Assembly: GCF_015210005.1 (NCBI RefSeq)
Contig: NZ_MU158698.1
Coordinates: 1,001,009 to 1,065,008 of the forward strand
DNA length: 64,000 bases
Direction of reading: 5' to 3'
Source: Sphingobacterium hungaricum
GTDB taxonomy: Bacteria; Bacteroidota; Bacteroidia; Sphingobacteriales; Sphingobacteriaceae
Positions 1 to 64,000 of the stretch are shown here, piece by piece. Made by a program: the position numbers and the translations under genes. The notes below the pieces were generated by a model. It saw only the letters and a program-made list of their open reading frames with translations. It made no database searches and was not told the origin of the DNA. How positions within the stretch are numbered: the stretch's first letter is position 1; the number at the start of each line of letters is the position of its first letter.

Positions 1-5
1 AATTT

Positions 6-2333
6 TTAGGACTTTATAAGCATCTCTTTAAGCGGATAATTGATTTCGCTTTCTCCGTTCACAATCTGCTGATGGTTATTGATCACAACAGACAAAGGAT
101 GCGCCGAATTATTTTGGATCCTAAACGTATTTTTTGAAATCCTGACTTCCAACAAAGATTCGCGAAACGTAATTTTAAACGAAAATGCATTCCAGCTTTC
201 TGGCAAGAAAGGTGTAAAATTCAACTTCCCATTCTTCACGCGCATACCGGCAAATCCTTCAATAATGCTCATCCAGCTCCCTGCCATGGAGGTAATGTGC
301 AAGCCATCTTCCGTATCGTTGTTGTAATTATCCAAATCCAATCTTGCCGTACGCAGATAAAATTCGTAGGCTTTATCTTCGCGTTTTAGCTTTGCAGCTA
401 GAATGCTGTGGATGCATGGCGAAAGCGAACTTTCATGCACCGTTTTTGGTTCGTAATAATCATAGTTTCGTTGCAGAGTCTCTTGGTCATAGTCCTCTTC
501 GAAGAAATACAAACCTTGTAACACATCCGCTTGCTTGATAAACGGCGAACGCAAAATTCGATCCCAAGACCAATTTTGGTTAATCGGACGTTCAGATTTC
601 TGCAGATCCGAAACCGTTAAATCTTCTTTATCCAAATAGCCATCTTGCTGTAAGAAAATTCCTAAGGATTTATCTTCTGGAAAGTATAGATTATCAATAA
701 TATTTTGCCAATCGCTTAATTCTGTTTCTTCAAACGAATTTTTGCTGCATATAATTTCATAGCTCGACAAATCAGCAACTTTCAACGATTCCAAAAGCTT
801 CTTCGTATAATCTAAACACCAAAGGGCTATCCGATTTGTGTACCAATTGTTGTTGACATTATTTTCATATTCATTTGGCCCAGTCACACCGAGCATCACA
901 AACTTGTTTTTGTCTTTGCTCCAATTCACGCGCTGCTTCCAAAAACGAGCAATCGCCAGCAGCACATCCAGCCCAAATTCTGTCAAGTATTTTTCGTCGC
1001 CTGTATAGCGCACATAGTTGTAGATCGCAAATGCAATCGCACCGTTTCTATGGATTTCTTCAAATGTGATTTCCCATTCATTATGGCTCTCAGTTCCGTC
1101 CATCGTAACCATTGGAAATAAAGCAGCTCCATTTGTGAAACCCAAAGTCTGTGCATTTTCAATGGCTTTTTGCAAATGGTTGTGGCGATAAACCAACAGG
1201 TTCCGACTGACTTCCACTGGAGAAGTTGCCAAATAAAACGGCAGGCAATAGGCTTCTGTATCCCAATAGGTCGCACCAGCATATTTTTCTCCCGTAAATC
1301 CTTTCGGCCCTATATTCAAGCGCGCATCTTTCCCTGTGTAGGTTTGATACAATTGAAAAATACTAAAGCGAATGCCCTGCTGTGCCAATAGATCACCTTC
1401 AATGATCAAATCGCCTTCCGCCCATTTATGCGTCCAAGCTTCAGCTTGATTCTGTTTAAGTTTTTCAAAACCCAATGCCGTTGCAGCAGTTAGGATTTGA
1501 GCAGATTTTGCATATAAATCCTCTTGATTGTAATTCAAAGAAGAAACAACAGCTGCGATTTTTTCCAGGCTGATCTGTTCTCCTTGTTTTATCGAAAGTT
1601 CGTAGTGCTTCGCAATGAATTTTTCTTTTCGAACGACCTCTCCAGCAACTTCAAGTTGCGTGTTGTTGCTAAATAATTTATTTGAGGCTTGAATGGCTAA
1701 ATCAAACTGTGTTTTTAAGGTTCTTGTTTGAAGAAAGATTGTATCTTGATCGTCATGATCCCTTACAAAATCCCAAAACTTCGTTTCATAATTGCTGTCT
1801 TCATTTCGTACATCGCCGTCCAAATAAGAAATGATTTTTACTTTTCCTGAAAAATTCACGGCTTCAATCTGGTAGCGCAAGCCTGCGATTTCATCTTGAT
1901 CAATGCTGCAAAATCGGATGGAATTAACTTTAACAATTTTTCCGCTCGTTAATTTCGCTTCGAAAGAGCGCGACAAATACCCATCTTGCATATTCAATGT
2001 GCGGTTGAAATTCAACACCTCACATTGATGCAGATCCAAAACTTCGCCATCAATTTCTATTTCCAAACCAATCCAGTTGATGGAGTTGATTACCTTATCA
2101 AAAGTTTCAGGATAGCCATTTTTCCACCAGCCAACACGAGTTTTGTCGGGATAAAATATACCCGCAACATAGGATCCTTGCAACGTTTCTCCTGAATACG
2201 TTTCTTCAAAATTAGCGCGCTGCCCCATTCGGCCATTGCCAATGCTAAATAAACTCTCTGCTATTTTATTTTTCTGAGGATCAAATCCTTCTTCTATAAT
2301 ATTCCAAGCATCCGCTTTACTGTAACGCTCCAT
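6..2333 (-). CDS. Glycoside hydrolase family 65 phosphorylase, probable maltose phosphorylase
   Basis: This cytoplasmic enzyme is predicted to split maltose with phosphate into glucose and beta-glucose-1-phosphate. No signal peptide is visible. The 775-residue length is usual for GH65. The catalytic segment GVTGPNEYENN places the general acid at Glu488, close to the position known for characterised maltose phosphorylases, and KQADVLQGLYFF and HESSLSPCIHS are typical of the C-terminal half of the barrel. It is the last gene of the minus-strand sus-like operon, 8 bases after the beta-phosphoglucomutase gene whose substrate it would make. That pairing favours maltose phosphorylase over a hydrolase. 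Other GH65 specificities (kojibiose, trehalose, nigerose) cannot be excluded from sequence alone. The stop codon lies 5 bases from the window edge, so the gene is complete. Confidence 0.9.
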   Translation of the reverse strand: MERYSKADAWNIIEEGFDPQKNKIAESLFSIGNGRMGQRANFEETYSGETLQGSYVAGIFYPDKTRVGWWKNGYPETFDKVINSINWIGLEIEIDGEVLDLHQCEVLNFNRTLNMQDGYLSRSFEAKLTSGKIVKVNSIRFCSIDQDEIAGLRYQIEAVNFSGKVKIISYLDGDVRNEDSNYETKFWDFVRDHDDQDTIFLQTRTLKTQFDLAIQASNKLFSNNTQLEVAGEVVRKEKFIAKHYELSIKQGEQISLEKIAAVVSSLNYNQEDLYAKSAQILTAATALGFEKLKQNQAEAWTHKWAEGDLIIEGDLLAQQGIRFSIFQLYQTYTGKDARLNIGPKGFTGEKYAGATYWDTEAYCLPFYLATSPVEVSRNLLVYRHNHLQKAIENAQTLGFTNGAALFPMVTMDGTESHNEWEITFEEIHRNGAIAFAIYNYVRYTGDEKYLTEFGLDVLLAIARFWKQRVNWSKDKNKFVMLGVTGPNEYENNVNNNWYTNRIALWCLDYTKKLLESLKVADLSSYEIICSKNSFEETELSDWQNIIDNLYFPEDKSLGIFLQQDGYLDKEDLTVSDLQKSERPINQNWSWDRILRSPFIKQADVLQGLYFFEEDYDQETLQRNYDYYEPKTVHESSLSPCIHSILAAKLKREDKAYEFYLRTARLDLDNYNNDTEDGLHITSMAGSWMSIIEGFAGMRVKNGKLNFTPFLPESWNAFSFKITFRESLLEVRISKNTFRIQNNSAHPLSVVINNHQQIVNGESEINYPLKEMLIKS

Positions 2334-2341
2334 CTAATTTC

Positions 2342-2986
2342 TTAATTTTTAGTTTGTAATAATGCTAAATTTACCGCTGCCAATGAACCGACCGTAAAAT
2401 CAGCTTGACGCAAATCCTCTGCTTTTCCGATTCCAATGACTTTCATGCCCGCTCTTTTCCCTGCCTCTACTCCTGCCTGCGCATCTTCGAAAACAATGCA
2501 CTCTTGGGGATCGGCTTCTACTAATTTGGCCGCCAATAAAAATACTTCTGGATCAGGCTTTGATTTGCTGACTGAATTTCCATCAACAATTGCATCGAAA
2601 TACGGACTGATGCCTGTCTTTTCTAAAATTAACGGTGCATTTTTGCTTGCAGAGCCCAATGCGATTTTAATTCCATTTTCCTTTAATTCGGACAAGAGTT
2701 CTTTCGATCCAGGCAGTAATTCTTCGGGTGTCATTTCGGCAATCATGTCTATGTACCAATCGTTTTTTAGGGTTGCCAACTCCAGCTTTTCTGTATCGCT
2801 TTTTTCTATGTTTCCCCAGCCTAACAATTTATTCAAACTATCCACCCGGCTAATTCCTTTTAGCTCCTCATTTTGGATTTCGGTGAAAGAAAACCCTAAA
2901 GAATTGGCCAGTTTTTTCCAGGCAATAAAATGGTATTTGGCTGTATCAACCAATACACCATCTAAATCAAAAATACATGCTTTCAC
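2342..2986 (-). CDS. pgmB: Beta-phosphoglucomutase (HAD superfamily)
   Basis: It converts beta-glucose-1-phosphate to glucose-6-phosphate, feeding glycolysis from the neighbouring GH65 phosphorylase. The 214-residue protein opens with the HAD motif FDLDGVLVDT (nucleophile Asp7, general acid/base Asp9). It has the cap-domain signature GISRVDSLNKLLG typical of beta-phosphoglucomutases, then GSASKNAP (motif II), KSKPDPEVF (motif III Lys) and FEDAQAGVEAGKRAGM (motif IV). It sits 8 bases upstream of the phosphorylase gene and 6 bases downstream of the GH13 gene, so it is certainly co-transcribed. Family membership is clear; the beta-anomer specificity follows from the cap motif and the neighbours. 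Confidence 0.93.
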   Translation of the reverse strand: MKACIFDLDGVLVDTAKYHFIAWKKLANSLGFSFTEIQNEELKGISRVDSLNKLLGWGNIEKSDTEKLELATLKNDWYIDMIAEMTPEELLPGSKELLSELKENGIKIALGSASKNAPLILEKTGISPYFDAIVDGNSVSKSKPDPEVFLLAAKLVEADPQECIVFEDAQAGVEAGKRAGMKVIGIGKAEDLRQADFTVGSLAAVNLALLQTKN

Positions 2987-2992
2987 GTGTGC

Positions 2993-4831
2993 TTACTTCT
3001 TTAATTCTATAACTAATGTTTTTTGCTGTGGAATCACAATCGAAGTCAGATTGTCCACTTTTTCTTGAGAAAGAATATTTATTCCGGAGGTAAAACCATC
3101 CAATCGCTGACTGAATCGAGCAAGATCTAAGGTTTTATCCTCCTTTTGATTGTTCATGATAATCATGACCGTTTTATCCTCATTATACCTGAAATAAACA
3201 TAAATATCGTTCTCGGGAATATACTGCATCAGTTTTCCTGTTTGCAATACCGGATTATTTTTTCGGTAATTTGCTAAGGTTTTAACAAAATTAAAAGCTT
3301 CATTCTCTTGCTCTGTTCGGCCTGAAGCGACAAATTTATTGACTTTGTCCTCTTGCCATCCTCCCGGAAAATCTTCTCTGACTTTTCCGTCAGGATCTGC
3401 AAAATTCTTCATCAGAATTTCAGTGCCATAATAAAACTGAGGAATACCGCGCGTGGTCAATAACCAAGCAATTCCCGATTTATAGCGTTCAAAATCTTCC
3501 CCAATTACAGAATAATACCGACTTAAATCGTGGTTGTCCAAAAACACAACATTGCGCGTAGCATCTTCATATAAATAGTCGCTTGCTAAAGTATTGTACA
3601 TACGGGTTAAACCTTCCATCCACCCGGACTTTCCATTCAAAGCATCGTTTATAGACCAATAGGTCTGAAAATCTGTAACCCCTTGCAATTCTGTATCTAT
3701 TCCTTGATTGATTTTATTTCCTTTGGTGAAAAATGCTTGATTTGGCACTCCATGTACCCATGTTTCCCCGAAATAAGTCATTTTAGGATATTCCGCTGTA
3801 ATCGCTTTTGCCCATTCGGCCATGTATTCCAGATCATTGTAAGCGTAGGTGTCTAAACGAAAACCATCGATTCCTGCTTCTTCAATCCACCAGATATGGC
3901 TTTGCGTAATGTAATTTCTGACGAACGGATTTTCCTGATTCATATCAGGCATGTGGCGGTCAAACCAGCCATCAACCATAATTGTCTTATCCACAGCAGC
4001 TGCATATGGATCCATCTGCACTTGTTCGCGGTAATTTGTTTTCGTGTAGGTCGGCCACTGATGTACCCAATCTTTCATGGGCATATCTTTGATTGTGAAA
4101 TGTTCCGTTCCCACATGATTGTGAACCAAATCTTGGATAATTTTAATTCCTTTTTTATGACTTTCGTCAATGAGTTTCTTATACGCTTCATTGCCTCCAA
4201 AACGTGGATCGACATGGTAGTTTTCGGTATTGGCGTAGCCATGATACGATGTTCTTGGCTGATCGTTTGTCAATACAGGATTTAACCAAATGGCGGTCAC
4301 ACCCAACTCCTGCAGATAATCCAAATGTTGCGTAACTCCTTCTAAATCGCCTCCATGCCGAGAGTACATGCTATCCCGATGCACAGCCATCTCATTCATC
4401 CCTTTAACTTGGTCATTTTTTGGATTTCCATTCGCAAAACGATCAGGCATAATCAAATAAATAAAATCTGATGTATTGACACCTTGAAGCTGTAGATGGT
4501 CAGTTCTTCTTGCTTTTAAATCAAATGCTTGCGTAAATTTCTTACCCTTGCCGTCATTAAATTCAAACTTTACTTGTCCGGCTTTTGTCTGCTCCGCAAT
4601 GTTTAAATCCAGGAACAGGTAATTTGGATTTTCAACTTTGTTTACTTTCTCAATAGTTACTCCCGAATAGGCAGTTTGAACAGTATAGCCAGCAATGTTT
4701 TCTCCATAAACTAACAATTGCACTTTCGGGTTTTTCATACCTACCCACCAATGCATTGGTTCTATGCGTTGAACTTGTGCAAAGGAAAGCGTAGCGAAGA
4801 AAAGGAATAAAAAGAAAAAATAAACTCTCAT
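2993..4831 (-). CDS. Exported GH13 alpha-glucan hydrolase (neopullulanase/cyclomaltodextrinase type)
   Basis: It is predicted to cut malto-oligosaccharides or cyclodextrins outside the cytoplasm. All four GH13 regions are present: DLVHNHVG, GFRLDTYAY (nucleophile), YFGETW (acid/base) and FLDNHD (transition-state Asp). The N-terminal beta domain and the C-terminal domain fit cyclomaltodextrinase/neopullulanase architecture. The start was chosen at the ATG at 4831 (612 residues) because it opens directly on a signal peptide, MRVYFFFLFLFFATLSFA followed by Gln. An upstream in-frame ATG at 4861 would add ten polar residues before the signal. There is no lipobox, so it is probably periplasmic rather than surface-anchored. 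It lies between the SusE-like gene and pgmB in the operon. Exact specificity is not determinable here. Confidence 0.9.
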   Translation of the reverse strand: MRVYFFFLFLFFATLSFAQVQRIEPMHWWVGMKNPKVQLLVYGENIAGYTVQTAYSGVTIEKVNKVENPNYLFLDLNIAEQTKAGQVKFEFNDGKGKKFTQAFDLKARRTDHLQLQGVNTSDFIYLIMPDRFANGNPKNDQVKGMNEMAVHRDSMYSRHGGDLEGVTQHLDYLQELGVTAIWLNPVLTNDQPRTSYHGYANTENYHVDPRFGGNEAYKKLIDESHKKGIKIIQDLVHNHVGTEHFTIKDMPMKDWVHQWPTYTKTNYREQVQMDPYAAAVDKTIMVDGWFDRHMPDMNQENPFVRNYITQSHIWWIEEAGIDGFRLDTYAYNDLEYMAEWAKAITAEYPKMTYFGETWVHGVPNQAFFTKGNKINQGIDTELQGVTDFQTYWSINDALNGKSGWMEGLTRMYNTLASDYLYEDATRNVVFLDNHDLSRYYSVIGEDFERYKSGIAWLLTTRGIPQFYYGTEILMKNFADPDGKVREDFPGGWQEDKVNKFVASGRTEQENEAFNFVKTLANYRKNNPVLQTGKLMQYIPENDIYVYFRYNEDKTVMIIMNNQKEDKTLDLARFSQRLDGFTSGINILSQEKVDNLTSIVIPQQKTLVIELKK

Positions 4832-4886
4832 GTTTTTTGGATTATAAAGCGTGCAATTCATAAAAGAATCACACGCTATTCAATGT

Positions 4887-5909
4887 TTAGTTTTTAGTTA
4901 AGGTATAGACTAACGTCGTTGGATTAATCGAGATGGAATAGTTTCCTGCTGTTGCAATGGATAAATTTCCTCCCGAAGCACTTAATGTTCCTGATCCTCC
5001 ACTTCCTAAGCTTGTTCCCCAATCATGGTTTTTACGGAATTTAAATTCTCCAGCCACTAGATCCATTTTTCCTACATAGTTGCCTGCACCATCATTGACA
5101 AATTTCAAATCAACATCTTTGTCCCAATTGCTTCCCGGAACTGCCGCTCCGATAACAGACCATACATCTGCATCGTCTATCGTATATGTCAATGTATTCA
5201 AATCAACAGTTACCAATTTAGCACCTGCTGTGACTGCTGTTAAGTCGCCACCGCTAGTACTCAATGTGCCATTGCCACCATCTCCATAGCCAACATTCCA
5301 ATTTTTTTGAGGTGTGATTTTAAATGTATAATTACCTGTTGTAAAGACTATAACTCCTGAATAGATACCGTTGCCAGTAATAGAAACTAGTGAATCTGCT
5401 GTTTCAGGAACCCAATTTTGATATGCTCCTGGAACGTATACCCAAGAGGTTAAAGGAATCGGTCTTGAAGTAATTTCTACTATACTGCTGTAGATGGCCA
5501 CCGTACTTGATAAGGCCGACTTCAAACGTACTTCCACTTGCGAATCTGCATCAAGCGGTAGGTTCAGCGATGACATTAGGTTATTAAATTCCAAACCCGT
5601 AAACGAGTGTGTGAAGACGTCTTTCGCTAAAACAACTTCCTTGAAGGGTGTAAAACTTGTTCCCTTCAAGCCAAATTCTAGTGAATAGGTGATTCCTGAC
5701 TTGAATCCAAAATCTGAAGGCGTAAGCGTAAAAGTTACTTTGGTATCATTGAGCGTCGCTTTATCAATTGTTACTGCATTTACTGAAGCTGTTAGCGTGC
5801 CCGAAGTTCCTGAATTCGCCACCGTCAATTCTCCTTCCTTTTCACAAGACACAAAGAATGTGCTGATGAATAGGATTAGGATTGCGCTTATGTTTAATTT
5901 ATTTTTCAT
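4887..5909 (-). CDS. SusE-like outer-membrane starch-binding lipoprotein
   Basis: This surface lipoprotein is predicted to bind malto-oligosaccharides beside the SusCD transporter. The signal peptide ends in the lipobox FFVSC (Cys22). After an N-terminal SusE-type domain there are two related modules, one beginning near PGAYQNW and the other near PGSNWDKD. Each carries a glycine/serine-rich block (GGNGTLSTSGGD and GGSGTLSASGGN) and ends in a similar beta strand (LNTLTYTI and PTTLVYTL). This matches the tandem starch-binding modules of the SusE/SusF family. The 340-residue length fits SusE with two modules rather than SusF with three. It follows susD by 17 bases. No catalytic motif is present. 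Confidence 0.87.
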   Translation of the reverse strand: MKNKLNISAILILFISTFFVSCEKEGELTVANSGTSGTLTASVNAVTIDKATLNDTKVTFTLTPSDFGFKSGITYSLEFGLKGTSFTPFKEVVLAKDVFTHSFTGLEFNNLMSSLNLPLDADSQVEVRLKSALSSTVAIYSSIVEITSRPIPLTSWVYVPGAYQNWVPETADSLVSITGNGIYSGVIVFTTGNYTFKITPQKNWNVGYGDGGNGTLSTSGGDLTAVTAGAKLVTVDLNTLTYTIDDADVWSVIGAAVPGSNWDKDVDLKFVNDGAGNYVGKMDLVAGEFKFRKNHDWGTSLGSGGSGTLSASGGNLSIATAGNYSISINPTTLVYTLTKN

Positions 5910-5926
5910 TTTCTTAAATGCTAAAA

Positions 5927-7507
5927 TTAATAACCTGTATTTTGAGTAAGATTTTGATTAGCAATCACATCCGAATTTGGCAGGGGCAATAGATTTCTAT
6001 ATTCATCAATTGAACGTCCTGCTAAAGTACCACCTTTCCATGGCCAGATGTAACTGCTACCAGTCAATCTTCCAAAACGGATCAAATCCGTACGGCGATA
6101 CGCTTCGAAATACAATTCTCTAGAACGTTCTGCCAAAATAAAATCTAAAGTCAACGCCGTAATGTTTCCAGTTGCATTGCCATAAGCACGCTGACGAATA
6201 AGATTAACATATGAAATTGCCTGAGCCAATGAACCTCCAGTTCCGCCGCGAAGTACCGCTTCAGCATACATCAAATACACATCCGCCAATCGGAATAAAG
6301 GAAAATCCAATGAACTAAAAGTTCCTCCTTGCGAAGCACCTGCTTGCCCTGTAGATTTCATGTTTTTAAATTTTGTAATGCGCAATCCGTCTGTAAAAAC
6401 TCCCAAATCATCATTCGTGATTTTATCGCCGAAAAATTGTGCGCGTTTATCGGTAGCTCCCGAATAATCACCAAAGGCCAAAGGCAAAGTGCTCGTTGTG
6501 CGATTGCCTCCCCAACCTCCGGTCGGCACACCAAAATTCGCTGGAATCATCTCTCCATTGATTGTCGAATTGATAATAAAGGTTGTTCCTCCATTATTTT
6601 GTGTCTGCACACCATCGTAATTCAAGCTGAAAATAATTTCATCTTTGCTGGTTGCATAATTGTCCTCCAAAAATAAATTGGCATAACTGCTTGCCAATGC
6701 ATATCCCCCACCGATGACTTTTGTCGTATACGTAATGGCTTCTGTATATTTCGGCTGGTCGATGTAGACTTCAGCGTTCAGGTATAATTTTGATAACAAA
6801 GTCCAGACAGCAGCTTTATCCGCACGCCCGTATTCGTTTTTCTTAGGATCTGCCAATTTAGTTTCTAAATCCAGCAATTCCGTTTCGATGTAATCAAATA
6901 ATTGCGGACGCATAATCTGATTTGGAGCGGTCGTTCCGATTAAATTTTCTTCGGTAACAAATGGCGGATTACCAAACAAATCCATCAGCACCCAATATTG
7001 ATAGGCACGGATAAAACGTGCTTCGTTACGAAACGATTCGATGTCTGCAGTCTGAGAAATATTGCGTGCAGCTAATTTTTCTGGCGTACTTTCTCTCAAG
7101 AATTCATTGACTAAAGTAACCGTGTAAATGCATCTTGTGTAGATACCCTGGATCATGATGTTCGAAGCGTCTGGAGTTCCATAATTCATATCCGGAATAC
7201 CAGGGTCATTCCAGCTGCATAGAGTTTCATCCGACGTCAGCTGCTGAATATTCCAATACAGGCGTAAAAAATCAGATTGCCCCGCATCAATTCCTGCAAG
7301 ATCCGTAGCACCGGGGCCACCACCACCGGTCATTACCAAACTGCCATATACTTTTAAGAAAGCTTGTTGGTAACCTGTAAAATCTTTGTACACCTGCTCT
7401 GCAGTAATATCATTCGTCGGTGTAAGATCTAAAACATCTTTATTACAAGCGGTTAAAGAAGCAATAATCATTGCGCCCATAACAATATTTTTTTTCAAGT
7501 AATTCAT
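5927..7507 (-). CDS. SusD/RagB-family nutrient-binding outer-membrane lipoprotein (maltodextrin locus)
   Basis: It is the substrate-binding lid of the SusC channel encoded immediately upstream (18-base gap). The lipoprotein signal MNYLKKNIVMGAMIIASLTAC has Cys21 as the anchoring residue. SusD hallmarks follow: LDLTPTNDITAEQVYKD near the N-terminus, an early helical region with AARNISQTADIESFRNEARF, the motif ADVYLMYAEAVLRGG, and near the C-terminus FILAERSRELYFEAYRRTDLIRFGR. The 526-residue length is typical. Operon partners (SusE-like protein, GH13, GH65) point to starch-derived oligosaccharides as ligand; that is inferred from context. Confidence 0.94.
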   Translation of the reverse strand: MNYLKKNIVMGAMIIASLTACNKDVLDLTPTNDITAEQVYKDFTGYQQAFLKVYGSLVMTGGGGPGATDLAGIDAGQSDFLRLYWNIQQLTSDETLCSWNDPGIPDMNYGTPDASNIMIQGIYTRCIYTVTLVNEFLRESTPEKLAARNISQTADIESFRNEARFIRAYQYWVLMDLFGNPPFVTEENLIGTTAPNQIMRPQLFDYIETELLDLETKLADPKKNEYGRADKAAVWTLLSKLYLNAEVYIDQPKYTEAITYTTKVIGGGYALASSYANLFLEDNYATSKDEIIFSLNYDGVQTQNNGGTTFIINSTINGEMIPANFGVPTGGWGGNRTTSTLPLAFGDYSGATDKRAQFFGDKITNDDLGVFTDGLRITKFKNMKSTGQAGASQGGTFSSLDFPLFRLADVYLMYAEAVLRGGTGGSLAQAISYVNLIRQRAYGNATGNITALTLDFILAERSRELYFEAYRRTDLIRFGRLTGSSYIWPWKGGTLAGRSIDEYRNLLPLPNSDVIANQNLTQNTGY

Positions 7508-7525
7508 CTCTTTACTTTTATAAAA

Positions 7526-10486
7526 TTAAAAACCAAAATTCAAACCGAACGAGTACGTTCTAGGTCTTGGATACAACGTGTTGTCAATACCTTCAAAAAT
7601 CTCCGGATCAATGCCTTTGTATTTTGTGATCACAAATACGTTCTGACAATTTGCACTAAGCATCAATGTAACCGAACCATCTTTATTCAAACTGCCCACA
7701 TTGTATTGCAATCCGATGTTATCCATTTTTAAGAACGATGCATTTTTCACATAGTAATCGCTAGAATATTGATTGTTCACAAAATTCGTATTGTAGATAT
7801 CTGTGGTTGCGTTATTGATAAATCCGGATGGATTCAAAATATTTCGTCCAACGCCATTTCCAGAAGACACGTTATCATACACGTAGTTTCCAAGATTAGC
7901 TCTTAAAACGGTACTCAATGTGATTTTCTTGTAGTTCAATGAAGTCGTAAAACCCATCATGTATTTTGGTGCAGGTTGCTGATAATAATACATATCGGAT
8001 GGAGTAATCAAGCCGTCGCCATTTAAATCTTCATAAACGCCTTCCAAAGGTTTACCCGATTGATCATACACTTGCTTGTACACATAGAATTGGTAGGGCG
8101 CTAAACCGACAGAATGGTATTGAATCTGATTTCCTGTTCCTCCAGAAATACCTCTGGCTGCTAATTGGAAACCTGGATTGTCATTCAATGTCAAATTAGT
8201 CACTTTCGCTTCGTTGTATGTCAGGTTAAATCCTAAATCCCAATTGAAATTTTCTGATTTTACTGCTTGAATATTAATGCTTCCTTCAATTCCTCGGTTT
8301 TCCATATTACCTACATTCGTCAATAATTGGTTGCTGAAATTTGTTCCTACCGGAATGGTAACGGTCGCTAAAAGATCCCTGGTTTTCTTTTGGTAAGCAT
8401 CGATGCTACCAAAAATTCTTCCACCCCAAAATCCATAATCCAAACCTATATTTGTTGTTGCTGTAGACTCCCATTTTAGGTTTTCATCATAAGCAATTGG
8501 CGTATATACATTGTAGAACGTATTGCCCATTTGGTAAAGACTTTGAGCTGTGCTCAAATAGTAATTAGGCAAATAGCTGTAGTTTGCAATACCGTCCTTA
8601 TTACCAGTTTCACCATAACTCACCCTTAATTTTAAATCAGAGACCGCATCGTTATCTTTTAAGAAGTTTTCCCCTTTGATGCGCCAAGTCAAACCTGCAG
8701 ACGGGAAAATACCCCAACGTCCTTCTGGGTTAAATTTGGAAGAACCATCCGTACGAATCGTTCCCGAAAGAATGTATTTGTCCGAAAACGAATAGATCAA
8801 ACGGCCATAATAAGACAATAATTTATTTTGCTCCACAACGAAAGGAAAGTTTGGCGTCACCAACACATTGCCTAAAGCATTGTATTCGATTTCGTTATAA
8901 GGTGTCCTTTTGTTATCGTAATATCCATAACCTGCTGTTACGTTAATGTTGCTATTAATCGATGAAATATCTTTCGTATAGTTCAAATAAGCTTCAAAAA
9001 AGTTATTGTTCTGTGTTTCTCTGTAGCGTTGGAACTTTCCTTTATTAGCAAAATTTGAAGCTGCATTTTCAGGAATATACGTCGCTCCCCAGCCTTTTAC
9101 CACATCATAACCAATGTTGGCGTTGATATGCAATTCTGGCAAGAAATGAAATGAATAATCCATCTGAAGATTACCTAAACTGCGGTTTGTTTCCGCACGG
9201 TTGCTATACAATTCTAGTTGTGCTAAAGGATTTCTTGGGGACAAAGGGTCAGGAACAGCGCCCTCTTGCCATTCAAAATATCCACCGTAAGGACTGGTTT
9301 CATCGTAAATAGGTTTTGTTGGATCAAAAGCAATCGCCGACCCAATAGCTGCCGTATTCGCGAATGTATTGTTCGTAATAGTTCCTTTAACGTTCAGATC
9401 AAACTTCAGGTGGTTGTCGAAAAATTTCGGAGAAATATTTAAACCTGATGTTGCGCGCTTCAAATAATCCGTTTTCAACGTTCCGGCTTGCTCAATATAG
9501 CCTAATGATATGCGGTAAGGCATGTTTGCCACTCCGCCCGAAAACGTAAAGTTATTGTCCGATGCAAAGGCATTTTGATAAATCGCATCTTGCCAATCAG
9601 TGTTGTAATCGGTCAATAAATCTTTTTGCGTATCGTTTCCATAGGTATTGACATATTCCCTGATCTGATCAGCTGTAAGCACATCAATCTTATTGGCAAT
9701 TGTAGCTAAGCTGTTAACCGAAGAAACGCCAACTTTTAAACGGCCTATTTTTCCGCTTTTTGTGGTAATCAAAATCACTCCATTTGACGCTCTTGAACCG
9801 TAAATCGCTGTTGCATTCGCGTCCTTCAAGACAGTCATCGTTTCGATATCATTTGGATTGATCAACGCCAATGGGTTCGAAGCCCCGCTGATGTTGTCGC
9901 CGTTTAATGGGTTGCCATCGATTACGATCAAAGGATTATTGGAAGCTGTCAATGATGCTCCCCCGCGTACGCGAATCGTGCTTCCTGCGCCTGGTGCTCC
10001 TCCATTCGATGTGACCGAAACTCCAGCAACTTTCCCTTGAATCAATTGGTCAGGAGAAGTAATCGCACCTTTCTGAAAATCTTTTGATTGTACGGTAGAC
10101 ACCGAACCTGTTACCATTTTGCGGTCTACAGCTCCGTAACCGATCACGACAACTTCGCCAATCTCTTGATCATTCGAAGAAAGAATAAAATCTAAATTAG
10201 TTGAGGTTGGAATCTTGACATTCAGTTGGCTATTGGAATAACCGATGAACGAAGCGGAAACCAAATGGTCACCGGCTGTCAAACCTGTTAATGTATAGTT
10301 ACCCTCCGCATCCGATGATGTCGAAATGCTTGTGCCCAATACACTGATGGTCGCCCCTGAAATCCCAACTTTGCTTTCGTCCGTCACACGCCCCTTTAAG
10401 ACATTTTGCTGGCCAAAACTGAAGAATGAAATTAGCAGAAAACTTGTTAAAAAGCCAAGTTTGGCTAATGAGTAAATTCTGATCAT
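7526..10486 (-). CDS. SusC/RagA-family TonB-dependent outer-membrane transporter (maltodextrin locus)
   Basis: This outer-membrane channel imports oligosaccharides using TonB/proton-motive force. A signal peptide (residues 1-25) precedes a carboxypeptidase-regulatory-like domain (about residues 28-105, starting LKGRVTDESKVGISGAT). A TonB box and plug follow (EIGEVVVIGYGAVDRK onward, with VRGGASLTASNNPLIVIDG), then the 22-strand barrel ending in an aromatic strand (RTYSFGLNFGF). At 986 residues it lacks the N-terminal STN signalling domain found in the second SusC of this window. That agrees with control by a LacI regulator instead of an ECF sigma/FecR pair. It is the first gene of the minus-strand operon. 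Confidence 0.95.
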   Translation of the reverse strand: MIRIYSLAKLGFLTSFLLISFFSFGQQNVLKGRVTDESKVGISGATISVLGTSISTSSDAEGNYTLTGLTAGDHLVSASFIGYSNSQLNVKIPTSTNLDFILSSNDQEIGEVVVIGYGAVDRKMVTGSVSTVQSKDFQKGAITSPDQLIQGKVAGVSVTSNGGAPGAGSTIRVRGGASLTASNNPLIVIDGNPLNGDNISGASNPLALINPNDIETMTVLKDANATAIYGSRASNGVILITTKSGKIGRLKVGVSSVNSLATIANKIDVLTADQIREYVNTYGNDTQKDLLTDYNTDWQDAIYQNAFASDNNFTFSGGVANMPYRISLGYIEQAGTLKTDYLKRATSGLNISPKFFDNHLKFDLNVKGTITNNTFANTAAIGSAIAFDPTKPIYDETSPYGGYFEWQEGAVPDPLSPRNPLAQLELYSNRAETNRSLGNLQMDYSFHFLPELHINANIGYDVVKGWGATYIPENAASNFANKGKFQRYRETQNNNFFEAYLNYTKDISSINSNINVTAGYGYYDNKRTPYNEIEYNALGNVLVTPNFPFVVEQNKLLSYYGRLIYSFSDKYILSGTIRTDGSSKFNPEGRWGIFPSAGLTWRIKGENFLKDNDAVSDLKLRVSYGETGNKDGIANYSYLPNYYLSTAQSLYQMGNTFYNVYTPIAYDENLKWESTATTNIGLDYGFWGGRIFGSIDAYQKKTRDLLATVTIPVGTNFSNQLLTNVGNMENRGIEGSINIQAVKSENFNWDLGFNLTYNEAKVTNLTLNDNPGFQLAARGISGGTGNQIQYHSVGLAPYQFYVYKQVYDQSGKPLEGVYEDLNGDGLITPSDMYYYQQPAPKYMMGFTTSLNYKKITLSTVLRANLGNYVYDNVSSGNGVGRNILNPSGFINNATTDIYNTNFVNNQYSSDYYVKNASFLKMDNIGLQYNVGSLNKDGSVTLMLSANCQNVFVITKYKGIDPEIFEGIDNTLYPRPRTYSFGLNFGF

Positions 10487-10627
10487 ACACTAGAATTTTT
10501 TGTTTATAAAATTGGTAATGCTGCCATCGTATTAGACAACATGACTAAGGTAAAATAGAGTTTTCACAAAAAAAAGAAAAATTATAAAATATTTTTCAAG
10601 ATTAAAAATCGCTATTTTTATTTTTTA

Positions 10628-10671
10628 AAATTCTGAAAATCAATTTAATAAAAAATTGATTTTCAGAATTT
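10628..10671. repeat. Perfect 19-bp inverted repeat with 6-base loop in the sus leader region
   Basis: The left arm AAATTCTGAAAATCAATTT (10628-10646) is the exact reverse complement of the right arm at 10653-10671, with a 6-base spacer. It lies between divergent genes, so it does not terminate an upstream gene by position. If the minus promoter near 10750 is right, it forms a hairpin in the SusC mRNA leader. It could be a leader attenuator, an mRNA-stability hairpin or a protein site. Confidence 0.85.
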
Positions 10672-10696
10672 CTTGGTGAAAAATAATTTATTTTTT

Positions 10697-10710
10697 CGGG
10701 AACGTTCTCG
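10697..10710. promoter_or_regulatory. Candidate LacI-family operator
   Basis: CGGGAACGTTCTCG is a 14-bp palindrome with one mismatch, centred on CpG inside AACGTT, the layout typical of LacI/GalR-family operators. It lies between the SusC operon and the MFS gene, and a LacI-family regulator gene follows the MFS gene. It would sit just downstream of the candidate SusC start site, where a repressor would block transcription. The assignment to the neighbouring regulator is inference. Confidence 0.6.
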
Positions 10711-10748
10711 GAGTTTATCGAAAATTCTTCTTATTATTGATGTATAAA

Positions 10749-10756
10749 CAAAATTA
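10749..10756 (-). promoter_or_regulatory. Candidate -7 box for the SusC operon
   Basis: The minus strand reads TAATTTTG, an exact match to the Bacteroidota TAnnTTTG -7 consensus, and is the only such match found in this intergenic region. No clear -33 TTTG accompanies it. It predicts a leader of roughly 250 bases that includes the operator and the inverted repeat. Confidence 0.3.
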
Positions 10757-10864
10757 TTGATGAAATTCGCTTCGTAAAGCGAGGTCATTTATTACACTTT
10801 TTCTATTGAGGATAAATGCAATTGATTGATATTTATAGTACATTTAAATCACCAATTTTAAATC

Positions 10865-12220
10865 ATGCTTCAAAAGACATATTCCAAAAAACCTAGGCTT
10901 ACTAGGCTTCAAATTTTCAACATGAGTTTTGGGTTCTTAGGAATTCAATTTGGTTTTGCTTTACAGACCGGAAATGCCTCCCGCATCTTACAGACGTTTG
11001 GAGCAGATGTCGAACATTTATCTTTATTCTGGTTAGCAGCGCCGCTGAGCGGGATGATCATACAGCCGATTGTGGGTTATTACAGCGACCGTACCTGGAC
11101 TAAGCTGGGCAGGCGACGACCTTTCTTTTTGGCTGGAGCACTGATCGCTGCCATCTCGCTCGCCCTTATGCCAAACGCCGCTTTGTTTACGGCTATCTTA
11201 CCCCCATTGATGATCGGGGCGGGCATGCTGATGATTATGGACGCTGCTTTTAATGTTTCGATGGAACCTTTCCGTGCTTTGGTTGCGGATAATCTACCCA
11301 AAGAACAGCATGGACAGGGATTTTCAATGCAGACTTTTCTTATTGGTGCGGGCGCAATTATTGGATCATTTCTTCCTTTTATCTTTTCAGAATATTTAGG
11401 CATTTCAAAAACAGCCGATGAAGGTTTTGTGCCTCAAAACGTGATCTGGTCTTTTTATGTAGGCGCTGCCATCCTTTTATTAGCGATCATCTGGACAGTT
11501 ATATCGACCAAAGAATATAGCCCTGAAGAATTGAGGAGTTTCGATGAGGTGGTTTCAGAAGAAATAAAAGAAGAACAAAAAGGTTTTATGCTGGTTCTGA
11601 AAGACTTCAAAAACATGCCCAAAACCATGAAACAGCTGGGGCTTGTGCAATTTTTCTCTTGGTTCGCGTTGTTCTCCATGTGGGTATTTACGACGCCCGC
11701 CATTGCGCAGCATATCTACAAATTACCGACATCCGACACCTCGTCTGCCGCATATGCCGATGCCGGAAACCTGACTGGGGTTTTATTTGGAGTGTATAAT
11801 GTTGTTGCTACCGCAATGGCGTTATGCCTGCCTTTTTTCTATCGGAAATTTGGAAAGAAGAAAACACATTTTCTATCCCTTGCGATCTGCGGATTGGGTT
11901 TTATCTCGATGCTTTTTATTGAAGATAAAAACCTGTTGTTTATACCGATGATTGCTGTTGGTATTGCTTGGGCAAGTATTTTGGCTACGCCCTATGCTTT
12001 ATTGGCGAATGCGTTGCCAGCACGAAAAATGGGTCTGTATATGGGGATATTTAATTTCTTTATTACGTTGCCACAAATTGTAAATGGTTTTTTCGGTGGT
12101 TGGATTGTCAAGCATATCTTTCAGGGACAAGCAATTTACTCCCTGACTATGGCTGGCGTATTTATGCTTCTCGCCGCTGTTACCACGCTATGGATTTCCG
12201 AAGAAAAAATTAAAAAGTAA
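10865..12220 (+). CDS. MFS sugar transporter, probable maltose/oligosaccharide importer
   Basis: This inner-membrane carrier is predicted to bring maltose released by the exported GH13 enzyme into the cytoplasm. The 451-residue protein has about 12 hydrophobic segments split by a charged central loop (KEYSPEELRSFDEVVSEEIKEEQKG). The loop between TM2 and TM3 contains GYYSDRTWTKLGRRRPFF, the signature of the GPH/SLC45-like sucrose and maltose symporters. It is transcribed divergently from the SusC operon across a shared control region, which supports co-regulation. Substrate assignment rests on family and context. Confidence 0.85.
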   Translation: MLQKTYSKKPRLTRLQIFNMSFGFLGIQFGFALQTGNASRILQTFGADVEHLSLFWLAAPLSGMIIQPIVGYYSDRTWTKLGRRRPFFLAGALIAAISLALMPNAALFTAILPPLMIGAGMLMIMDAAFNVSMEPFRALVADNLPKEQHGQGFSMQTFLIGAGAIIGSFLPFIFSEYLGISKTADEGFVPQNVIWSFYVGAAILLLAIIWTVISTKEYSPEELRSFDEVVSEEIKEEQKGFMLVLKDFKNMPKTMKQLGLVQFFSWFALFSMWVFTTPAIAQHIYKLPTSDTSSAAYADAGNLTGVLFGVYNVVATAMALCLPFFYRKFGKKKTHFLSLAICGLGFISMLFIEDKNLLFIPMIAVGIAWASILATPYALLANALPARKMGLYMGIFNFFITLPQIVNGFFGGWIVKHIFQGQAIYSLTMAGVFMLLAAVTTLWISEEKIKK

Positions 12221-12485
12221 AGAGTAAAAAATCTAGAAAGCAGGAAGGCTTTTAACGTTTAAAGACCGCAGAGGACTCGGAACAGGCACAAAAGACACAG
12301 AGAAAGAATTTTTACGATAGTTGCTCTTCATGAGGTGCAAAGATTCGGATCCTCAAAAACTCTGTGACATCTTCGTAAATCCCTGTTTTTCAAAGTAAAA
12401 AATACTGAGTTAGGAATAGTTTATGATTAAACGCATAAAAACCCCTATTCTTTACTCCTTGTTCCTTACTCCTTATTCCTTGCTC
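12221..12485. repeat. Non-coding spacer with degenerate repeat sequence between convergent genes
   Basis: No gene is seen. Two tandem 14-base units, TTACTCCTTGTTCC (12453-12466) and TTACTCCTTATTCC (12467-12480), directly abut the end of the LacI-family gene. An inverted pair CACAGAG/CTCTGTG sits at 12296-12302 and 12360-12366 in a purine-rich stretch. The composition differs from neighbouring spacers and looks like a decayed extragenic repeat; that is inference. Confidence 0.5.
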
Positions 12486-13505
12486 TTAATAGCTTCCTTT
12501 CAAAGAAGAATCTCTAATCATTAGCTCCGACTCCAGCACAAATTCCTGATGAGTTTGCTTAGGGTTTTCATCAGCGAGCTTTTCCAATAATAAAGACGCA
12601 GCCTTCTCTCCTATTTTAATGGCTGGCTGTTTTATTGTGGTTAATGGTGGATTTAATAAAGATGCAATTTCGAGACTTGAAAACGCTGCGATTTTAATGT
12701 CTTGAGGGATTTGAAGCTTCATTGATTGACAGACTTGATACGTGGAAAATGCAAGGCGCTCCACCGAAGCCAAGATTCCGTCAGGATGATTGACTTCAAT
12801 CATGTGCTCAATGATGACCGCATTTTCTTCATACGAATTTGTGCAATCCACAATCAAACGCTTCCGGATCGGAATTCTATTTTTCTTTAGCGCATCGACA
12901 TAACCTTGCATACGGGTTTTACCAATCGACTGCTCTTTATTCACCACTAGGTACGCAATGCGTTCGCAGCCATTATCAATCAAATGCTGAGTGGCGTGGT
13001 AGCTGCTGTTGTAATCATCGGTAATAATTTTCGGGACACCCACTTCCTCATAAATCCGATCGAACAGGATCAATGGAAATCCAAAACTCTCGATATTATT
13101 TAGGTAGCTATGGTCGGTCGCTTCTCCCGAAGCCGACATCACCACGCCATCAACACGGCCATTCGACAGGCTTCGCATAAATTCCCGTTCCTTTTGAATA
13201 TCATCGTCGGTTACAAAAATCAGAATGTGATAGCCCGCCGTTTTCGCAACCTTCTCTACGCCCTGAATAATCTGCGAGAAATAATTATTGGCCAATTCGG
13301 GAATAATCACCGCAATGGTCTTGCTTTTTTGCTCCCGCAAATTGCTGGCATAATGGTTAGGCTGATAATTTAGTTCAGCTGCCTTTTCCAGAATGCGCTT
13401 CCTTGTTTCGGGATTAATGTCATTTGTATTTCTAAATGCCCTCGAAACCGTGGATGTAGAAATATTCAAGACCTCAGCTAGCGTATGTATATCAATCTTT
13501 GCCAT
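12486..13505 (-). CDS. LacI/GalR-family transcriptional regulator
   Basis: It is a sugar-responsive DNA-binding regulator, most likely of the adjacent maltodextrin genes. The N-terminal helix-turn-helix and hinge helix are clear (residues 6-50: HTLAEVLNISTSTVSRAF, then KRILEKAAELNYQPNHYASNL). A periplasmic-binding-protein-like effector domain follows (KTIAVIIPELANNYFSQII, GVVMSASGEATD, DGILASVERLAF). The 339-residue length is standard. It starts with ATG and is preceded 53 bases upstream by the dipeptide epimerase gene on the same strand, so read-through from that gene is possible. The palindrome at 10697-10710 is a plausible target. Confidence 0.92.
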   Translation of the reverse strand: MAKIDIHTLAEVLNISTSTVSRAFRNTNDINPETRKRILEKAAELNYQPNHYASNLREQKSKTIAVIIPELANNYFSQIIQGVEKVAKTAGYHILIFVTDDDIQKEREFMRSLSNGRVDGVVMSASGEATDHSYLNNIESFGFPLILFDRIYEEVGVPKIITDDYNSSYHATQHLIDNGCERIAYLVVNKEQSIGKTRMQGYVDALKKNRIPIRKRLIVDCTNSYEENAVIIEHMIEVNHPDGILASVERLAFSTYQVCQSMKLQIPQDIKIAAFSSLEIASLLNPPLTTIKQPAIKIGEKAASLLLEKLADENPKQTHQEFVLESELMIRDSSLKGSY

Positions 13506-13558
13506 ATCAAATAGAGACCGCCAAATTAACCTTAATTAGTAAGAAAAAAAACTACTAT

Positions 13559-14656
13559 TTACAGTTCCCATTTTTCGCATTGCTGCAGAAAGCTCTCCTT
13601 TATAGACGCGCCAATGCCGATCGCTTCCGGAAGCACAATTTTATAGCCATCAAATTGCACACCTCCCTGAACTGGATCTTCCAAATGTCCAATCATGCAG
13701 GTATCCATATCGAAAAATTTGACGTTTGGGGCCGCGTAAGCAAAATGCACTTTGGCCGTCAGCGCCAATCGGGATTCCAGCATTCCTCCAATCATGCAAT
13801 GCACACCATACTGAGAAGCGACGTTTTGGATTTTCAGCGCTTTGCGAATGCCTCCCGATTTTGAAAACTTGATGTTGATGTAGTCGCACGCATCTGTCCT
13901 GCAGATTCTGTCTGCATCATGATGTGAATAGACCGACTCATCGGCCATAATCGGAATAATCGTTTCTGTCCGTAATTGCGGCAGCAAATGGTCGTTGTAC
14001 GTGCGCATAGGTTGTTCGCAGAATTGGATTTTATAGGCTTCCATGCCTTGCAAAGCTTCAATTGCCTGTTCAAAAGACCAGCCTTGATTCGCATCGATGC
14101 GAATCGGAATATCAAAACCGACTGCCTTTCGTATTGCTTTGATGCGCTCGATATCGTCGGCAGGCTGTTTGCCTAACTTCACTTTCAATATCTCTGCACC
14201 ATTCTCTTTGAAAGCCAAGGCTTTCGTTGCCATTTCTTCAGCAGAGCTGATGCCGACCGTAATATCGGTCGTAATTTCACGGACTGCACCTTCCAAGAAT
14301 TTGTACAAGGGTAAATTCGCATGCTTCGCCGCCAGATCAAACAATGCCATCTCGAACGCAGATTTGATGGTTGTATTTCCGGCGATAAACAAATCCAATT
14401 CGCCCATCCGATCATCAATTTTTAAAGGATCTTTTCCCTTCCATAGTTTTGCAAATTCCTTCGCCAGCACGATGCAGGTGTCTTGGGTTTCACCGACAAT
14501 CATCGGAAAGGCAGAACATTCGCCAGTACCCTCTAAGCCAGAGTCGGTATAAATTTTCACACAGGTATTTTGTGCATAATCCATAGTCCCTGTCGCAATG
14601 ACAAATGGCTCCATAGGAATGCTTAATCTATAAATCTCTATTCTGTTAATCAGCAT
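13559..14656 (-). CDS. Dipeptide epimerase (L-Ala-D/L-Glu epimerase-like, enolase superfamily)
   Basis: It is predicted to epimerise L-Ala-D-Glu or related dipeptides, a step in recycling murein peptides. The 365-residue protein has the MLE-subgroup active site: a KxK motif in ILKVKLG (Lys158 and Lys160), metal ligands Asp188 (IRIDANQGW), Glu214 (FCEQP) and Asp239 (MADES), and the opposing catalytic Lys263 (NIKFSKSGG). The spacing closely follows known L-Ala-D/L-Glu epimerases. The family also contains epimerases for other dipeptides, so the exact substrate is open. No partner peptidase or ligase gene is nearby; the downstream gene on the same strand is the LacI-family regulator. Confidence 0.87.
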   Translation of the reverse strand: MLINRIEIYRLSIPMEPFVIATGTMDYAQNTCVKIYTDSGLEGTGECSAFPMIVGETQDTCIVLAKEFAKLWKGKDPLKIDDRMGELDLFIAGNTTIKSAFEMALFDLAAKHANLPLYKFLEGAVREITTDITVGISSAEEMATKALAFKENGAEILKVKLGKQPADDIERIKAIRKAVGFDIPIRIDANQGWSFEQAIEALQGMEAYKIQFCEQPMRTYNDHLLPQLRTETIIPIMADESVYSHHDADRICRTDACDYINIKFSKSGGIRKALKIQNVASQYGVHCMIGGMLESRLALTAKVHFAYAAPNVKFFDMDTCMIGHLEDPVQGGVQFDGYKIVLPEAIGIGASIKESFLQQCEKWEL

Positions 14657-14848
14657 ACAAAAAGGTTAAATACAAAGGTAAGCATTGCATTATGAAATTT
14701 TCAACAGAATATCTTTTAAATACAAAATCATCGATTTTTGGAGTTTATCATTACAAATAAATTAAAAGGAATGATTATAAATTACAAAAAACATAATATA
14801 AAATTATTTTTATTGCTATATTAGCATTTCCAAAAAGATTTTTTAGTA

Positions 14849-17800
14849 ATGATAAATGAAGGAATGAGCGCTGCAGGACTTTATGATCCTAATTTTGAAC
14901 ACGATGCGTGCGGTGTAGGTTTTGTAGCCCATATCAAAGGCAACAAATCTCATCAGCAAGTTAGGGATGCTTTAACCATGTTGGAAAACATGGAGCATCG
15001 CGGAGCTTGCGGTTGTGATCCAGAATCAGGAGATGGAGCCGGAATAATGATTCAATTGCCCCACGAGTTTTTGTGGGAAGAATGTATTTCTTTAGGAATA
15101 CAATTAGAAGAGCCCGGATATTACGGAACTGGAATGCTGTTTCTGCCCAAGGAAGAAGCATTGAATAAGATTTGTAGAGATACAATTATCGAAGCGACTT
15201 CGGAAAGAAATATGAAGTTCTTAGGATTCCGAACGGTTCCAGTCAATAGAGAAGGCATCGGGCCAACAGCCTTAAGCGCTGAGCCTGAAATCGTCCAGTT
15301 TTTTGTCTCCCGCCCAGAAGGCATCAAAAACACGGAAGAATTCGAACGCAAATTATTTGTGTTGAGACGATTGATTATTCAAAAGATAAAACTACACCAG
15401 GAATATCCTTTGCCATTGTACATGGCATCGCTTTCTTGTAAAACAATTATTTATAAAGGTCAATTAACCACTTACCAAGTTGGAACATATTTCGAGGACT
15501 TAAAAGATCCTCGCGTTGTTTCGGCTTTCGGTCTAGTGCATTCGCGTTTCTCGACCAATACATTTCCCTCGTGGTCATTGGCGCAGCCATTCCGCATCAT
15601 CGCGCATAATGGGGAAATCAATACGCTGACAGGAAATTTAAACTGGTTCTACGCAGGCATGCGTGCCCTTTCATCGCCTTATTTTACGGAAGATGAAATG
15701 GAAATATTATTGCCAGTAGTCGATCGCGGACAATCGGATTCAGCTTGCCTGGATAACGTGGTCGAATTGCTTTTGCATTGTGGCAGAAGCCTTCCGCACG
15801 TGATGCTGATGTTAGTTCCCGAAGCTTGGGACGGAAATACCCAAATGGATCCGTTGAAAAAAGCGTTTTATGAATACCATGCGACGCTTATGGAACCTTG
15901 GGACGGACCGGCAGCTTTGTGTTTTACAGACGGAAAAACAATTGGCGCGACCTTAGACCGCAATGGCTTGAGACCTTTGCGCTATGCAATCACATCGGAT
16001 GACCGCGTAGTCGTAGCTTCTGAAGCTGGCGCATTGCCAATTCCAGAAAGTCTGATTATTAAAAAAGGACGTCAGCAACCCGGAAAAATATTCGTTGTTG
16101 ACATGGAAGCTGGAATTATCCGTTCTGACGAAGAGGTCAAGGGACATTTAGTTACACAGCAGCCTTACGGCGAATGGTTGGACAATTACAAAATCCGCAT
16201 GGAGGAATTGGAAAAACCGAGGGTCACTTACACCTATCTATCTAAAGAATCGGTTTTCAAATACCAGCAGGCTTTTGGCTATTCCAGAGAAGATTTGGAA
16301 ACCATCTTAACGCCGATGGCATTGACTGGCTACGAGCCCATCGGCTCTATGGGAACGGATGTTCCTTTAGCGGTCTTGTCCGAACAACCTCAACATTTAT
16401 CAAGTTATTTTAAGCAGTTTTTCGCACAAGTTACCAATCCGCCAATCGATCCAATTCGCGAACGTTTGGTCATGAGTTTGGCGACTTTTATAGGAAATGC
16501 AGGAAACATCCTAATTGAGGATAAAAAATTCTGTCATTGTGTAACCTTAGAACATCCGATTTTGACTTCCAGCGAGCTGGAGAAATTGCGTTCTATCGAT
16601 ACAGGCGTTTTCCAAGCAAAAACATTGCAGTTATATTTTAAAGCTGATGGCAAAGCAGGCAGTTTAGATGCTGGTATCGAACGTTTATGCCGTTATGCAG
16701 ATGACGCCGTACGCGATGGTTTCGAAGTGATTATTTTATCAGATCGAGCGATCGATTCACAACATGCACCGATTCCTTCCATATTAGCTGTATCTGCAGT
16801 TCATCACCACCTGATCAAAACGGGAAATCGTGGCGCTGTAGGTTTGGTTGTCGAAGCTGGAGATGTTTGGGAGGTCCATCATTTTGCATGTTTACTGGCA
16901 TTTGGTGCTACCGCAATCAATCCGTACATGGCATTGGCGAGTATCCGCACAATGAAAGAACAGGGTCATTTAGAAACTGATCTAAATTGGGAAGAGCTTA
17001 AGAAAAATTATGTAAAAGCAATCTGTGCTGGGCTTCTGAAGATTTTCTCGAAAATGGGAATCTCTACTTTGCAGTCTTATCACGGTGCGCAGATTTTCGA
17101 AGTATTGGGCATCGACCAATCCGTAGTAGATAAATATTTCTGTGGAGCGGTTTCCAGAATCGGCGGTTTAGAATTGGACGATATTGCGAAAGAGGTTTTA
17201 GCGAAGCATTATGGTGCTTTCAGCAATGCCCGAGTAGAAAAAAGCTTGCTTCCTGAAGGTGGAATTTATCAGTGGAAACGCCGTGGCGAAGGTCACTTAT
17301 GGAATCCGCAAACGGTTCATTTATTGCAACAGGCTTGCCGGAACAATGATTTTGAGTCCTACAAAAAATACGCTTCATTGATCAATAATCAAAAAGAGCA
17401 CATGTTCACCTTGCGGGGATTATTGGATTTCGCGAAACACAGAACACCAGTTCCATTAAACGAAGTGGAATCTGCAAAAAGCATTATGAAACGTTTTGCG
17501 ACAGGCGCGATGTCTTTAGGGTCGATCTCGACAGAAGCGCATAGCACGTTAGCCATCGCAATGAACCGTATCGGAGCAAAAAGCAATACAGGAGAAGGCG
17601 GTGAAGATGCGATCCGTTTTGAACGTTTGCCAAATGGCGATTCCATGCGCTCGGCAATTAAGCAAGTAGCTTCGGCACGTTTCGGAGTGACTTCACATTA
17701 CTTGACTGAAGCGGATGAAATTCAGATTAAAATGGCCCAAGGTGCAAAACCCGGAGAAGGCGGACAGTTGCCAGGTCACAAAGTGAATGAGTTTATCGCT

Positions 17801-19363
17801 CGATTGAGACACTCAACGCCAGGTGTTGGTTTGATTTCGCCACCTCCGCATCACGATATTTATTCCATCGAGGATTTAGCACAATTGATTTTCGATTTGA
17901 AAAATGCAAATCGTGCAGCAAGAATCAATGTAAAATTAGTTTCGAAAGCTGGTGTTGGAACCATCGCTGCTGGAGTTGCAAAAGCACATGCCGATGTGAT
18001 TTTAATCGCAGGTTACGATGGCGGAACAGGCGCCTCACCGATCAGTTCTGTTAAGCATGCAGGGCTGCCTTGGGAATTAGGTTTAGCCGAAGCACATCAG
18101 ACATTAGTACAGAATAAATTAAGAAGCCGCGTAGTTCTTCAGGCCGATGGCCAAATGAAAACTGGACGGGATATTGTTATCGCCACCTTATTGGGAGCGG
18201 AAGAATGGGGAGTTGCAACAGCAGCATTGATTGCAGGCGGATGTATCATGATGCGCAAATGTCATTTGAACACCTGTCCTGTAGGCGTAGCTACACAAGA
18301 CCCTGAGCTTCAGAAACTGTTTACCGGAAAACCGGAAGACATTGTACATCTGTTCGGATTTTTAGCTGAAGAGATTCGTGAGACCATGGCTGAATTGGGT
18401 TTCCGCACCATCAATGAAATGGTGGGACGCGCACAATTCTTAAAGAAACGCGAAAACATCGACCATTGGAAAGCATCCAAAATCGATTTCTCTAAAATCT
18501 TGTATGTTTCACGTCAGGAACTTTCAGAAACATTGCACAACACACAAGAGCAAGACCATGGCTTAGGAATGATTTTAGATTGGGGATTGTTGAAACAAGC
18601 TAAAAATGCTTTGGACACAAAAACCCCAGTATTCGGAACGTTCCATGTCAAAAATACAGACCGTACGATCGGAACCTTGCTATCCAATGAAATATCCAAA
18701 GTTTATGGAGCTGAAGGTCTGCCAGACAACACCATCAACTTTAAGTTTGAAGGTTCTGCTGGACAATCTTTTGGCGCATTTGCGACAAAAGGAATTTCCT
18801 TTGAATTGGAAGGTGAAGCGAACGATTATGTTGGAAAAGGACTTTCTGGTGCTCAACTGGCAATTTATCCTACAGAAGACAGTCCGTTAACAGCACAGGA
18901 CAACATCATTATTGGAAATGTGGCACTTTACGGTGCAACGTCCGGACATTTATTCATCAACGGAATGGCGGGCGAACGCTTTGCTGTTCGTAATTCAGGC
19001 GCGACAGCAGTTGTTGAGGGCATTGGAGACCATGGCTGTGAATACATGACGGGTGGAAGAGCCTTGATTTTAGGTGCGACCGGACGGAATTTTGCTGCCG
19101 GAATGAGCGGTGGATTGGCTTGGATTTATGATGTGAATGGCACATTCTCTGAAAACTGCAATCAAGAAATGGTCGACTTAGATCCATTGCAAGCAGAAGA
19201 TGAAACAGCAATCATCACATTGCTGAAAAGACACATTCATCTGACCAACAGTGAAATTGCAAATTTCATTCTGAATAATTGGTCTGCAGAGAAAAATAGA
19301 TTTATCAAAGTATTCCCTCGTGAATACAAAAATGTATTGAACAAAAAATTAGTAGTCGCTTAA
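14849..19363 (+). CDS. gltB: Glutamate synthase (NADPH) large subunit
   Basis: It transfers the amide group of glutamine to 2-oxoglutarate to make two glutamates, with electrons supplied by the small subunit encoded 19 bases downstream. The 1504-residue protein has the class II glutaminase domain with catalytic Cys21 (HDACGVGFVAH), exposed after removal of a short propeptide. The central and FMN domains follow (AGYDGGTGASPISSVKHAG), then the [3Fe-4S] cluster cysteines 1132, 1138 and 1143 (GCIMMRKCHLNTCPVG) and the glycine-rich C-terminal beta-helix. An alternative ATG at 14864, five codons later and preceded by a purine-rich GAAGGA, is an equally plausible start and keeps the catalytic Cys. 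Confidence 0.97.
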   Translation: MINEGMSAAGLYDPNFEHDACGVGFVAHIKGNKSHQQVRDALTMLENMEHRGACGCDPESGDGAGIMIQLPHEFLWEECISLGIQLEEPGYYGTGMLFLPKEEALNKICRDTIIEATSERNMKFLGFRTVPVNREGIGPTALSAEPEIVQFFVSRPEGIKNTEEFERKLFVLRRLIIQKIKLHQEYPLPLYMASLSCKTIIYKGQLTTYQVGTYFEDLKDPRVVSAFGLVHSRFSTNTFPSWSLAQPFRIIAHNGEINTLTGNLNWFYAGMRALSSPYFTEDEMEILLPVVDRGQSDSACLDNVVELLLHCGRSLPHVMLMLVPEAWDGNTQMDPLKKAFYEYHATLMEPWDGPAALCFTDGKTIGATLDRNGLRPLRYAITSDDRVVVASEAGALPIPESLIIKKGRQQPGKIFVVDMEAGIIRSDEEVKGHLVTQQPYGEWLDNYKIRMEELEKPRVTYTYLSKESVFKYQQAFGYSREDLETILTPMALTGYEPIGSMGTDVPLAVLSEQPQHLSSYFKQFFAQVTNPPIDPIRERLVMSLATFIGNAGNILIEDKKFCHCVTLEHPILTSSELEKLRSIDTGVFQAKTLQLYFKADGKAGSLDAGIERLCRYADDAVRDGFEVIILSDRAIDSQHAPIPSILAVSAVHHHLIKTGNRGAVGLVVEAGDVWEVHHFACLLAFGATAINPYMALASIRTMKEQGHLETDLNWEELKKNYVKAICAGLLKIFSKMGISTLQSYHGAQIFEVLGIDQSVVDKYFCGAVSRIGGLELDDIAKEVLAKHYGAFSNARVEKSLLPEGGIYQWKRRGEGHLWNPQTVHLLQQACRNNDFESYKKYASLINNQKEHMFTLRGLLDFAKHRTPVPLNEVESAKSIMKRFATGAMSLGSISTEAHSTLAIAMNRIGAKSNTGEGGEDAIRFERLPNGDSMRSAIKQVASARFGVTSHYLTEADEIQIKMAQGAKPGEGGQLPGHKVNEFIARLRHSTPGVGLISPPPHHDIYSIEDLAQLIFDLKNANRAARINVKLVSKAGVGTIAAGVAKAHADVILIAGYDGGTGASPISSVKHAGLPWELGLAEAHQTLVQNKLRSRVVLQADGQMKTGRDIVIATLLGAEEWGVATAALIAGGCIMMRKCHLNTCPVGVATQDPELQKLFTGKPEDIVHLFGFLAEEIRETMAELGFRTINEMVGRAQFLKKRENIDHWKASKIDFSKILYVSRQELSETLHNTQEQDHGLGMILDWGLLKQAKNALDTKTPVFGTFHVKNTDRTIGTLLSNEISKVYGAEGLPDNTINFKFEGSAGQSFGAFATKGISFELEGEANDYVGKGLSGAQLAIYPTEDSPLTAQDNIIIGNVALYGATSGHLFINGMAGERFAVRNSGATAVVEGIGDHGCEYMTGGRALILGATGRNFAAGMSGGLAWIYDVNGTFSENCNQEMVDLDPLQAEDETAIITLLKRHIHLTNSEIANFILNNWSAEKNRFIKVFPREYKNVLNKKLVVA

Positions 19364-19382
19364 TCGGAAGGAGAATATAAAA

Positions 19383-20852
19383 ATGGGAAAACCAACAGGA
19401 TTTTTAGAATTTGATAGAGCCCTTCCTCAAAAAGAAAAGGCTGATGCTCGGGTACAGAATTACCAAGAGTTTGTAAAAGAATATAGCGCCGAGCAATTGC
19501 ATGATCAATCGGCGCGATGCATGAATTGCGGTATTCCTTTTTGTCATTCAGGATGCCCTTTGGGCAATGTCATTCCTGAATTCAATGATGCCGTCTACGA
19601 TGGCAAATGGGAAGAAGCTTACCAAATATTGATTTCAACAAATAACTTTCCAGAATTTACAGGAAGAATTTGTCCAGCACCTTGTGAAGCGGCCTGTGTT
19701 TTAGGCATCAACAAATCACCAGTTGCCATCGAGGAAATCGAAAAACACATTATCGAAATCGCTTTTCGAAATGAGTATGTGAAAGCCAGCAGCACTTACC
19801 TGAAAACAGGTAAAAAAGTAGCTGTTGTAGGATCTGGCCCTGCTGGATTGGCCGCCGCGGCGCAATTAAATAAAGCGGGCCATGATGTGGTTGTTTACGA
19901 AAGAGATGATAAAGTCGGTGGATTATTGCGTTATGGAATCCCTGATTTCAAATTAGAGAAAACAGTGATCGACCGCAGGGTCGATGTGATGAAAGCGTCG
20001 GGCATTGAATTTCGGACCAATGCCGAAGTTGGCAAAAATGTTCCTGCTGCTGAATTAAAGGATTTCGATGCAATTGTTTTAGCAGGAGGATCAACAATTC
20101 CACGTGATTTGCCAATCAAAGGAAGAGAATTGAAAGGCGTTCATTATGCGATGGAATTTTTGAAGCAACAGAACAAACGTGTTGGATTATCGACTTTTGA
20201 AGAGCAAGATATTTTGGCGACAGGCAAGAATGTGTTAGTTATTGGTGGTGGCGATACGGGTTCCGATTGTGTAGGAACATCGAACCGTCATGGTGCCAAA
20301 TCGGTAACGCAATTTGAGCTTATGCCACAGCCTCCTCAAAAAAGGACAGACGGCATGCCTTGGCCAACCTATCCTATGTTGTTAAAGACAACCACTTCTC
20401 ATGAAGAAGGCTGTCAACGCCATTGGAGCATCAGCACAAAAGAATTTTTAGGAGACGATGAAGGAAATCTGCGCGCAGCTTTAATCGTTGACTTGGAATG
20501 GGAAACTGACCATTTAGGCAGACCAACAAAATTCAAAGAAGTAGAAGGCTCTTTACGGGAAATTCCTTGCGAATTGGTAACGCTTGCAATGGGATTTTTG
20601 CATCCGCAACAACAAGGTTTATTAGAACAGTTGGGAGTCGAGTTTGATGTGCGAGGCAATGTATTGGCAACAGAAGGCGACTACCAAACTTCGGTAAACA
20701 AGGTATTTGCTGCAGGCGATATGCGCCGCGGTCAATCCCTAGTTGTTTGGGCAATTTCTGAAGGACGCGAATGCGCACGCAAAGTTGATGAGTTTTTAAT
20801 GGGCTTTTCAGAATTGGAATCCAAAGATAAAGCTGTTAGCTACGCTGTATAA
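19383..20852 (+). CDS. gltD: Glutamate synthase small subunit
   Basis: This flavoprotein passes electrons from NADPH to the large subunit. It is 489 residues long. The N-terminal region carries two cysteine clusters for [4Fe-4S] centres (CMNCGIPFCHSGCPLGN near residue 47 and CPAPCEAACVLG near residue 98). The FAD Rossmann motif VVGSGPAGLAAAAQLNKAGH and the NADPH motif VIGGGDTGSDCVGTSNRHGA follow, then the closing FAD contact VFAAGDMRRGQSLVVWAI. It shares an operon with gltB, and a strong intrinsic terminator ends the operon 26 bases after its stop codon. Confidence 0.97.
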   Translation: MGKPTGFLEFDRALPQKEKADARVQNYQEFVKEYSAEQLHDQSARCMNCGIPFCHSGCPLGNVIPEFNDAVYDGKWEEAYQILISTNNFPEFTGRICPAPCEAACVLGINKSPVAIEEIEKHIIEIAFRNEYVKASSTYLKTGKKVAVVGSGPAGLAAAAQLNKAGHDVVVYERDDKVGGLLRYGIPDFKLEKTVIDRRVDVMKASGIEFRTNAEVGKNVPAAELKDFDAIVLAGGSTIPRDLPIKGRELKGVHYAMEFLKQQNKRVGLSTFEEQDILATGKNVLVIGGGDTGSDCVGTSNRHGAKSVTQFELMPQPPQKRTDGMPWPTYPMLLKTTTSHEEGCQRHWSISTKEFLGDDEGNLRAALIVDLEWETDHLGRPTKFKEVEGSLREIPCELVTLAMGFLHPQQQGLLEQLGVEFDVRGNVLATEGDYQTSVNKVFAAGDMRRGQSLVVWAISEGRECARKVDEFLMGFSELESKDKAVSYAV

Positions 20853-20878
20853 TAATACGTATTTACTAAAACCGATTG

Positions 20879-20906
20879 GCTGGAGAGTTATCTCCAGCTT
20901 TTTTTT
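20879..20906 (+). terminator. Intrinsic terminator of the gltBD operon
   Basis: A perfect 8-bp stem GCTGGAGA/TCTCCAGC with loop GTTA is followed by eight T residues (20899-20906). It lies directly after gltD. Confidence 0.93.
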
Positions 20907-20982
20907 GTCACAATTTTACCATTCAATTAAATCTTCTGAAACTAAATTATCTCCGTATTGTTTTACTAACAAACAGATTATC

Positions 20983-22716
20983 ATGGGTAAAATAATAGCA
21001 GAACAATTAGTAGATTATCTAGTCGAAGCTGGAGTTAAACGAATATATGCCGTCACAGGTGATAGCCTAAATTATTTAAACGATGCTGTCCGCAAAGACG
21101 GAAGACTGAAATGGATACATGTACGGCATGAAGAAGTTGGAGCTTATGCCGCAGCTGCTGAAGCCGAATTAGATGGCATTGCCTGCTGTGCTGGATCCTG
21201 CGGACCCGGACATGTGCATTTGATCAATGGAGTATATGATGCCCATCGTTCCCATGTCCCCTTGATTGTGATTGCTTCGACCATCAACACCATCGAGATG
21301 GGTATGGATTATTTTCAAGAAACAAATACTTATAAATTATTTGACGACTGCAGCTGTTATAACCAATTGATCACGACTGCTGAGCAAGCTCCGAGAGTAA
21401 TTCAGACGGCCATTCAGCATGCGATTTCACAGAAAGATGTTGCTGTGATTGGCTTGCCAGGCGATGTGTCGGAAATGGATGCAAAAACAGGAAACAACGC
21501 AGAAAAGTTTTTCTTTACAAACCCAATCGTCAGACCGAACAACAAAGAATTAGCAGAAATTGCCCAGCTATTAAATGATTCCGATTCAACCACCATTTTT
21601 TGTGGGATCGGCGCAAAAGATGCTAGACAAGAAGTTATTGCTCTTGCTGAAACTCTTCAAGCTCCAGTTGGCTATTCTTTTCGGGCTAAAATGGGCATTC
21701 AGTATAACAACCCCTACGAAATTGGCATGACTGGATTACTTGGTCAGCCCGCTGCTTATCATAGCATGCATGACTCAGATGTAATCTTGCTATTGGGAAC
21801 AGATTTCCCATATGACAAATTTATTCCAGCGGATTGTACGATAATTCAAATTGACATTAACGCGCATCGCTTAGGCCGTCGAGGAAAAATAGACTTCGCT
21901 GCTTGCGGTGATATCAAAGACACGTTAACCGCCTTAATCCCTTTGCTCAATAAAAAGGAAAGCGATAAATTTCTTCAAAAACATCTGGAAATGCATGAGA
22001 AAACCAAAAGTCACATGCAATCCTTTATCGAAGATCAAGGCGAAGAAAATGCAATCCAACCTGAATTTGTTGCGCACACATTGGATAAGCTTGTTGCACG
22101 AAATGCGATTTTCACTGTTGACACTGGGATGAGCTGCGTTTGGGGCGCGCGCTTTATTACAGACACGGGTCAACGCGAGCTTTTAGGCTCGTTCAACCAT
22201 GGTTCTATGGCCAACGCGATGCCAATGGCTATTGGCGCCGCATTAGCTCATCCAGAACGTCAAATTATTGCAATGTGTGGTGACGGCGGTCTTTCGATGT
22301 TGTTGGGCGATTTAGCAACCATAAAACAATACAATCTTCCAATCAAGATTATTGTTTTTAACAATCGTTCTTTAGGCATGGTGAAACTAGAAATGGAGGT
22401 TGCGGGATTGCCAGATAATGAAACTGACATGATTAACCCCGATTTTGCAATGGTTGCTGCCGCAATGGGCTTCCGAGGTGTCAATGTACAAAAACCGAAC
22501 GAAGTCGAACCCGCCATCTTGGACGCGCTAAATCATCCCGACCCCGTATTGGTAAATATTTTCACGAATCCGAATGCATTGGCTATGCCACCAAAGGTTG
22601 AATGGGAACAAGTCAAAGGAATGACGCAATCCATGACAAAACTAATGCTCGGCGGAAAAATGGATGAAGTTTGGGAAACGATTAAATCTAACTACAAACA
22701 TATCAAAGAATTATAG
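20983..22716 (+). CDS. poxB: Pyruvate dehydrogenase (quinone) / pyruvate oxidase, thiamine-pyrophosphate enzyme
   Basis: It is predicted to decarboxylate pyruvate to acetate and pass electrons to membrane quinone. The N-terminal TPP pyrimidine domain contains VRHEEVGAYAAAAEAEL with the activating Glu, and CAGSCGPGHVHLINGVYDAH closely resembles E. coli PoxB. The central FAD domain and the C-terminal TPP domain (CGDGGLSMLLGDLATI to IIVFNNRSLGM) follow. The 577-residue length from the chosen ATG matches PoxB (about 572). The frame stays open upstream to a TTG at 20905, but that TTG lies in the T tract of the gltD terminator and adds 26 unrelated residues, so the ATG at 20983 is preferred. The last 25 residues could form the membrane-binding helix. 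Confidence 0.9.
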   Translation: MGKIIAEQLVDYLVEAGVKRIYAVTGDSLNYLNDAVRKDGRLKWIHVRHEEVGAYAAAAEAELDGIACCAGSCGPGHVHLINGVYDAHRSHVPLIVIASTINTIEMGMDYFQETNTYKLFDDCSCYNQLITTAEQAPRVIQTAIQHAISQKDVAVIGLPGDVSEMDAKTGNNAEKFFFTNPIVRPNNKELAEIAQLLNDSDSTTIFCGIGAKDARQEVIALAETLQAPVGYSFRAKMGIQYNNPYEIGMTGLLGQPAAYHSMHDSDVILLLGTDFPYDKFIPADCTIIQIDINAHRLGRRGKIDFAACGDIKDTLTALIPLLNKKESDKFLQKHLEMHEKTKSHMQSFIEDQGEENAIQPEFVAHTLDKLVARNAIFTVDTGMSCVWGARFITDTGQRELLGSFNHGSMANAMPMAIGAALAHPERQIIAMCGDGGLSMLLGDLATIKQYNLPIKIIVFNNRSLGMVKLEMEVAGLPDNETDMINPDFAMVAAAMGFRGVNVQKPNEVEPAILDALNHPDPVLVNIFTNPNALAMPPKVEWEQVKGMTQSMTKLMLGGKMDEVWETIKSNYKHIKEL

Positions 22717-22724
22717 AAATTAAA

Positions 22725-22756
22725 AAATCCCTTAACTTGCATATTTTAAGGGATTT
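22725..22756. terminator. Bidirectional hairpin between poxB and the ParE-like gene
   Basis: An 11-bp perfect stem AAATCCCTTAA/TTAAGGGATTT has a 10-base loop. It is flanked by A residues on the left and a short T run on the right, and lies between convergent genes; it abuts the stop codon of the toxin gene. Confidence 0.75.
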
Positions 22757-23056
22757 CTATTCATTTATTCTATATTTCAAATCCATAATAGCTCCCAAAA
22801 TCCGTATTATCTGAATTTCTCGATCTGAAATTATGGAATAAAAAATGATGTGTTTATTTATTAAGTAACCCAAAACATCTGGATGAATATTTTTATACCT
22901 TCTCCCAATTGGTGGATTATTCGCTATTTTCTGACAGCATAAGATTATTTCATGGTAATATTTATCGGCTTGAGCTTCCGACCATTTCTTAAAAGTATAC
23001 GTATATATATTTGATAGGTCTTTGACAGCTTTATTAGTAAAGAGATAATTATTCAC
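22757..23056 (-). CDS. ParE/RelE-family toxin
   Basis: This small ribonuclease-fold or gyrase-type toxin of the RelE/ParE superfamily has 99 residues. ParE-like features are the N-terminal strand and helix (YLFTNKAVKDLSNIYTYTFKKWSEAQADKYY), NNPPIGRRYK and the final strand pattern HIIFYSIISDREIQIIRILG. The start codon is GTG (23054-23056) and overlaps the antitoxin gene by 8 bases, the usual coupling in antitoxin-first operons. The ParE subgroup, rather than RelE mRNA nuclease, is suggested by the KWSEAQADKYY segment and the ParD-like partner; the cellular target is inferred. Confidence 0.87.
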   Translation of the reverse strand: MNNYLFTNKAVKDLSNIYTYTFKKWSEAQADKYYHEIILCCQKIANNPPIGRRYKNIHPDVLGYLINKHIIFYSIISDREIQIIRILGAIMDLKYRINE

Positions 23057-23306
23057 CTTTCTTCAAATCAGTTTTCAAAGTATTTAGGTGCGCTATTGGA
23101 TCAAAGTCCTCTGCAAAACCGCTATCAAATCCCTCCTGAATTGAACTCTTTAAATCCAAAATTCTATTTTCCTCCTCTTCTAACAATCTTAATCCTGCTC
23201 GGATAACTTCACTCATGTTCGAATAACGTCCTTCGGAAATTTGGCTATCGACAAATTCTTCAAAGTGCTCGCCTAATAAAATATCTTTTGAGTGTTCCAT
23301 AATCAT
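23049..23306 (-). CDS. ParD-family antitoxin (ribbon-helix-helix)
   Basis: This DNA-binding antitoxin is predicted to neutralise the ParE-like toxin encoded next and to repress their operon. The N-terminal half is a ribbon-helix-helix domain (FEEFVDSQISEGRYSNMSEVIRAGLRLLEEEE). The acidic and hydrophobic C-terminal half (ILDLKSSIQEGF, then DPIAHLNTLKTD) is the likely toxin-wrapping segment. It is 85 residues from the ATG at 23306; a second ATG two codons in (23300) gives an almost identical product. Its stop codon overlaps the GTG start of the toxin gene. Confidence 0.88.
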   Translation of the reverse strand: MIMEHSKDILLGEHFEEFVDSQISEGRYSNMSEVIRAGLRLLEEEENRILDLKSSIQEGFDSGFAEDFDPIAHLNTLKTDLKKGE

Positions 23307-23475
23307 TGAGAATTGAACTAATCACATAAAGTTACATAATTTATCATTTTTTTCAAAAGCTAAACTACTACTATAGATTTCACAATTATCAGAATTGATA
23401 CTTTTTCACTAAAGCTCCGTCAAGAAAAATCAGCTAAAATCTGACATTTGGTATTCCGACTCCCCATCTGTTATG

Positions 23476-23811
23476 TTAAAACCTAGACCTTGGTTCTCTT
23501 TCCCTACGTTCGTCTACAACATCACTTTGAACTAGCCGGTCGTTAACATAGGTCAGCCTTGATGTCACTTCATACCACATACTCATTCTTAACACCCTAT
23601 CAATATAAAACTGCTCGTCCACTAGCTGATTTTTATCGTTATAATAAAAACTTACTCGACTCGGCTTGCCTACGACCTTAATCACTTCTTCCTTGGACAT
23701 TCCAGGCTTCACATTGGAACTATTTAATACCGATTCCATTCTAGCCGCGGCACAGCCACCGAACGTCAAAAAGATAACAGCAATAAACGACATGGAAAAT
23801 ATTCTTTTCAT
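23476..23811 (-). CDS. Small lipoprotein with a BamE/SmpA-like fold
   Basis: The function is unknown. From the ATG at 23811 the product is 111 residues, opening with a lipoprotein signal peptide (MKRIFSMSFIAVIFLTFGGC) whose lipobox ends at Cys20. The mature part contains VKPGMSKEEVIKVVGKPSRV, the turn-helix-turn motif typical of SmpA/OmlA (BamE-like) domains, followed by beta strands and a charged tail (DERREREPRSRF). An upstream in-frame ATG at 23838 would place nine extra polar residues before the signal, so the inner start is preferred. It stands alone, so context gives no hint of its role. Confidence 0.75.
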   Translation of the reverse strand: MKRIFSMSFIAVIFLTFGGCAAARMESVLNSSNVKPGMSKEEVIKVVGKPSRVSFYYNDKNQLVDEQFYIDRVLRMSMWYEVTSRLTYVNDRLVQSDVVDERREREPRSRF

Positions 23812-23917
23812 TGTCTTTGAATTTTTAGGGTTAATCATAAACTTAGTTTTATTATTTCGACTAACTTAAAAGAATTAAGTTTAATGAATTAAAAGAATAT
23901 TGGATTGAGAATAGGCC

Positions 23918-24379
23918 CTACTTTCTAGTTAAATATTTATACAGAATAATCAAATTCACCATTGCCAAAAATAGTGTTGGAATCAGCCTGAAGGTTTGAT
24001 GATTGGAAATCAACAAGTTCAAAGTTTCGACACGGTATTCATTTTGTAGTTGGACATGGATAGGAACTTGAACCAAAACCGAAAAAATAAGTATGAAAAG
24101 AAGCAAAAAAAAGGATATCAGAAAAAGAGTCTTAAAGCTTCGTGCCAATTTCATAAACAGCAAAAAAACATTCAATAAAAGGGTAAATCCCAAAGGAAGG
24201 AAAAGATATAATTTTAATAGTTTTTCTAACTCGATATGGTATTTTTTAAATTCAGTATTGCCGATAAAATACCAGCTTTTGTAGTTTACGTCATTTTCGA
24301 TTGCCAATGCACCTATCGAATAAAATAAAAACCCGAAATAAAAAACAAGGATAAGTCTTGAGAATTTTGAATGTTCCAT
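23918..24379 (-). CDS. Unrecognised small membrane protein
   Basis: The 153-residue product has four clear hydrophobic segments, at about residues 8-27, 57-75, 82-105 and 131-148, joined by short charged loops, and ends in KYLTRK. No family motif was recognised. It starts with ATG and has no co-directional neighbour closer than about 100 bases, where the small lipoprotein gene follows. Codon use and AT content resemble nearby spacers, so this is a weakly constrained or fast-evolving gene. A function is not proposed. Confidence 0.6.
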   Translation of the reverse strand: MEHSKFSRLILVFYFGFLFYSIGALAIENDVNYKSWYFIGNTEFKKYHIELEKLLKLYLFLPLGFTLLLNVFLLFMKLARSFKTLFLISFFLLLFILIFSVLVQVPIHVQLQNEYRVETLNLLISNHQTFRLIPTLFLAMVNLIILYKYLTRK

Positions 24380-24485
24380 ATATCAAAAAAATTAGCTTAT
24401 GATCATCATTCAGCAAGGATATTGTATTATGCGCATTCATGTTGGAACAAAAATATCAATTAAATATACCGAAAAATTTAGGCAA

Positions 24486-24511
24486 TAAAAAAAGCCTCTC
24501 GAAAGAGGCTT
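24486..24511 (-). terminator. Intrinsic terminator of the tRNA-fMet pair
   Basis: On the minus strand an 8-bp stem AAGCCTCT/AGAGGCTT closed by a TTCG tetraloop runs into a T tract. It lies 8 bases after the last tRNA gene. Confidence 0.9.
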
Positions 24512-24518
24512 GATTTAG

Positions 24519-24591
<73 letters not shown>

Positions 24592-24611
24592 ATGTATTTT
24601 AAATATTGTTG

Positions 24612-24629
24612 AGTCAACCGAAGTTGACT
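24612..24629 (-). other. Hairpin between the two tRNA-fMet genes
   Basis: AGTCAAC/GTTGACT form a 7-bp stem around a TTCG tetraloop on the minus strand. No T tract follows, so it is more likely a processing or spacing hairpin than a terminator. Confidence 0.5.
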
Positions 24630-24636
24630 TGTTTAG

Positions 24637-24709
<73 letters not shown>

Positions 24710-24773
24710 ATATATTTTAAAATGCGTTATTTTTTGGTGTTTAACGCGAATTGCTTATCCTTTTATTGGAGCA

Positions 24774-24805
24774 CAAAGATATAATTTGTTTCTTTGTAAA
24801 ACAAA
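24774..24805 (-). promoter_or_regulatory. Promoter of the tRNA-fMet pair
   Basis: The minus strand carries TTTG (24802-24805), a 20-base spacer and TATCTTTG (24774-24781), an exact match to the Bacteroidota -33/-7 promoter consensus. It is the clearest two-box promoter in the window and leads directly to the tRNA genes. Confidence 0.75.
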
Positions 24806-24818
24806 TAAAAATCAGAAA

Positions 24819-25697
24819 ATGTCGCATAAAGCAGGATTCGTCAGTATCATCGGAAAGCCTAACGCAGGTAAGTCTACGCTAATGAACGCGTTAGTCGGTG
24901 AGAAGATGTCAATCATTACTCCCAAAGCCCAAACCACCCGTCACCGAATTATTGGAATTTATAACGAAGAAGACATTCAAATCGTTTTTTCGGACACTCC
25001 AGGTGTTATAAAACCAAATTATTCTTTACAGGAATCGATGATGAGTTTTGTCCAAGGCTCATTAATTGATGCGGACATTATTTTATTCGTTACAGATATC
25101 AACGAACGCTACGATGAGAATGATGTGTTGGAGAAACTAAGAAAAACGAGTTCTCCGGTAATCGTGATCATCAATAAGATGGATAAATCGACAGAGGAAG
25201 ATGTCAAAGCAAAATATGATTATTGGAAAGAGACGGTTAATCCAGAGCAAATTTTTGCAATCTCCGCTTTGCTAGGCTACGGAACAGATGGAATCTTGGA
25301 TTACATTAAATCGAATCTGCCAGAGCATGCTCCGTATTATGAGAAAGACGAGCTGACGGATAAATCCGTTCGGTTTTTTGTTTCGGAAATGATCAGAGAA
25401 AAGATTTTTAAACTATACGATAAAGAAATCCCATACAGCACGGAGGTTATTGTCACCTCTTACAAAGAAGAAGCTAAAATCACCCGCATCGCTGCTGAAA
25501 TTATTGTGGAACGAGATTCACAGAAAAACATCATTATCGGGAAAGCCGGAGAAATGATTAAAAAAGTGGGTACTTATGCCCGCAAGGACATTGAAGAATT
25601 TATTGACGGAAAAGTATTTTTAGAACTTTTTGTCAAAGTAATTCCCGATTGGAGAAGCAAGAAAAATTATTTGAAAAGTTTTGGATATGAGGATTAA
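24819..25697 (+). CDS. era: GTPase Era
   Basis: This essential GTPase assists 30S ribosome maturation by binding the 3' end of 16S rRNA. From the ATG at 24819 it has 292 residues. G motifs are GKPNAGKST (P-loop), the switch region TTRHRIIG, DTPGV, NKMD and SALLGYGTD. The C-terminal KH domain is present (EIIVERDSQKNIIIGKAGEMIKKVG shortened here to its core IIGKAGEMIKKVG), ending KKNYLKSFGYED. The frame extends upstream to a TTG at 24786, but that overlaps the tRNA promoter and adds 11 unrelated residues. It converges with the antiporter gene through a shared terminator. Confidence 0.96.
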   Translation: MSHKAGFVSIIGKPNAGKSTLMNALVGEKMSIITPKAQTTRHRIIGIYNEEDIQIVFSDTPGVIKPNYSLQESMMSFVQGSLIDADIILFVTDINERYDENDVLEKLRKTSSPVIVIINKMDKSTEEDVKAKYDYWKETVNPEQIFAISALLGYGTDGILDYIKSNLPEHAPYYEKDELTDKSVRFFVSEMIREKIFKLYDKEIPYSTEVIVTSYKEEAKITRIAAEIIVERDSQKNIIIGKAGEMIKKVGTYARKDIEEFIDGKVFLELFVKVIPDWRSKKNYLKSFGYED

Positions 25698-25721
25698 GCT
25701 AAACTAAAGTTTAGCTTAATC
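25692..25721. terminator. Bidirectional terminator overlapping both stop codons of era and the antiporter gene
   Basis: A 13-bp perfect stem (GATTAAGCTAAAC and its complement) with a 4-base loop covers the era stop (25695-25697) and the antiporter stop (25716-25718). A six-T run follows on the plus strand at 25723-25728. Confidence 0.8.
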
Positions 25722-26966
25722 ATTTTTTGCCTGAAGCTCTAGATCACTTAAGGTTTTCTTTTTCTTAACAGGCGCTTTCTCTTCGCCAAATAAGCCATTC
25801 CAAATGCGTCTAGACTCTTTGGTCAACAAAGGTGAAACAATCGAAAGGATCAGCACATACACGACTACAAAAGATTGAATGACGGGAAGCAGCTTTCCCG
25901 CTTTTCCGATATTAGCCATGATAATGGAAAACTCACCTCTTGCTGATAATGTAAAACCAATATCAAAGGCGGCTCTAGGTTTCATGCCTGCAAATTTTGC
26001 AGCAAAATAGCCAGAAGCCAAGTTACAGATAATCGTTATTACAGCTGCTAAAGTAGCCCATCCAATCGCGCCACCAAGCGAATACATATCGATCGATAAT
26101 CCAAAGCTAAAAAAGAACATGGCACCAAAAAAATCTTTAAATGGCAACACCATGCCTTCGATTTTCTTGATGTATTTTGAATCCGCAAGCACCAATCCTG
26201 CCAACAAAGCACCAATCGCTTCGGCAACATGGATCGTTTCGGAAAAACCAGCAATTACAAATAACAGACTGATCGTAATCAAAATAAAAATTTCGGAAGT
26301 CGTATCTTGCAACAGCTTATCTATACTCGGAACTAATTTGCGCCCGACAATGATGAATGTTAGGATAAAGCCCAAGGCGAGCAAGGAAGTCCCAAGAACT
26401 GTCCAGACAGAAGAACTGCCTGTCAGAATCAACCCTGAAAGGAAGGAAATATGCATCGCAATAAACAAATCATCGAACATGATCATTCCCATAATGACCT
26501 CTGTTTCCGGATTTGCAGTTCGTTTTAAATCGGTCAATACCTTGGCGACAATTGCCGTAGAGGAGGATGTCATAATCCCGCATAACACCATCATTTCCTT
26601 AAACGGCAAATCCATCAACCAGCCGATTAACAAACCGGAAACAAAGTTGAGACATACGTAGACAAGTCCACCCGAAACAATGGATTTCCCAGATTTAATC
26701 AATCGTCCGACGGAAAACTCCAGCCCTAAATAAAACAGCAAAAATAGAACGCCTAGGCGCCCCATAAACTCAATAAAGGGCTTGCTTTCTTCGAAGGATA
26801 AGTCGATGTGTCCAATTTTTGGCGCATTTTCTGCGCCCAAAACCATCCCAATAATTATAAAAAAAGGAATTACAGAAAATTTCAACTTGTTTGCAAGCAG
26901 GCCAACTACAGTGACCAAAAAAACGGCGATTCCTACTTCTAAAATTAGGGTTTGTGATAGCATCAA
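25716..26966 (-). CDS. Cation:proton antiporter, KhtU-like (CPA2/KefB family)
   Basis: This inner-membrane antiporter probably exports K+ in exchange for H+. The 416-residue protein has about 12 hydrophobic segments in the Na+/H+ exchanger fold, with FIIIGMVLGAENAPKIG in the first pair of helices and FDDLFIAMH in the conserved ion-binding helix. The upstream gene encodes a soluble KhtT-like subunit, leaving one base between them, which strongly supports a KhtTU-type two-component antiporter. There is no C-terminal RCK domain in this protein; that module is on the partner. Two adjacent ATG codons open the gene. Confidence 0.88.
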   Translation of the reverse strand: MMLSQTLILEVGIAVFLVTVVGLLANKLKFSVIPFFIIIGMVLGAENAPKIGHIDLSFEESKPFIEFMGRLGVLFLLFYLGLEFSVGRLIKSGKSIVSGGLVYVCLNFVSGLLIGWLMDLPFKEMMVLCGIMTSSSTAIVAKVLTDLKRTANPETEVIMGMIMFDDLFIAMHISFLSGLILTGSSSVWTVLGTSLLALGFILTFIIVGRKLVPSIDKLLQDTTSEIFILITISLLFVIAGFSETIHVAEAIGALLAGLVLADSKYIKKIEGMVLPFKDFFGAMFFFSFGLSIDMYSLGGAIGWATLAAVITIICNLASGYFAAKFAGMKPRAAFDIGFTLSARGEFSIIMANIGKAGKLLPVIQSFVVVYVLILSIVSPLLTKESRRIWNGLFGEEKAPVKKKKTLSDLELQAKND

Positions 26967-26967
26967 A

Positions 26968-27447
26968 TTACAATAGAATTTCTTTTAACATTTTAATATT
27001 TTTTGCCTTCCCAGCGATAACCAATGTGGTGTCCGTTTGAATAACGTAATCAGGCCCCGGATTGATTTTTGTTTCGTCATCATGAATGGCGGCAATAATT
27101 GATGCTCCAGTACGCTGACGAACTTCTAATTCTCCAATGCTTTTGTTTACTCCATCATTGGAAGCGCCAACTTTGTACCATTCGATGCGCAAATCATCCA
27201 AAGCAAGCTCCATGGTTTCCAAAGCCTTCGGCTTATAGGAAAGTCCCCCCAAAATACCGGCAACTTGACGAGATTCCTCGTCAGATAATGTCATTACACA
27301 GTGCGTCTCATGATCCTCATCTTCGAAACGATACAATTCTCTACGACCATCATCATGAATGACGACGACCATATTATCACCAGCTTCCGTTTCGATTTGG
27401 TATTTCTTACCAATCCCAATAAGATCGCTTTCTCTTACTACAGACAT
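26968..27447 (-). CDS. KhtT-like regulatory subunit with TrkA-C (RCK_C) domain
   Basis: This soluble regulator is predicted to gate the adjacent antiporter. The 159-residue protein opens with RESDLIGIGKKYQIET, followed by VVVIHDDGRRELYRF, a pattern characteristic of the KhtT N-terminal domain. The C-terminal half is an RCK_C domain (IGELEVRQRTGASIIAAIH to DTTLVIAGKAKNIKML), which in this family binds a nucleotide ligand. The gene directly precedes the antiporter gene. In Bacillus the homologous pair responds to pH and methylglyoxal stress; whether this holds here is unknown. Confidence 0.87.
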   Translation of the reverse strand: MSVVRESDLIGIGKKYQIETEAGDNMVVVIHDDGRRELYRFEDEDHETHCVMTLSDEESRQVAGILGGLSYKPKALETMELALDDLRIEWYKVGASNDGVNKSIGELEVRQRTGASIIAAIHDDETKINPGPDYVIQTDTTLVIAGKAKNIKMLKEILL

Positions 27448-27509
27448 GCTATATTTAATTAAATGAAAAATTTATTAACAATATCCTAATGCTATACGAA
27501 GATATAAAA

Positions 27510-28298
27510 TTATTTCTTGACAGCGACATCCACTATTTTATACGAACCATCGTCCTTCTTCGCTCCTTGCCCAATACTGATGCTCTTGGAGTGATAAAAA
27601 AGGTAAATCCATTCCGTTGCTTTGCCTTCCTCCCAATACTGCGCACGTAAATCCCGAGCTAAACGTCCATCATAATCGTATTTGGCGATGAAGCTTCTGA
27701 AAATCTCTTCCGGCTCCGGCAACACATCTCCTCCAAAGAAATAATGCTCGCCATTTGTCTCAATATGAAAGGCCTGATGATTTGGGGTGTGCGCACCATT
27801 CAATTCATAACGGATTTCCGGATTCACAGAACCCGAACCTTCTACTAAATGCAAATTTCCGCTTCTTTGCAGCACATCGAAAATCGCTGTATCGTACGAA
27901 GAAGATTTGCCGTCGTAGGCGCTCTCCCACTCCCCTTGCTGTACAATGTGTTCAGCATTCGGAAAGGCCAATCGAGCAGTTCCATTTTTAACGTCAACTA
28001 ATCCTCCTGTATGGTCTCTGTGCAGATGCGACAACAAAACATGCTTTACATCTTCGACTTCAAATCCTAGTTTTTTAATGTTTTCGTGAATCAGCAATTC
28101 ATCATTTTCCGTTCTAAATCCCAATCCTGCATCACAAAGAATCAATCCGTCATTGGATTCAATCAAAAATGGATGAACATGAATAAATAGCGAACCCGGA
28201 CGATCTTTAGGATCATCTTTTTTATCATCAAACGGAACAAAGGCTTTGGAACTATCTACGGAAAAAGAACCCTCAAAAAGTGAATATGCTTTTATCAT
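27510..28298 (-). CDS. MBL-fold metallohydrolase
   Basis: This metal-dependent hydrolase of the metallo-beta-lactamase superfamily has 262 residues. The metal-binding motif is HLHRDHTGG, the second Asp is in LCDAGLGF, and later His ligands are probably in ELNGAHTPNHQAF. FFGGDVLPEPEE carries the bridging Asp. There is no signal peptide. The subfamily includes lactonases of the AttM/AiiA type, but the substrate cannot be read from the sequence and no quorum-sensing genes are nearby. It is divergent from recJ across about 110 bases. Confidence 0.83.
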   Translation of the reverse strand: MIKAYSLFEGSFSVDSSKAFVPFDDKKDDPKDRPGSLFIHVHPFLIESNDGLILCDAGLGFRTENDELLIHENIKKLGFEVEDVKHVLLSHLHRDHTGGLVDVKNGTARLAFPNAEHIVQQGEWESAYDGKSSSYDTAIFDVLQRSGNLHLVEGSGSVNPEIRYELNGAHTPNHQAFHIETNGEHYFFGGDVLPEPEEIFRSFIAKYDYDGRLARDLRAQYWEEGKATEWIYLFYHSKSISIGQGAKKDDGSYKIVDVAVKK

Positions 28299-28411
28299 TT
28301 TTATTTTATTGTAACTATGACAGTTAAGAAATCTGTTGCCCTTCCAGTCACAGGCATTAGGTAAGTCTTGCTATTAAAACGTATATTTACACGTAATCAG
28401 TCTGCAAAGAT

Positions 28412-30112
28412 ATGCAAAAAAGATGGGTAGTAAAACCCAAAAATGACATCTATAAAATCAACAGCTTAGGGGAGGAATTAGGGATAAGCGCAACACTCTC
28501 AAACATTTTAATTCATCGGAATATTGAAACATTCGATGAAGCTCGTCAATTTTTTCGCCCAACTTTAGATGATTTGCATGATCCATTTCTTATGAAAGAT
28601 ATGGACAAGGCGATTTATCGAATCGAAACTGCGATCGGGAACAAGGAAAAGATTTTAATTTATGGAGATTATGATGTAGATGGCACTACTGCGGTGGCGA
28701 CAGTCTATAGTTTTTTCAGAAACTTCCATTCAGGAATGGATTTTTATATCCCCGACCGCTACGAAGAAGGCTACGGAATTTCCAAACAGGGAATTGATTT
28801 TGCGCATGCAAATGGATTTACGTTAATCATTGCATTGGATTGTGGCATCAAAGAAATTGAGAATATCCAGTACGCTAAAGAGAAAAACATTGACTTTATC
28901 ATTGGCGATCACCATCTTCCCGGAAGCAGCATTCCAGATGCATATGCCGTTCTAGATCCAAAACGCTCAGATTGCAATTATCCTTATAATGAACTGTCCG
29001 GTTGCGGCATCGGATTCAAGCTGGTTCAGGCATTTATTCTAAAAAACGATTTAGAAATGACGGACGCTTATCAATATTTGGATTTGGTAGCCGTCAGCAT
29101 CGCTTCGGACATTGTTCCGATCACCGGAGAAAATAGGATTCTTGCTCATTTTGGGTTAAAAAAATTAAATAGCAATCCGAATTGTGGCCTGCAGACATTG
29201 GTGGATTTATCCACGAATAAAAATTCGCATTTTGGAATCAATGATATTCTATTTCAGATTGGGCCAAGAATAAACGCTGCAGGACGTATTGATCACGCGA
29301 AAAACTCTGTCCAGCTTTTGATTTCTAAATCCCTACAAGAATCTGAAAGCATTGCCAAAAAAATCGACCAGCAAAATAGCACTCGAAAAGAAGTGGATTT
29401 AAAAATCACGGAAGAGGCACTGGCTTTATTGGACTCGAATAGCTTAGAACAGCATAAAAAAAGCACGGTATTGTTCAAAGAAGATTGGCACAAAGGCGTC
29501 ATCGGAATTGTAGCATCTCGCTTGACGGACAAATATTACCGTCCGACCATTATTCTCACAGAAACCAATGGACACATCGCCGGTTCGGCACGTTCAGTTT
29601 TAGGGTATGATATTTACGAAGCACTAACTGAATGCAGTGATTTGCTAGACCAGTTTGGAGGACATAAATACGCTGCTGGTTTAACGATGAAGCGGGAAAA
29701 TGTCGAACTTTTTCAGCTTAAATTTGAAGAAATCGTGAGCAACAGCATTCCTCCGGAATTATTGCAACAAGAATTATTGATTGACCAAGAGCTCAATTTG
29801 GCAGAGATCGACGCCAAATTTTTCAGGATTCTGAATCAATTGGAGCCGTTCGGACCATCGAATGAGAAACCTTTGTTTCAAGCAAAAAACCTTTCTTTGT
29901 ACGGGCCAGCACGCATTGTTGGGAAAAACCACTTAAAATTGAGCGTCGTTCAAGAAGGAAGCAAGCGTTTCGACTGCATCGCTTTTGGCTTGGCTGATGA
30001 ATTGGAAAACCTATCCAATCATGCTAATTTTGAAATTTGTTTTTCGATTGAAGAAAATATCTGGAAAGAAAATCATAATTTACAATTAAATATTAAAGCG
30101 ATTCGATATTAA
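28412..30112 (+). CDS. recJ: Single-stranded-DNA exonuclease RecJ
   Basis: This 5'-to-3' single-strand DNA exonuclease acts in recombination and mismatch repair. It is 566 residues long. The DHH-family motifs are in order: [12 protein letters not shown] (metal ligands Asp86, Asp88 and Asp90), ALDCGIKE (Asp143), IGDHHLPG (Asp166-His167-His168), the later Asp in [15 protein letters not shown], then the DHHA1 motif [11 protein letters not shown]. The C-terminal OB-fold region is present. It begins with ATG and is followed 32 bases later by lptB on the same strand. Confidence 0.95.
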
Positions 30113-30113
30113 A

Positions 30114-30121
30114 TATATTTG
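30114..30121 (+). promoter_or_regulatory. Candidate -7 box for lptB
   Basis: TATATTTG matches TAnnTTTG exactly and lies 23 bases before the lptB ATG, between the recJ stop codon and lptB. No clear -33 TTTG is present. Confidence 0.35.
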
Positions 30122-30144
30122 TAATCACAGGATTAGAAGAGTAC

Positions 30145-30879
30145 ATGATATTAAAAGCCGAGCACCTCGTAAAAAAATATAAACAGCGTACCGTTGTTAA
30201 TGATGTTTCATTCCATGTTGAACAAGGAGAAATTGTCGGATTATTAGGCCCCAATGGAGCAGGAAAAACCACCTCATTTTATATGATTGTGGGTTTGATC
30301 AAACCCAATGACGGAGAAGTGTATCTAGATGACCAAGAAATCACAAAGGATGCGATGTACCAACGCGCACAGCGCGGAATCGGTTATTTAGCCCAGGAAG
30401 CTTCTGTCTTCAGAAAATTATCCGTCGAAGATAATATCCTCGCTGTTTTGGAAATTCATTATAAAAACAAAGCGGAACGCAAAGAAAAATTAGAAGAGCT
30501 GCTTGCCGAATTTAGCCTTAACCGCGTACGAAAAAACCGAGGTGATTTATTATCCGGAGGAGAACGCAGACGTACTGAAATTGCACGCGCATTGGCTGCA
30601 AATCCTTCTTTTATTCTATTGGATGAACCTTTTGCTGGGGTCGATCCGATCGCTGTAGAAGAAATCCAAACCATTGTCCATAAATTAAAATCAAAAAACA
30701 TAGGCATCTTAATCACGGACCACAACGTACAAGAAACCTTATCGATTACTGATAGAGCTTATTTACTGACCGAAGGAAAAATTATGCTCACTGGAACTCC
30801 CGAAGAAATTGCCAGCAACGAACTTGCACGTAAATTTTATTTGGGTAGACACTTTGAACTTAGAAGAAAAAAGCTTTAA
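30145..30879 (+). CDS. lptB: LPS export ABC transporter ATP-binding protein
   Basis: This cytoplasmic ATPase powers extraction of lipopolysaccharide from the inner membrane with LptF/LptG, which are not in this window. The 244 residues show Walker [10 protein letters not shown] (35-43), Q-loop Gln84 ([10 protein letters not shown], typical of LptB), the signature [15 protein letters not shown] (136-150), Walker [14 protein letters not shown] (156-168) and the switch His in ITDHNVQET. The sequence [16 protein letters not shown] distinguishes it from amino-acid importers. It is 21 bases upstream of the GH3-family gene on the same strand. Confidence 0.94.
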
Positions 30880-30900
30880 TTTAATCGTAAATACATTGGT

Positions 30901-32415
30901 ATGGCCATTATAAACTCTCTATTTACGTGGTTTTTGAAAAAGCGCATGCATCAGATTGAGCTTTTTATTAAATATCCTCATGATGTGCAAGAGGAATGGT
31001 TCCATAGTTTATTGTCCACAGCAGAAGCTACCGAATGGGGCAAAAAATACGATTATAAAAGTATCCTGACTCCAGACGAATTCAAAAGACGTGTCCCTAT
31101 CCAAGATTATGATTCACTCAAAGGATATGTAGACCGCATGATCAAAGGCGAACAGAATGTTTTGTGGCCGTCGGAAATCAAATGGTTTGCGAAATCATCG
31201 GGAACAACAGCCGACAGAAGCAAATTTATTCCAGTTAGCCTCGAAGCTTTGGAACAATGTCATTTTCAAGGCGGAAAAGACATGCTGACAATTTATTGCC
31301 ACAATCGGCCCAATAATAAAATCTTCAATGGAAAATCAGTCGTTTTAGGCGGTTCTTCACAAATCAACAATTTTTCTTCCGATTCTTACTATGGCGATTT
31401 ATCGTCCATTTTGCTTAGAAATTTACCATTCTGGGCAGAATCGAAACGGACTCCGACTTTGGCGATTACGTTGAACCCGAATTTCGAGGAAAAAATCGAA
31501 ACGATTGCGCAGATTACCAGCAAAGAGGATGTGACAAGTTTAGCCGGTGTTCCGACCTGGAATGTCGTGATGGCTAAACGCATTTTAGAAATTACGGGAA
31601 AAGACAATTTGCTAGAAGTCTGGCCTAACCTAGAATTTTATGGGCATGGCGGTGTTAGCTTCAAGCCCTATGTCGAGCAATTTAAAAAATTGATTCCCTC
31701 AGATAACATGTATTATTTAGAAAATTACAATGCATCTGAAGGATATTTTGGCATTCAAGACATGAGCAATTCTGATGATCTATTGCTGATGCTGGATTAT
31801 GGAATTTACTATGAATTTTTGCCAACTGAATTTATTGGACAAGAAAACCCAAAAACATTAGGCTTAGACGAAGTAGAAATCGGAAAAAATTACGCACTGA
31901 TTATTTCGACGAATGGCGGACTTTGGCGATACATGATTGGCGACACAATTAAATTTACCACAAAATCGCCTTACCGTTTCCAGATTACGGGAAGGACAAA
32001 ACAATACATCAATACATTTGGAGAAGAGCTAATCGTAGACAATGCAGATGTAGCTATCAAAAGAGCTTGCTTGGAAACTTCGGCGATTGTCAAAGATTAT
32101 ACAGCCGGCCCGGTTTATTTTAAAGAAAAAGAAGCTGGCGCTCACGAATGGATTATCGAATTTGAACAAGATCCAACTGATTTTAATCAATTTTGCCAGA
32201 CCCTTGACAATACGCTGAGAGAAATCAATTCGGATTATGATGCCAAACGATTTAAAAACATGGCCTTAAATTTTCCAATCATCCACAATGCCAGCAAAGG
32301 CACCTTTTACAATTGGATGAAATCCAGAGGAAAATTAGGCGGACAGAATAAAGTGCCCAGATTATCCAATGACCGATATTACATCGATCAAATACTGAAT
32401 TTATCTAAAAATTAA
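30901..32415 (+). CDS. GH3 auxin-responsive-promoter family protein (acyl-adenylating enzyme)
   Basis: This is a bacterial member of the family known from plant amido synthetases that join amino acids to acyl hormones. The 504-residue protein carries the ATP-binding motif FAKSSGTTADRSKFIPVS, a second adenylation region YNASEGYFGIQ, and DLLLMLDYGIYYEFLP, WRYMIGDTIKFT and FGEELIVDNAD of the C-terminal subdomain. The N-terminal KRRVPIQDYDSLKGYVDRM also fits the family. The physiological substrate in bacteria is not established. It lies between lptB and ilvE on the same strand. Confidence 0.9.
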   Translation: MAIINSLFTWFLKKRMHQIELFIKYPHDVQEEWFHSLLSTAEATEWGKKYDYKSILTPDEFKRRVPIQDYDSLKGYVDRMIKGEQNVLWPSEIKWFAKSSGTTADRSKFIPVSLEALEQCHFQGGKDMLTIYCHNRPNNKIFNGKSVVLGGSSQINNFSSDSYYGDLSSILLRNLPFWAESKRTPTLAITLNPNFEEKIETIAQITSKEDVTSLAGVPTWNVVMAKRILEITGKDNLLEVWPNLEFYGHGGVSFKPYVEQFKKLIPSDNMYYLENYNASEGYFGIQDMSNSDDLLLMLDYGIYYEFLPTEFIGQENPKTLGLDEVEIGKNYALIISTNGGLWRYMIGDTIKFTTKSPYRFQITGRTKQYINTFGEELIVDNADVAIKRACLETSAIVKDYTAGPVYFKEKEAGAHEWIIEFEQDPTDFNQFCQTLDNTLREINSDYDAKRFKNMALNFPIIHNASKGTFYNWMKSRGKLGGQNKVPRLSNDRYYIDQILNLSKN

Positions 32416-32424
32416 TATTTTGGA

Positions 32425-32544
32425 TTAAGGTTTTATGGCTGTTTTGTACATATAACTTAAAAATCCTCGAAGAAAAGTCCACAAACTTTCGTAATGGCGG
32501 TTAGCCAAATCCGCTTCGCTCTGTTTCTGCTGGTTTGATTTCAT
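32425..32544 (-). CDS. Possible small protein of 39 residues
   Basis: A short frame runs from ATG (32542-32544) to TAA (32425-32427) in the spacer between the GH3-family gene and ilvE, antisense to both. The product begins MKSNQQKQSEADLANRHYE and ends SYMYKTAIKP. It has a hydrophilic N-terminus and a more hydrophobic, aromatic C-terminal half (LWTFLRGFLSYMY) that could be an amphipathic helix. Nothing was recognised by family. The composition is more protein-like than expected of random spacer, but its reality rests on this alone. Confidence 0.4.
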   Translation of the reverse strand: MKSNQQKQSEADLANRHYESLWTFLRGFLSYMYKTAIKP

Positions 32545-32700
32545 ACTATTTAGTTGGTTTGTAAATCATTAAACGCTAAATTTCAGAACATCGCTACAGT
32601 GGATTGAATTCAAACCAAATTGATTCTGCAACATTAAATATAGCCGTTTTCGCTTTATCTATTAATTCTTTTTCATAAATTGCATACAAATTATAAGAGA

Positions 32701-33771
32701 ATGAGCTTAATAACTAATCCTACAATTCAAGTAGAGCCAACAAAAAATTCTAGGCTTTCGGATGTAGATTTCGACAATTTAAAATTTGGTCAGATCATGT
32801 CGGACCACATGCTGGTAGCGACGTATGAAAATGGAGATTGGCAAGAAGTGAAAATCGTCCCTTATGGCGATTTAACGATTAGTCCTTCCCTATCCGCACT
32901 TCATTATGGACAATCCATTTTTGAAGGCGTAAAAGCCTATAAATTTAACGATGGTACGGTAAGTATTTTTCGTCCAGAGAAAAACTGGGAACGTTTTAAT
33001 AAATCGGCAAGCCGCTTGCAAATGCCAGAAGTTCCTGAAGAAATATTTTTAGGAGGTTTGAATAAGCTATTGGATTTGGATAAAAATTGGGTACCATCCA
33101 AAGAAGGGTCATCTTTATATATTCGTCCATTTATGTTTGCTACAGAAGCTGCTTTGGGCGTTCATCCATCCATTTCCTATAAATTTATCATCATCACAGG
33201 GCCAGTTGGGGCGTATTATAGCAAACCGATTAGCTTAAAAGTAGAAACCAAATATACACGTGCTGCCGAAGGCGGTGTAGGATTTTCTAAGAATGCAGGA
33301 AATTATGCATTATCGTTATATCCAACACAATTAGCAAATGACGAAGGCTTCGATCAACTGATGTGGACGGATGCCAAAGAGCATAAATACATTGAAGAAG
33401 CAGGAACTGCAAATCTGATTTTCCGCATCGGCGATACGATCATTACACCGCATGGAGAAACAATCCTACATGGTGTGACGCGTAGAACCATTATGGAATT
33501 GGCTGAAAAATGGGGATTCAAAGCTGAACAGCGCAGAGTTTCTGTTCAGGAATTAATCGACGGCATCAAAAATGGAACTGTTTCTGAAGCTTTTGCGGCA
33601 GGAACGGCAGCTACAGTAACACCGATTTCAAAAATTGGCTATGAAGGCGAAATCTATGAATTGCCTCCTGTAGAAGGCAGAGAATTCAGCAACAAAGTAT
33701 TGGCTTACTTAAATGATTTGCGCTACGGTAAAATTGCTGATGAGTTCGGCTGGAACTTTATTGTGAAATAA
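32701..33771 (+). CDS. ilvE: Branched-chain-amino-acid aminotransferase
   Basis: This PLP enzyme transfers amino groups between leucine, isoleucine or valine and 2-oxoglutarate. From the ATG at 32701 it has 356 residues. Fold-type IV features are HYGQSIFEGVKAY, SSLYIRPFMFATE, the PLP lysine in GVGFSKNAGNYA (Lys197), YIEEAGTANLIFRI and GVTRRTIMELA. It belongs to the longer class II BCAT group shared with eukaryotic enzymes, usual in Bacteroidota. The frame extends seven codons upstream to a TTG at 32680, but the ATG preceded by ATAAGAGA is preferred. A hairpin follows the stop codon. Confidence 0.95.
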   Translation: MSLITNPTIQVEPTKNSRLSDVDFDNLKFGQIMSDHMLVATYENGDWQEVKIVPYGDLTISPSLSALHYGQSIFEGVKAYKFNDGTVSIFRPEKNWERFNKSASRLQMPEVPEEIFLGGLNKLLDLDKNWVPSKEGSSLYIRPFMFATEAALGVHPSISYKFIIITGPVGAYYSKPISLKVETKYTRAAEGGVGFSKNAGNYALSLYPTQLANDEGFDQLMWTDAKEHKYIEEAGTANLIFRIGDTIITPHGETILHGVTRRTIMELAEKWGFKAEQRRVSVQELIDGIKNGTVSEAFAAGTAATVTPISKIGYEGEIYELPPVEGREFSNKVLAYLNDLRYGKIADEFGWNFIVK

Positions 33772-33788
33772 GAAAATAATCTGATTTG

Positions 33789-33830
33789 AATTGGCTAGAA
33801 TGGTTAATTTCCATTTCTAGCCAATTTATT
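33789..33830. terminator. Terminator between ilvE and miaA
   Basis: ATTGGCTAGAATGG pairs with CCATTTCTAGCCAAT (one bulged base) around a short loop, followed by a T-rich run on the plus strand. It lies between convergent genes and probably serves ilvE mainly. Confidence 0.65.
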
Positions 33831-33888
33831 TTGAATCCATTCTGGATTATTCATTCATCACATACTCTTGATGAAATGATTTAATTGC

Positions 33889-34800
33889 TTATAATTTCTG
33901 ATCGATATAATCTAAAATCCCTTCCGTATCATTTGGTTCGAACCATTCGGTTTCACCATATTTTTTAAACCAAGTGATCTGCCGTTTAGCGTATTTCCGT
34001 GAATTCTGCTTGATTTTATCGGTTGCTTCAAGCAATGAAATTTTAGTATCCAAATAATCAAATAATTCGGCGTAACCAACCGTTTGCAAAGCGGGATAAC
34101 TTTTATAGTTTTCTAAACCCTTTACCTCTTCAAGCAAACCGTTTGCCATCATTCCGTCTACACGCTTATTGATTCGGTCATAAAGAAGCTGACGATCGGT
34201 ATTGAGTCCAATGGTAATGATATTAAAAGGTCTTTTATCAGTGTTTTTCTGTTGGTAATAAGAAATTGGATTTCCGGTAGCCTCGTAAATTTCCATCGCA
34301 CGGATCACGCGCTGGGTGTTGTGAATAGATTGTGATTCGTAAAATGCGGGGTCGATCGTTTTTAATAGTTCCTGAAACGAAGCTATGCCTTCTTGTTCGG
34401 CTTTTAGATTTAGTCGACTTCGGATTTCTTCGGAAACATTCGGAAGACTATCCAATCCTTCGCATAATGCGCGAATAAATAATCCAGAACCCCCAACCAC
34501 GATTGCTACATCTTTAGTCAAGAAAAGATTGGATAAGAGGACTAGGGCATCGCGCTCGAAATCTCCAGCAGAATAGGGTTCTGTGATTGAATGCGAATCA
34601 ATAAAATGATGCTTTGCTTGTGCTAATTCTTCAAGAGAAGGTTTTGCTGTGCCGATCGACATTTCTCTATAGAATTGACGGGAATCAGCAGATAGGATTT
34701 CGGTAGAAAACTTTTTTGCAAGTTCAATAGCCATCGCAGTTTTTCCAACGGCTGTTGGCCCAACAACGACAACTATTGTCTTATTTTTAGTGCTTGTCAA
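33889..34800 (-). CDS. miaA: tRNA dimethylallyltransferase
   Basis: It adds an isopentenyl group to A37 of tRNAs that read codons starting with U. The 303-residue protein has the P-loop GPTAVGKTAMAIELA near residue 14, then LSADSRQFYREMSIGTAKP, the substrate-binding stretch KHHFIDSHSITEPYSAGDF, GGSGLFIRALCEGL and near the C-terminus AKRQITWFKKY. These are in the expected order. It follows the acidic-tailed protein gene by 5 bases on the same strand, so the two are co-transcribed. Confidence 0.95.
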   Translation of the reverse strand: MTSTKNKTIVVVVGPTAVGKTAMAIELAKKFSTEILSADSRQFYREMSIGTAKPSLEELAQAKHHFIDSHSITEPYSAGDFERDALVLLSNLFLTKDVAIVVGGSGLFIRALCEGLDSLPNVSEEIRSRLNLKAEQEGIASFQELLKTIDPAFYESQSIHNTQRVIRAMEIYEATGNPISYYQQKNTDKRPFNIITIGLNTDRQLLYDRINKRVDGMMANGLLEEVKGLENYKSYPALQTVGYAELFDYLDTKISLLEATDKIKQNSRKYAKRQITWFKKYGETEWFEPNDTEGILDYIDQKL

Positions 34801-34805
34801 TGAAA

Positions 34806-35387
34806 TTAATATTCATCAAATCCACCGGATTTTTTGCTTTCACCACCCTCTTCCGATTCTTCTTCATCATCGTCGAACAAATCGAAATCTTCCTCTTCAT
34901 CCACACCATATTCGGTATCGTCGACAGGTCGGTCGTCTTCATCATCTACGTCATCCGCTACAGGGAAATTCGCAGCGGCTAAATTCCTAGGCGCAGGGCC
35001 TACAGACTTAGAAATTAATGGATATTGCTTTCCAGCTTCTTCTTTTAAAATTTTAATCAGCTCCACATGAAACTCATATGGGCGGTCAAAGTTATATACG
35101 TAATAAAATTTCTGATGAGGATCATCAATAAATTTACTCAAGCGAATATTTTCCATAATCAATACCCCAGCATCCACTTTACGCGGCGATGGAAGCAATG
35201 CGATTTCAGTTCCTTTTTTCCATTGGTCATTGCTAACATAAAAAGAGGATGAACGCTCCACTTCATAACCAGTGGATTGTTGAATAGCTTGGTGTAAATC
35301 TAAGAATGTACTGTTTGAAGGCATATCAATTTCACGATATACATCTTCATAATCTTCAAAAGTGACTCTAAATCTGTAAATAGCCAT
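34806..35387 (-). CDS. pRiA4b ORF-3-like (IS1096 TnpR passenger-type) domain protein with acidic tail
   Basis: The function is unknown. The first 130 residues (AIYRFRVTFEDYEDVYREI, LDLHQAIQQSTGYE, FYVSNDQWKKGTEI, FYYVYNFDRPYEFHVEL) match the small alpha/beta domain annotated as plasmid pRiA4b ORF-3-like. The last 50 residues are very rich in Asp and Glu (DDVDDEDDRP, EEEDFDLFDDDEEESEE). There is no transposase or recombinase motif, so the historical IS1096 name does not mark a mobile element. It sits 5 bases upstream of miaA. Confidence 0.8.
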   Translation of the reverse strand: MAIYRFRVTFEDYEDVYREIDMPSNSTFLDLHQAIQQSTGYEVERSSSFYVSNDQWKKGTEIALLPSPRKVDAGVLIMENIRLSKFIDDPHQKFYYVYNFDRPYEFHVELIKILKEEAGKQYPLISKSVGPAPRNLAAANFPVADDVDDEDDRPVDDTEYGVDEEEDFDLFDDDEEESEEGGESKKSGGFDEY

Positions 35388-35441
35388 TTGTATTCTATTG
35401 TCTTTGATTGAATGTTAAAATTACAATTTAATTTATTAATC

Positions 35442-36860
35442 CTAAATACTCGAGGTATTTTTTAAAGTAAGCCCAAGGGTTTTTCCCTTTTCAATGACAA
35501 ATGCCATAGCTTCTTCCCTAGCATTTGGAATCTCTCCTTCTAATATGGCTTCGCGCATGGCATTTTTGATTTTGCCAACAATTTTGCCAGGGCCGACTCC
35601 AAAAATTTCCATAATATCAGCTCCAGTGACCGGAGGTTGCCAATTGCGGATCTGATCGCGCTCCTCAACATCTTTTAATTTCTGTTTGACAAGCTCAAAG
35701 TTATTGCGGTATTTCTGTTTTTTGTATTCGTTTTTGGTTGTCACATCTGCATGGCAAAGGAACATCAACGCGTCAATGTCATCTCCTGCTTCAAATAACA
35801 ATCGCCGAACGGCAGAATCTGTCACAATATCTTTTGCTAAAACAATCGGCCTTAGATGAAGCTGAACGAGTTTCTGAACAAACTTCATCTTTTCATTCAA
35901 TGGAAGTTTAAGTTCAGCGAACAATTTCGGAACCATGCGCGCCCCTTTGTCCTCATGGCCGTGAAATGTCCAGCCAACTTTTTTATCAAATCGTTTTGTT
36001 GCGGGCTTCGCAATGTCGTGCATAATCGCAGCCCATCGCAACCATAAGTCGTCCGAAAGTCCGGCAACATTATCCAAGACTTCTAAGGTATGATAAAAAT
36101 TATCTTTGTGGCTTTTGCCGTCTATTGTTTCCACGCCGCGCAAATTATACATGGCTGGAAAAATAAGTTCGAGCAAACCGGTATCGAACAAATAAATAAA
36201 TCCGATGGAAGGTTTATTCGACAGGATAATTTTATTCAGTTCGTCGGTAATTCGTTCTTTTGAAATTATCTTGATGCGTTCCGCATTTGCCGCTATGGCC
36301 TGAATTGCTTTGATATCAATCCTGAAATTTAATTGCGCAGCAAAACGAATCGCGCGCATCATGCGCAAAGGATCGTCCGAAAATGTAATTTCAGGATCCA
36401 GCGGTGTGCGGATTATTTTATTTTCAATGGCTTCTAAACCATTGAACGGATCTAGCAGTTTGCCAAATGTCGCTTCATTTAGACTGTAGGCCATCGCATT
36501 AATCGAAAAATCACGTCGATTTTGGTCGTCTTGCAAAGTTCCGTTTTCGACAATTGGATTTCTGGAATCCGAACGGTAAGACTCTTTGCGAGCACCGACA
36601 AATTCAACATTGATCCCATCATAAACAAACATGGCTGTACCAAAACTTTTGTAAACCGCGACTTTACTTCGTACCTGTTCGCCAACTTTCGTTGCAAAAT
36701 TGATTCCGCTCCCAATTACCAAAATATCCACATCGTCTTTAAAGGGACGATTCATAATCCGGTCGCGCACGTAGCCGCCAATCACATAACATTCGACTTG
36801 CTCACGCTCTGCTACTTCTTTGATAATCTGAAAGATAGGATGTTGTAACTCTACACTCAT
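35442..36860 (-). CDS. cca: CCA tRNA nucleotidyltransferase with HD domain
   Basis: It adds or repairs the 3' CCA of tRNAs. This matters here because the two tRNA genes in the window do not encode CCA. From the ATG at 36860 it is 472 residues. The nucleotidyltransferase head has YVIGGYVRDRIM and DDVDILVIG with the two catalytic Asp residues (43 and 45), then RRDFSINAMAY, DPLRMMRAIRFAAQL (the neck) and ERITDELNKI. The C-terminal part includes an HD-domain motif AAIMHDIAKP. The frame continues 13 codons upstream to a TTG at 36899; the ATG is preferred. A poly(A)-polymerase role is less likely. Confidence 0.93.
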   Translation of the reverse strand: MSVELQHPIFQIIKEVAEREQVECYVIGGYVRDRIMNRPFKDDVDILVIGSGINFATKVGEQVRSKVAVYKSFGTAMFVYDGINVEFVGARKESYRSDSRNPIVENGTLQDDQNRRDFSINAMAYSLNEATFGKLLDPFNGLEAIENKIIRTPLDPEITFSDDPLRMMRAIRFAAQLNFRIDIKAIQAIAANAERIKIISKERITDELNKIILSNKPSIGFIYLFDTGLLELIFPAMYNLRGVETIDGKSHKDNFYHTLEVLDNVAGLSDDLWLRWAAIMHDIAKPATKRFDKKVGWTFHGHEDKGARMVPKLFAELKLPLNEKMKFVQKLVQLHLRPIVLAKDIVTDSAVRRLLFEAGDDIDALMFLCHADVTTKNEYKKQKYRNNFELVKQKLKDVEERDQIRNWQPPVTGADIMEIFGVGPGKIVGKIKNAMREAILEGEIPNAREEAMAFVIEKGKTLGLTLKNTSSI

Positions 36861-36968
36861 AGTTATGCACTCGAAACCAAAAAGTTCAATAGTTTGCAAA
36901 AGTACGTTTTTTAAACGTAATGCGGATGAATGTAGCTAATCTCCATTCAATTCATAAAGCGAAAATAA

Positions 36969-38024
36969 TTAATCGCGGTCCCTAGTTAAGCGGCGAAAGG
37001 TCAATGGATTTTTCGTCAATTCCTTCTGTTCTCTCCTGCGCTCAACGATATGAACAGCCGTAAATAAAGCCTCCATAAATGAATCATGGCTTGCAACATT
37101 TTGTCCGGCAATGTCATATCCGGTTCCATGATCCGGAGAAGTGCGCACAATCGGAAGACCAGCGGTGAAATTCACACCCGTGCGGGAAGCAATGTGCTTA
37201 AATGGAATCAGACCTTGATCATGGTACATGGCCAAAACCGCATCGAATTGTTTATAAGTATTGGAAGCGAAGAAGCCATCTGCAGGATAGGGTCCAAAAC
37301 AAAATATGCCTTCTTTGTTTGCTTGCGCGATGGCGGGCTGAATGATTTTTTCGTCTTCTTCTCCAATCAATCCATTGTCGCCTGCATGAGGATTCAGTCC
37401 TAACACGGCGATTTTTGGTTTTTGAATCCAAAAATCAGTTTTCAGGCTCGTATTCATTAATTTCAGCTTATGAATAATAGCATCCGGAGTAATAGCTGCC
37501 GAAACATCTTTTACAGGAATATGCCCAGTCACTACCCCTACGCGCAATTCTTCGGAAATCATAAACATCAACACATCATTCTGATTTGTTTTTGCCTGAA
37601 GATATTCGGTATGTCCGGGGAAGTTAAAGCCTTCTTGCTGTATGTTATGCTTGTTGATGGGTGCTGTAACCAATGCATCGATTTTTCCAGCATTCAAATC
37701 TTCGACTGCTCGCTCTAAAGATAGAAAAGCATATTTTCCGCCGATTTCATTTTGCTCGCCTAAGGTGATTTTCACATCTTCCTGCCAGCAGTTAATCATG
37801 TTCGGGCGCTTCGGATTCGCCTGATCAGCCGAATTGATGACGTTAAAACTAAAATCATTAATTCCGATTGCTTTGCGATGAAAAGAAGCAACTTTGGTAT
37901 TTCCATAAACAATTGGTGTGAAAAAATCAGTCACCCGATTATCGAAAAGTGATTTGATAATTACTTCCAGACCTATTCCATTCACGTCACCAACTGTAAT
38001 ACCAATTTTTAGTTTTTCTTTCAT
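36969..38024 (-). CDS. pdxA: 4-hydroxythreonine-4-phosphate dehydrogenase
   Basis: This NAD-dependent enzyme of pyridoxal-phosphate synthesis has 351 residues. It opens with IGITVGDVNGIGLEVIIK and carries TAPINKHNI, FPGHTEYL (metal His), LNPHAGDNGLIGEED (metal His), AMYHDQGLIPFKHI (metal His) and RTSPDHGTGYDIAGQ. All three metal-binding histidines are present. It lies divergent from rsmA across 132 bases. In E. coli the same two genes are adjacent in one operon, so the neighbourhood is retained but rearranged. Confidence 0.94.
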   Translation of the reverse strand: MKEKLKIGITVGDVNGIGLEVIIKSLFDNRVTDFFTPIVYGNTKVASFHRKAIGINDFSFNVINSADQANPKRPNMINCWQEDVKITLGEQNEIGGKYAFLSLERAVEDLNAGKIDALVTAPINKHNIQQEGFNFPGHTEYLQAKTNQNDVLMFMISEELRVGVVTGHIPVKDVSAAITPDAIIHKLKLMNTSLKTDFWIQKPKIAVLGLNPHAGDNGLIGEEDEKIIQPAIAQANKEGIFCFGPYPADGFFASNTYKQFDAVLAMYHDQGLIPFKHIASRTGVNFTAGLPIVRTSPDHGTGYDIAGQNVASHDSFMEALFTAVHIVERRREQKELTKNPLTFRRLTRDRD

Positions 38025-38111
38025 AACAAACCCATAAACTTTTTAACTAATTCAAAAGTATGGAAAATTAAAAAGAAAACAGCTAGTGAGGGAAGATTTT
38101 CAGATTCAAAA

Positions 38112-38139
38112 TTTGCTTATCAATTAATCCCTATATTTG
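38112..38139 (+). promoter_or_regulatory. Candidate promoter of rsmA
   Basis: TATATTTG (38132-38139) matches the TAnnTTTG -7 box and lies 17 bases before the rsmA ATG. TTTG at 38112-38115 could be the -33 box but is 16 bases away, shorter than usual. Confidence 0.4.
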
Positions 38140-38156
38140 TAGTCTATCCATAAAAT

Positions 38157-38936
38157 ATGAATAAAGTTCGCGCGAAAAAACACTTAGGACAACATTTTTT
38201 AAACGACAAAAATGCGGCAGAGCGAATCGTAGAATCATTAACTCCAGCTTTAGGTTTCAAACAGGTGTTGGAAGTCGGACCAGGAATGGGCGTGTTGACG
38301 GATTTTCTAATCCGAAAAACTGATTACGAGACTTGGGCAATTGATATTGACAAGGAATCCATCATTTACTTACAAGAGAATTATCCTGATTTACAAGAAA
38401 GAATTATTGATGGAGATTTTTTAGCATTGGATTTCAATGAGCATTTCGACCAAAAAATGGCCATTATCGGGAATTTCCCCTACAACATTTCTTCCCAGAT
38501 CTTATTTAAAGTTTTAGAAGAGCGAAACCGTGTGGTTCAGGTCGTAGGCATGTTTCAAAAGGAGGTTGCCGAACGCTGTTCGGCCAAGGCTGGAAGCAAA
38601 GAATACGGTATTTTAAGTGTGTTTTTGCAAGCTTATTATAAAGTTGATTATTTATTTACGGTAAAAGCCGGCGCATTTACGCCCCCGCCAAAAGTTCTTT
38701 CGGGCGTTATTCGCTTGACACGAAATGAAGTCAGCGAGTTGAATTGTGATGAAAAATTATTCTGGCGCGTTGTGAAAGCTGGGTTCAATCAACGCCGTAA
38801 AACATTAAGAAATTCATTATCTGCTGTTGTTCCGAAGGACAAAATGAGCGATAATCCGCTGTATGAATTGCGGGCTGAACGCTTAACGGTTGCTGATTTC
38901 GAAACTTTAACAAACGAAATTTCGAAGGCATTGTAA
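38157..38936 (+). CDS. rsmA: 16S rRNA dimethyladenosine transferase RsmA (KsgA)
   Basis: It dimethylates two adjacent adenines near the 3' end of 16S rRNA during 30S maturation, using S-adenosylmethionine. The 259-residue protein has KKHLGQHFLNDKNAAERIV, the SAM motif LEVGPGMGVLTDFL, the catalytic motif GNFPYNISSQI (usually NLPYNI; Phe replaces Leu), FQKEVAERC, FTPPPKVLSGV and GFNQRRKTLRNSL. Its TAA stop shares one base with the ATG of the next gene (TAATG), implying translational coupling. Confidence 0.95.
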   Translation: MNKVRAKKHLGQHFLNDKNAAERIVESLTPALGFKQVLEVGPGMGVLTDFLIRKTDYETWAIDIDKESIIYLQENYPDLQERIIDGDFLALDFNEHFDQKMAIIGNFPYNISSQILFKVLEERNRVVQVVGMFQKEVAERCSAKAGSKEYGILSVFLQAYYKVDYLFTVKAGAFTPPPKVLSGVIRLTRNEVSELNCDEKLFWRVVKAGFNQRRKTLRNSLSAVVPKDKMSDNPLYELRAERLTVADFETLTNEISKAL

Positions 38937-40108
38937 TGGACAAGGTTGATTTTTTGATTATTGGAGGCGGTGTGGCAGGATTAACTGCTGCGATCAGTTT
39001 ACATAAGATCGGAATCGATGCAACAGTTTACGAACGCGCAACAAAACTGACCGGCATTGGAGCAGGATTTGGTTTCGCGGCAAATGCGATGAAAGCTTTT
39101 GAGATTTTGGGAATGAAAGACGGAATTGTTCCGTTGGGCCATTATCTAGATAGCTATGAAATCTTGGATAAACATGGAACTGTTTTGGCTTCGCCGAATA
39201 CACAAGCAATCAGTTCAAAATACAATGAAGATAATTTTGCGATTCATCGCGGTGAATTGCATCAGCATTTATTAGCACAGATTGCTCCCTCCAAAATCCA
39301 TTTAGGAAAATCAGCGGTTCGTCTGGAACAAGAAAAGTCCCTAATCCGGGTCTATTTCTCCGACGATACTGTTGTTGAATGTACTGCTTTGTTGATTGCC
39401 GATGGTGTCAAATCAACATTGCGGCAGCAGCTTGTTCCGAGTTCCAAACCACGCTATTCGGGTTACACCTGCTGGCGAGGGGTGATTGACAATTCAAAAA
39501 TCAATTTGAAAATAGGTTCGGAAACTTGGGGAAAAGATGGCCGTTTTGGAATGACGCCTTTGGTTGGAAATAAAATCTACTGGTATGCCTGTATCAATTC
39601 GTTGCCAAATAATTCGACATTTGCTAATTTTACTGTAGCGGATTTAAGCAAACATTTTGCTTCCTATCATCATCCCATTCCTCAAATTATTTCTGAAACA
39701 AAGGATGAAGAATTGATCTGGAATGATATAATTGACATCAAGCCGCTTAAGCATTTGGCCTACGGCCGAATTTTATTAATTGGTGATGCAGGTCATGCGA
39801 CGACTCCAAATCTCGGTCAGGGAGCTTGTCAAGCGATTGAAGATGTTGCTGTATTGATTGATGAATTAAAAAAAGAACAGTCGGTAGAGAATGCTTTCAG
39901 CCAATTTGAAAACAGGAGACTGGCAAGAACTACCTACATTACGAAGACTTCCTGGCAGATCGGAAAGATTTCGCAATGGGAAAATTCGTTTCTAGTTTAT
40001 GCGAGAAATGGCTTTATGAAACTTTTACCAGAATCTGTAAAGCAAAAAACTTTACAAAAGCTATTAGAAGTTAATTTTATGGAAATAAACACGAACCATG
40101 GAAAATAG
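38936..40108 (+). CDS. FAD-dependent monooxygenase (aromatic hydroxylase/epoxidase group)
   Basis: This flavin monooxygenase of the p-hydroxybenzoate-hydroxylase fold has 390 residues. The FAD motif FLIIGGGVAGLTAAISLHK is at the N-terminus, followed by GIGAGFGFAANAM, the middle motif ADGVKSTLRQQL, and the second FAD motif GRILLIGDAGHATTPNLGQG. The segment SGYTCWRGVID resembles salicylate hydroxylase and zeaxanthin-epoxidase relatives. The substrate is unknown. It overlaps rsmA by one base and the following dehydrogenase gene by 11 bases, so the three form one translationally coupled unit. Confidence 0.88.
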   Translation: MDKVDFLIIGGGVAGLTAAISLHKIGIDATVYERATKLTGIGAGFGFAANAMKAFEILGMKDGIVPLGHYLDSYEILDKHGTVLASPNTQAISSKYNEDNFAIHRGELHQHLLAQIAPSKIHLGKSAVRLEQEKSLIRVYFSDDTVVECTALLIADGVKSTLRQQLVPSSKPRYSGYTCWRGVIDNSKINLKIGSETWGKDGRFGMTPLVGNKIYWYACINSLPNNSTFANFTVADLSKHFASYHHPIPQIISETKDEELIWNDIIDIKPLKHLAYGRILLIGDAGHATTPNLGQGACQAIEDVAVLIDELKKEQSVENAFSQFENRRLARTTYITKTSWQIGKISQWENSFLVYARNGFMKLLPESVKQKTLQKLLEVNFMEINTNHGK

Positions 40109-41036
40109 AATTTTAATTGTTGATGATGTTCATCACATTCTGACGGAAAAATTTGAAGGGGCAGGAATTTCATTTGATTATTTACCAGAAATCACGAAAT
40201 CGGAGGCCGAAAAAATCATCCATTTATACAGCGGAATGGTCATCCGTTCAAAATTTGAGGTCGACAAAAATTTTATTGACATCGCTGAATCGCTGAAGGT
40301 TATCGCTCGATGCGGTGCAGGAATGGATAATATTGATGAAGATTATGCTTCGCAAAAAAACATTAAACTCATCAATGCGCCTGAAGGCAATCGGGATGCT
40401 GTCGGCGAACACATGATCGGCATGTTGTTGAGCCTGATGAATAACCTCAACAAAGCCGACCAAGAAATCAAAAATGGCCGATGGGACCGGGAAGGAAACC
40501 GTGGGCATGAATTAAAAGGCAGAACCGTTGCTTTGATTGGTTATGGAAATAATGGCCAGGCAATGGCAAAGAAACTGAGCGGCTTTGATGTCCATGTAAT
40601 CGCCTACGACAAATACAAGACTGGATTTTCTGACGACTATGCGAAAGAAGTTTCGATGGAAGAAGTGGTCAAACAAGCGGATGTTCTAAGTTTTCATATT
40701 CCGCTGACTAAAGAAACTAAAGGTTTGGTGAATGATGAATATTTGTTTCATTTCAAGAAACCATTTTTCTTTCTGATGGGCGCCCGTGGGCCTATCGCCG
40801 ATGTTTCTGCGATCTTAAAGTATTTGGAACAGGGAAAAATTCTAGGTGCGGCGTTTGATGTTTTGCCTGTTGAAAAATTCCCTTCTCTTGCTGAACAAAG
40901 CTGGTATACAGATTTAATCAGTCATCCCAACGTGCTTCTGTCACCACATGTAGCGGGATGGACTTTCGACAGCTACTATAAATTATCTGCATTTGCTGCA
41001 GAGAAAGTGGTGGAATTTTTCGGGAAGAGCTATTGA
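40098..41036 (+). CDS. D-2-hydroxyacid dehydrogenase (phosphoglycerate-dehydrogenase-like)
   Basis: This NAD(P)-dependent oxidoreductase has 312 residues. The Rossmann motif is VALIGYGNNGQAMAKKL. The catalytic triad is present: Arg in FLMGARGPIADV, Glu in DVLPVEKFPS and His in LLSPHVAGWT. It lacks an ACT domain, so it is not a full-length SerA and could act on another 2-hydroxyacid such as glyoxylate or hydroxypyruvate. The start overlaps the monooxygenase gene by 11 bases in a different frame. Confidence 0.87.
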   Translation: MENRILIVDDVHHILTEKFEGAGISFDYLPEITKSEAEKIIHLYSGMVIRSKFEVDKNFIDIAESLKVIARCGAGMDNIDEDYASQKNIKLINAPEGNRDAVGEHMIGMLLSLMNNLNKADQEIKNGRWDREGNRGHELKGRTVALIGYGNNGQAMAKKLSGFDVHVIAYDKYKTGFSDDYAKEVSMEEVVKQADVLSFHIPLTKETKGLVNDEYLFHFKKPFFFLMGARGPIADVSAILKYLEQGKILGAAFDVLPVEKFPSLAEQSWYTDLISHPNVLLSPHVAGWTFDSYYKLSAFAAEKVVEFFGKSY

Positions 41037-41063
41037 TCTAATTGGCGATCCTATGAAATTTCG

Positions 41064-41933
41064 CTAATAAATCATCATGCTTGCATAAACCAACAAAAAT
41101 TGTACAACCAAAAAAGCATCTAATAAATAAACTTTGTTATACTCGTTTACGCCTTTGAAAACATATTGTTTCAAAAAGATGCAAATCAGCGCATTGGTAA
41201 AAAGCAATCCAATTTTCACGTCCAATTCAAATGGAGAAAGTACAATTAGCCCTGAATGAACGATCAATAAAACATAATTGATCATTTTAGCTTTCTCAAT
41301 TCCGAAATATGTTGGAATGGTTATTAGGTTATATGATGAGTCCTGCTTAAAATCACGAATATCAAAAGGCAAAGTACAGATAATCAAGAATAAGAATTTC
41401 ATGACGGATAAATAAATCACCTGATCCAAATCTACATGGATTCCCTCTGCCGTTAATTCAATCACTGGTAGAATCACGCTGCTACAGGTCCAAATAAATG
41501 CGATATGGAATAATTTAACAAAAGGAATATTCCGCAATCCTATCTTAACTCCTTTGTAGCGAACAACCGGAATAGCATACAATAAACTAAAAGCGCCTAT
41601 CGCTCCAAGAAAGAGAAAACTTTCAAAACTGATTTGGAAAGTAAAATAAAACATTAGCAACATCGACAATAGGCTGCTTGCCCAGATCACATACGTATAC
41701 TTAAAAATCCAGCGTGTTCGAGCGTAAATCGAATTTTGAGGATTTTTAGGTTTGGAAAGTAGAATGCTAAAGTTGTACAAAAGCAAAGTCGCTGTTGTTT
41801 CGATTCCCAAGATATCGTAATTAATTTCTTGATTAAAAATCAAGTAGGTCAAAGCACATTGAGCCAATGCGGCTGATGCAATCAGCAGATTTGAAAAGAT
41901 AAAAAAATCGGAAATCTTATGGATAACTTTCAT
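41064..41933 (-). CDS. UbiA-like integral membrane protein with a degenerate active site
   Basis: The 289-residue protein has seven to nine hydrophobic segments. The second half contains LPFDIRDFKQDSSYNLITIP (Asp191, Asp194 and Asp198), which resembles the second Asp motif of UbiA-superfamily prenyltransferases together with its following loop. The first Asp-rich motif expected near residues 54-64 is absent; the region reads LLYNFSILLSKPKN. It may therefore be a catalytically altered or inactive relative. It converges with the dehydrogenase gene, 27 bases apart, and is not obviously in an operon. Confidence 0.7.
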   Translation of the reverse strand: MKVIHKISDFFIFSNLLIASAALAQCALTYLIFNQEINYDILGIETTATLLLYNFSILLSKPKNPQNSIYARTRWIFKYTYVIWASSLLSMLLMFYFTFQISFESFLFLGAIGAFSLLYAIPVVRYKGVKIGLRNIPFVKLFHIAFIWTCSSVILPVIELTAEGIHVDLDQVIYLSVMKFLFLIICTLPFDIRDFKQDSSYNLITIPTYFGIEKAKMINYVLLIVHSGLIVLSPFELDVKIGLLFTNALICIFLKQYVFKGVNEYNKVYLLDAFLVVQFLLVYASMMIY

Positions 41934-42109
41934 CTATATAAATAAAGAAAATTCTTGTGACTATGTTTTGGACCGTGCATATTTTATTCGTAATTCTTCA
42001 TTATTACTCTCGAAAAAACTATATTAGTGTTGTTTAAATGCTATTTCACAAGTAAGATAAATAAAAGTCTTATCTGAATAAATTTAACAAAAACAAATAA
42101 ACCAAAGAT

Positions 42110-44029
42110 ATGAAGTTGCAAATTAACTCTTTTGAAGAATATCAAGAAGCGTATAAAAAAAGCGTAGAACAGCCAGAAGAATTTTGGGCTGGAGTAGCCG
42201 ACAATTTTTTCTGGAAAAAGAAATGGACCAATGTTTTGAATTGGAATTTTACAGAACCATCGATCAAGTGGTTTGAAGGCGGAAAGGTAAATATCACCGA
42301 AAACTGTTTGGATAGGCATATATATCAATTGGGTGATCAGCCAGCATTAATCTGGGAACCGAATGACCCCAATGAAGCTCACCGCATCTTAACGTACAAA
42401 CAGCTTTTACAGAAAGTAGAAACTTTTGCAACGGTCTTAAAAAACAACAACATAAAAAAAGGCGATCGAGTTTGTATATACCTGCCGATGGTTCCTGAAT
42501 TAGCGATCGCTGTTTTGGCTTGTGCGCGTATCGGAGCTATACACTCAGTTGTGTTCGGGGGTTTTTCCGCGCAATCCATCGCCGATCGAATTACAGACGC
42601 CGAATGCAAATTGGTCATTACATCAGATGGTAGTTATCGCGCGAAAAAAGTTTTAGAATTAAAAAGCATTGTGGATGACGCTTTGATGCAGTGCAAATCG
42701 GTGGAGCGTGTCATTGTCTTAACGCGCACCAGAACTCCAGTTTCAATGATCAAAGGCCGCGATGTATGGTGGGAAGATGAGATCAAAAAAGTAGAAACAC
42801 AAGGAAATCCGCCATGTCCTGCTGAGGAAATGGACGCAGAGGACAATCTATTTATTTTATATACTTCCGGTTCGACAGGAAAGCCAAAAGGCGTTGTACA
42901 TACTACTGGTGGCTATATGGTTTATACGGGATATACTTTTTCTAATGTTTTCCAGTATCAGCCAGGTGAGGTTTATTTCTGTACGGCAGATATCGGATGG
43001 ATAACGGGACATTCATACATTATTTACGGCCCATTATCTCAAGGCGCAACAACGTTGATGTTCGAAGGCACGCCGACTTATCCGGACGCAGGCCGACTTT
43101 GGGATATTGTAGAAAAATACAAAGTCAATATTCTTTATACCGCTCCTACCGCTATCCGTTCGTTGATGGCTTTTGGCGATGAATTTTTAGAAAACAAAGA
43201 CTTAAGCAGCATCCGCAAACTTGGCTCTGTCGGCGAACCCATTAATGAAGAAGCCTGGAATTGGTTCAATGAGAAAATCGGCAAAGGCAAAGCTCCGATT
43301 GTCGACACCTGGTGGCAGACCGAAAACGGTGGGATATTAATTTCGCCATTGGCGGGAATAACACCAACGATCCCAGGATATGCCATGTCCCCTCTGCCGG
43401 GCGTTCAACCATGTTTAATGGATGAGAACGGCAAAGAGATTGAAGGAAATGATGTAAGTGGAAATTTATGCATCAAATTTCCTTGGCCGGGCATGTTGCG
43501 TACAACATGGGGCGATCATGAACGTTGCCGCCAAACTTACTTTGCGACGTACGAAAACAAATATTTTACTGGTGATGGATGTTATCGTGATAAAGATGGC
43601 TATTACCGCATCACAGGCCGTGTGGATGACGTATTGAATGTTTCAGGGCACCGCATCGGAACTGCTGAAGTCGAAAATGCAATTAATATGCACGCAGATG
43701 TTGTCGAGTCAGCGATTGTAGGTTATCCGCATCCTGTAAAAGGTCAGGGCATTTACGCATATGTGATTGCGAATCCGCATCGTGAAGATGCAGATAAAAC
43801 CAGAGCAGATATTTTGCAGACTGTAAGCCGATTAATCGGTGCAATTGCAAAACCCGACGTTATTCAGTTCGTGACGGATTTGCCAAAGACACGTTCCGGA
43901 AAAATCATGCGCCGTATTTTACGCAAGATTGCCGAGGGTGACACTGGAAGTTTGGGTGATACATCAACTTTGCAAGACCCTACGGTAGTTGATTCAATTA
44001 TCGAAGCAGCTAAGGAGTTTAGGGGGTAA
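42110..44029 (+). CDS. acs: Acetyl-CoA synthetase (AMP-forming)
   Basis: It activates acetate to acetyl-CoA through acetyl-AMP. The 639-residue length is usual for Acs. Motifs are FILYTSGSTGKPKGVVHTTG (P-loop-like A3), the acetate-binding DIGWITGHSYI, DTWWQTENGG (A5), YFTGDGCYRDKDGYY (A7), GRVDDVLNVSGHRIGTAE (hinge) and the terminal KTRSGKIMRRILRKIA carrying the Lys that is acetylated in regulated family members. The gene stands alone; a strong hairpin follows it. It could use acetate made by the PoxB-type enzyme at 21-22.7 kb. Confidence 0.95.
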   Translation: MKLQINSFEEYQEAYKKSVEQPEEFWAGVADNFFWKKKWTNVLNWNFTEPSIKWFEGGKVNITENCLDRHIYQLGDQPALIWEPNDPNEAHRILTYKQLLQKVETFATVLKNNNIKKGDRVCIYLPMVPELAIAVLACARIGAIHSVVFGGFSAQSIADRITDAECKLVITSDGSYRAKKVLELKSIVDDALMQCKSVERVIVLTRTRTPVSMIKGRDVWWEDEIKKVETQGNPPCPAEEMDAEDNLFILYTSGSTGKPKGVVHTTGGYMVYTGYTFSNVFQYQPGEVYFCTADIGWITGHSYIIYGPLSQGATTLMFEGTPTYPDAGRLWDIVEKYKVNILYTAPTAIRSLMAFGDEFLENKDLSSIRKLGSVGEPINEEAWNWFNEKIGKGKAPIVDTWWQTENGGILISPLAGITPTIPGYAMSPLPGVQPCLMDENGKEIEGNDVSGNLCIKFPWPGMLRTTWGDHERCRQTYFATYENKYFTGDGCYRDKDGYYRITGRVDDVLNVSGHRIGTAEVENAINMHADVVESAIVGYPHPVKGQGIYAYVIANPHREDADKTRADILQTVSRLIGAIAKPDVIQFVTDLPKTRSGKIMRRILRKIAEGDTGSLGDTSTLQDPTVVDSIIEAAKEFRG

Positions 44030-44092
44030 GGGGAAATGACTCCACAATATCGGTTAGCCTCGAAGTAAGAACTCATAAATATCTTAAAACAG

Positions 44093-44130
44093 AAGGAGCC
44101 GTCTCATATTGATTTGAGACGGCTCCTTTT
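44093..44130. terminator. Bidirectional terminator between acs and the second sus-type operon
   Basis: A perfect 14-bp stem AAGGAGCCGTCTCA/TGAGACGGCTCCTT with an 8-base loop and T residues on the right sits between convergent operons. Confidence 0.88.
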
Positions 44131-44151
44131 CATGTAAAAAACTAAAGTCTT

Positions 44152-45468
44152 TTATTGCTTATTAACATTGCCATAATAGAATGACGTTGGAGTCCCTTTC
44201 TTAATCAATCCTCCAATCATTGCTGATTTTGAAGTTGAACTTTCTACCCAAGCCAATTCAAATTCTGCATCGATGAAATAGTTCTTGATAGCTGTAGTAA
44301 CCCATCCATTACCCCAATTCGCATTTGATACACTTGGAATGTAATTTGAAAGTTTTATTGTATTTCCCGTTATGACATAGTCATATGACGCATCAGCCAA
44401 ATACTGAGTTGTACCGCTTAAAAACCAAACTTCAAGCTTCGCTTTTCTAGGGTCAACCAATTTAAATGTCATGGAAATCATTGAAACACTATTTAATTGG
44501 TAGTTCGCTAGCTGAGCAGCCCAAAGTTGATTAAAATCGGAAACCACACCTTCAGGCATAACGCTGCCAGTGGTATAGATTGAGTTATACACTCCGTTAT
44601 GCTTGAAATATAATTCAAACGGAAAAATTGGTTTAGCTTCGACTGTGATCGGATATTCCGTATTTGCCTCGTCGTAAGCTATCAAATTTCCTGCAGAATT
44701 AATTTTAAATCTTTTAATAACTATATCGTCAATAATTAACCCATTTATTACTTCTATGGCATCTATTGAAAAATAAAAACTTGCGGAAGTCGCTACTGAA
44801 CCGGCGTCAGAAAAATTTGTCGATGATACTTTTTTATTCGTAATATCAAAGCTAATTTGGTAGTCCTTACTTCTATGAGCCAACTTTGTAAATGCATTAC
44901 TTGAGAAGAAAGTTCTGTATTTGTTAATGTTAGTCGGGTATCCAGCATTCAGATAAGCACTTTGTTGCTCCTGAGTTGCTTTAACTAGAATTAATGGGTT
45001 TAGATATTTTTTTCCGACAAAAATAACGCTATCGCCAGATATTCTATCAAAATTATATTCTATATCACTTTGATATCCTCTGGCCGCTGTCCCACCTGCG
45101 ACCCCCGGAACTGGATCTTGCATCAATGTCAGATAATTGTAGGTGTCAAATATAAGAGATGCATTCGATCCCCATTTCACCCTGTATGTGGATTCAACTA
45201 ACGCAGTAGCCGATGCGGTAGAATAATCGCTTAACATTTTTAATTTATCATCTTCTGAAAACGAAATATAAAATCCGTAGCCACCTTTTCCACTAGTACC
45301 CATTCCCACTATCCATCCATTAGGAGCTTCTACTAAAGTCGATTTAACTTCTGCTAAAATTTCACTAACTCTTTCTTCCGGCGTTGCTCCGAATGTTAAA
45401 TCAGTATCCTCTTTCTTACAACCAATTAATAAAATTGGTAGAATAAGCATATATAATATATTTTTCAT
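44152..45468 (-). CDS. DUF4302-type lipoprotein of the second import locus
   Basis: The function is unknown. The 438-residue product starts with a lipoprotein signal (MKNILYMLILPILLIGC, Cys17). The mature part begins with PEERVSEILAEVKSTLVEAPNGWIVG and continues with GGYGFYISFSEDDKLKMLSDYS, features I associate with the DUF4302 family found beside SusCD pairs. No catalytic motif is seen. It is the last gene of the locus, 4 bases after the metallohydrolase gene, and is probably surface-exposed. It may bind the imported substrate; this is inference from position. Confidence 0.78.
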   Translation of the reverse strand: MKNILYMLILPILLIGCKKEDTDLTFGATPEERVSEILAEVKSTLVEAPNGWIVGMGTSGKGGYGFYISFSEDDKLKMLSDYSTASATALVESTYRVKWGSNASLIFDTYNYLTLMQDPVPGVAGGTAARGYQSDIEYNFDRISGDSVIFVGKKYLNPLILVKATQEQQSAYLNAGYPTNINKYRTFFSSNAFTKLAHRSKDYQISFDITNKKVSSTNFSDAGSVATSASFYFSIDAIEVINGLIIDDIVIKRFKINSAGNLIAYDEANTEYPITVEAKPIFPFELYFKHNGVYNSIYTTGSVMPEGVVSDFNQLWAAQLANYQLNSVSMISMTFKLVDPRKAKLEVWFLSGTTQYLADASYDYVITGNTIKLSNYIPSVSNANWGNGWVTTAIKNYFIDAEFELAWVESSTSKSAMIGGLIKKGTPTSFYYGNVNKQ

Positions 45469-45472
45469 CTTA

Positions 45473-46879
45473 TTATTTTAAAACTATAGGTCCATAAAAA
45501 TAATTACCCGCAGCGCCGTTGACTGAAAAACCTCCAAAAGTTCTGTACAGAGGATCTGTAGATGTAATACCTGTTGGTAAATATGATGCTACAAATTGTC
45601 TATTTGTTAGGTATGGAAGGAAAAATCTTTCAAAATTAACAAGTATGCTGGCGATTGCACCATTGCTGTACGTAGTTCCGGCTCCCTCAGGAATACTCTT
45701 AGTCCACGTTGTAAGCCCATTAGTGTTATTTATAGCCATATTAAAATCATAATCACCATAATAAACCGTGGTGCCTGTGCCCTGCGTAAACTCCACCCTG
45801 AAAGTCATTTTTGTCGATGATGCAAACAAAAATTGAACATTTCTTACGACCCAACTTGACGCAGCCATCGCTACTCTAAAATTTTCGTATACAGCTCTAA
45901 AATCAGCTGATTGTCCATAAGTCGCATAATGTGCAGCTGATGGGTTATAAGTAATCGATGCAATTTTATTATTTGCTAGCATCATTGGAAACGTTGTCGT
46001 AACGTCAACCGGGTCTGTAGCGTTATATTTTGTTTTTAAAACCGACTGAACTTCATTTTGCAACAGCTTAAAGTCAATGTTGTAAAAATCTTTAAAATAG
46101 GAATAAACAAGTCTTTCTTTGGCTCTTAGATCAGCTGCTGCTGCAGCATTTGTAGTTGCACAATAGTTATCAAAGTACACTTGCCCTTCCACCAAAAGAT
46201 GAGCAACCATTTCAGCAAAGTCTTCACCAAATGAACTTCTTGCATATTGAGATATAAATCCTAATGATTTCGCTACCGCTGCAGTATTTGCTGCACCAGT
46301 CCAATCTGCGGTATAATCAGATTTAGAAACCTGTTCAAATGACGGAGGAATAACGATATTCTGATTCAATATATGGGTGAATTCGTGATGAATAGTTCTT
46401 ATTGGTCGCTTTATTGCCGCTGGACTCGAGAAATTTAAACTATTTATTTCGTATAAGACTACCCTGCGTCCATTGTCCGCCGTACCCAAGGTAATACTTC
46501 CGTTATCATTGTACGATGGTGATCCTAATAGAACAAATTGTTTAGGGGTATATTGCTTAATAAAAGTTTTACCTGCAATCTTTTCGTATGGTTCCAAAAA
46601 TGTCGATAAAACTGCTGTCATCATTGGCTCCACTCTGTCCAAATAAACTGGAGAAACATCCTTGTTAATGTCAATCAAATTTCTGTCGAACCGATAAAGA
46701 GTTTCGATATTGTAAACATCAACAAATGTCTTTGACAACCATAGATCGACATCATTTTGAGCCGTAATATCTGAGTTATATTTACTCAAATCTACAGCAA
46801 GATTTTCATTATCTCTGGTACAAGACCCAAAGTTAAATCCAATTAAGATGGTTGCTAGTATATAAATATATTTTTTCAT
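45473..46879 (-). CDS. Substrate-import-associated HExxH zinc metallohydrolase lipoprotein
   Basis: This is a predicted surface zinc hydrolase, probably a peptidase. From the ATG at 46879 it has 468 residues, opening with a lipoprotein signal (MKKYIYILATILIGFNFGSC, Cys20). The zinc motif HHEFTHILNQ gives HEFTH at residues 165-169, and GEDFAEMVAHLLVEG downstream could supply the third ligand. This architecture is known as a family that co-occurs with SusC/SusD and DUF4302 genes. A frame extension to a GTG at 46912 overlaps susD and precedes the signal peptide, so it was rejected; an ATG at 46885 is also possible. The substrate is unknown. Confidence 0.85.
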   Translation of the reverse strand: MKKYIYILATILIGFNFGSCTRDNENLAVDLSKYNSDITAQNDVDLWLSKTFVDVYNIETLYRFDRNLIDINKDVSPVYLDRVEPMMTAVLSTFLEPYEKIAGKTFIKQYTPKQFVLLGSPSYNDNGSITLGTADNGRRVVLYEINSLNFSSPAAIKRPIRTIHHEFTHILNQNIVIPPSFEQVSKSDYTADWTGAANTAAVAKSLGFISQYARSSFGEDFAEMVAHLLVEGQVYFDNYCATTNAAAAADLRAKERLVYSYFKDFYNIDFKLLQNEVQSVLKTKYNATDPVDVTTTFPMMLANNKIASITYNPSAAHYATYGQSADFRAVYENFRVAMAASSWVVRNVQFLFASSTKMTFRVEFTQGTGTTVYYGDYDFNMAINNTNGLTTWTKSIPEGAGTTYSNGAIASILVNFERFFLPYLTNRQFVASYLPTGITSTDPLYRTFGGFSVNGAAGNYFYGPIVLK

Positions 46880-46889
46880 AATCATTATG

Positions 46890-48368
46890 TTATCTAGGAT
46901 TAAGTTCCACACCAGCTAATTTCGCAGTTTGAGGTATTTGAAACATTCTTCTATTGTCATCAGCTGTTAGGGTTTTATACGTTTCGTCACCTGCAGCATC
47001 TATAAATTTATGTTCAACAGGTAACCTATGTCTCAAAATATCAAACCATCTCATGCCCTCACACATCCAACCAATTTGTTTGAATTGCAAAACAGTTTTT
47101 AACAAGGCCTCTTTGTCATCAGCAACATTGAAAAATGTCCTTGATTTGTCTAACGTCACAGCATGCGTCGTAGCATTATAGTTTACTATTCTAACACTTG
47201 CAAACGTATTCAAATCTCTCATCGCCGACGCATAGTCTCCTTTTTGCGCGTATGCTTCCGCACGATTCATCAAACCCTCATCAGCAATAAATAATGGTTG
47301 CATTATGTACGGAAAGCCGATTCCTGCAGACAAGTTCGTGTAGTAAAAATATTCTCTAAAAACATAGGTTGTGTAATTTCCTTCAGACCACCTAAGACCT
47401 TTATTATAAAATGCTGCTCCGGTTGCAGTAACTCCGTTATAGATATTAAATACAGAAGTTCCAAAACCGTAACGTGTTGTACCACCAATATTACTTCTTT
47501 GATAAGTTGAATAGGTGTTAGCTAACAAAATATTATACGGTTTATCCGCTTTGGTCAACTCAGTTCTAAATTCCTCTGTGGTGTAAGTTCTTAAAGTAGT
47601 ATTCCAAGGTCTTAAGCTTGACAAATATTCTCCATTCGGTACGGCCAAGTTAGAATGTTCAATCACCTTATCCCAATCCCCTTTAAATAAAAAGAACCTA
47701 CTTGCGAATAAATGAGCTGCTGCAGGAGTAAAGTGATATTTTGGAACGTCCCAAGATCCGCCTTCCAAAAGCTTAATACCTTCCACAAGATCTTTCTCGA
47801 TTTGTTCGTAGACAGAAGCCACTGTTCCTCTAGAGTATTGAGGAAGCGTCTCTGTTTCAGGGGCAATCACGTAAGGAACTCCAGGACTATCATTTGACTT
47901 TCCAATCTCATAAGCTTTGGCAAAAAATGTTACGAGCATAAAATGTGAATATGCACGAGCAACAAGAGCTTCACCCTTAAATTTTAGAACACTGGAATCA
48001 AAATCCTTTTCTTCAATCGCAGCAAGGGCTTGGTTGGCATTGTTTATTGCTGAGTAACACGCATTCCAATAAGCTGATGGCGTATTTGTAGCATCATCTT
48101 CGATGTCTTCCCAATTGTATAGACTGACAAACGGTTGATTAATGTGTCCTACTGCTGGCCCTTTATCAACAGCATTATCTGAATATGTTTCGGCCATTGC
48201 TAAATAATCGTAACCTGGATATGCTGAGGCTACCAACTGACCTACTTGTTCAACAGTGACAATTTCTGTCCGCATATCTGGAGCGACCTCCAAATACTTT
48301 TCACATGAGGAGAGAACCAATGTTGAGGTGAATAGTAATAATCCTAATTTTTTATTTAATATTTTCAT
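46890..48368 (-). CDS. SusD/RagB-family outer-membrane lipoprotein (second locus)
   Basis: This substrate-binding partner of the STN-type SusC lies 11 bases upstream in the operon order. The 492-residue protein has the lipobox VLSSC (Cys22) and CEKYLEVAPDMRTEIVTVEQV. SusD features include FKGEALVARAYSHFMLVTFFAKAYE, PAAAHLFASRFFLFKGDWDKVIEH, FIADEGLMNRAEAYAQKGDY and near the end FKQIGWMCEGMRWFDILRH. It differs strongly from the maltodextrin SusD, implying a different ligand. The downstream metallohydrolase and DUF4302-type lipoprotein suggest a peptide-containing or otherwise non-starch substrate, which is inference. Confidence 0.92.
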   Translation of the reverse strand: MKILNKKLGLLLFTSTLVLSSCEKYLEVAPDMRTEIVTVEQVGQLVASAYPGYDYLAMAETYSDNAVDKGPAVGHINQPFVSLYNWEDIEDDATNTPSAYWNACYSAINNANQALAAIEEKDFDSSVLKFKGEALVARAYSHFMLVTFFAKAYEIGKSNDSPGVPYVIAPETETLPQYSRGTVASVYEQIEKDLVEGIKLLEGGSWDVPKYHFTPAAAHLFASRFFLFKGDWDKVIEHSNLAVPNGEYLSSLRPWNTTLRTYTTEEFRTELTKADKPYNILLANTYSTYQRSNIGGTTRYGFGTSVFNIYNGVTATGAAFYNKGLRWSEGNYTTYVFREYFYYTNLSAGIGFPYIMQPLFIADEGLMNRAEAYAQKGDYASAMRDLNTFASVRIVNYNATTHAVTLDKSRTFFNVADDKEALLKTVLQFKQIGWMCEGMRWFDILRHRLPVEHKFIDAAGDETYKTLTADDNRRMFQIPQTAKLAGVELNPR

Positions 48369-48379
48369 GATTTAATTTA

Positions 48380-51300
48380 TTAAAATCCAACTTTTAGCGA
48401 AAGGGTATACTGACGTGGAATTGGCATCGCTACCCCACCATTATTAAAGAACTCTGGATCTGCTCCATTCAATTTCTTGTCAGAATACAACAATGAAAGA
48501 TTATTTCCAACCAATGCTAATTGCGCAGAGCTAATTGACAATCTGTCTGTTATGGACTTAGGCAATCTATAAGCGATACTCACATTTTTTAATCTTATAA
48601 AATCACCTTTTGCAACTCGCTGATCAGAATAGTTGTATGCGTTATACGGATAAACAGCATTTACGACTGCTCCAGTCGATGAAGTCACGCGGTTGTCGAT
48701 TGTATATCGGTCTAAAATTGCTGGTATATTCGTATACGCTTCATCACCCGGACGCATCCAACGGTTAACGATGTCTTTAGACATCGAAGTCATATCATTG
48801 TATATTGCGTCAACTGTAGGCTGTAACCTCACATAATTACCTGTTGCAAAAGTAAATAAAGCGGATACCGTAAATTGCTTGTAAATAAATTGATTAAAAA
48901 ATCCACCCGTTAATGTAGGGTCAACCGGTCCGTGGTATTTAAGGTAATCAACATCCGTACTTTGTAGGTAAATATTTGTTTCATTTCGTTGACCTTCAGT
49001 TCCGACATAAGTTGGATAACCGTATTCTGAGTTCAACCCATCAAATTCAATAGAATATAAACCTCTTTGGGATCTACCTAGCTGAGCAGCTCCTTCTGCT
49101 CGAACGAAATTCCAGATGTTGTCATTTATATCAATTTTGGTAATCTCATTTTTATTGACCCCAAAATTGAATTGAGTTCTCCATGAAAAATTATCTCTCT
49201 TTATTGGATTTCCTGCAATTGTCAATTCAAATCCTTTAGATTTCATATCTGCATAATTGGCGTCTTTTTCATATTCACCACCTATACCAGACGTCTTAAT
49301 CCTTCCAATTAAATCGAAAATATCCCTTTTATAAATATCAACTGTTACATCAATTTTATCATAGAATGCTAAATCAGCACCGATATTGAATTCGTATAAT
49401 TTTTCCCAAGTTAATTCGCTATTCTGAACATTGTTTGTATAAATTATTGCTTCCTTTTCATCGTCATAAGGTCTTCTCGCGATTTGGCTGTAAAACACCG
49501 CTCCCGAGTTATTAGCACTTCCCAAACTACCTACAAGACCATAAGTTGCTCTAATTTTAGCACCAGTAAGAACAGGATTTAAAGCTTCGAAGAAAGCTTC
49601 TTGATCCATAAACCAAGCTCCAGAAATGTTCCATGTCGGCAACCATCTAGCAGTTCTAGATCTACCCATTAAATTTGAACCATCATATCTAAACGTTCCA
49701 TTTAAAAGGTATTTTTCTTTGAATGAGTATGCAGAACGTACCGCAAAAGCCGTAAAACGATCTTTTCCATAGTTCATCCCAAAATATGGGTCTCCAGCTT
49801 CGATTGCATTTTTGAAATATTTATAATATGGATTTACAAGACCTCCATTATTATATTGATATCCGACACCGTCATATGCTGAATTTTGACGGTCAGTATA
49901 CCTAACTTCCATAGATCCAAAAAGATTTAATCTATGATCTACATTGAAAGTTTCATCAAATTCAAGATTGTGTCTGAAATAATAATTTTTAATTCCGTTT
50001 GTCGAGGTATTGAAAAATCCACCTTCAGGCAAAATTACTTCTGCTTGTTCATTTGGAAAATCGGGATCATCATAAAGTAAGATATTTCCATCATTGACAG
50101 TTGGGTTAGCATTTGCTCTAAAAGCCATCGCCATATTCGAACCGTCTTTTATATAATGCTGTCTTTCCGTTTTAGCATATCTGTATGCAGCATCTGCGGA
50201 ATAAGTTAAATTTTTAAGGAATTTGTATTTGATTCCTCCTTGAACTTTTATGTCCAATCCCTCTAAGTTTAAATAATTATTGTTGATCTCATTAATTATA
50301 TTAAACGGCGCATAGTTCATTGTAAAATATTCAAGATCGCCATTCTCATCATAAGGCGTAATCAGTCTACTGGTATTCAATGAATATGAATAAGGATTGA
50401 TATCGAAATTCCTAGAGTATTTTCCATAAACAGGATCCGATTCTCTGGTCAGAGTCCCTGGAGATCGCTGGTCCCTAATGGATGCATTAGCAAGTAATTC
50501 TGCAGAGAATTTATCAGAAAATTTAAAATTATTCCTCATGTTGACAGTATATCTCTTAACATTATCGCCAATAGTTTGACCACTATCATTCATGTAACTT
50601 GTAGAGAAATATGTTTGCGCTTTGTCTGATCCTGTAGAAACGCTTAAAGAATGTTCTTGTAATAATGAATTTTTAAACAAAACGTCAAACCAATCTGTGT
50701 TTGCATTTGCATAACGTGTCAAAAAGTTAAGACGATCGTTCATTGTATTCTTTAACATGAAAGAATCCGTTGTAGGATTGTACTCATACATTTGATTGTA
50801 CATTTTAGCAAATACACCACCACTGTTGTTATTTGCCATGCTACTATGATTAAAGTAGCCTTTGTTTTCTTGCTCAAGCAATACAGACATTTGCTCGCCC
50901 GAATTCATAATATCGAATTGGTCGTAGCTAGGCTTTAAGTATGTGGTAAAATTACCTGAATAGTTTATTAGCGGCTTACCATCAGTATTTCTACCTTTTT
51001 TAGTCGTAACGACAATTACACCATTCATGGCTCTCGCTCCATACATAGCTGTTGCTGCGGCATCCTTTAAAATCGTAAAAGACTCAATATCATCTGGGTT
51101 TAAACCGGCAACCGAAGATCCGATCAGTGTATTAGCATCACCCGTTGAAAGCGCCTCGTTTGAAATATTTACCACATCTTCAAGAATAATTCCATCGACA
51201 ACCCATAATGGCTTGTTTTCTCCAGAAAGAGAAGTAGCTCCACGAACACGAATTTTTGGTGCAGCACCAAACGTTCCCGATACGTTTTGAACTGATACAC

Positions 51301-52075
51301 CGGCCACTTGGCCTTCTAACATCCTAGAAATATCTGGAACTCCATTTCTCTCAGCATCTTTTGCATCCACCCGACTCGTAGCTCCCGTAAACAATTTGCG
51401 ATCGATATTTTGATATCCAGTTGCTACAACATCTACCGCTTCGATTTCTTGGTCATTAACTTTAAGAACGACGTTGATATTACTTCTCCCATTAACACTA
51501 ACTTCTTGAGAAAGAAACCCAACATAACGGATAACTAGTGTCGCATCATTGTTTGCCGCTAGTGAAAATTGTCCTCGGTCGTTTGTCGTGGTTGTAGTGT
51601 TTAATCCTTTAACGTTTACTGTGGCTCCAACCAAAGGAGAACCGTCGTCACCTCTAACAACTCCGGAAACATTATTTTGGATTTCGACGCTTTTTATTGA
51701 GTTAGTCGGAGATTTCTCTGTTAAAGAAATTGTATTAGAAACAATTCTATACTCGATATTTCTCTCCGTAAATACTTTTTTCAATACATCGTCGAGTTGC
51801 CCATTTTTAATTTCGATATTAACTGGCTTTGCTTTTTCGACCAATTCGTCATTGTAAAAAAACTTTAAATGTGTTTGTGCTGTAACTTCATTTATGAATC
51901 GCGAGAACTCAGCATTTTTCATCGAAAGAGATATGCGCTGTGCACGACTTTCGGCATACACTAGATTCAGTGTAAGAAAAAAAATAAAACAGGTTAGTTT
52001 CATAGTCTTAATGCATTGTCGAAACGGCATATCGCTGGTATACATACGCCATCTTTCAAATAATTTTTTATTCAT
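48380..52075 (-). CDS. SusC/RagA TonB-dependent transporter with STN signalling domain
   Basis: This 1231-residue outer-membrane importer can also signal. The extended N-terminus ends in a signal peptide (MKLTCFIFFLTLNLVYA from residue 25). An STN domain follows (about residues 50-120, SLSMKNAEFSRFINEVTAQT to SNTISLTEK), then a carboxypeptidase-regulatory-like domain (VSGVVRGDDGSPLVGATVNV), the plug (VVATGYQNIDRKLFTGA to KPLWVVDGIILED) and the barrel ending PRQYTLSLKVGF. The STN domain is the part that contacts FecR-type anti-sigma factors, and FecR and ECF sigma genes lie directly upstream. No exact TAnnTTTG box was seen in the 116-base upstream spacer, consistent with control by that sigma factor. 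Confidence 0.95.
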   Translation of the reverse strand: MNKKLFERWRMYTSDMPFRQCIKTMKLTCFIFFLTLNLVYAESRAQRISLSMKNAEFSRFINEVTAQTHLKFFYNDELVEKAKPVNIEIKNGQLDDVLKKVFTERNIEYRIVSNTISLTEKSPTNSIKSVEIQNNVSGVVRGDDGSPLVGATVNVKGLNTTTTTNDRGQFSLAANNDATLVIRYVGFLSQEVSVNGRSNINVVLKVNDQEIEAVDVVATGYQNIDRKLFTGATSRVDAKDAERNGVPDISRMLEGQVAGVSVQNVSGTFGAAPKIRVRGATSLSGENKPLWVVDGIILEDVVNISNEALSTGDANTLIGSSVAGLNPDDIESFTILKDAAATAMYGARAMNGVIVVTTKKGRNTDGKPLINYSGNFTTYLKPSYDQFDIMNSGEQMSVLLEQENKGYFNHSSMANNNSGGVFAKMYNQMYEYNPTTDSFMLKNTMNDRLNFLTRYANANTDWFDVLFKNSLLQEHSLSVSTGSDKAQTYFSTSYMNDSGQTIGDNVKRYTVNMRNNFKFSDKFSAELLANASIRDQRSPGTLTRESDPVYGKYSRNFDINPYSYSLNTSRLITPYDENGDLEYFTMNYAPFNIINEINNNYLNLEGLDIKVQGGIKYKFLKNLTYSADAAYRYAKTERQHYIKDGSNMAMAFRANANPTVNDGNILLYDDPDFPNEQAEVILPEGGFFNTSTNGIKNYYFRHNLEFDETFNVDHRLNLFGSMEVRYTDRQNSAYDGVGYQYNNGGLVNPYYKYFKNAIEAGDPYFGMNYGKDRFTAFAVRSAYSFKEKYLLNGTFRYDGSNLMGRSRTARWLPTWNISGAWFMDQEAFFEALNPVLTGAKIRATYGLVGSLGSANNSGAVFYSQIARRPYDDEKEAIIYTNNVQNSELTWEKLYEFNIGADLAFYDKIDVTVDIYKRDIFDLIGRIKTSGIGGEYEKDANYADMKSKGFELTIAGNPIKRDNFSWRTQFNFGVNKNEITKIDINDNIWNFVRAEGAAQLGRSQRGLYSIEFDGLNSEYGYPTYVGTEGQRNETNIYLQSTDVDYLKYHGPVDPTLTGGFFNQFIYKQFTVSALFTFATGNYVRLQPTVDAIYNDMTSMSKDIVNRWMRPGDEAYTNIPAILDRYTIDNRVTSSTGAVVNAVYPYNAYNYSDQRVAKGDFIRLKNVSIAYRLPKSITDRLSISSAQLALVGNNLSLLYSDKKLNGADPEFFNNGGVAMPIPRQYTLSLKVGF

Positions 52076-52128
52076 ATATTTGATAATTAGGGTTAATTTT
52101 TAATAATTTAACTTTAGGTTTTTTTTAT

Positions 52129-52152
52129 ACAGGGGTGCGCCAACACTCCTGT
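52129..52152. other. Imperfect hairpin between fecR-type gene and susC
   Basis: ACAGGGGTG pairs with CACTCCTGT (one G-T mismatch) around a 6-base loop in the 116-base spacer. On the minus strand, the direction of both genes, it is followed by ATAAAAAAAA rather than T residues, so it is a poor terminator. It could be a partial terminator, attenuator or processing hairpin. Confidence 0.35.
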
Positions 52153-52191
52153 TTTCGTTTAAGTCTAAATTTTATCTCATACGCATATAAT

Positions 52192-53349
52192 TTATTTGCT
52201 TTTTATTGTTAACTCTTTTCCATTTGTCAGAAATTTAAAGTCGCCCACAAATTCCAACATGCTCAGCACTTCGGATAAGTTCACATTTCTGTTAATAGAT
52301 CCCGAATATGTTTTTGATTTTGAAACGGATGATGCCAATTTGATATCCAAATCATACCACATCATTAATTGGTTTGCGATTTGTACGATGTTATCATTTT
52401 TAAAATAAAACTCGTTATTCTTCCAAGCAACCTCCTTCTGAAGATCGGCTTTGTCAATCACGAAGTTATTATTTCTCCATGCAGCGTAATTACCTGGCGC
52501 CAATTTCTCTGTCAGCCCGTGAAATGACACCTGAACACTTCCTTCTACGAGCGTAGTTTTAAAACTGTTGTGATATGATTTTATGTTGAAATGTGTACCG
52601 AGCACTTTCACTTCCTTTCCATTTACTTCGACTATAAATGGTTTTGTAGCATCTTTGGCAACTTCAAAATATGCTTCCCCATCTAAGAAAACTCGACGTT
52701 CACTCTTACTAAACTTCGTCGGAAATTTCACAGAAGACATCGCATTAATCCAAACGTGAGTTCCATCTGGTAGCTGCATTTTGAAGAAATTTGCTTTAGG
52801 GACTTCTAAAATATTGTAGATAATCGCTTCTTCTGATTCTAGCGCTGCATTTTCTACTATATTTTCCCCGTTCTTAGATGTGATTTCACCATTAGAACCC
52901 AAAATAATTTCGTCCTCAATCACAAATTCTTTACCATCAGCAAGTGTCAGTCGTGCGCCAATATTTGCCGGAGAAACATCAGCTTTCTTTTTAGTGTTAG
53001 CTCCTAAACTATTATTCGAATAAGTATTTTGTTGTTGATTCTGATAGTAGAAAAACGAAAGACCAAATAAGATGAGTATAGATGCTGCTATATTAATCCA
53101 AATTATCTTAAACCTATTTTTGCTATCGTTCTTTGATTTAAATTCTTCTAAAGATCGATCGACATCCAGCTTATCAAAAAATTCGATCTCTTCGGTATTT
53201 TGTGGATTTGATACCAGCTTTTGAAATAATTCTTTATTTCTAGGATCTTTATTAATCCAATTATGCAAGATGTCTAATTCGACATCTGTACATTCGCCAC
53301 TTAAATATTTGAAAAGAATGTCAGATAATTGAAAAGGTTCCTTATGCAT
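52192..53349 (-). CDS. FecR-family anti-sigma factor
   Basis: This inner-membrane protein is predicted to hold the adjacent ECF sigma factor until the STN-type SusC reports substrate. From the ATG at 53349 it has 385 residues. A cytoplasmic N-terminal sigma-binding region (YLSGECTDVELDILHNWINK) precedes a single membrane span (WINIAASILILFGLSFFYY, about residues 82-100). The periplasmic FecR domain (LPDGTHVWINAMSSVKFP, DGEAYFEVAKDATKPFIVEV, VLGTHFNIKSY) follows, then a C-terminal DUF4974-like domain (NVNLSEVLSMLEFVGDFKF). Upstream frame extension reaches only a TTG at 53406 and was rejected. Confidence 0.92.
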   Translation of the reverse strand: MHKEPFQLSDILFKYLSGECTDVELDILHNWINKDPRNKELFQKLVSNPQNTEEIEFFDKLDVDRSLEEFKSKNDSKNRFKIIWINIAASILILFGLSFFYYQNQQQNTYSNNSLGANTKKKADVSPANIGARLTLADGKEFVIEDEIILGSNGEITSKNGENIVENAALESEEAIIYNILEVPKANFFKMQLPDGTHVWINAMSSVKFPTKFSKSERRVFLDGEAYFEVAKDATKPFIVEVNGKEVKVLGTHFNIKSYHNSFKTTLVEGSVQVSFHGLTEKLAPGNYAAWRNNNFVIDKADLQKEVAWKNNEFYFKNDNIVQIANQLMMWYDLDIKLASSVSKSKTYSGSINRNVNLSEVLSMLEFVGDFKFLTNGKELTIKSK

Positions 53350-53402
53350 ACCATTAAGAAACCTAAAACCTGATTTGGGGTGACAAAAAAATATTTTTTT
53401 TG

Positions 53403-53930
53403 TCAAAAAAATAAAAAAACGCAGAAAAACACTAATAATTCTGGTTTTATAAGCCTTCTTATCGCTTCAATCCCTCTACGTTTTTGAGTTTTAACGGTAT
53501 TTACACTAAGTTGCAAGATTTTAGAAATTTCTTCATTGGAATAGCCATCTAAATATCCCATCCGGCAAATTTCTTGGCATGCTGTCGGCAATTTAACCAT
53601 CGCTTGCGAAACTTTAGAATAGAACTCGGCTTGGATTATACTGTTTTCTATGTCGACATCATCCATTTCGCTGTATTTGGTTTTATGCCAATACGTATCG
53701 ATGACTTTGTTTTTACGAGATATATTGTATGCAGCAAATTTAACGTTAGTATACAAAAATGATTTTATTGAAATTTCATCCGAGGAAATAGAATCTTTTT
53801 TTAAAAGATAAGCCGTGAACGCGTCTTGTGCTAAATCCTCTGCAATTTGAGCATCACCGATCAACTTCCATCCAAAATAACAAAGTCCTTTAAAATATTT
53901 TTTAAATAAATTTGAAGCTAACTCATCCAT
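53403..53930 (-). CDS. ECF-type RNA polymerase sigma factor (FecI-like)
   Basis: It is predicted to transcribe the downstream sus-type genes when released by FecR. From the ATG at 53930 it is 175 residues. Region 2 includes FGWKLIGDAQIAEDLAQDAF, and region 4 is DGYSNEEISKILQLSVNTVKTQKRRG, a clear helix-turn-helix. The Bacteroidota sigma-70 family usual size is similar. An upstream TTG at 53969 would add 13 residues and is less likely. The C-terminus ends in an unusual hydrophobic run (LLVFFCVFLFF) encoded by T-rich sequence. The fecR-type gene follows 53 bases after the stop. Confidence 0.9.
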   Translation of the reverse strand: MDELASNLFKKYFKGLCYFGWKLIGDAQIAEDLAQDAFTAYLLKKDSISSDEISIKSFLYTNVKFAAYNISRKNKVIDTYWHKTKYSEMDDVDIENSIIQAEFYSKVSQAMVKLPTACQEICRMGYLDGYSNEEISKILQLSVNTVKTQKRRGIEAIRRLIKPELLVFFCVFLFF

Positions 53931-54352
53931 TACTGTCAAATTAATAATTGTATCAAGAAAATGTTGCAAAGAAGCCCTAGCATCATTAACTCAAAGGCAA
54001 TGTAGAAAATTAAAACGAAAGAATAAGAATATTTATTTACAAAATTTTAATTTATTTAAATCAGAAGTAATAAAAAGATAATCTAAATTATTTTTTTATT
54101 TGATTCTAGCATACTATGCTCACATTTCTGTTCTATTACAATCAATATTCTAATTTTTTGAAATAAAAATATTTTTTTCATTAACAAAACAAATAACGCG
54201 TTAGTTTGAAGTAATTTATTTATAAAAATCAATCTAAAAAATTAAAAATATTTCTTCTAAAACAACTTTTGTTAAATCTCTAGGGCCGACTTAGCCAGAA
54301 AATCACATTTTTTTAGTAGTTTTATGATTTCCAAAAATCTCATTAAGATTAC
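53931..54352. other. AT-rich spacer between divergent sigma-factor and mrp operons
   Basis: This 422-base stretch is extremely A/T-rich with many homopolymer tracts and must hold the promoters for both divergent operons. No exact TAnnTTTG box was found on either strand that could be assigned with confidence. No gene, strong hairpin or repeat was seen. Confidence 0.6.
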
Positions 54353-56665
54353 ATGCTATTAACTGTTTTATTAGGTTTAATACTATCCATATTTCTTGTT
54401 CCGTTTGGAAAGTTTGTAAAATCAAAATGGAGTGTTCTGTTGACGCTTGTTCCTGGGTTGATTTTTGTGTATTATCTTTTTCATATTTCTAGCGTATCTG
54501 AGGGATCTGTCTTTTTTCAGCACACGGATTGGATACCGTCTTTGGGAATCAATTTTGACTTTAAGCTTGACGGCCTTTCATTATTATTTGTTTTATTGAT
54601 ATCGGGAGTTGGTACGGCTATATTCTTCTATGCTTTAAGCTACTTAAAAGGACATCCCTTTATTGACAGGTTCTTTGGATACCTCTGTCTATTTATGGCG
54701 GCAATGATGGGTGTTGTTCTTTCAGATAATATTCTTCTTTTATTCGTTTTCTGGGAATTGACGAGCATAAGCTCCTTCTTTCTTATCGGTTTCAATAATG
54801 ACAATCAAGATTCCCGTAAAAGTGCATTGACAGCATTAAGCATTACAGGCATAGGCGGTTTTTTCTTACTCGCTGGGCTAATTTTAATTGGAAATGTAGC
54901 AGGAACATTTTCGTTTACTGAACTTATCGATAAGAGAGACGTACTGATTAACCATAACTTATACCCAGCAATTCTAGGGTTCGTCTTTCTCGGAGCATTT
55001 ACTAAATCTGCACAATTCCCTTTTCATTTTTGGTTGCCTGGGGCAATGAAAGCACCTACGCCAGTTTCGGCTTATTTACATTCCGCTACGATGGTAAAAG
55101 CCGGCATTTATTTGCTGGCAAGATTTTTCCCTATTTTGGGAGGAACGGATTTGTGGATGTATACCTTGGTTGGAGTCGGTGGATTCACGATGCTGTATGC
55201 GTCTATCCATTCTCTGTTCCGGGTAGATTTAAAAGGGATTTTAGCCTATTCAACAATTTCAGCATTAGGAATTTTGACTTTCCTAATCGGAATGGGAACC
55301 AAAGAATCGATTATTGCCGCGAGTGTATTTGTACTGGTGCACGCATTGTATAAGGCTACATTATTTCTTGTGACAGGAATAATCGACCACGAAACTGGAA
55401 CTCGAGACATTACGGTATTGTCAGGACTCAGAAAAGTTTTGCCCCCCGTTTTTTTAGCATCCGGTTTAGCGGCCCTATCGAGTGCGGGATTACCTTTAAC
55501 TTTCGGTTTTATTGGTAAAGATTTAATCTATGAAGCGACTTTGCATTTCGAAGAAAATTGGGCGTTAATCTTAACGATACTTGCTGTCGTAACCAATACA
55601 GGACTTGTGGTGGCTGGCTTTTTGGCTGGATTAAAACCTTTTACGGGAAAGCTGCCTCAATCTTTTGAGAAAGTCCATTTACCGTATAAATCCATGTGGA
55701 TCCCTCCATTAATTTTGGCAGTTCTTGGCCTTGTCTTTGGTGTCTTGCCAGGAGTAACAGGTAATTTACTGAACCATCAAGCAGCCAATGCTATTCTTGG
55801 ACAGGAAACATCCATGCATTTGGCTATTTGGCACGGCAGCGTAAACACTGTTTTAATATTAAGTTTAGCAACTTTGGCTTGTGGAATTTTTATTTATTTA
55901 TCATTTAAGCCAAGTTATTCCAAACTTCAATTCATCGAAAAATTTGAAAATTTATCCCCGAAACATATTTTTAAGGGGTATGCCGTGGATATTTTCAGAT
56001 TTTCAACATGGTATACGAATAAACTTCATAACGGCTATTTAAGGTCTTACCATCTAAAAATCATTCTTTTCGCAGAAATTCTATTGGGTTATAAATTGTG
56101 GATCAGCGGTCCAGTCTCCATTGATTTTAGTAATTTAAGTACGCTATCGATCTATGAAGTCGGAGTCGTATTGGTATTGATCGGTGCATTATTTATTGTT
56201 GTAACAACACCTTCAAGACTGACCTCCGTCGTTTCGATGAGCGTAATCGGTTATTGCATCTGTTTAATTTATGTATTTTACAGTGCACCAGATTTAGCCA
56301 TGACCCAATTTTCGATTGACACATTAAGTACTGTTTTATTTGTCTTGGTGCTCTACAAACTTCCCGGATTTATTAATTTCACTGGAAAGGCGGTGCTATA
56401 CAGGGATGGTATAGTTGCTCTAGGATTCGGAGCCATTTTATCCCTAATTGCTTTGAAAGTCAACAACGAACCGGTTGTAAAAGAGATTACTGAATTCTAT
56501 GGAGAAAACTCTTACTTGCTGGCGAAGGGAAAAAATGTTGTGAATGTAATTTTAGTTGATTTTAGAGGAATAGACACGATGTTTGAGACTGTGGTCTTGA
56601 GCATAGCGGCTATTGGAGTTTACAGTTTATTACGATTACGCTTAAAACCTACAGAAAAAGAATAA
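54353..56665 (+). CDS. mrpA: Na+/H+ antiporter subunit A (MrpA/MnhA)
   Basis: This is the largest subunit of the Mrp complex, which exports Na+ in exchange for protons. The 770-residue membrane protein has a NuoL-like proton-channel core (FVFWELTSISSFFLIGF, KSAQFPFHFWLPGAMKAPTPVSAYLHSATM shortened to its core PFHFWLPGAMKAPTPVSAYL, then FRVDLKGILAYSTISALG). A C-terminal module follows (YVFYSAPDLAMTQFSIDT and FRGIDTMFETVVL) that corresponds to the MbhD/MbhE part of long MrpA proteins. It starts the seven-gene operon; its stop codon directly abuts the mrpB ATG. Confidence 0.94.
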   Translation: MLLTVLLGLILSIFLVPFGKFVKSKWSVLLTLVPGLIFVYYLFHISSVSEGSVFFQHTDWIPSLGINFDFKLDGLSLLFVLLISGVGTAIFFYALSYLKGHPFIDRFFGYLCLFMAAMMGVVLSDNILLLFVFWELTSISSFFLIGFNNDNQDSRKSALTALSITGIGGFFLLAGLILIGNVAGTFSFTELIDKRDVLINHNLYPAILGFVFLGAFTKSAQFPFHFWLPGAMKAPTPVSAYLHSATMVKAGIYLLARFFPILGGTDLWMYTLVGVGGFTMLYASIHSLFRVDLKGILAYSTISALGILTFLIGMGTKESIIAASVFVLVHALYKATLFLVTGIIDHETGTRDITVLSGLRKVLPPVFLASGLAALSSAGLPLTFGFIGKDLIYEATLHFEENWALILTILAVVTNTGLVVAGFLAGLKPFTGKLPQSFEKVHLPYKSMWIPPLILAVLGLVFGVLPGVTGNLLNHQAANAILGQETSMHLAIWHGSVNTVLILSLATLACGIFIYLSFKPSYSKLQFIEKFENLSPKHIFKGYAVDIFRFSTWYTNKLHNGYLRSYHLKIILFAEILLGYKLWISGPVSIDFSNLSTLSIYEVGVVLVLIGALFIVVTTPSRLTSVVSMSVIGYCICLIYVFYSAPDLAMTQFSIDTLSTVLFVLVLYKLPGFINFTGKAVLYRDGIVALGFGAILSLIALKVNNEPVVKEITEFYGENSYLLAKGKNVVNVILVDFRGIDTMFETVVLSIAAIGVYSLLRLRLKPTEKE

Positions 56666-57079
56666 ATGAGAAGTATTATTTTACAAACAGCAACAAAATA
56701 TCTGTTGCCAATATTATTGCTCTTCTCGGTGTTCCTATTATTGAGAGGACATTACGAACCGGGAGGAGGTTTTGTCGGAGGCTTGGTTGCGTCGATTGCG
56801 TTCGTATTGCACAGTTTTGCCTTCGGGACAGAAAACACGATGAAAATCCTTAGAAGAAAACCGATGTCCTTAATTCCAATAGGATTAGGAATTGCAGCTT
56901 TATCAGTAATCGCACCAACATTTTTCGGTCTTCCGCCAATGACGGGCTTATGGTTTGAAGAACCCATTCCCGTAATCGGAATGATAGGCTCTTCTCTGTT
57001 TTTCGATTTAGGAGTTTACTTAGTTGTGATTGGTGTTGTATTGACCATTTTGTTTACCATCTCATTGACTGAAGATTAA
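56666..57079 (+). CDS. mrpB: Na+/H+ antiporter subunit B (MrpB)
   Basis: This small membrane subunit of the Mrp complex has 137 residues and four hydrophobic segments. The N-terminal [20 protein letters not shown] and the loop [20 protein letters not shown] are the MrpB signature. It begins immediately after the mrpA stop codon and is followed by mrpC after one base, so translation is probably coupled. Confidence 0.93.
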
Positions 57080-57080
57080 T

Positions 57081-57437
57081 ATGGAGTTACTGTTAATATT
57101 AGTTTTGGGACTTTTATACGCTGGGGGTATTTATATGATCTTGCGCAGGAGCTTGGTCAAACTTCTCTTAGGAATTATTTTGCTAGGTAACGCGACAAAT
57201 ATTTTAATTTTTGTTTTAGGATCATTAACCAAAGGGAAACCTCCTGTTATTGATGCTGACTTTAAGATTTTTCAGGATGTTTATGCAGATCCCATTCCTC
57301 AGGCATTGATTCTGACAGCGATTGTCATCAGTTTTGCCTTGACAGCTTTTGCCATTGTTTTGCTTAAACGTGTTTATGCTTTGGTAAATTCAGACGATTT
57401 AGATGATTTAAATACACCGGAGGAAGAAGATATATGA
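57081..57437 (+). CDS. mrpC: Na+/H+ antiporter subunit C (MrpC, NuoK-like)
   Basis: The 118-residue membrane subunit resembles complex I NuoK. The sequence YMILRRSLVKLLLGIILLGNATNI matches, in shorter form, the NuoK/MrpC pattern (LVKLLLGIILLGNATN), and DPIPQALILTAIVISFALTA is its conserved third helix. The last four bases overlap the mrpD start (ATGA), a standard coupling in mrp operons. Confidence 0.94.
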   Translation: MELLLILVLGLLYAGGIYMILRRSLVKLLLGIILLGNATNILIFVLGSLTKGKPPVIDADFKIFQDVYADPIPQALILTAIVISFALTAFAIVLLKRVYALVNSDDLDDLNTPEEEDI

Positions 57438-58936
57438 TCGATAATCACATTTTAGCTCCAGTATTTATTCATTTATTAACAGCAATTGTACAATTAATTG
57501 CTTGGAGAAAGACTGTCACGCAGCGTTTCTTGAGTATAGGCGGAACTTTCCTAGGATTGCTGATTGCGATCCGTCTTTTCACAAAAGTATATAATGAGGG
57601 TATTTTAACGATGAATGCATCCAATTGGGATGCGCCATTTGGAATTGTCTTTGTTGCAGATACGTTAAGTACAACCTTGGTCCTACTCACTTCAATTGCA
57701 GGTTTTGCAGTTTCCATTTTCTCTGCCACCGGATTGAGCAGACAGCGCATGCGCTATGGATATTTCCCCATTTTCCATTTCTTATTAATGGGTCTGAATG
57801 GCGCATTTCTGACAGGAGATATTTTCAATCTTTACGTTTGGTTTGAGGTCATTATTATTTCTTCTTTTGTCTTAATGACTTTGGGAGGTCGCAAAGCCCA
57901 GTTAGAGGGTGGTGTAAAATACATGGCCATGAACATTTTGGCATCGACTTTTTTCCTGACAGGAATTGGAATTTTGTATGGGATTACCGGTACTTTGAAT
58001 ATGGCAGACTTGGCTTTAAAAATCCAGCTTGTACAAAATCAGACTTTGGTCGGCATTACGTCTTGTTTTTTCATTATAGGATTTGGTATAAAATCAGCTG
58101 TATTTCCATTGTATTTCTGGCTTCCATCTTCCTACCACACGCCTCCATCGGCTGTCGCAGCAACTTTCGGAGGTTTGCTGACAAAAGTTGGTATTTATGC
58201 GATGTATCGCGTTTTCAGTTTGATTTTTGTGCCTGACGAATTCACAAAAGACTTACTTATGGGAATGGCCATACTGACAATTCTTACCGGAGCATTTGGA
58301 GCGTTGATCAAAACAAATATTCGACGACTATTTTCCTATTTAATAGTCTGCCATATAGGATTTATGATAGGCGGATTGGCAATGTTCAACAAAGCGGCAT
58401 TGATGGGAGCTGTGTTCTATTTAATTCATGACATTATGGTCAAAACAAACTTGTTCTTGATCGCAGGAGTAATCAGACAACTTGGAGGTACAATGGATAT
58501 GACTAAATTAGGCGGCATTTATAAAGAATATCCAAAAATATCCCTGCTGATGGCCTTGGTGTTATTTTCATTAGTTGGGATTCCACCGCTATCGGGTTTT
58601 TGGCCGAAAATATATTTATTTCAAGCTGCCTTTGAATACAATCAGTATTTTTATGTCGCTGCACTAATTATCGGGAGCTTTTTCACCTTATACGTGATTG
58701 CGAAAATGTGGTCGGAGGTTTTTTGGAAAGACCCATCTTCAGATGAAGTGATTGAGGATAAATTTAAACCCTTGCCTCTTTTTAGAAAAATACTTTTAAT
58801 ATTACCAATTTGTATCTTATGCTCGGTCACGTTATTTATTGGCTTAAATGCGGAAGCAGTGATACAAGTTACGGAGCGAATAGTTAATCAAATGTTAGAT
58901 ACTCGACCTTATATCGAGGCAGTATTGGGAAAATAA
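57434..58936 (+). CDS. mrpD: Na+/H+ antiporter subunit D (MrpD, NuoN/M-like)
   Basis: This second large ion-translocating subunit is a 500-residue NuoM/NuoN-like protein. Conserved features are NLYVWFEVIIISSFVLMTLG with the channel Glu, KSAVFPLYFWLPSSYHTPPS with the channel Lys, and the broken-helix region TNIRRLFSYLIVCHIGFM. It overlaps mrpC by four bases and precedes mrpE by 12 bases. Its similarity to MrpA is limited to the channel core, as usual. Confidence 0.94.
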   Translation: MIDNHILAPVFIHLLTAIVQLIAWRKTVTQRFLSIGGTFLGLLIAIRLFTKVYNEGILTMNASNWDAPFGIVFVADTLSTTLVLLTSIAGFAVSIFSATGLSRQRMRYGYFPIFHFLLMGLNGAFLTGDIFNLYVWFEVIIISSFVLMTLGGRKAQLEGGVKYMAMNILASTFFLTGIGILYGITGTLNMADLALKIQLVQNQTLVGITSCFFIIGFGIKSAVFPLYFWLPSSYHTPPSAVAATFGGLLTKVGIYAMYRVFSLIFVPDEFTKDLLMGMAILTILTGAFGALIKTNIRRLFSYLIVCHIGFMIGGLAMFNKAALMGAVFYLIHDIMVKTNLFLIAGVIRQLGGTMDMTKLGGIYKEYPKISLLMALVLFSLVGIPPLSGFWPKIYLFQAAFEYNQYFYVAALIIGSFFTLYVIAKMWSEVFWKDPSSDEVIEDKFKPLPLFRKILLILPICILCSVTLFIGLNAEAVIQVTERIVNQMLDTRPYIEAVLGK

Positions 58937-58948
58937 AAATGTAAGTCA

Positions 58949-59425
58949 ATGATCAGACAGTTTTTAATGAACCTCTTACTATCCTTTATTTGGGTAGCCT
59001 TAACGGGTTCCATGTACTACAGTAATTTTGTATTCGGATTTATGCTCGGATTCTTTATCCTATGGATCATGAACCGAAATGAAACCGATCAGCGTTACTT
59101 TTATCGAGTTCCCAAAATCATCAGCTTTATCTTTTATTTTCTGCTTGAAATGATCAAAGCGAATTTACAGGTGGCTTATGATGTAATTACGCCAAAATAT
59201 TTCTTTAAACCCGGTGTGGTGCGCTATCCGCTTAATGCAAAAACAGAATTTGAAATTAACTTACTTTCTACATTTATCTCATTGACTCCAGGGACGTTGA
59301 TTCTGGATATCAGTGAAGATAATAAGACCATTTATATCCACGTCATGTATTTGAATGATCCGGATGAATTTGTGAGAAACTTAAAAACGGGTGTAGAAAG
59401 AAGATTACTAGAAATATTACGATGA
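58949..59425 (+). CDS. mrpE: Na+/H+ antiporter subunit E (MrpE)
   Basis: The 158-residue subunit has two or three membrane spans near the N-terminus and a cytoplasmic C-terminal domain. VYFLLEMIKANLQVAYDVITP (here FYFLLEMIKANLQVAYDV), FEINLLSTFISLTPGTLILD and IYIHVMYLNDPDEF are characteristic of MrpE. It overlaps mrpF by four bases. Confidence 0.92.
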   Translation: MIRQFLMNLLLSFIWVALTGSMYYSNFVFGFMLGFFILWIMNRNETDQRYFYRVPKIISFIFYFLLEMIKANLQVAYDVITPKYFFKPGVVRYPLNAKTEFEINLLSTFISLTPGTLILDISEDNKTIYIHVMYLNDPDEFVRNLKTGVERRLLEILR

Positions 59426-59694
59426 CATTAGAATCCTATTTTGATTTTTTTATCCTTCCTGTATTGACCATATCGGTGATATTGGTTTTTATACGTTTGT
59501 ATAAAGGACCAACAGTTGTGGATCGTGTCGTAGCATTAGATTTGATTATTACAATTGGGATTGGAATCATTACCGTTTACAGCATTCGTTCCAATCAAAA
59601 GGTGTTTTTAGATGTGGCCATTATCTTAGCGCTCATTGCATTTTTGGGAACAATTGCTTTTGCTTATTACATAGAACAAAGAAAAGATGATTAA
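59422..59694 (+). CDS. mrpF: Na+/H+ antiporter subunit F (MrpF)
   Basis: The 90-residue subunit has three hydrophobic segments. IRLYKGPTVVDRVVALDLI and VFLDVAIILALIAFLGTIAF are the MrpF family signature. It overlaps mrpE by four bases and mrpG by eight bases, so these small genes are tightly coupled. Confidence 0.93.
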   Translation: MTLESYFDFFILPVLTISVILVFIRLYKGPTVVDRVVALDLIITIGIGIITVYSIRSNQKVFLDVAIILALIAFLGTIAFAYYIEQRKDD

Positions 59695-60112
59695 TATTCT
59701 ATTAGCCATAATCAGCACCATCGGTGCGCTATCCATATTATTTGCATCAATCGGTATTTTGAGAATGCCAGATTTCTACCTGCGCCTTTCGGTTACGGTA
59801 AAAGCTTCTACGCTGGGTGTTGGTTTATTATTAATTTGTGCGTCAATTATGTTCCCCGATGTTTCCGTGACCACGAAAGCCATTGCCATCGTTTTCTTTT
59901 TGATTATTACTGCTCCTATCGGCGCTCATATGATTGGACGCGCAGCATACTTTACTGGAACTCCGCTATGGAAAGGCACCATCGTCGATCAATTGGCTGG
60001 CATGTACAACAAAGAAACACATGAGTTGGAAAGCGATCCTTCACAAGTCCCCCCTTCGGAGGAACTTAATGAAGAAGAAAATATCGCTCGGACAGAGGAT
60101 GAGACGGATTAA
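59687..60112 (+). CDS. mrpG: Na+/H+ antiporter subunit G (MrpG)
   Basis: The 141-residue last subunit of the Mrp complex has three membrane segments. GILRMPDFYLRLSVTVKASTLG is the conserved MrpG motif, followed by FFLIITAPIGAHMIGRAAYF. The C-terminal tail is unusually acidic and hydrophilic (ESDPSQVPPSEELNEEENIA). It closes the mrpABCDEFG operon; only a weak AT hairpin follows, so the terminator is unclear. Confidence 0.92.
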   Translation: MINILLAIISTIGALSILFASIGILRMPDFYLRLSVTVKASTLGVGLLLICASIMFPDVSVTTKAIAIVFFLIITAPIGAHMIGRAAYFTGTPLWKGTIVDQLAGMYNKETHELESDPSQVPPSEELNEEENIARTEDETD

Positions 60113-60262
60113 AACCGTTGATAAACTAAAGATTACTAGTTCAATTTTTTTTTAAATTGGCGTTGTTAAATTTAGTTAAATCAAATGCCTCAAATTTAAA
60201 TTTCGGTAACTTCGAACTTTTAGCATCAAATTGATTAGCCAAGGTGTTAATTAATTAAAAAA

Positions 60263-60294
60263 TTGTAAAAAGTAACTATATTATAATAATTTTG
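60263..60294 (+). promoter_or_regulatory. Candidate promoter of the SurA-like gene
   Basis: TTG (60263-60265), a 21-base spacer and TAATTTTG (60287-60294) fit the Bacteroidota -33/-7 pattern. The ATG of the downstream gene lies 46 bases later. Confidence 0.55.
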
Positions 60295-60340
60295 TACTAT
60301 TGGTATTTTACTGAAAGCATATAGTTGATTAATCATTTAA

Positions 60341-61711
60341 ATGAAAAAATATATATTCTCAATTCTCCTTCCTTTGTTATTTGTATTTTCAAAAGGATAT
60401 TCACAAGACAAGCTAATTGACAGAGTTGTAGCGACCGTGGGTTCTAATATAATCTTGCAATCTGATGTTGACATGCAATACGCTCAGGCATTGGCGCAAG
60501 GCGCAACAGGCGATGCTGAAAAACACAAATGTTATTTACTGCAACAACTGCTTACTCAAAAGTTGTTAGCGCAACAAGCAGCGATTGACTCCATCGAAGT
60601 TTCGGAAGCTGAAGTTGATGACGATTTGAATAGAAGAATGCGCTATATGACGCAACAATTTGGAAGCAAAGAAAGATTAGAGAAATTCTTAAACAGATCT
60701 GTTCTACAATATAAAGAAGAGATGCGCCCGAACATTGCGGAGCAATTAAAAGCTCAACGAATGCAACAGACAATTGTCCAAAAGATAAACGTTACACCTC
60801 AAGAAGTAAAACGGTATTTTGAAAGCTTAGATAAAGACAGTTTGCCTTATTTCAATACGGAAGTTGAAATTGGCGAAATTGTCATCAACCCTGTTCTGAC
60901 GAAAGAAGAAAAAGAGCAGTTCCGCACAAAAGCAGAAGGTTATCGCCAACAAGTTTTAGCTGGCTCTGATTTTGGAACTGTTGCCAGACTTTATTCGGAA
61001 GATGGATCAGCGCCTTATGGTGGTGATTTAGGTTTTGCAACGCGCGAAAGCTATGTGAAAGAATTTTCTGCGATGGCATTTAAATTAAAGAAAGGTGAAG
61101 TCTCTCCCGTATTTGAAACGCAATATGGTTTCCACTTTTTGCAAGTATTAGAACGCCGTGGCGAGGAAGTAAACGTACGCCACGTACTGATTAAAACGAA
61201 GCCGACCCCTACAGCCTTAGCAAGAACAAAAGAAAAAATTGACAGCGTATACAATCTAGTGAAAACTGGAAAAATGACATTCAGCACTGCTGCAGCTTTA
61301 TATTCAGACAACAATGAAACGAAATTTTCTGGAGGTATGGTGATGAACCAACAGTCTGAAAGCCGTTCAACGCTGATCCCTGTTGACGCATTGGATAAAG
61401 CATTATTTACGTCGATTGACCCACTGAAACCTGGAGAATATTCGACTCCTCAACAATTTACTGATCCTCGTACTGGCGATGTTGGTTTTCGATTTAATTT
61501 CTTAAAAACACGGATCCCTCCTCATGCGGCAAATCTAGACCAAGATTTTGCTAAAGTGCAAGAGGCGGCGCAGATGGACAAAGTGAACAGAAAATTAAGT
61601 GAGTGGTTTGAAATGCGTAGGTTGAACACGTACATCCACATTAACGACGATTTTGGAACATGCGATGACTTAAAGATCTGGACTAAAAATTCGGAACTCG
61701 CAACAAAATAA
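60341..61711 (+). CDS. SurA-like periplasmic peptidyl-prolyl isomerase/chaperone
   Basis: This periplasmic chaperone is predicted to assist outer-membrane protein folding. The 456-residue protein has a cleavable signal peptide (MKKYIFSILLPLLFVFSKGYS). A SurA-type N-terminal domain follows (LIDRVVATVGSNIILQSDVD, then the helical SEAEVDDDLNRRMRYMTQQFG). The first parvulin domain is clear (GSDFGTVARLYSEDGSAPYG, GDLGFATRESYVKEFSAMAF, VFETQYGFHFLQVLERR), and the second is more divergent (VRHVLIKTKPTP, FSTAAALYSDNNETKFSGG). It stands alone with its own promoter and a very strong terminator. PrsA/PpiD-type naming is possible, but the SurA layout fits better. Confidence 0.9.
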   Translation: MKKYIFSILLPLLFVFSKGYSQDKLIDRVVATVGSNIILQSDVDMQYAQALAQGATGDAEKHKCYLLQQLLTQKLLAQQAAIDSIEVSEAEVDDDLNRRMRYMTQQFGSKERLEKFLNRSVLQYKEEMRPNIAEQLKAQRMQQTIVQKINVTPQEVKRYFESLDKDSLPYFNTEVEIGEIVINPVLTKEEKEQFRTKAEGYRQQVLAGSDFGTVARLYSEDGSAPYGGDLGFATRESYVKEFSAMAFKLKKGEVSPVFETQYGFHFLQVLERRGEEVNVRHVLIKTKPTPTALARTKEKIDSVYNLVKTGKMTFSTAAALYSDNNETKFSGGMVMNQQSESRSTLIPVDALDKALFTSIDPLKPGEYSTPQQFTDPRTGDVGFRFNFLKTRIPPHAANLDQDFAKVQEAAQMDKVNRKLSEWFEMRRLNTYIHINDDFGTCDDLKIWTKNSELATK

Positions 61712-61722
61712 GTTCCATTTTA

Positions 61723-61772
61723 ATACCTACAAAAAGAGCCAAGTTTTAAAACTTGGCTCTTTTTGTAGGTAT
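61723..61772. terminator. 50-bp perfect palindrome, bidirectional terminator
   Basis: The 25-base arm at 61723-61747 is exactly complementary to 61748-61772 with no spacer. The core AAAAAGAGCCAAG/CTTGGCTCTTTTT gives A and T tracts on both sides of a GC-containing stem, so it can terminate on either strand. It lies 11 bases after the SurA-like gene and faces the convergent NTF2-like gene. Confidence 0.9.
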
Positions 61773-61874
61773 AGCGACTATTATATTCAAAATTTTATTA
61801 TGAAATATCAATAAGTATCTTCTTTTCAATAAGTGATTAGATTTAAAAAATAGCTCCGTTTTTAAGCTTAGTAA

Positions 61875-61988
61875 TTGCAGCTTAATGAGCCGTCTACAAA
61901 TGATAAAATAGTTTTCTTATCATTAGCAACGCTACTCTTCAGCGGAGTAACTATGCTGCAAAAGAAATATGGAAATCCAGCCGCTTAA
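61875..61988 (+). pseudogene. Possible remnant of a secreted-protein gene start
   Basis: A 37-codon open stretch contains KIVFLSLATLLFSGVTMLQK, which looks like a signal peptide, and ends NPAA before TAA. It has no ATG in frame at its start, only a TTG. An ATG at 61900 lies one frame away and would read into the hydrophobic run after a single-base indel. It is most simply a decayed 5' gene end, but chance cannot be excluded. Confidence 0.25.
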
Positions 61989-62008
61989 ATAGATTGATTA
62001 AGATGCTA

Positions 62009-62869
62009 TTATCTTTCGAACATCATCTCCAAAATAACTTTCCATTGATAATCATCTTTTAATTGCCAAATACGGATGTAATTAAACTTTACGGTTTTAT
62101 CTTTAAAGCCAACAGTTGCTGTTCCATTGGTGTACCCAAACTCGCCACTGTAAGCGCGCCCTACTCCCGTTGGTTCTGTTTCTATAACGATACGCTCCTT
62201 TTTCAGAAAATCCAACACCGCCTTCTTTCCTTCCATCTCTTGTTTCCATGGAAAGTAAAAGCGCACGTCGTCAGCCAAAAACTCATTATAACCTGTTTCA
62301 GTATTTGCTTTCAGAACGGTAGAGAAAAGTTCATCCGTTTGAGTTATTATCTCTTCGCGCTGTTGTAGTCTGACTTTAGAGCGATGTTTTAAATACCAAG
62401 AATCGTCTGGTTCAGAATATACCAAATCAGATTTGACACCAGTGCCATAATTTTCGACCTCTGTTCTTACATGCACTTTCCAATTCCCTTTCCGATCTCT
62501 TTTCCAAACTGTCAGGTATTGCCCGTGACGTTTGACGGCACCGACTTTTTGAAATTGAAGAGGACCCGATGTGACGCCCCAGTCTAAGCTTTTTGACACG
62601 ATCGCAAAATTCGGATCCCAAGTCAATATATCAGGAATGTTGGGTCTATTATCCAAATAATTAACTGCATTTACGGCAGAAGGCACGTAAAATGTGGATT
62701 CCTTATCAACAATGGACTTAAAAGCCGCATGAGGATTTTCAGTTTTGGAAATATATGCTGCATTGCGATCTGCTGTAATCAGTCCACCAACTTTATCTGG
62801 CAATTGAGCATTCGCGATATGTATAGAAATTGTTAAAAAAAGTATTAATAAAGTTTTATGACAGTTCAT
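62009..62869 (-). CDS. Secreted protein with two NTF2-like (SnoaL/DUF4440-type) domains
   Basis: The function is unknown. The 286-residue product has a signal peptide (MNCHKTLLILFLTISIHIANA). Two similar units follow: the first ends YLTVWKRDRKGNWKVHVRTE, and the second begins LFSTVLKANTETGYNEFLAD and ends YIRIWQLKDDYQWKVILEM. The pattern of a helix start, a FLADDVRFYFP-like strand and a closing W-K-V strand pair is typical of the NTF2-like fold. No catalytic residues can be assigned. It converges with the SurA-like gene and lies 23 bases downstream of cysS on the same strand. Confidence 0.75.
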   Translation of the reverse strand: MNCHKTLLILFLTISIHIANAQLPDKVGGLITADRNAAYISKTENPHAAFKSIVDKESTFYVPSAVNAVNYLDNRPNIPDILTWDPNFAIVSKSLDWGVTSGPLQFQKVGAVKRHGQYLTVWKRDRKGNWKVHVRTEVENYGTGVKSDLVYSEPDDSWYLKHRSKVRLQQREEIITQTDELFSTVLKANTETGYNEFLADDVRFYFPWKQEMEGKKAVLDFLKKERIVIETEPTGVGRAYSGEFGYTNGTATVGFKDKTVKFNYIRIWQLKDDYQWKVILEMMFER

Positions 62870-62892
62870 TTAGCTATTTTATATGCTCACAA

Positions 62893-64000
62893 TCAAATCT
62901 TATTCCAAAGTGTTCCGTCCTTACTATCTTTTAGCTGAATACCAATTCGAGTAAGTTCTTCACGGATACGATCTGAAGTTGTAAAGTCTTTATTTTCCTT
63001 CGCTCCGTTGCGCAATTTGATAATTACGTTCATCAAATCTTCAATATCATTAGAGGAAGAAACTTGGTCGTTCTTTAAGCCTAAAACGTCAAAAACGAAA
63101 TCATTAATCAACGATTTGATTGCATCCAAATCTGCTTTTGAAACAGTCATTTTACCATCGTAAATAGAATTGATGATGCGGACTACTTCAAATAATTCTG
63201 CAATCAATATTGGGCTGTTGAAATCATCGTCCATTGCATCTTCAAACTTTTGACGAATGGCCTTGATATTGCCTACGGATGAGCTTTTAGAAACCGTAAT
63301 TTTATCCAATAACCCTATTGCAGACATTAATCTTTTGTATCCCTTATCCGCAGCATCCAATGCTTCATTCGAAAAATCTAAGGTGCTTCGGTAATGTGCT
63401 TGCAACATAAAGAAACGAACAGACATAGGCGAATATCCGCGATTTAGCAATGGATGGTTTCCTGTAAAAAGTTCTTCTGGAAGAAAACCATTTCCTGCTG
63501 ATTTAGACATGCGTGCTCCATTAACGGTCAGCATATTTGTATGCATCCAATATTTGGCCGGAGTAGTGTGGTTACATGCTTCGGATTGTGCAATTTCGTT
63601 TGTATGGTGCGTAGCAGCCAAATCCATCCCGCCTCCATGTATATCGAATTGGTCGCCCAAATATTTTTTGCTCATTGCTGAACACTCGATATGCCATCCT
63701 GGAAATCCGACGCTCCACGGCGAAGGCCAGCGCATAATATGTTCTGGTTTTGCTTTTATCCAAAGTGCAAAATCTAAGCGTCCACGTTTTTCGTCCTGTC
63801 CGCCTAATTCTCGCGTGTTGTTCAACAAATCTTCTAAATTCCGATTTGTTAAAATCGTATAATTAAATTCCTTGACGTATTTGTCAACATCAAAATATAC
63901 CGTTCCATTGACTTCATAACCAAATCCATTATCAATGATCTGCTTGATCATTTCAATTTGCTCTGAAATGTGGCCTGTAGCCGTCGGTTCAATACTTGGC
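62893..64000 (-). CDS. cysS: Cysteinyl-tRNA synthetase, 5' part beyond the window
   Basis: It charges tRNA-Cys. The stop codon is at 62893 and the frame stays open to the right edge, where it reads PSIEPTATGHISEQIEMIKQ, so roughly the first 120 residues, including the HIGH motif, lie outside. Visible features are the zinc-site region GWHIECSAMSKKYLGDQFDIHGGGMDL, seen in parts as WHIECSAMS and DIHGGGMDL, then ARMSKSAGN (KMSKS motif with Arg for Lys at the first position) and the C-terminal helical domain. An ATG at 63951 is internal and not the true start. Confidence 0.95.
   Translation of the reverse strand, partial: PSIEPTATGHISEQIEMIKQIIDNGFGYEVNGTVYFDVDKYVKEFNYTILTNRNLEDLLNNTRELGGQDEKRGRLDFALWIKAKPEHIMRWPSPWSVGFPGWHIECSAMSKKYLGDQFDIHGGGMDLAATHHTNEIAQSEACNHTTPAKYWMHTNMLTVNGARMSKSAGNGFLPEELFTGNHPLLNRGYSPMSVRFFMLQAHYRSTLDFSNEALDAADKGYKRLMSAIGLLDKITVSKSSSVGNIKAIRQKFEDAMDDDFNSPILIAELFEVVRIINSIYDGKMTVSKADLDAIKSLINDFVFDVLGLKNDQVSSSNDIEDLMNVIIKLRNGAKENKDFTTSDRIREELTRIGIQLKDSKDGTLWNKI

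Follow-up and report, generated by a model that had tools for sequence, protein, structure and literature searches.

Most SusC-SusD pairs are importers of glycans, and control by an ECF sigma factor, a FecR anti-sigma factor and an STN-bearing TonB-dependent transporter, the arrangement of FecI-FecR-FecA signalling, is typical of iron uptake too. Among the closest described systems is the iron capture system (ICS, icsACDEFGH) known from Capnocytophaga canimorsus and Riemerella; as far as the secondary sources used here describe it, icsC-icsH of C. canimorsus obtains iron from serotransferrin and comprises, among other proteins, one SusC, one SusD and a homologue of zinc metallohydrolases (PMC5429918, PMC7976709, PMC5976166). 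In the same secondary accounts, the Riemerella homologues of icsC-icsH form one iron-repressed cluster, the first gene of which is controlled by Fur, and the icsE homologue is annotated as a substrate import-associated zinc metallohydrolase (PMC5429918, PMC7976709).

Two systems of Bacteroides thetaiotaomicron are also informative. In the polysaccharide utilization locus (PUL) BT4240-50, a surface metallopeptidase cuts mucin glycoprotein and feeds glycopeptides to a SusCD pair (PMC11992087). PUL71 contains the SusCD pair BT3958/59 and the DUF4302 protein BT3961, and mucin core-1 O-glycan is its reported inducer (PMC5238430, PMC13088901, PMC10434189); more specifically, induction by the core-1 disaccharide, galactooligosaccharides and milk oligosaccharides has been reported (PMC5238430), while BT3958-61 expression falls under iron depletion (PMC10434189). 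At the level of RNA, the DonS family of cis-antisense RNAs in Bacteroides, reported to be 78-128 nt long, represses susC (PMC7366714). Here, we describe a six-gene cassette found in a window of 64,000 nucleotides from the soil-type bacterium Sphingobacterium hungaricum (contig NZ_MU158698.1), and compare it with these systems.

Results

The six open reading frames of the cassette, called mechanically, are all on the minus strand of the window, between 44152 and 53969. The most upstream encodes an ECF sigma factor of 188 aa (53403..53969, with a TTG start at 53969 or an ATG start at about 53930; Sigma70_r2/r4_2, TIGR02937 over cut-off), followed by a FecR-type anti-sigma factor that apparently spans the membrane once (52192..53406; FecR PF04773, 4e-16; FecR_C PF16344, 1e-15), a SusC/RagA TonB-dependent transporter of 1231 aa with an N-terminal STN signalling domain (48380..52075; TIGR04056, 2e-189; STN PF07660, 7e-10; Plug), a SusD/RagB lipoprotein (46890..48368; SusD-like PF14322, 2.3e-34; PF07980, 1.1e-5), an HExxH lipoprotein of the Peptidase_Mx1 family (45473..46912; TIGR04549) and a DUF4302 lipoprotein of 438 aa (44152..45468; PF14135, 1.6e-39). 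Scores exceed the curated cut-offs where the family models have them, some generic sigma models excepted, and families beyond the Pfam scans were assigned with locally built HMMs. The original prediction, made from the letters and their translations, had placed six co-directional genes of these families at 44152-53930, and both the bounds and the assignments proved right. The flanking genes, an acetyl-CoA synthetase and an Mrp-type antiporter, are ordinary, and PADLOC gave no match to defence systems. A TIGR04056 SusC paired with SusD makes this a SusCD import locus. It is not a PUL in the strict sense, with no carbohydrate-active enzyme in the cassette or recurring alongside; in particular, the earlier statement that no glycosidase is present holds both for the cassette with its flanking genes and, as to recurrence, for the 125 loci described below.

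With one genome scanned per species, at least 583 relatives were returned, and 79 named loci were kept; from these and from sampled genomes 133 Mx1 genes were annotated, 125 of them non-redundant. Since named loci were ranked on their similarity to the window, that part of the sample is enriched in Sphingobacteriaceae, and the counts given here are of loci and not of independent events, the tree test excepted. DUF4302 is the next gene after Mx1 in 131 of the 133 cases (the remaining two are at contig ends) and SusC-SusD lie upstream in 128, an outcome of the proposed comparison of HExxH/DUF4302 neighbourhoods that bears out the earlier claim that these families co-occur. That claim had been made without the named model TIGR04549 and the solved relatives 4l7a and 9urd, which had been missed. 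The gene set recurs in Sphingobacteriaceae, Chitinophagaceae, Flavobacteriaceae and other families of the Bacteroidota, far beyond chance, and is carried by hundreds of related bacteria; most genomes of the genus to which the window belongs have the DUF4302 partner. The operon normally stops at DUF4302, and among the 125 loci, which come from many genera, neither a glycosidase nor any other enzyme recurs downstream. Immediately downstream there is no other recurrent gene except in the family of genome G285 (Bacteroides/Prevotella-like genomes), in which a BACON lipoprotein is the common fifth gene (12 loci) and one locus (L207) has an added clostripain-family C11 peptidase, which means more proteolysis and not glycan hydrolysis. 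In Pedobacter, the conserved genes downstream of the cassette seem to be syntenic neighbours without relation to it, and the one that was scanned had no Pfam match.

The enzyme of the cassette is assigned by two models, TIGR04549 (E 5.9e-79, 265 bits, cut-off 75) and PF15890 (E 1.8e-69, 234 bits, cut-off 25.6), with the Mx1 domain at residues 50-290. Its HExxH motif is H176-E177-x-x-H180, and across 42 relatives H176, E177 and H180 are invariant, as are the acidic residues E230, D231 and E234 downstream; among the 125 non-redundant loci, HExxH is intact in 123 and the third-ligand motif is present in 123. The AlphaFold2 model has a pLDDT of 90.9, and its sole strong match to a solved fold is with the putative zinc metallopeptidase 4l7a from Bacteroides caccae (E 8e-16); a second solved relative, 9urd, was found with phmmer (E 6e-37). 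Other HExxH proteins matched weakly in Foldseek and were left out of the reasoning. The zinc-site motif is intact, the conserved acidic residues are candidates for the third ligand that it had been recommended to look for, and the protein is a predicted zinc-dependent peptidase. Literature searches found nothing relevant on 9urd or 4l7a and no proved substrate for an Mx1 of the HExxH type. The lipoboxes, together with K/R and acidic residues after the cysteine, suggest that the lipoproteins are located at the cell surface.

While the window shares with other TIGR04549/PF15890 loci the peptidase family and the SusC-SusD neighbourhood, it differs from them in that its Mx1 is controlled through ECF/FecR/STN and accompanied by an antisense hairpin, and in that this Mx1 has an extra C-terminal domain (residues ~305-479) homologous to the C-terminus of the DUF4302 partner. 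The DUF4302 protein (AlphaFold2 model, pLDDT 92.8) consists of the DUF4302 domain at 23-257 and this shared domain, which is without a Pfam match; long Mx1 and DUF4302 proteins align over 148 columns of it in hhalign (probability 99.4, E 4e-21). Mx1 is long, with the domain, in 67 of the 125 loci and short, without it, in the others, and it switches between the two forms about 8 times on the peptidase tree. The shared domain probably gives both lipoproteins an identical contact, whether with SusCD, with one another or with the substrate. The original prediction had not noticed the shared domain. In the DUF4302 protein no known peptide- or sugar-binding domain and no solved homologue were found; searches for fold relatives in the PDB and among viral folds gave no global match, and the weak lipocalin-like and fibrillin matches were not used.

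In the window a sigma factor, FecR and an STN-bearing transporter occur together, which is the gene set of ECF/FecR/STN surface signalling; FecR is present in 91 of the 125 loci, whereas in 34 Mx1 occurs without FecR/STN. The presence or absence of FecR and of STN agrees in 114 of the 116 loci scored (both present in 89, both absent in 25, mixed in 2). FecR changes about 23 times on the peptidase tree and, in independent pairs on that tree, STN changes the same way in 15.5 and the opposite way in none (p ~3e-5). FecR and STN are thus gained and lost together, which supports surface signalling and lends weight to the substrate-triggered sigma control that had been predicted; it is good evidence that the transporter itself signals to FecR. 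The covarying combination is that of FecI-FecR-FecA, but the transporter of the window is of the SusC/RagA type.

When the fecR-susC gaps are compared side by side, they contain a hairpin with varying arms, followed on the antisense strand by a run of T; this element had gone unremarked in the earlier reading of the window. In the window the hairpin is at 52129..52152 (+), antisense to the susC leader, with a T-rich tail at 52153-52161, and it is predicted to be the terminator of a cis-antisense RNA. In 35 aligned copies (A2) 99.4% of cells are paired, double changes occur in 73 cells as against 16 after shuffling, and the covariation score is 0.73 as against 0.28, a signal that is abolished by shifting the partners. 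We consider it very unlikely that the hairpin acts instead on the sense strand, as a leader or as the fecR terminator, a reading that would affect the antisense step only. Many Pedobacter loci do have T-runs on both sides, which would suit it, but the sense side has none in Sphingobacterium, and where the covariance model (R1) matches both strands the antisense one scores higher every time. In the antisense reading there are 28 G-U pairs and no A-C, and the way in which copies were selected permitted the opposite outcome; since G-U pairs are confined to that orientation, the antisense strand is taken to be the RNA.

Its predicted promoter is a -7 box of the Bacteroidota type, TAnnTTTG, over the susC start codon, in the window TATATTTG at 52075..52082 (+). 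This box is found in 31 of 90 loci with FecR, at the identical base in 21, as against 2-5 among about 90-125 other gene starts used as controls; 18 of the 90 also have TTG at -33, as against 0-1 in controls. R1 matches the window at 52116-52165 (+) with 41 bits; among 89 loci with FecR it has a match in the fecR-susC gap of about 50, many of which are training members; in a 36-locus set without FecR it gave three weak matches (E 0.045-0.085). Its matches at 708056 and 2076100 of the genome are ordinary terminators, and no Rfam family matches the hairpin. Three other fecR-susC gaps of the same genome (L199, L201, L202) also bear antisense hairpins, so such elements belong to control more generally and do not distinguish this cassette. 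We therefore predict a DonS-like cis-antisense RNA that would cover ~52087-52158 (+), about 70 nt, be expressed and act on susC. Like DonS, it would lie opposite the 5' end of susC, in the same genomic orientation (PMC7366714). It would be shorter than the reported members, and it lies outside Bacteroides. Its own promoter and terminator are predicted from sequence signs, the -33 element being poor in the window.

Three loci that are ICS-type by gene content alone (L185, in a 2.7 Mb genome, L093 and L221) join SusC-SusD-Mx1-DUF4302 to a lipoprotein of ~210 aa and a DUF4856 gene, in the number and order expected of icsC-icsH. In their Mx1, HExxH is replaced by HHQ[FL]AK; L185 and L093 form one fully supported clade in the peptidase tree, and L221 shows the same change. 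Through these loci the window can be seen to share with ICS the icsC-icsF-type genes (SusC, SusD, Mx1 and DUF4302 families) in the same order, whereas the icsG-like lipoprotein and the icsH-like DUF4856 gene are absent, the operon ending at DUF4302. ICS-type loci have no FecR/STN, and the Riemerella cluster is under Fur instead of the ECF/FecR/STN control of the window. Upstream of FecR-type loci the Riemerella Fur box, a consensus that may not be that of this genus, scores 12.80 as against 12.75 in shuffled sequence, and Fur boxes of the E. coli-type consensus are not enriched. Because the window type keeps HExxH and is without the two extra genes, it was not filed as ICS; on this comparison it would be the active-site-intact sister of ICS. 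The use of the same core families by ICS (PMC5429918) was not part of the original prediction.

Discussion

Gene content, its conservation, the active-site motif, the STN-FecR coupling and the covarying antisense hairpin are established at the level of sequence, and the reading that we favour, to which we give an even chance, is a SusCD complex foraging on protein or glycopeptides, induced by its substrate and braked by an antisense RNA. Beside the SusC-SusD pair, the cell surface would carry Mx1, a lipidated metallopeptidase, and the DUF4302 lipoprotein; Mx1 would cleave a protein or glycoprotein while DUF4302 and the shared C-terminal domain would help to hold it, and the resulting peptides or glycopeptides would enter through SusC; the substrate would thus presumably be of the protein or glycopeptide class. 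The loaded SusC would signal through its STN domain to FecR, freeing the ECF sigma factor and inducing the operon, while the cis-antisense RNA of about 70 nt, starting over the susC start codon and ending in the fecR-susC gap, would reduce expression of susC as long as there is no need for the system. Foraging is favoured because the constant enzyme is a peptidase, the genes added in some loci encode lipoproteins or a peptidase, BT4240-50 is a characterised analogue, and PUL71 is reportedly induced by mucin O-glycan and decreases when iron is depleted. BT4240-50 likewise joins a surface metallopeptidase to glycopeptide import by SusCD, but its peptidase is of an unrelated family (an M60-like O-glycopeptidase with CBM32) and it has glycosidases.

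That ICS uses these families to capture iron counts against foraging, as does the failure to find a known peptide- or sugar-binding domain in the DUF4302 protein; the poor -33 element in the window and the hairpins at other fecR-susC gaps count against the antisense step. Capture of iron or another metal, with an iron-protein or chelate docked, its carrier opened by the peptidase and iron imported by SusC, is an unlikely alternative. ECF/FecR/STN control is found in iron uptake as well, L185, L093 and L221 join the same four core genes to ICS-like extras, and the second cassette of the window's genome has a PepSY gene and a gene for an outer-membrane beta-barrel next to it. Related genes are used, according to the secondary accounts cited above, by the ICS of C. 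canimorsus and by the iron- and Fur-repressed homologue of Riemerella (PMC5429918, PMC7976709, PMC5976166). The ICS-type Mx1, however, has lost the motif that the window type keeps, the icsG-like and DUF4856 genes are missing from the window, the Riemerella Fur box is not enriched upstream of FecR-type loci, and expression of BT3958-61 falls instead of rising when iron is depleted (PMC10434189).

An importer of glycans or glycoconjugates, with its degrading enzymes encoded at other loci and the peptidase trimming only the protein part, would agree with the general habit of SusCD pairs, with the single alpha-fucosidase near one locus (L204) and with the sugar inducers of PUL71 (PMC5238430); we judge it distinctly improbable, given that across 125 loci from many genera no glycosidase recurs beside the cassette and the single constant enzyme is a peptidase. 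Hardly credible, finally, is a role of Mx1 as a protease in maturation or signalling, with SusC, SusD, DUF4302 or FecR as its target: the strict one-to-one linkage of Mx1 to DUF4302 and their shared C-terminal domain could be explained in this way, but Mx1 also occurs in the loci without FecR/STN, is, judging from its lipobox, lipidated like SusD, and has in BT3960, which from its position would be the Mx1 gene of PUL71, a relative enriched in outer-membrane vesicles (PMC6222051).

A broader and more doubtful picture could tentatively be drawn, in which Mx1-DUF4302-SusCD is a widespread, glycosidase-free protein-foraging importer of the Bacteroidota, ICS arose from it by loss of the active site while protein docking was kept, and a covarying antisense RNA brake in the FecR-type members would extend DonS-like control well beyond gut Bacteroides. 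The Mx1 family is found in 69 of 199 sampled species (about one third) of one gut-associated family. The link to ICS offers the testable idea that a protein-eating importer could turn iron pirate, and from the antisense element follows a clear prediction of an RNA, in a layer of regulation that has so far been described mainly in Bacteroides.

Additional Cassettes in the Source Genome and at Further Loci

The genome of S. hungaricum holds a second, divergent copy of the window cassette (G000:C2:2421442-2431368; L034:4443-14369), composed of a divergent ECF sigma gene, FecR, STN-SusC, SusD, a HExxH lipoprotein in which the motif reads HEHAH, a short DUF4302 protein and, after it, a lipoprotein of 271 aa that contains a CxxC motif. 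An antisense hairpin is present here too, and the cassette adjoins a gene for a PepSY protein and one for an outer-membrane beta-barrel. In L037, L116, L120, L142, L038 and L044, two adjoining Mx1-DUF4302 operons form tandem double cassettes, often pairing a long with a short Mx1.

Variation of the Mx1 Protein

The Mx1 proteins of L216-L220 and L222 are 406-451 aa long; in those read, L216 and L218, the added length is an internal insertion ahead of the last helices, whereas in the window type it is a C-terminal domain. In three operons resembling the iron capture system (ICS) by gene content, the HExxH motif of the Mx1 homologues (L093:9043-10044, L185:9067-10242 and L221:9041-10012) is destroyed, reading HHQ[FL]AK, and one of the three carries a large insertion. 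These are predicted from sequence to be naturally inactive forms of the surface peptidase.

RNA Elements

Two adjoining minus-strand tRNA genes in the window (24519-24591 and 24637-24709), with identical Rfam scores, are likely a tandem duplication. Antisense hairpins also occur in the fecR-susC gaps of three further ECF-FecR-SusC loci of the same genome (L199, L201 and L202), that of L199 being almost identical in sequence, which suggests that Sphingobacterium commonly carries DonS-like RNAs.
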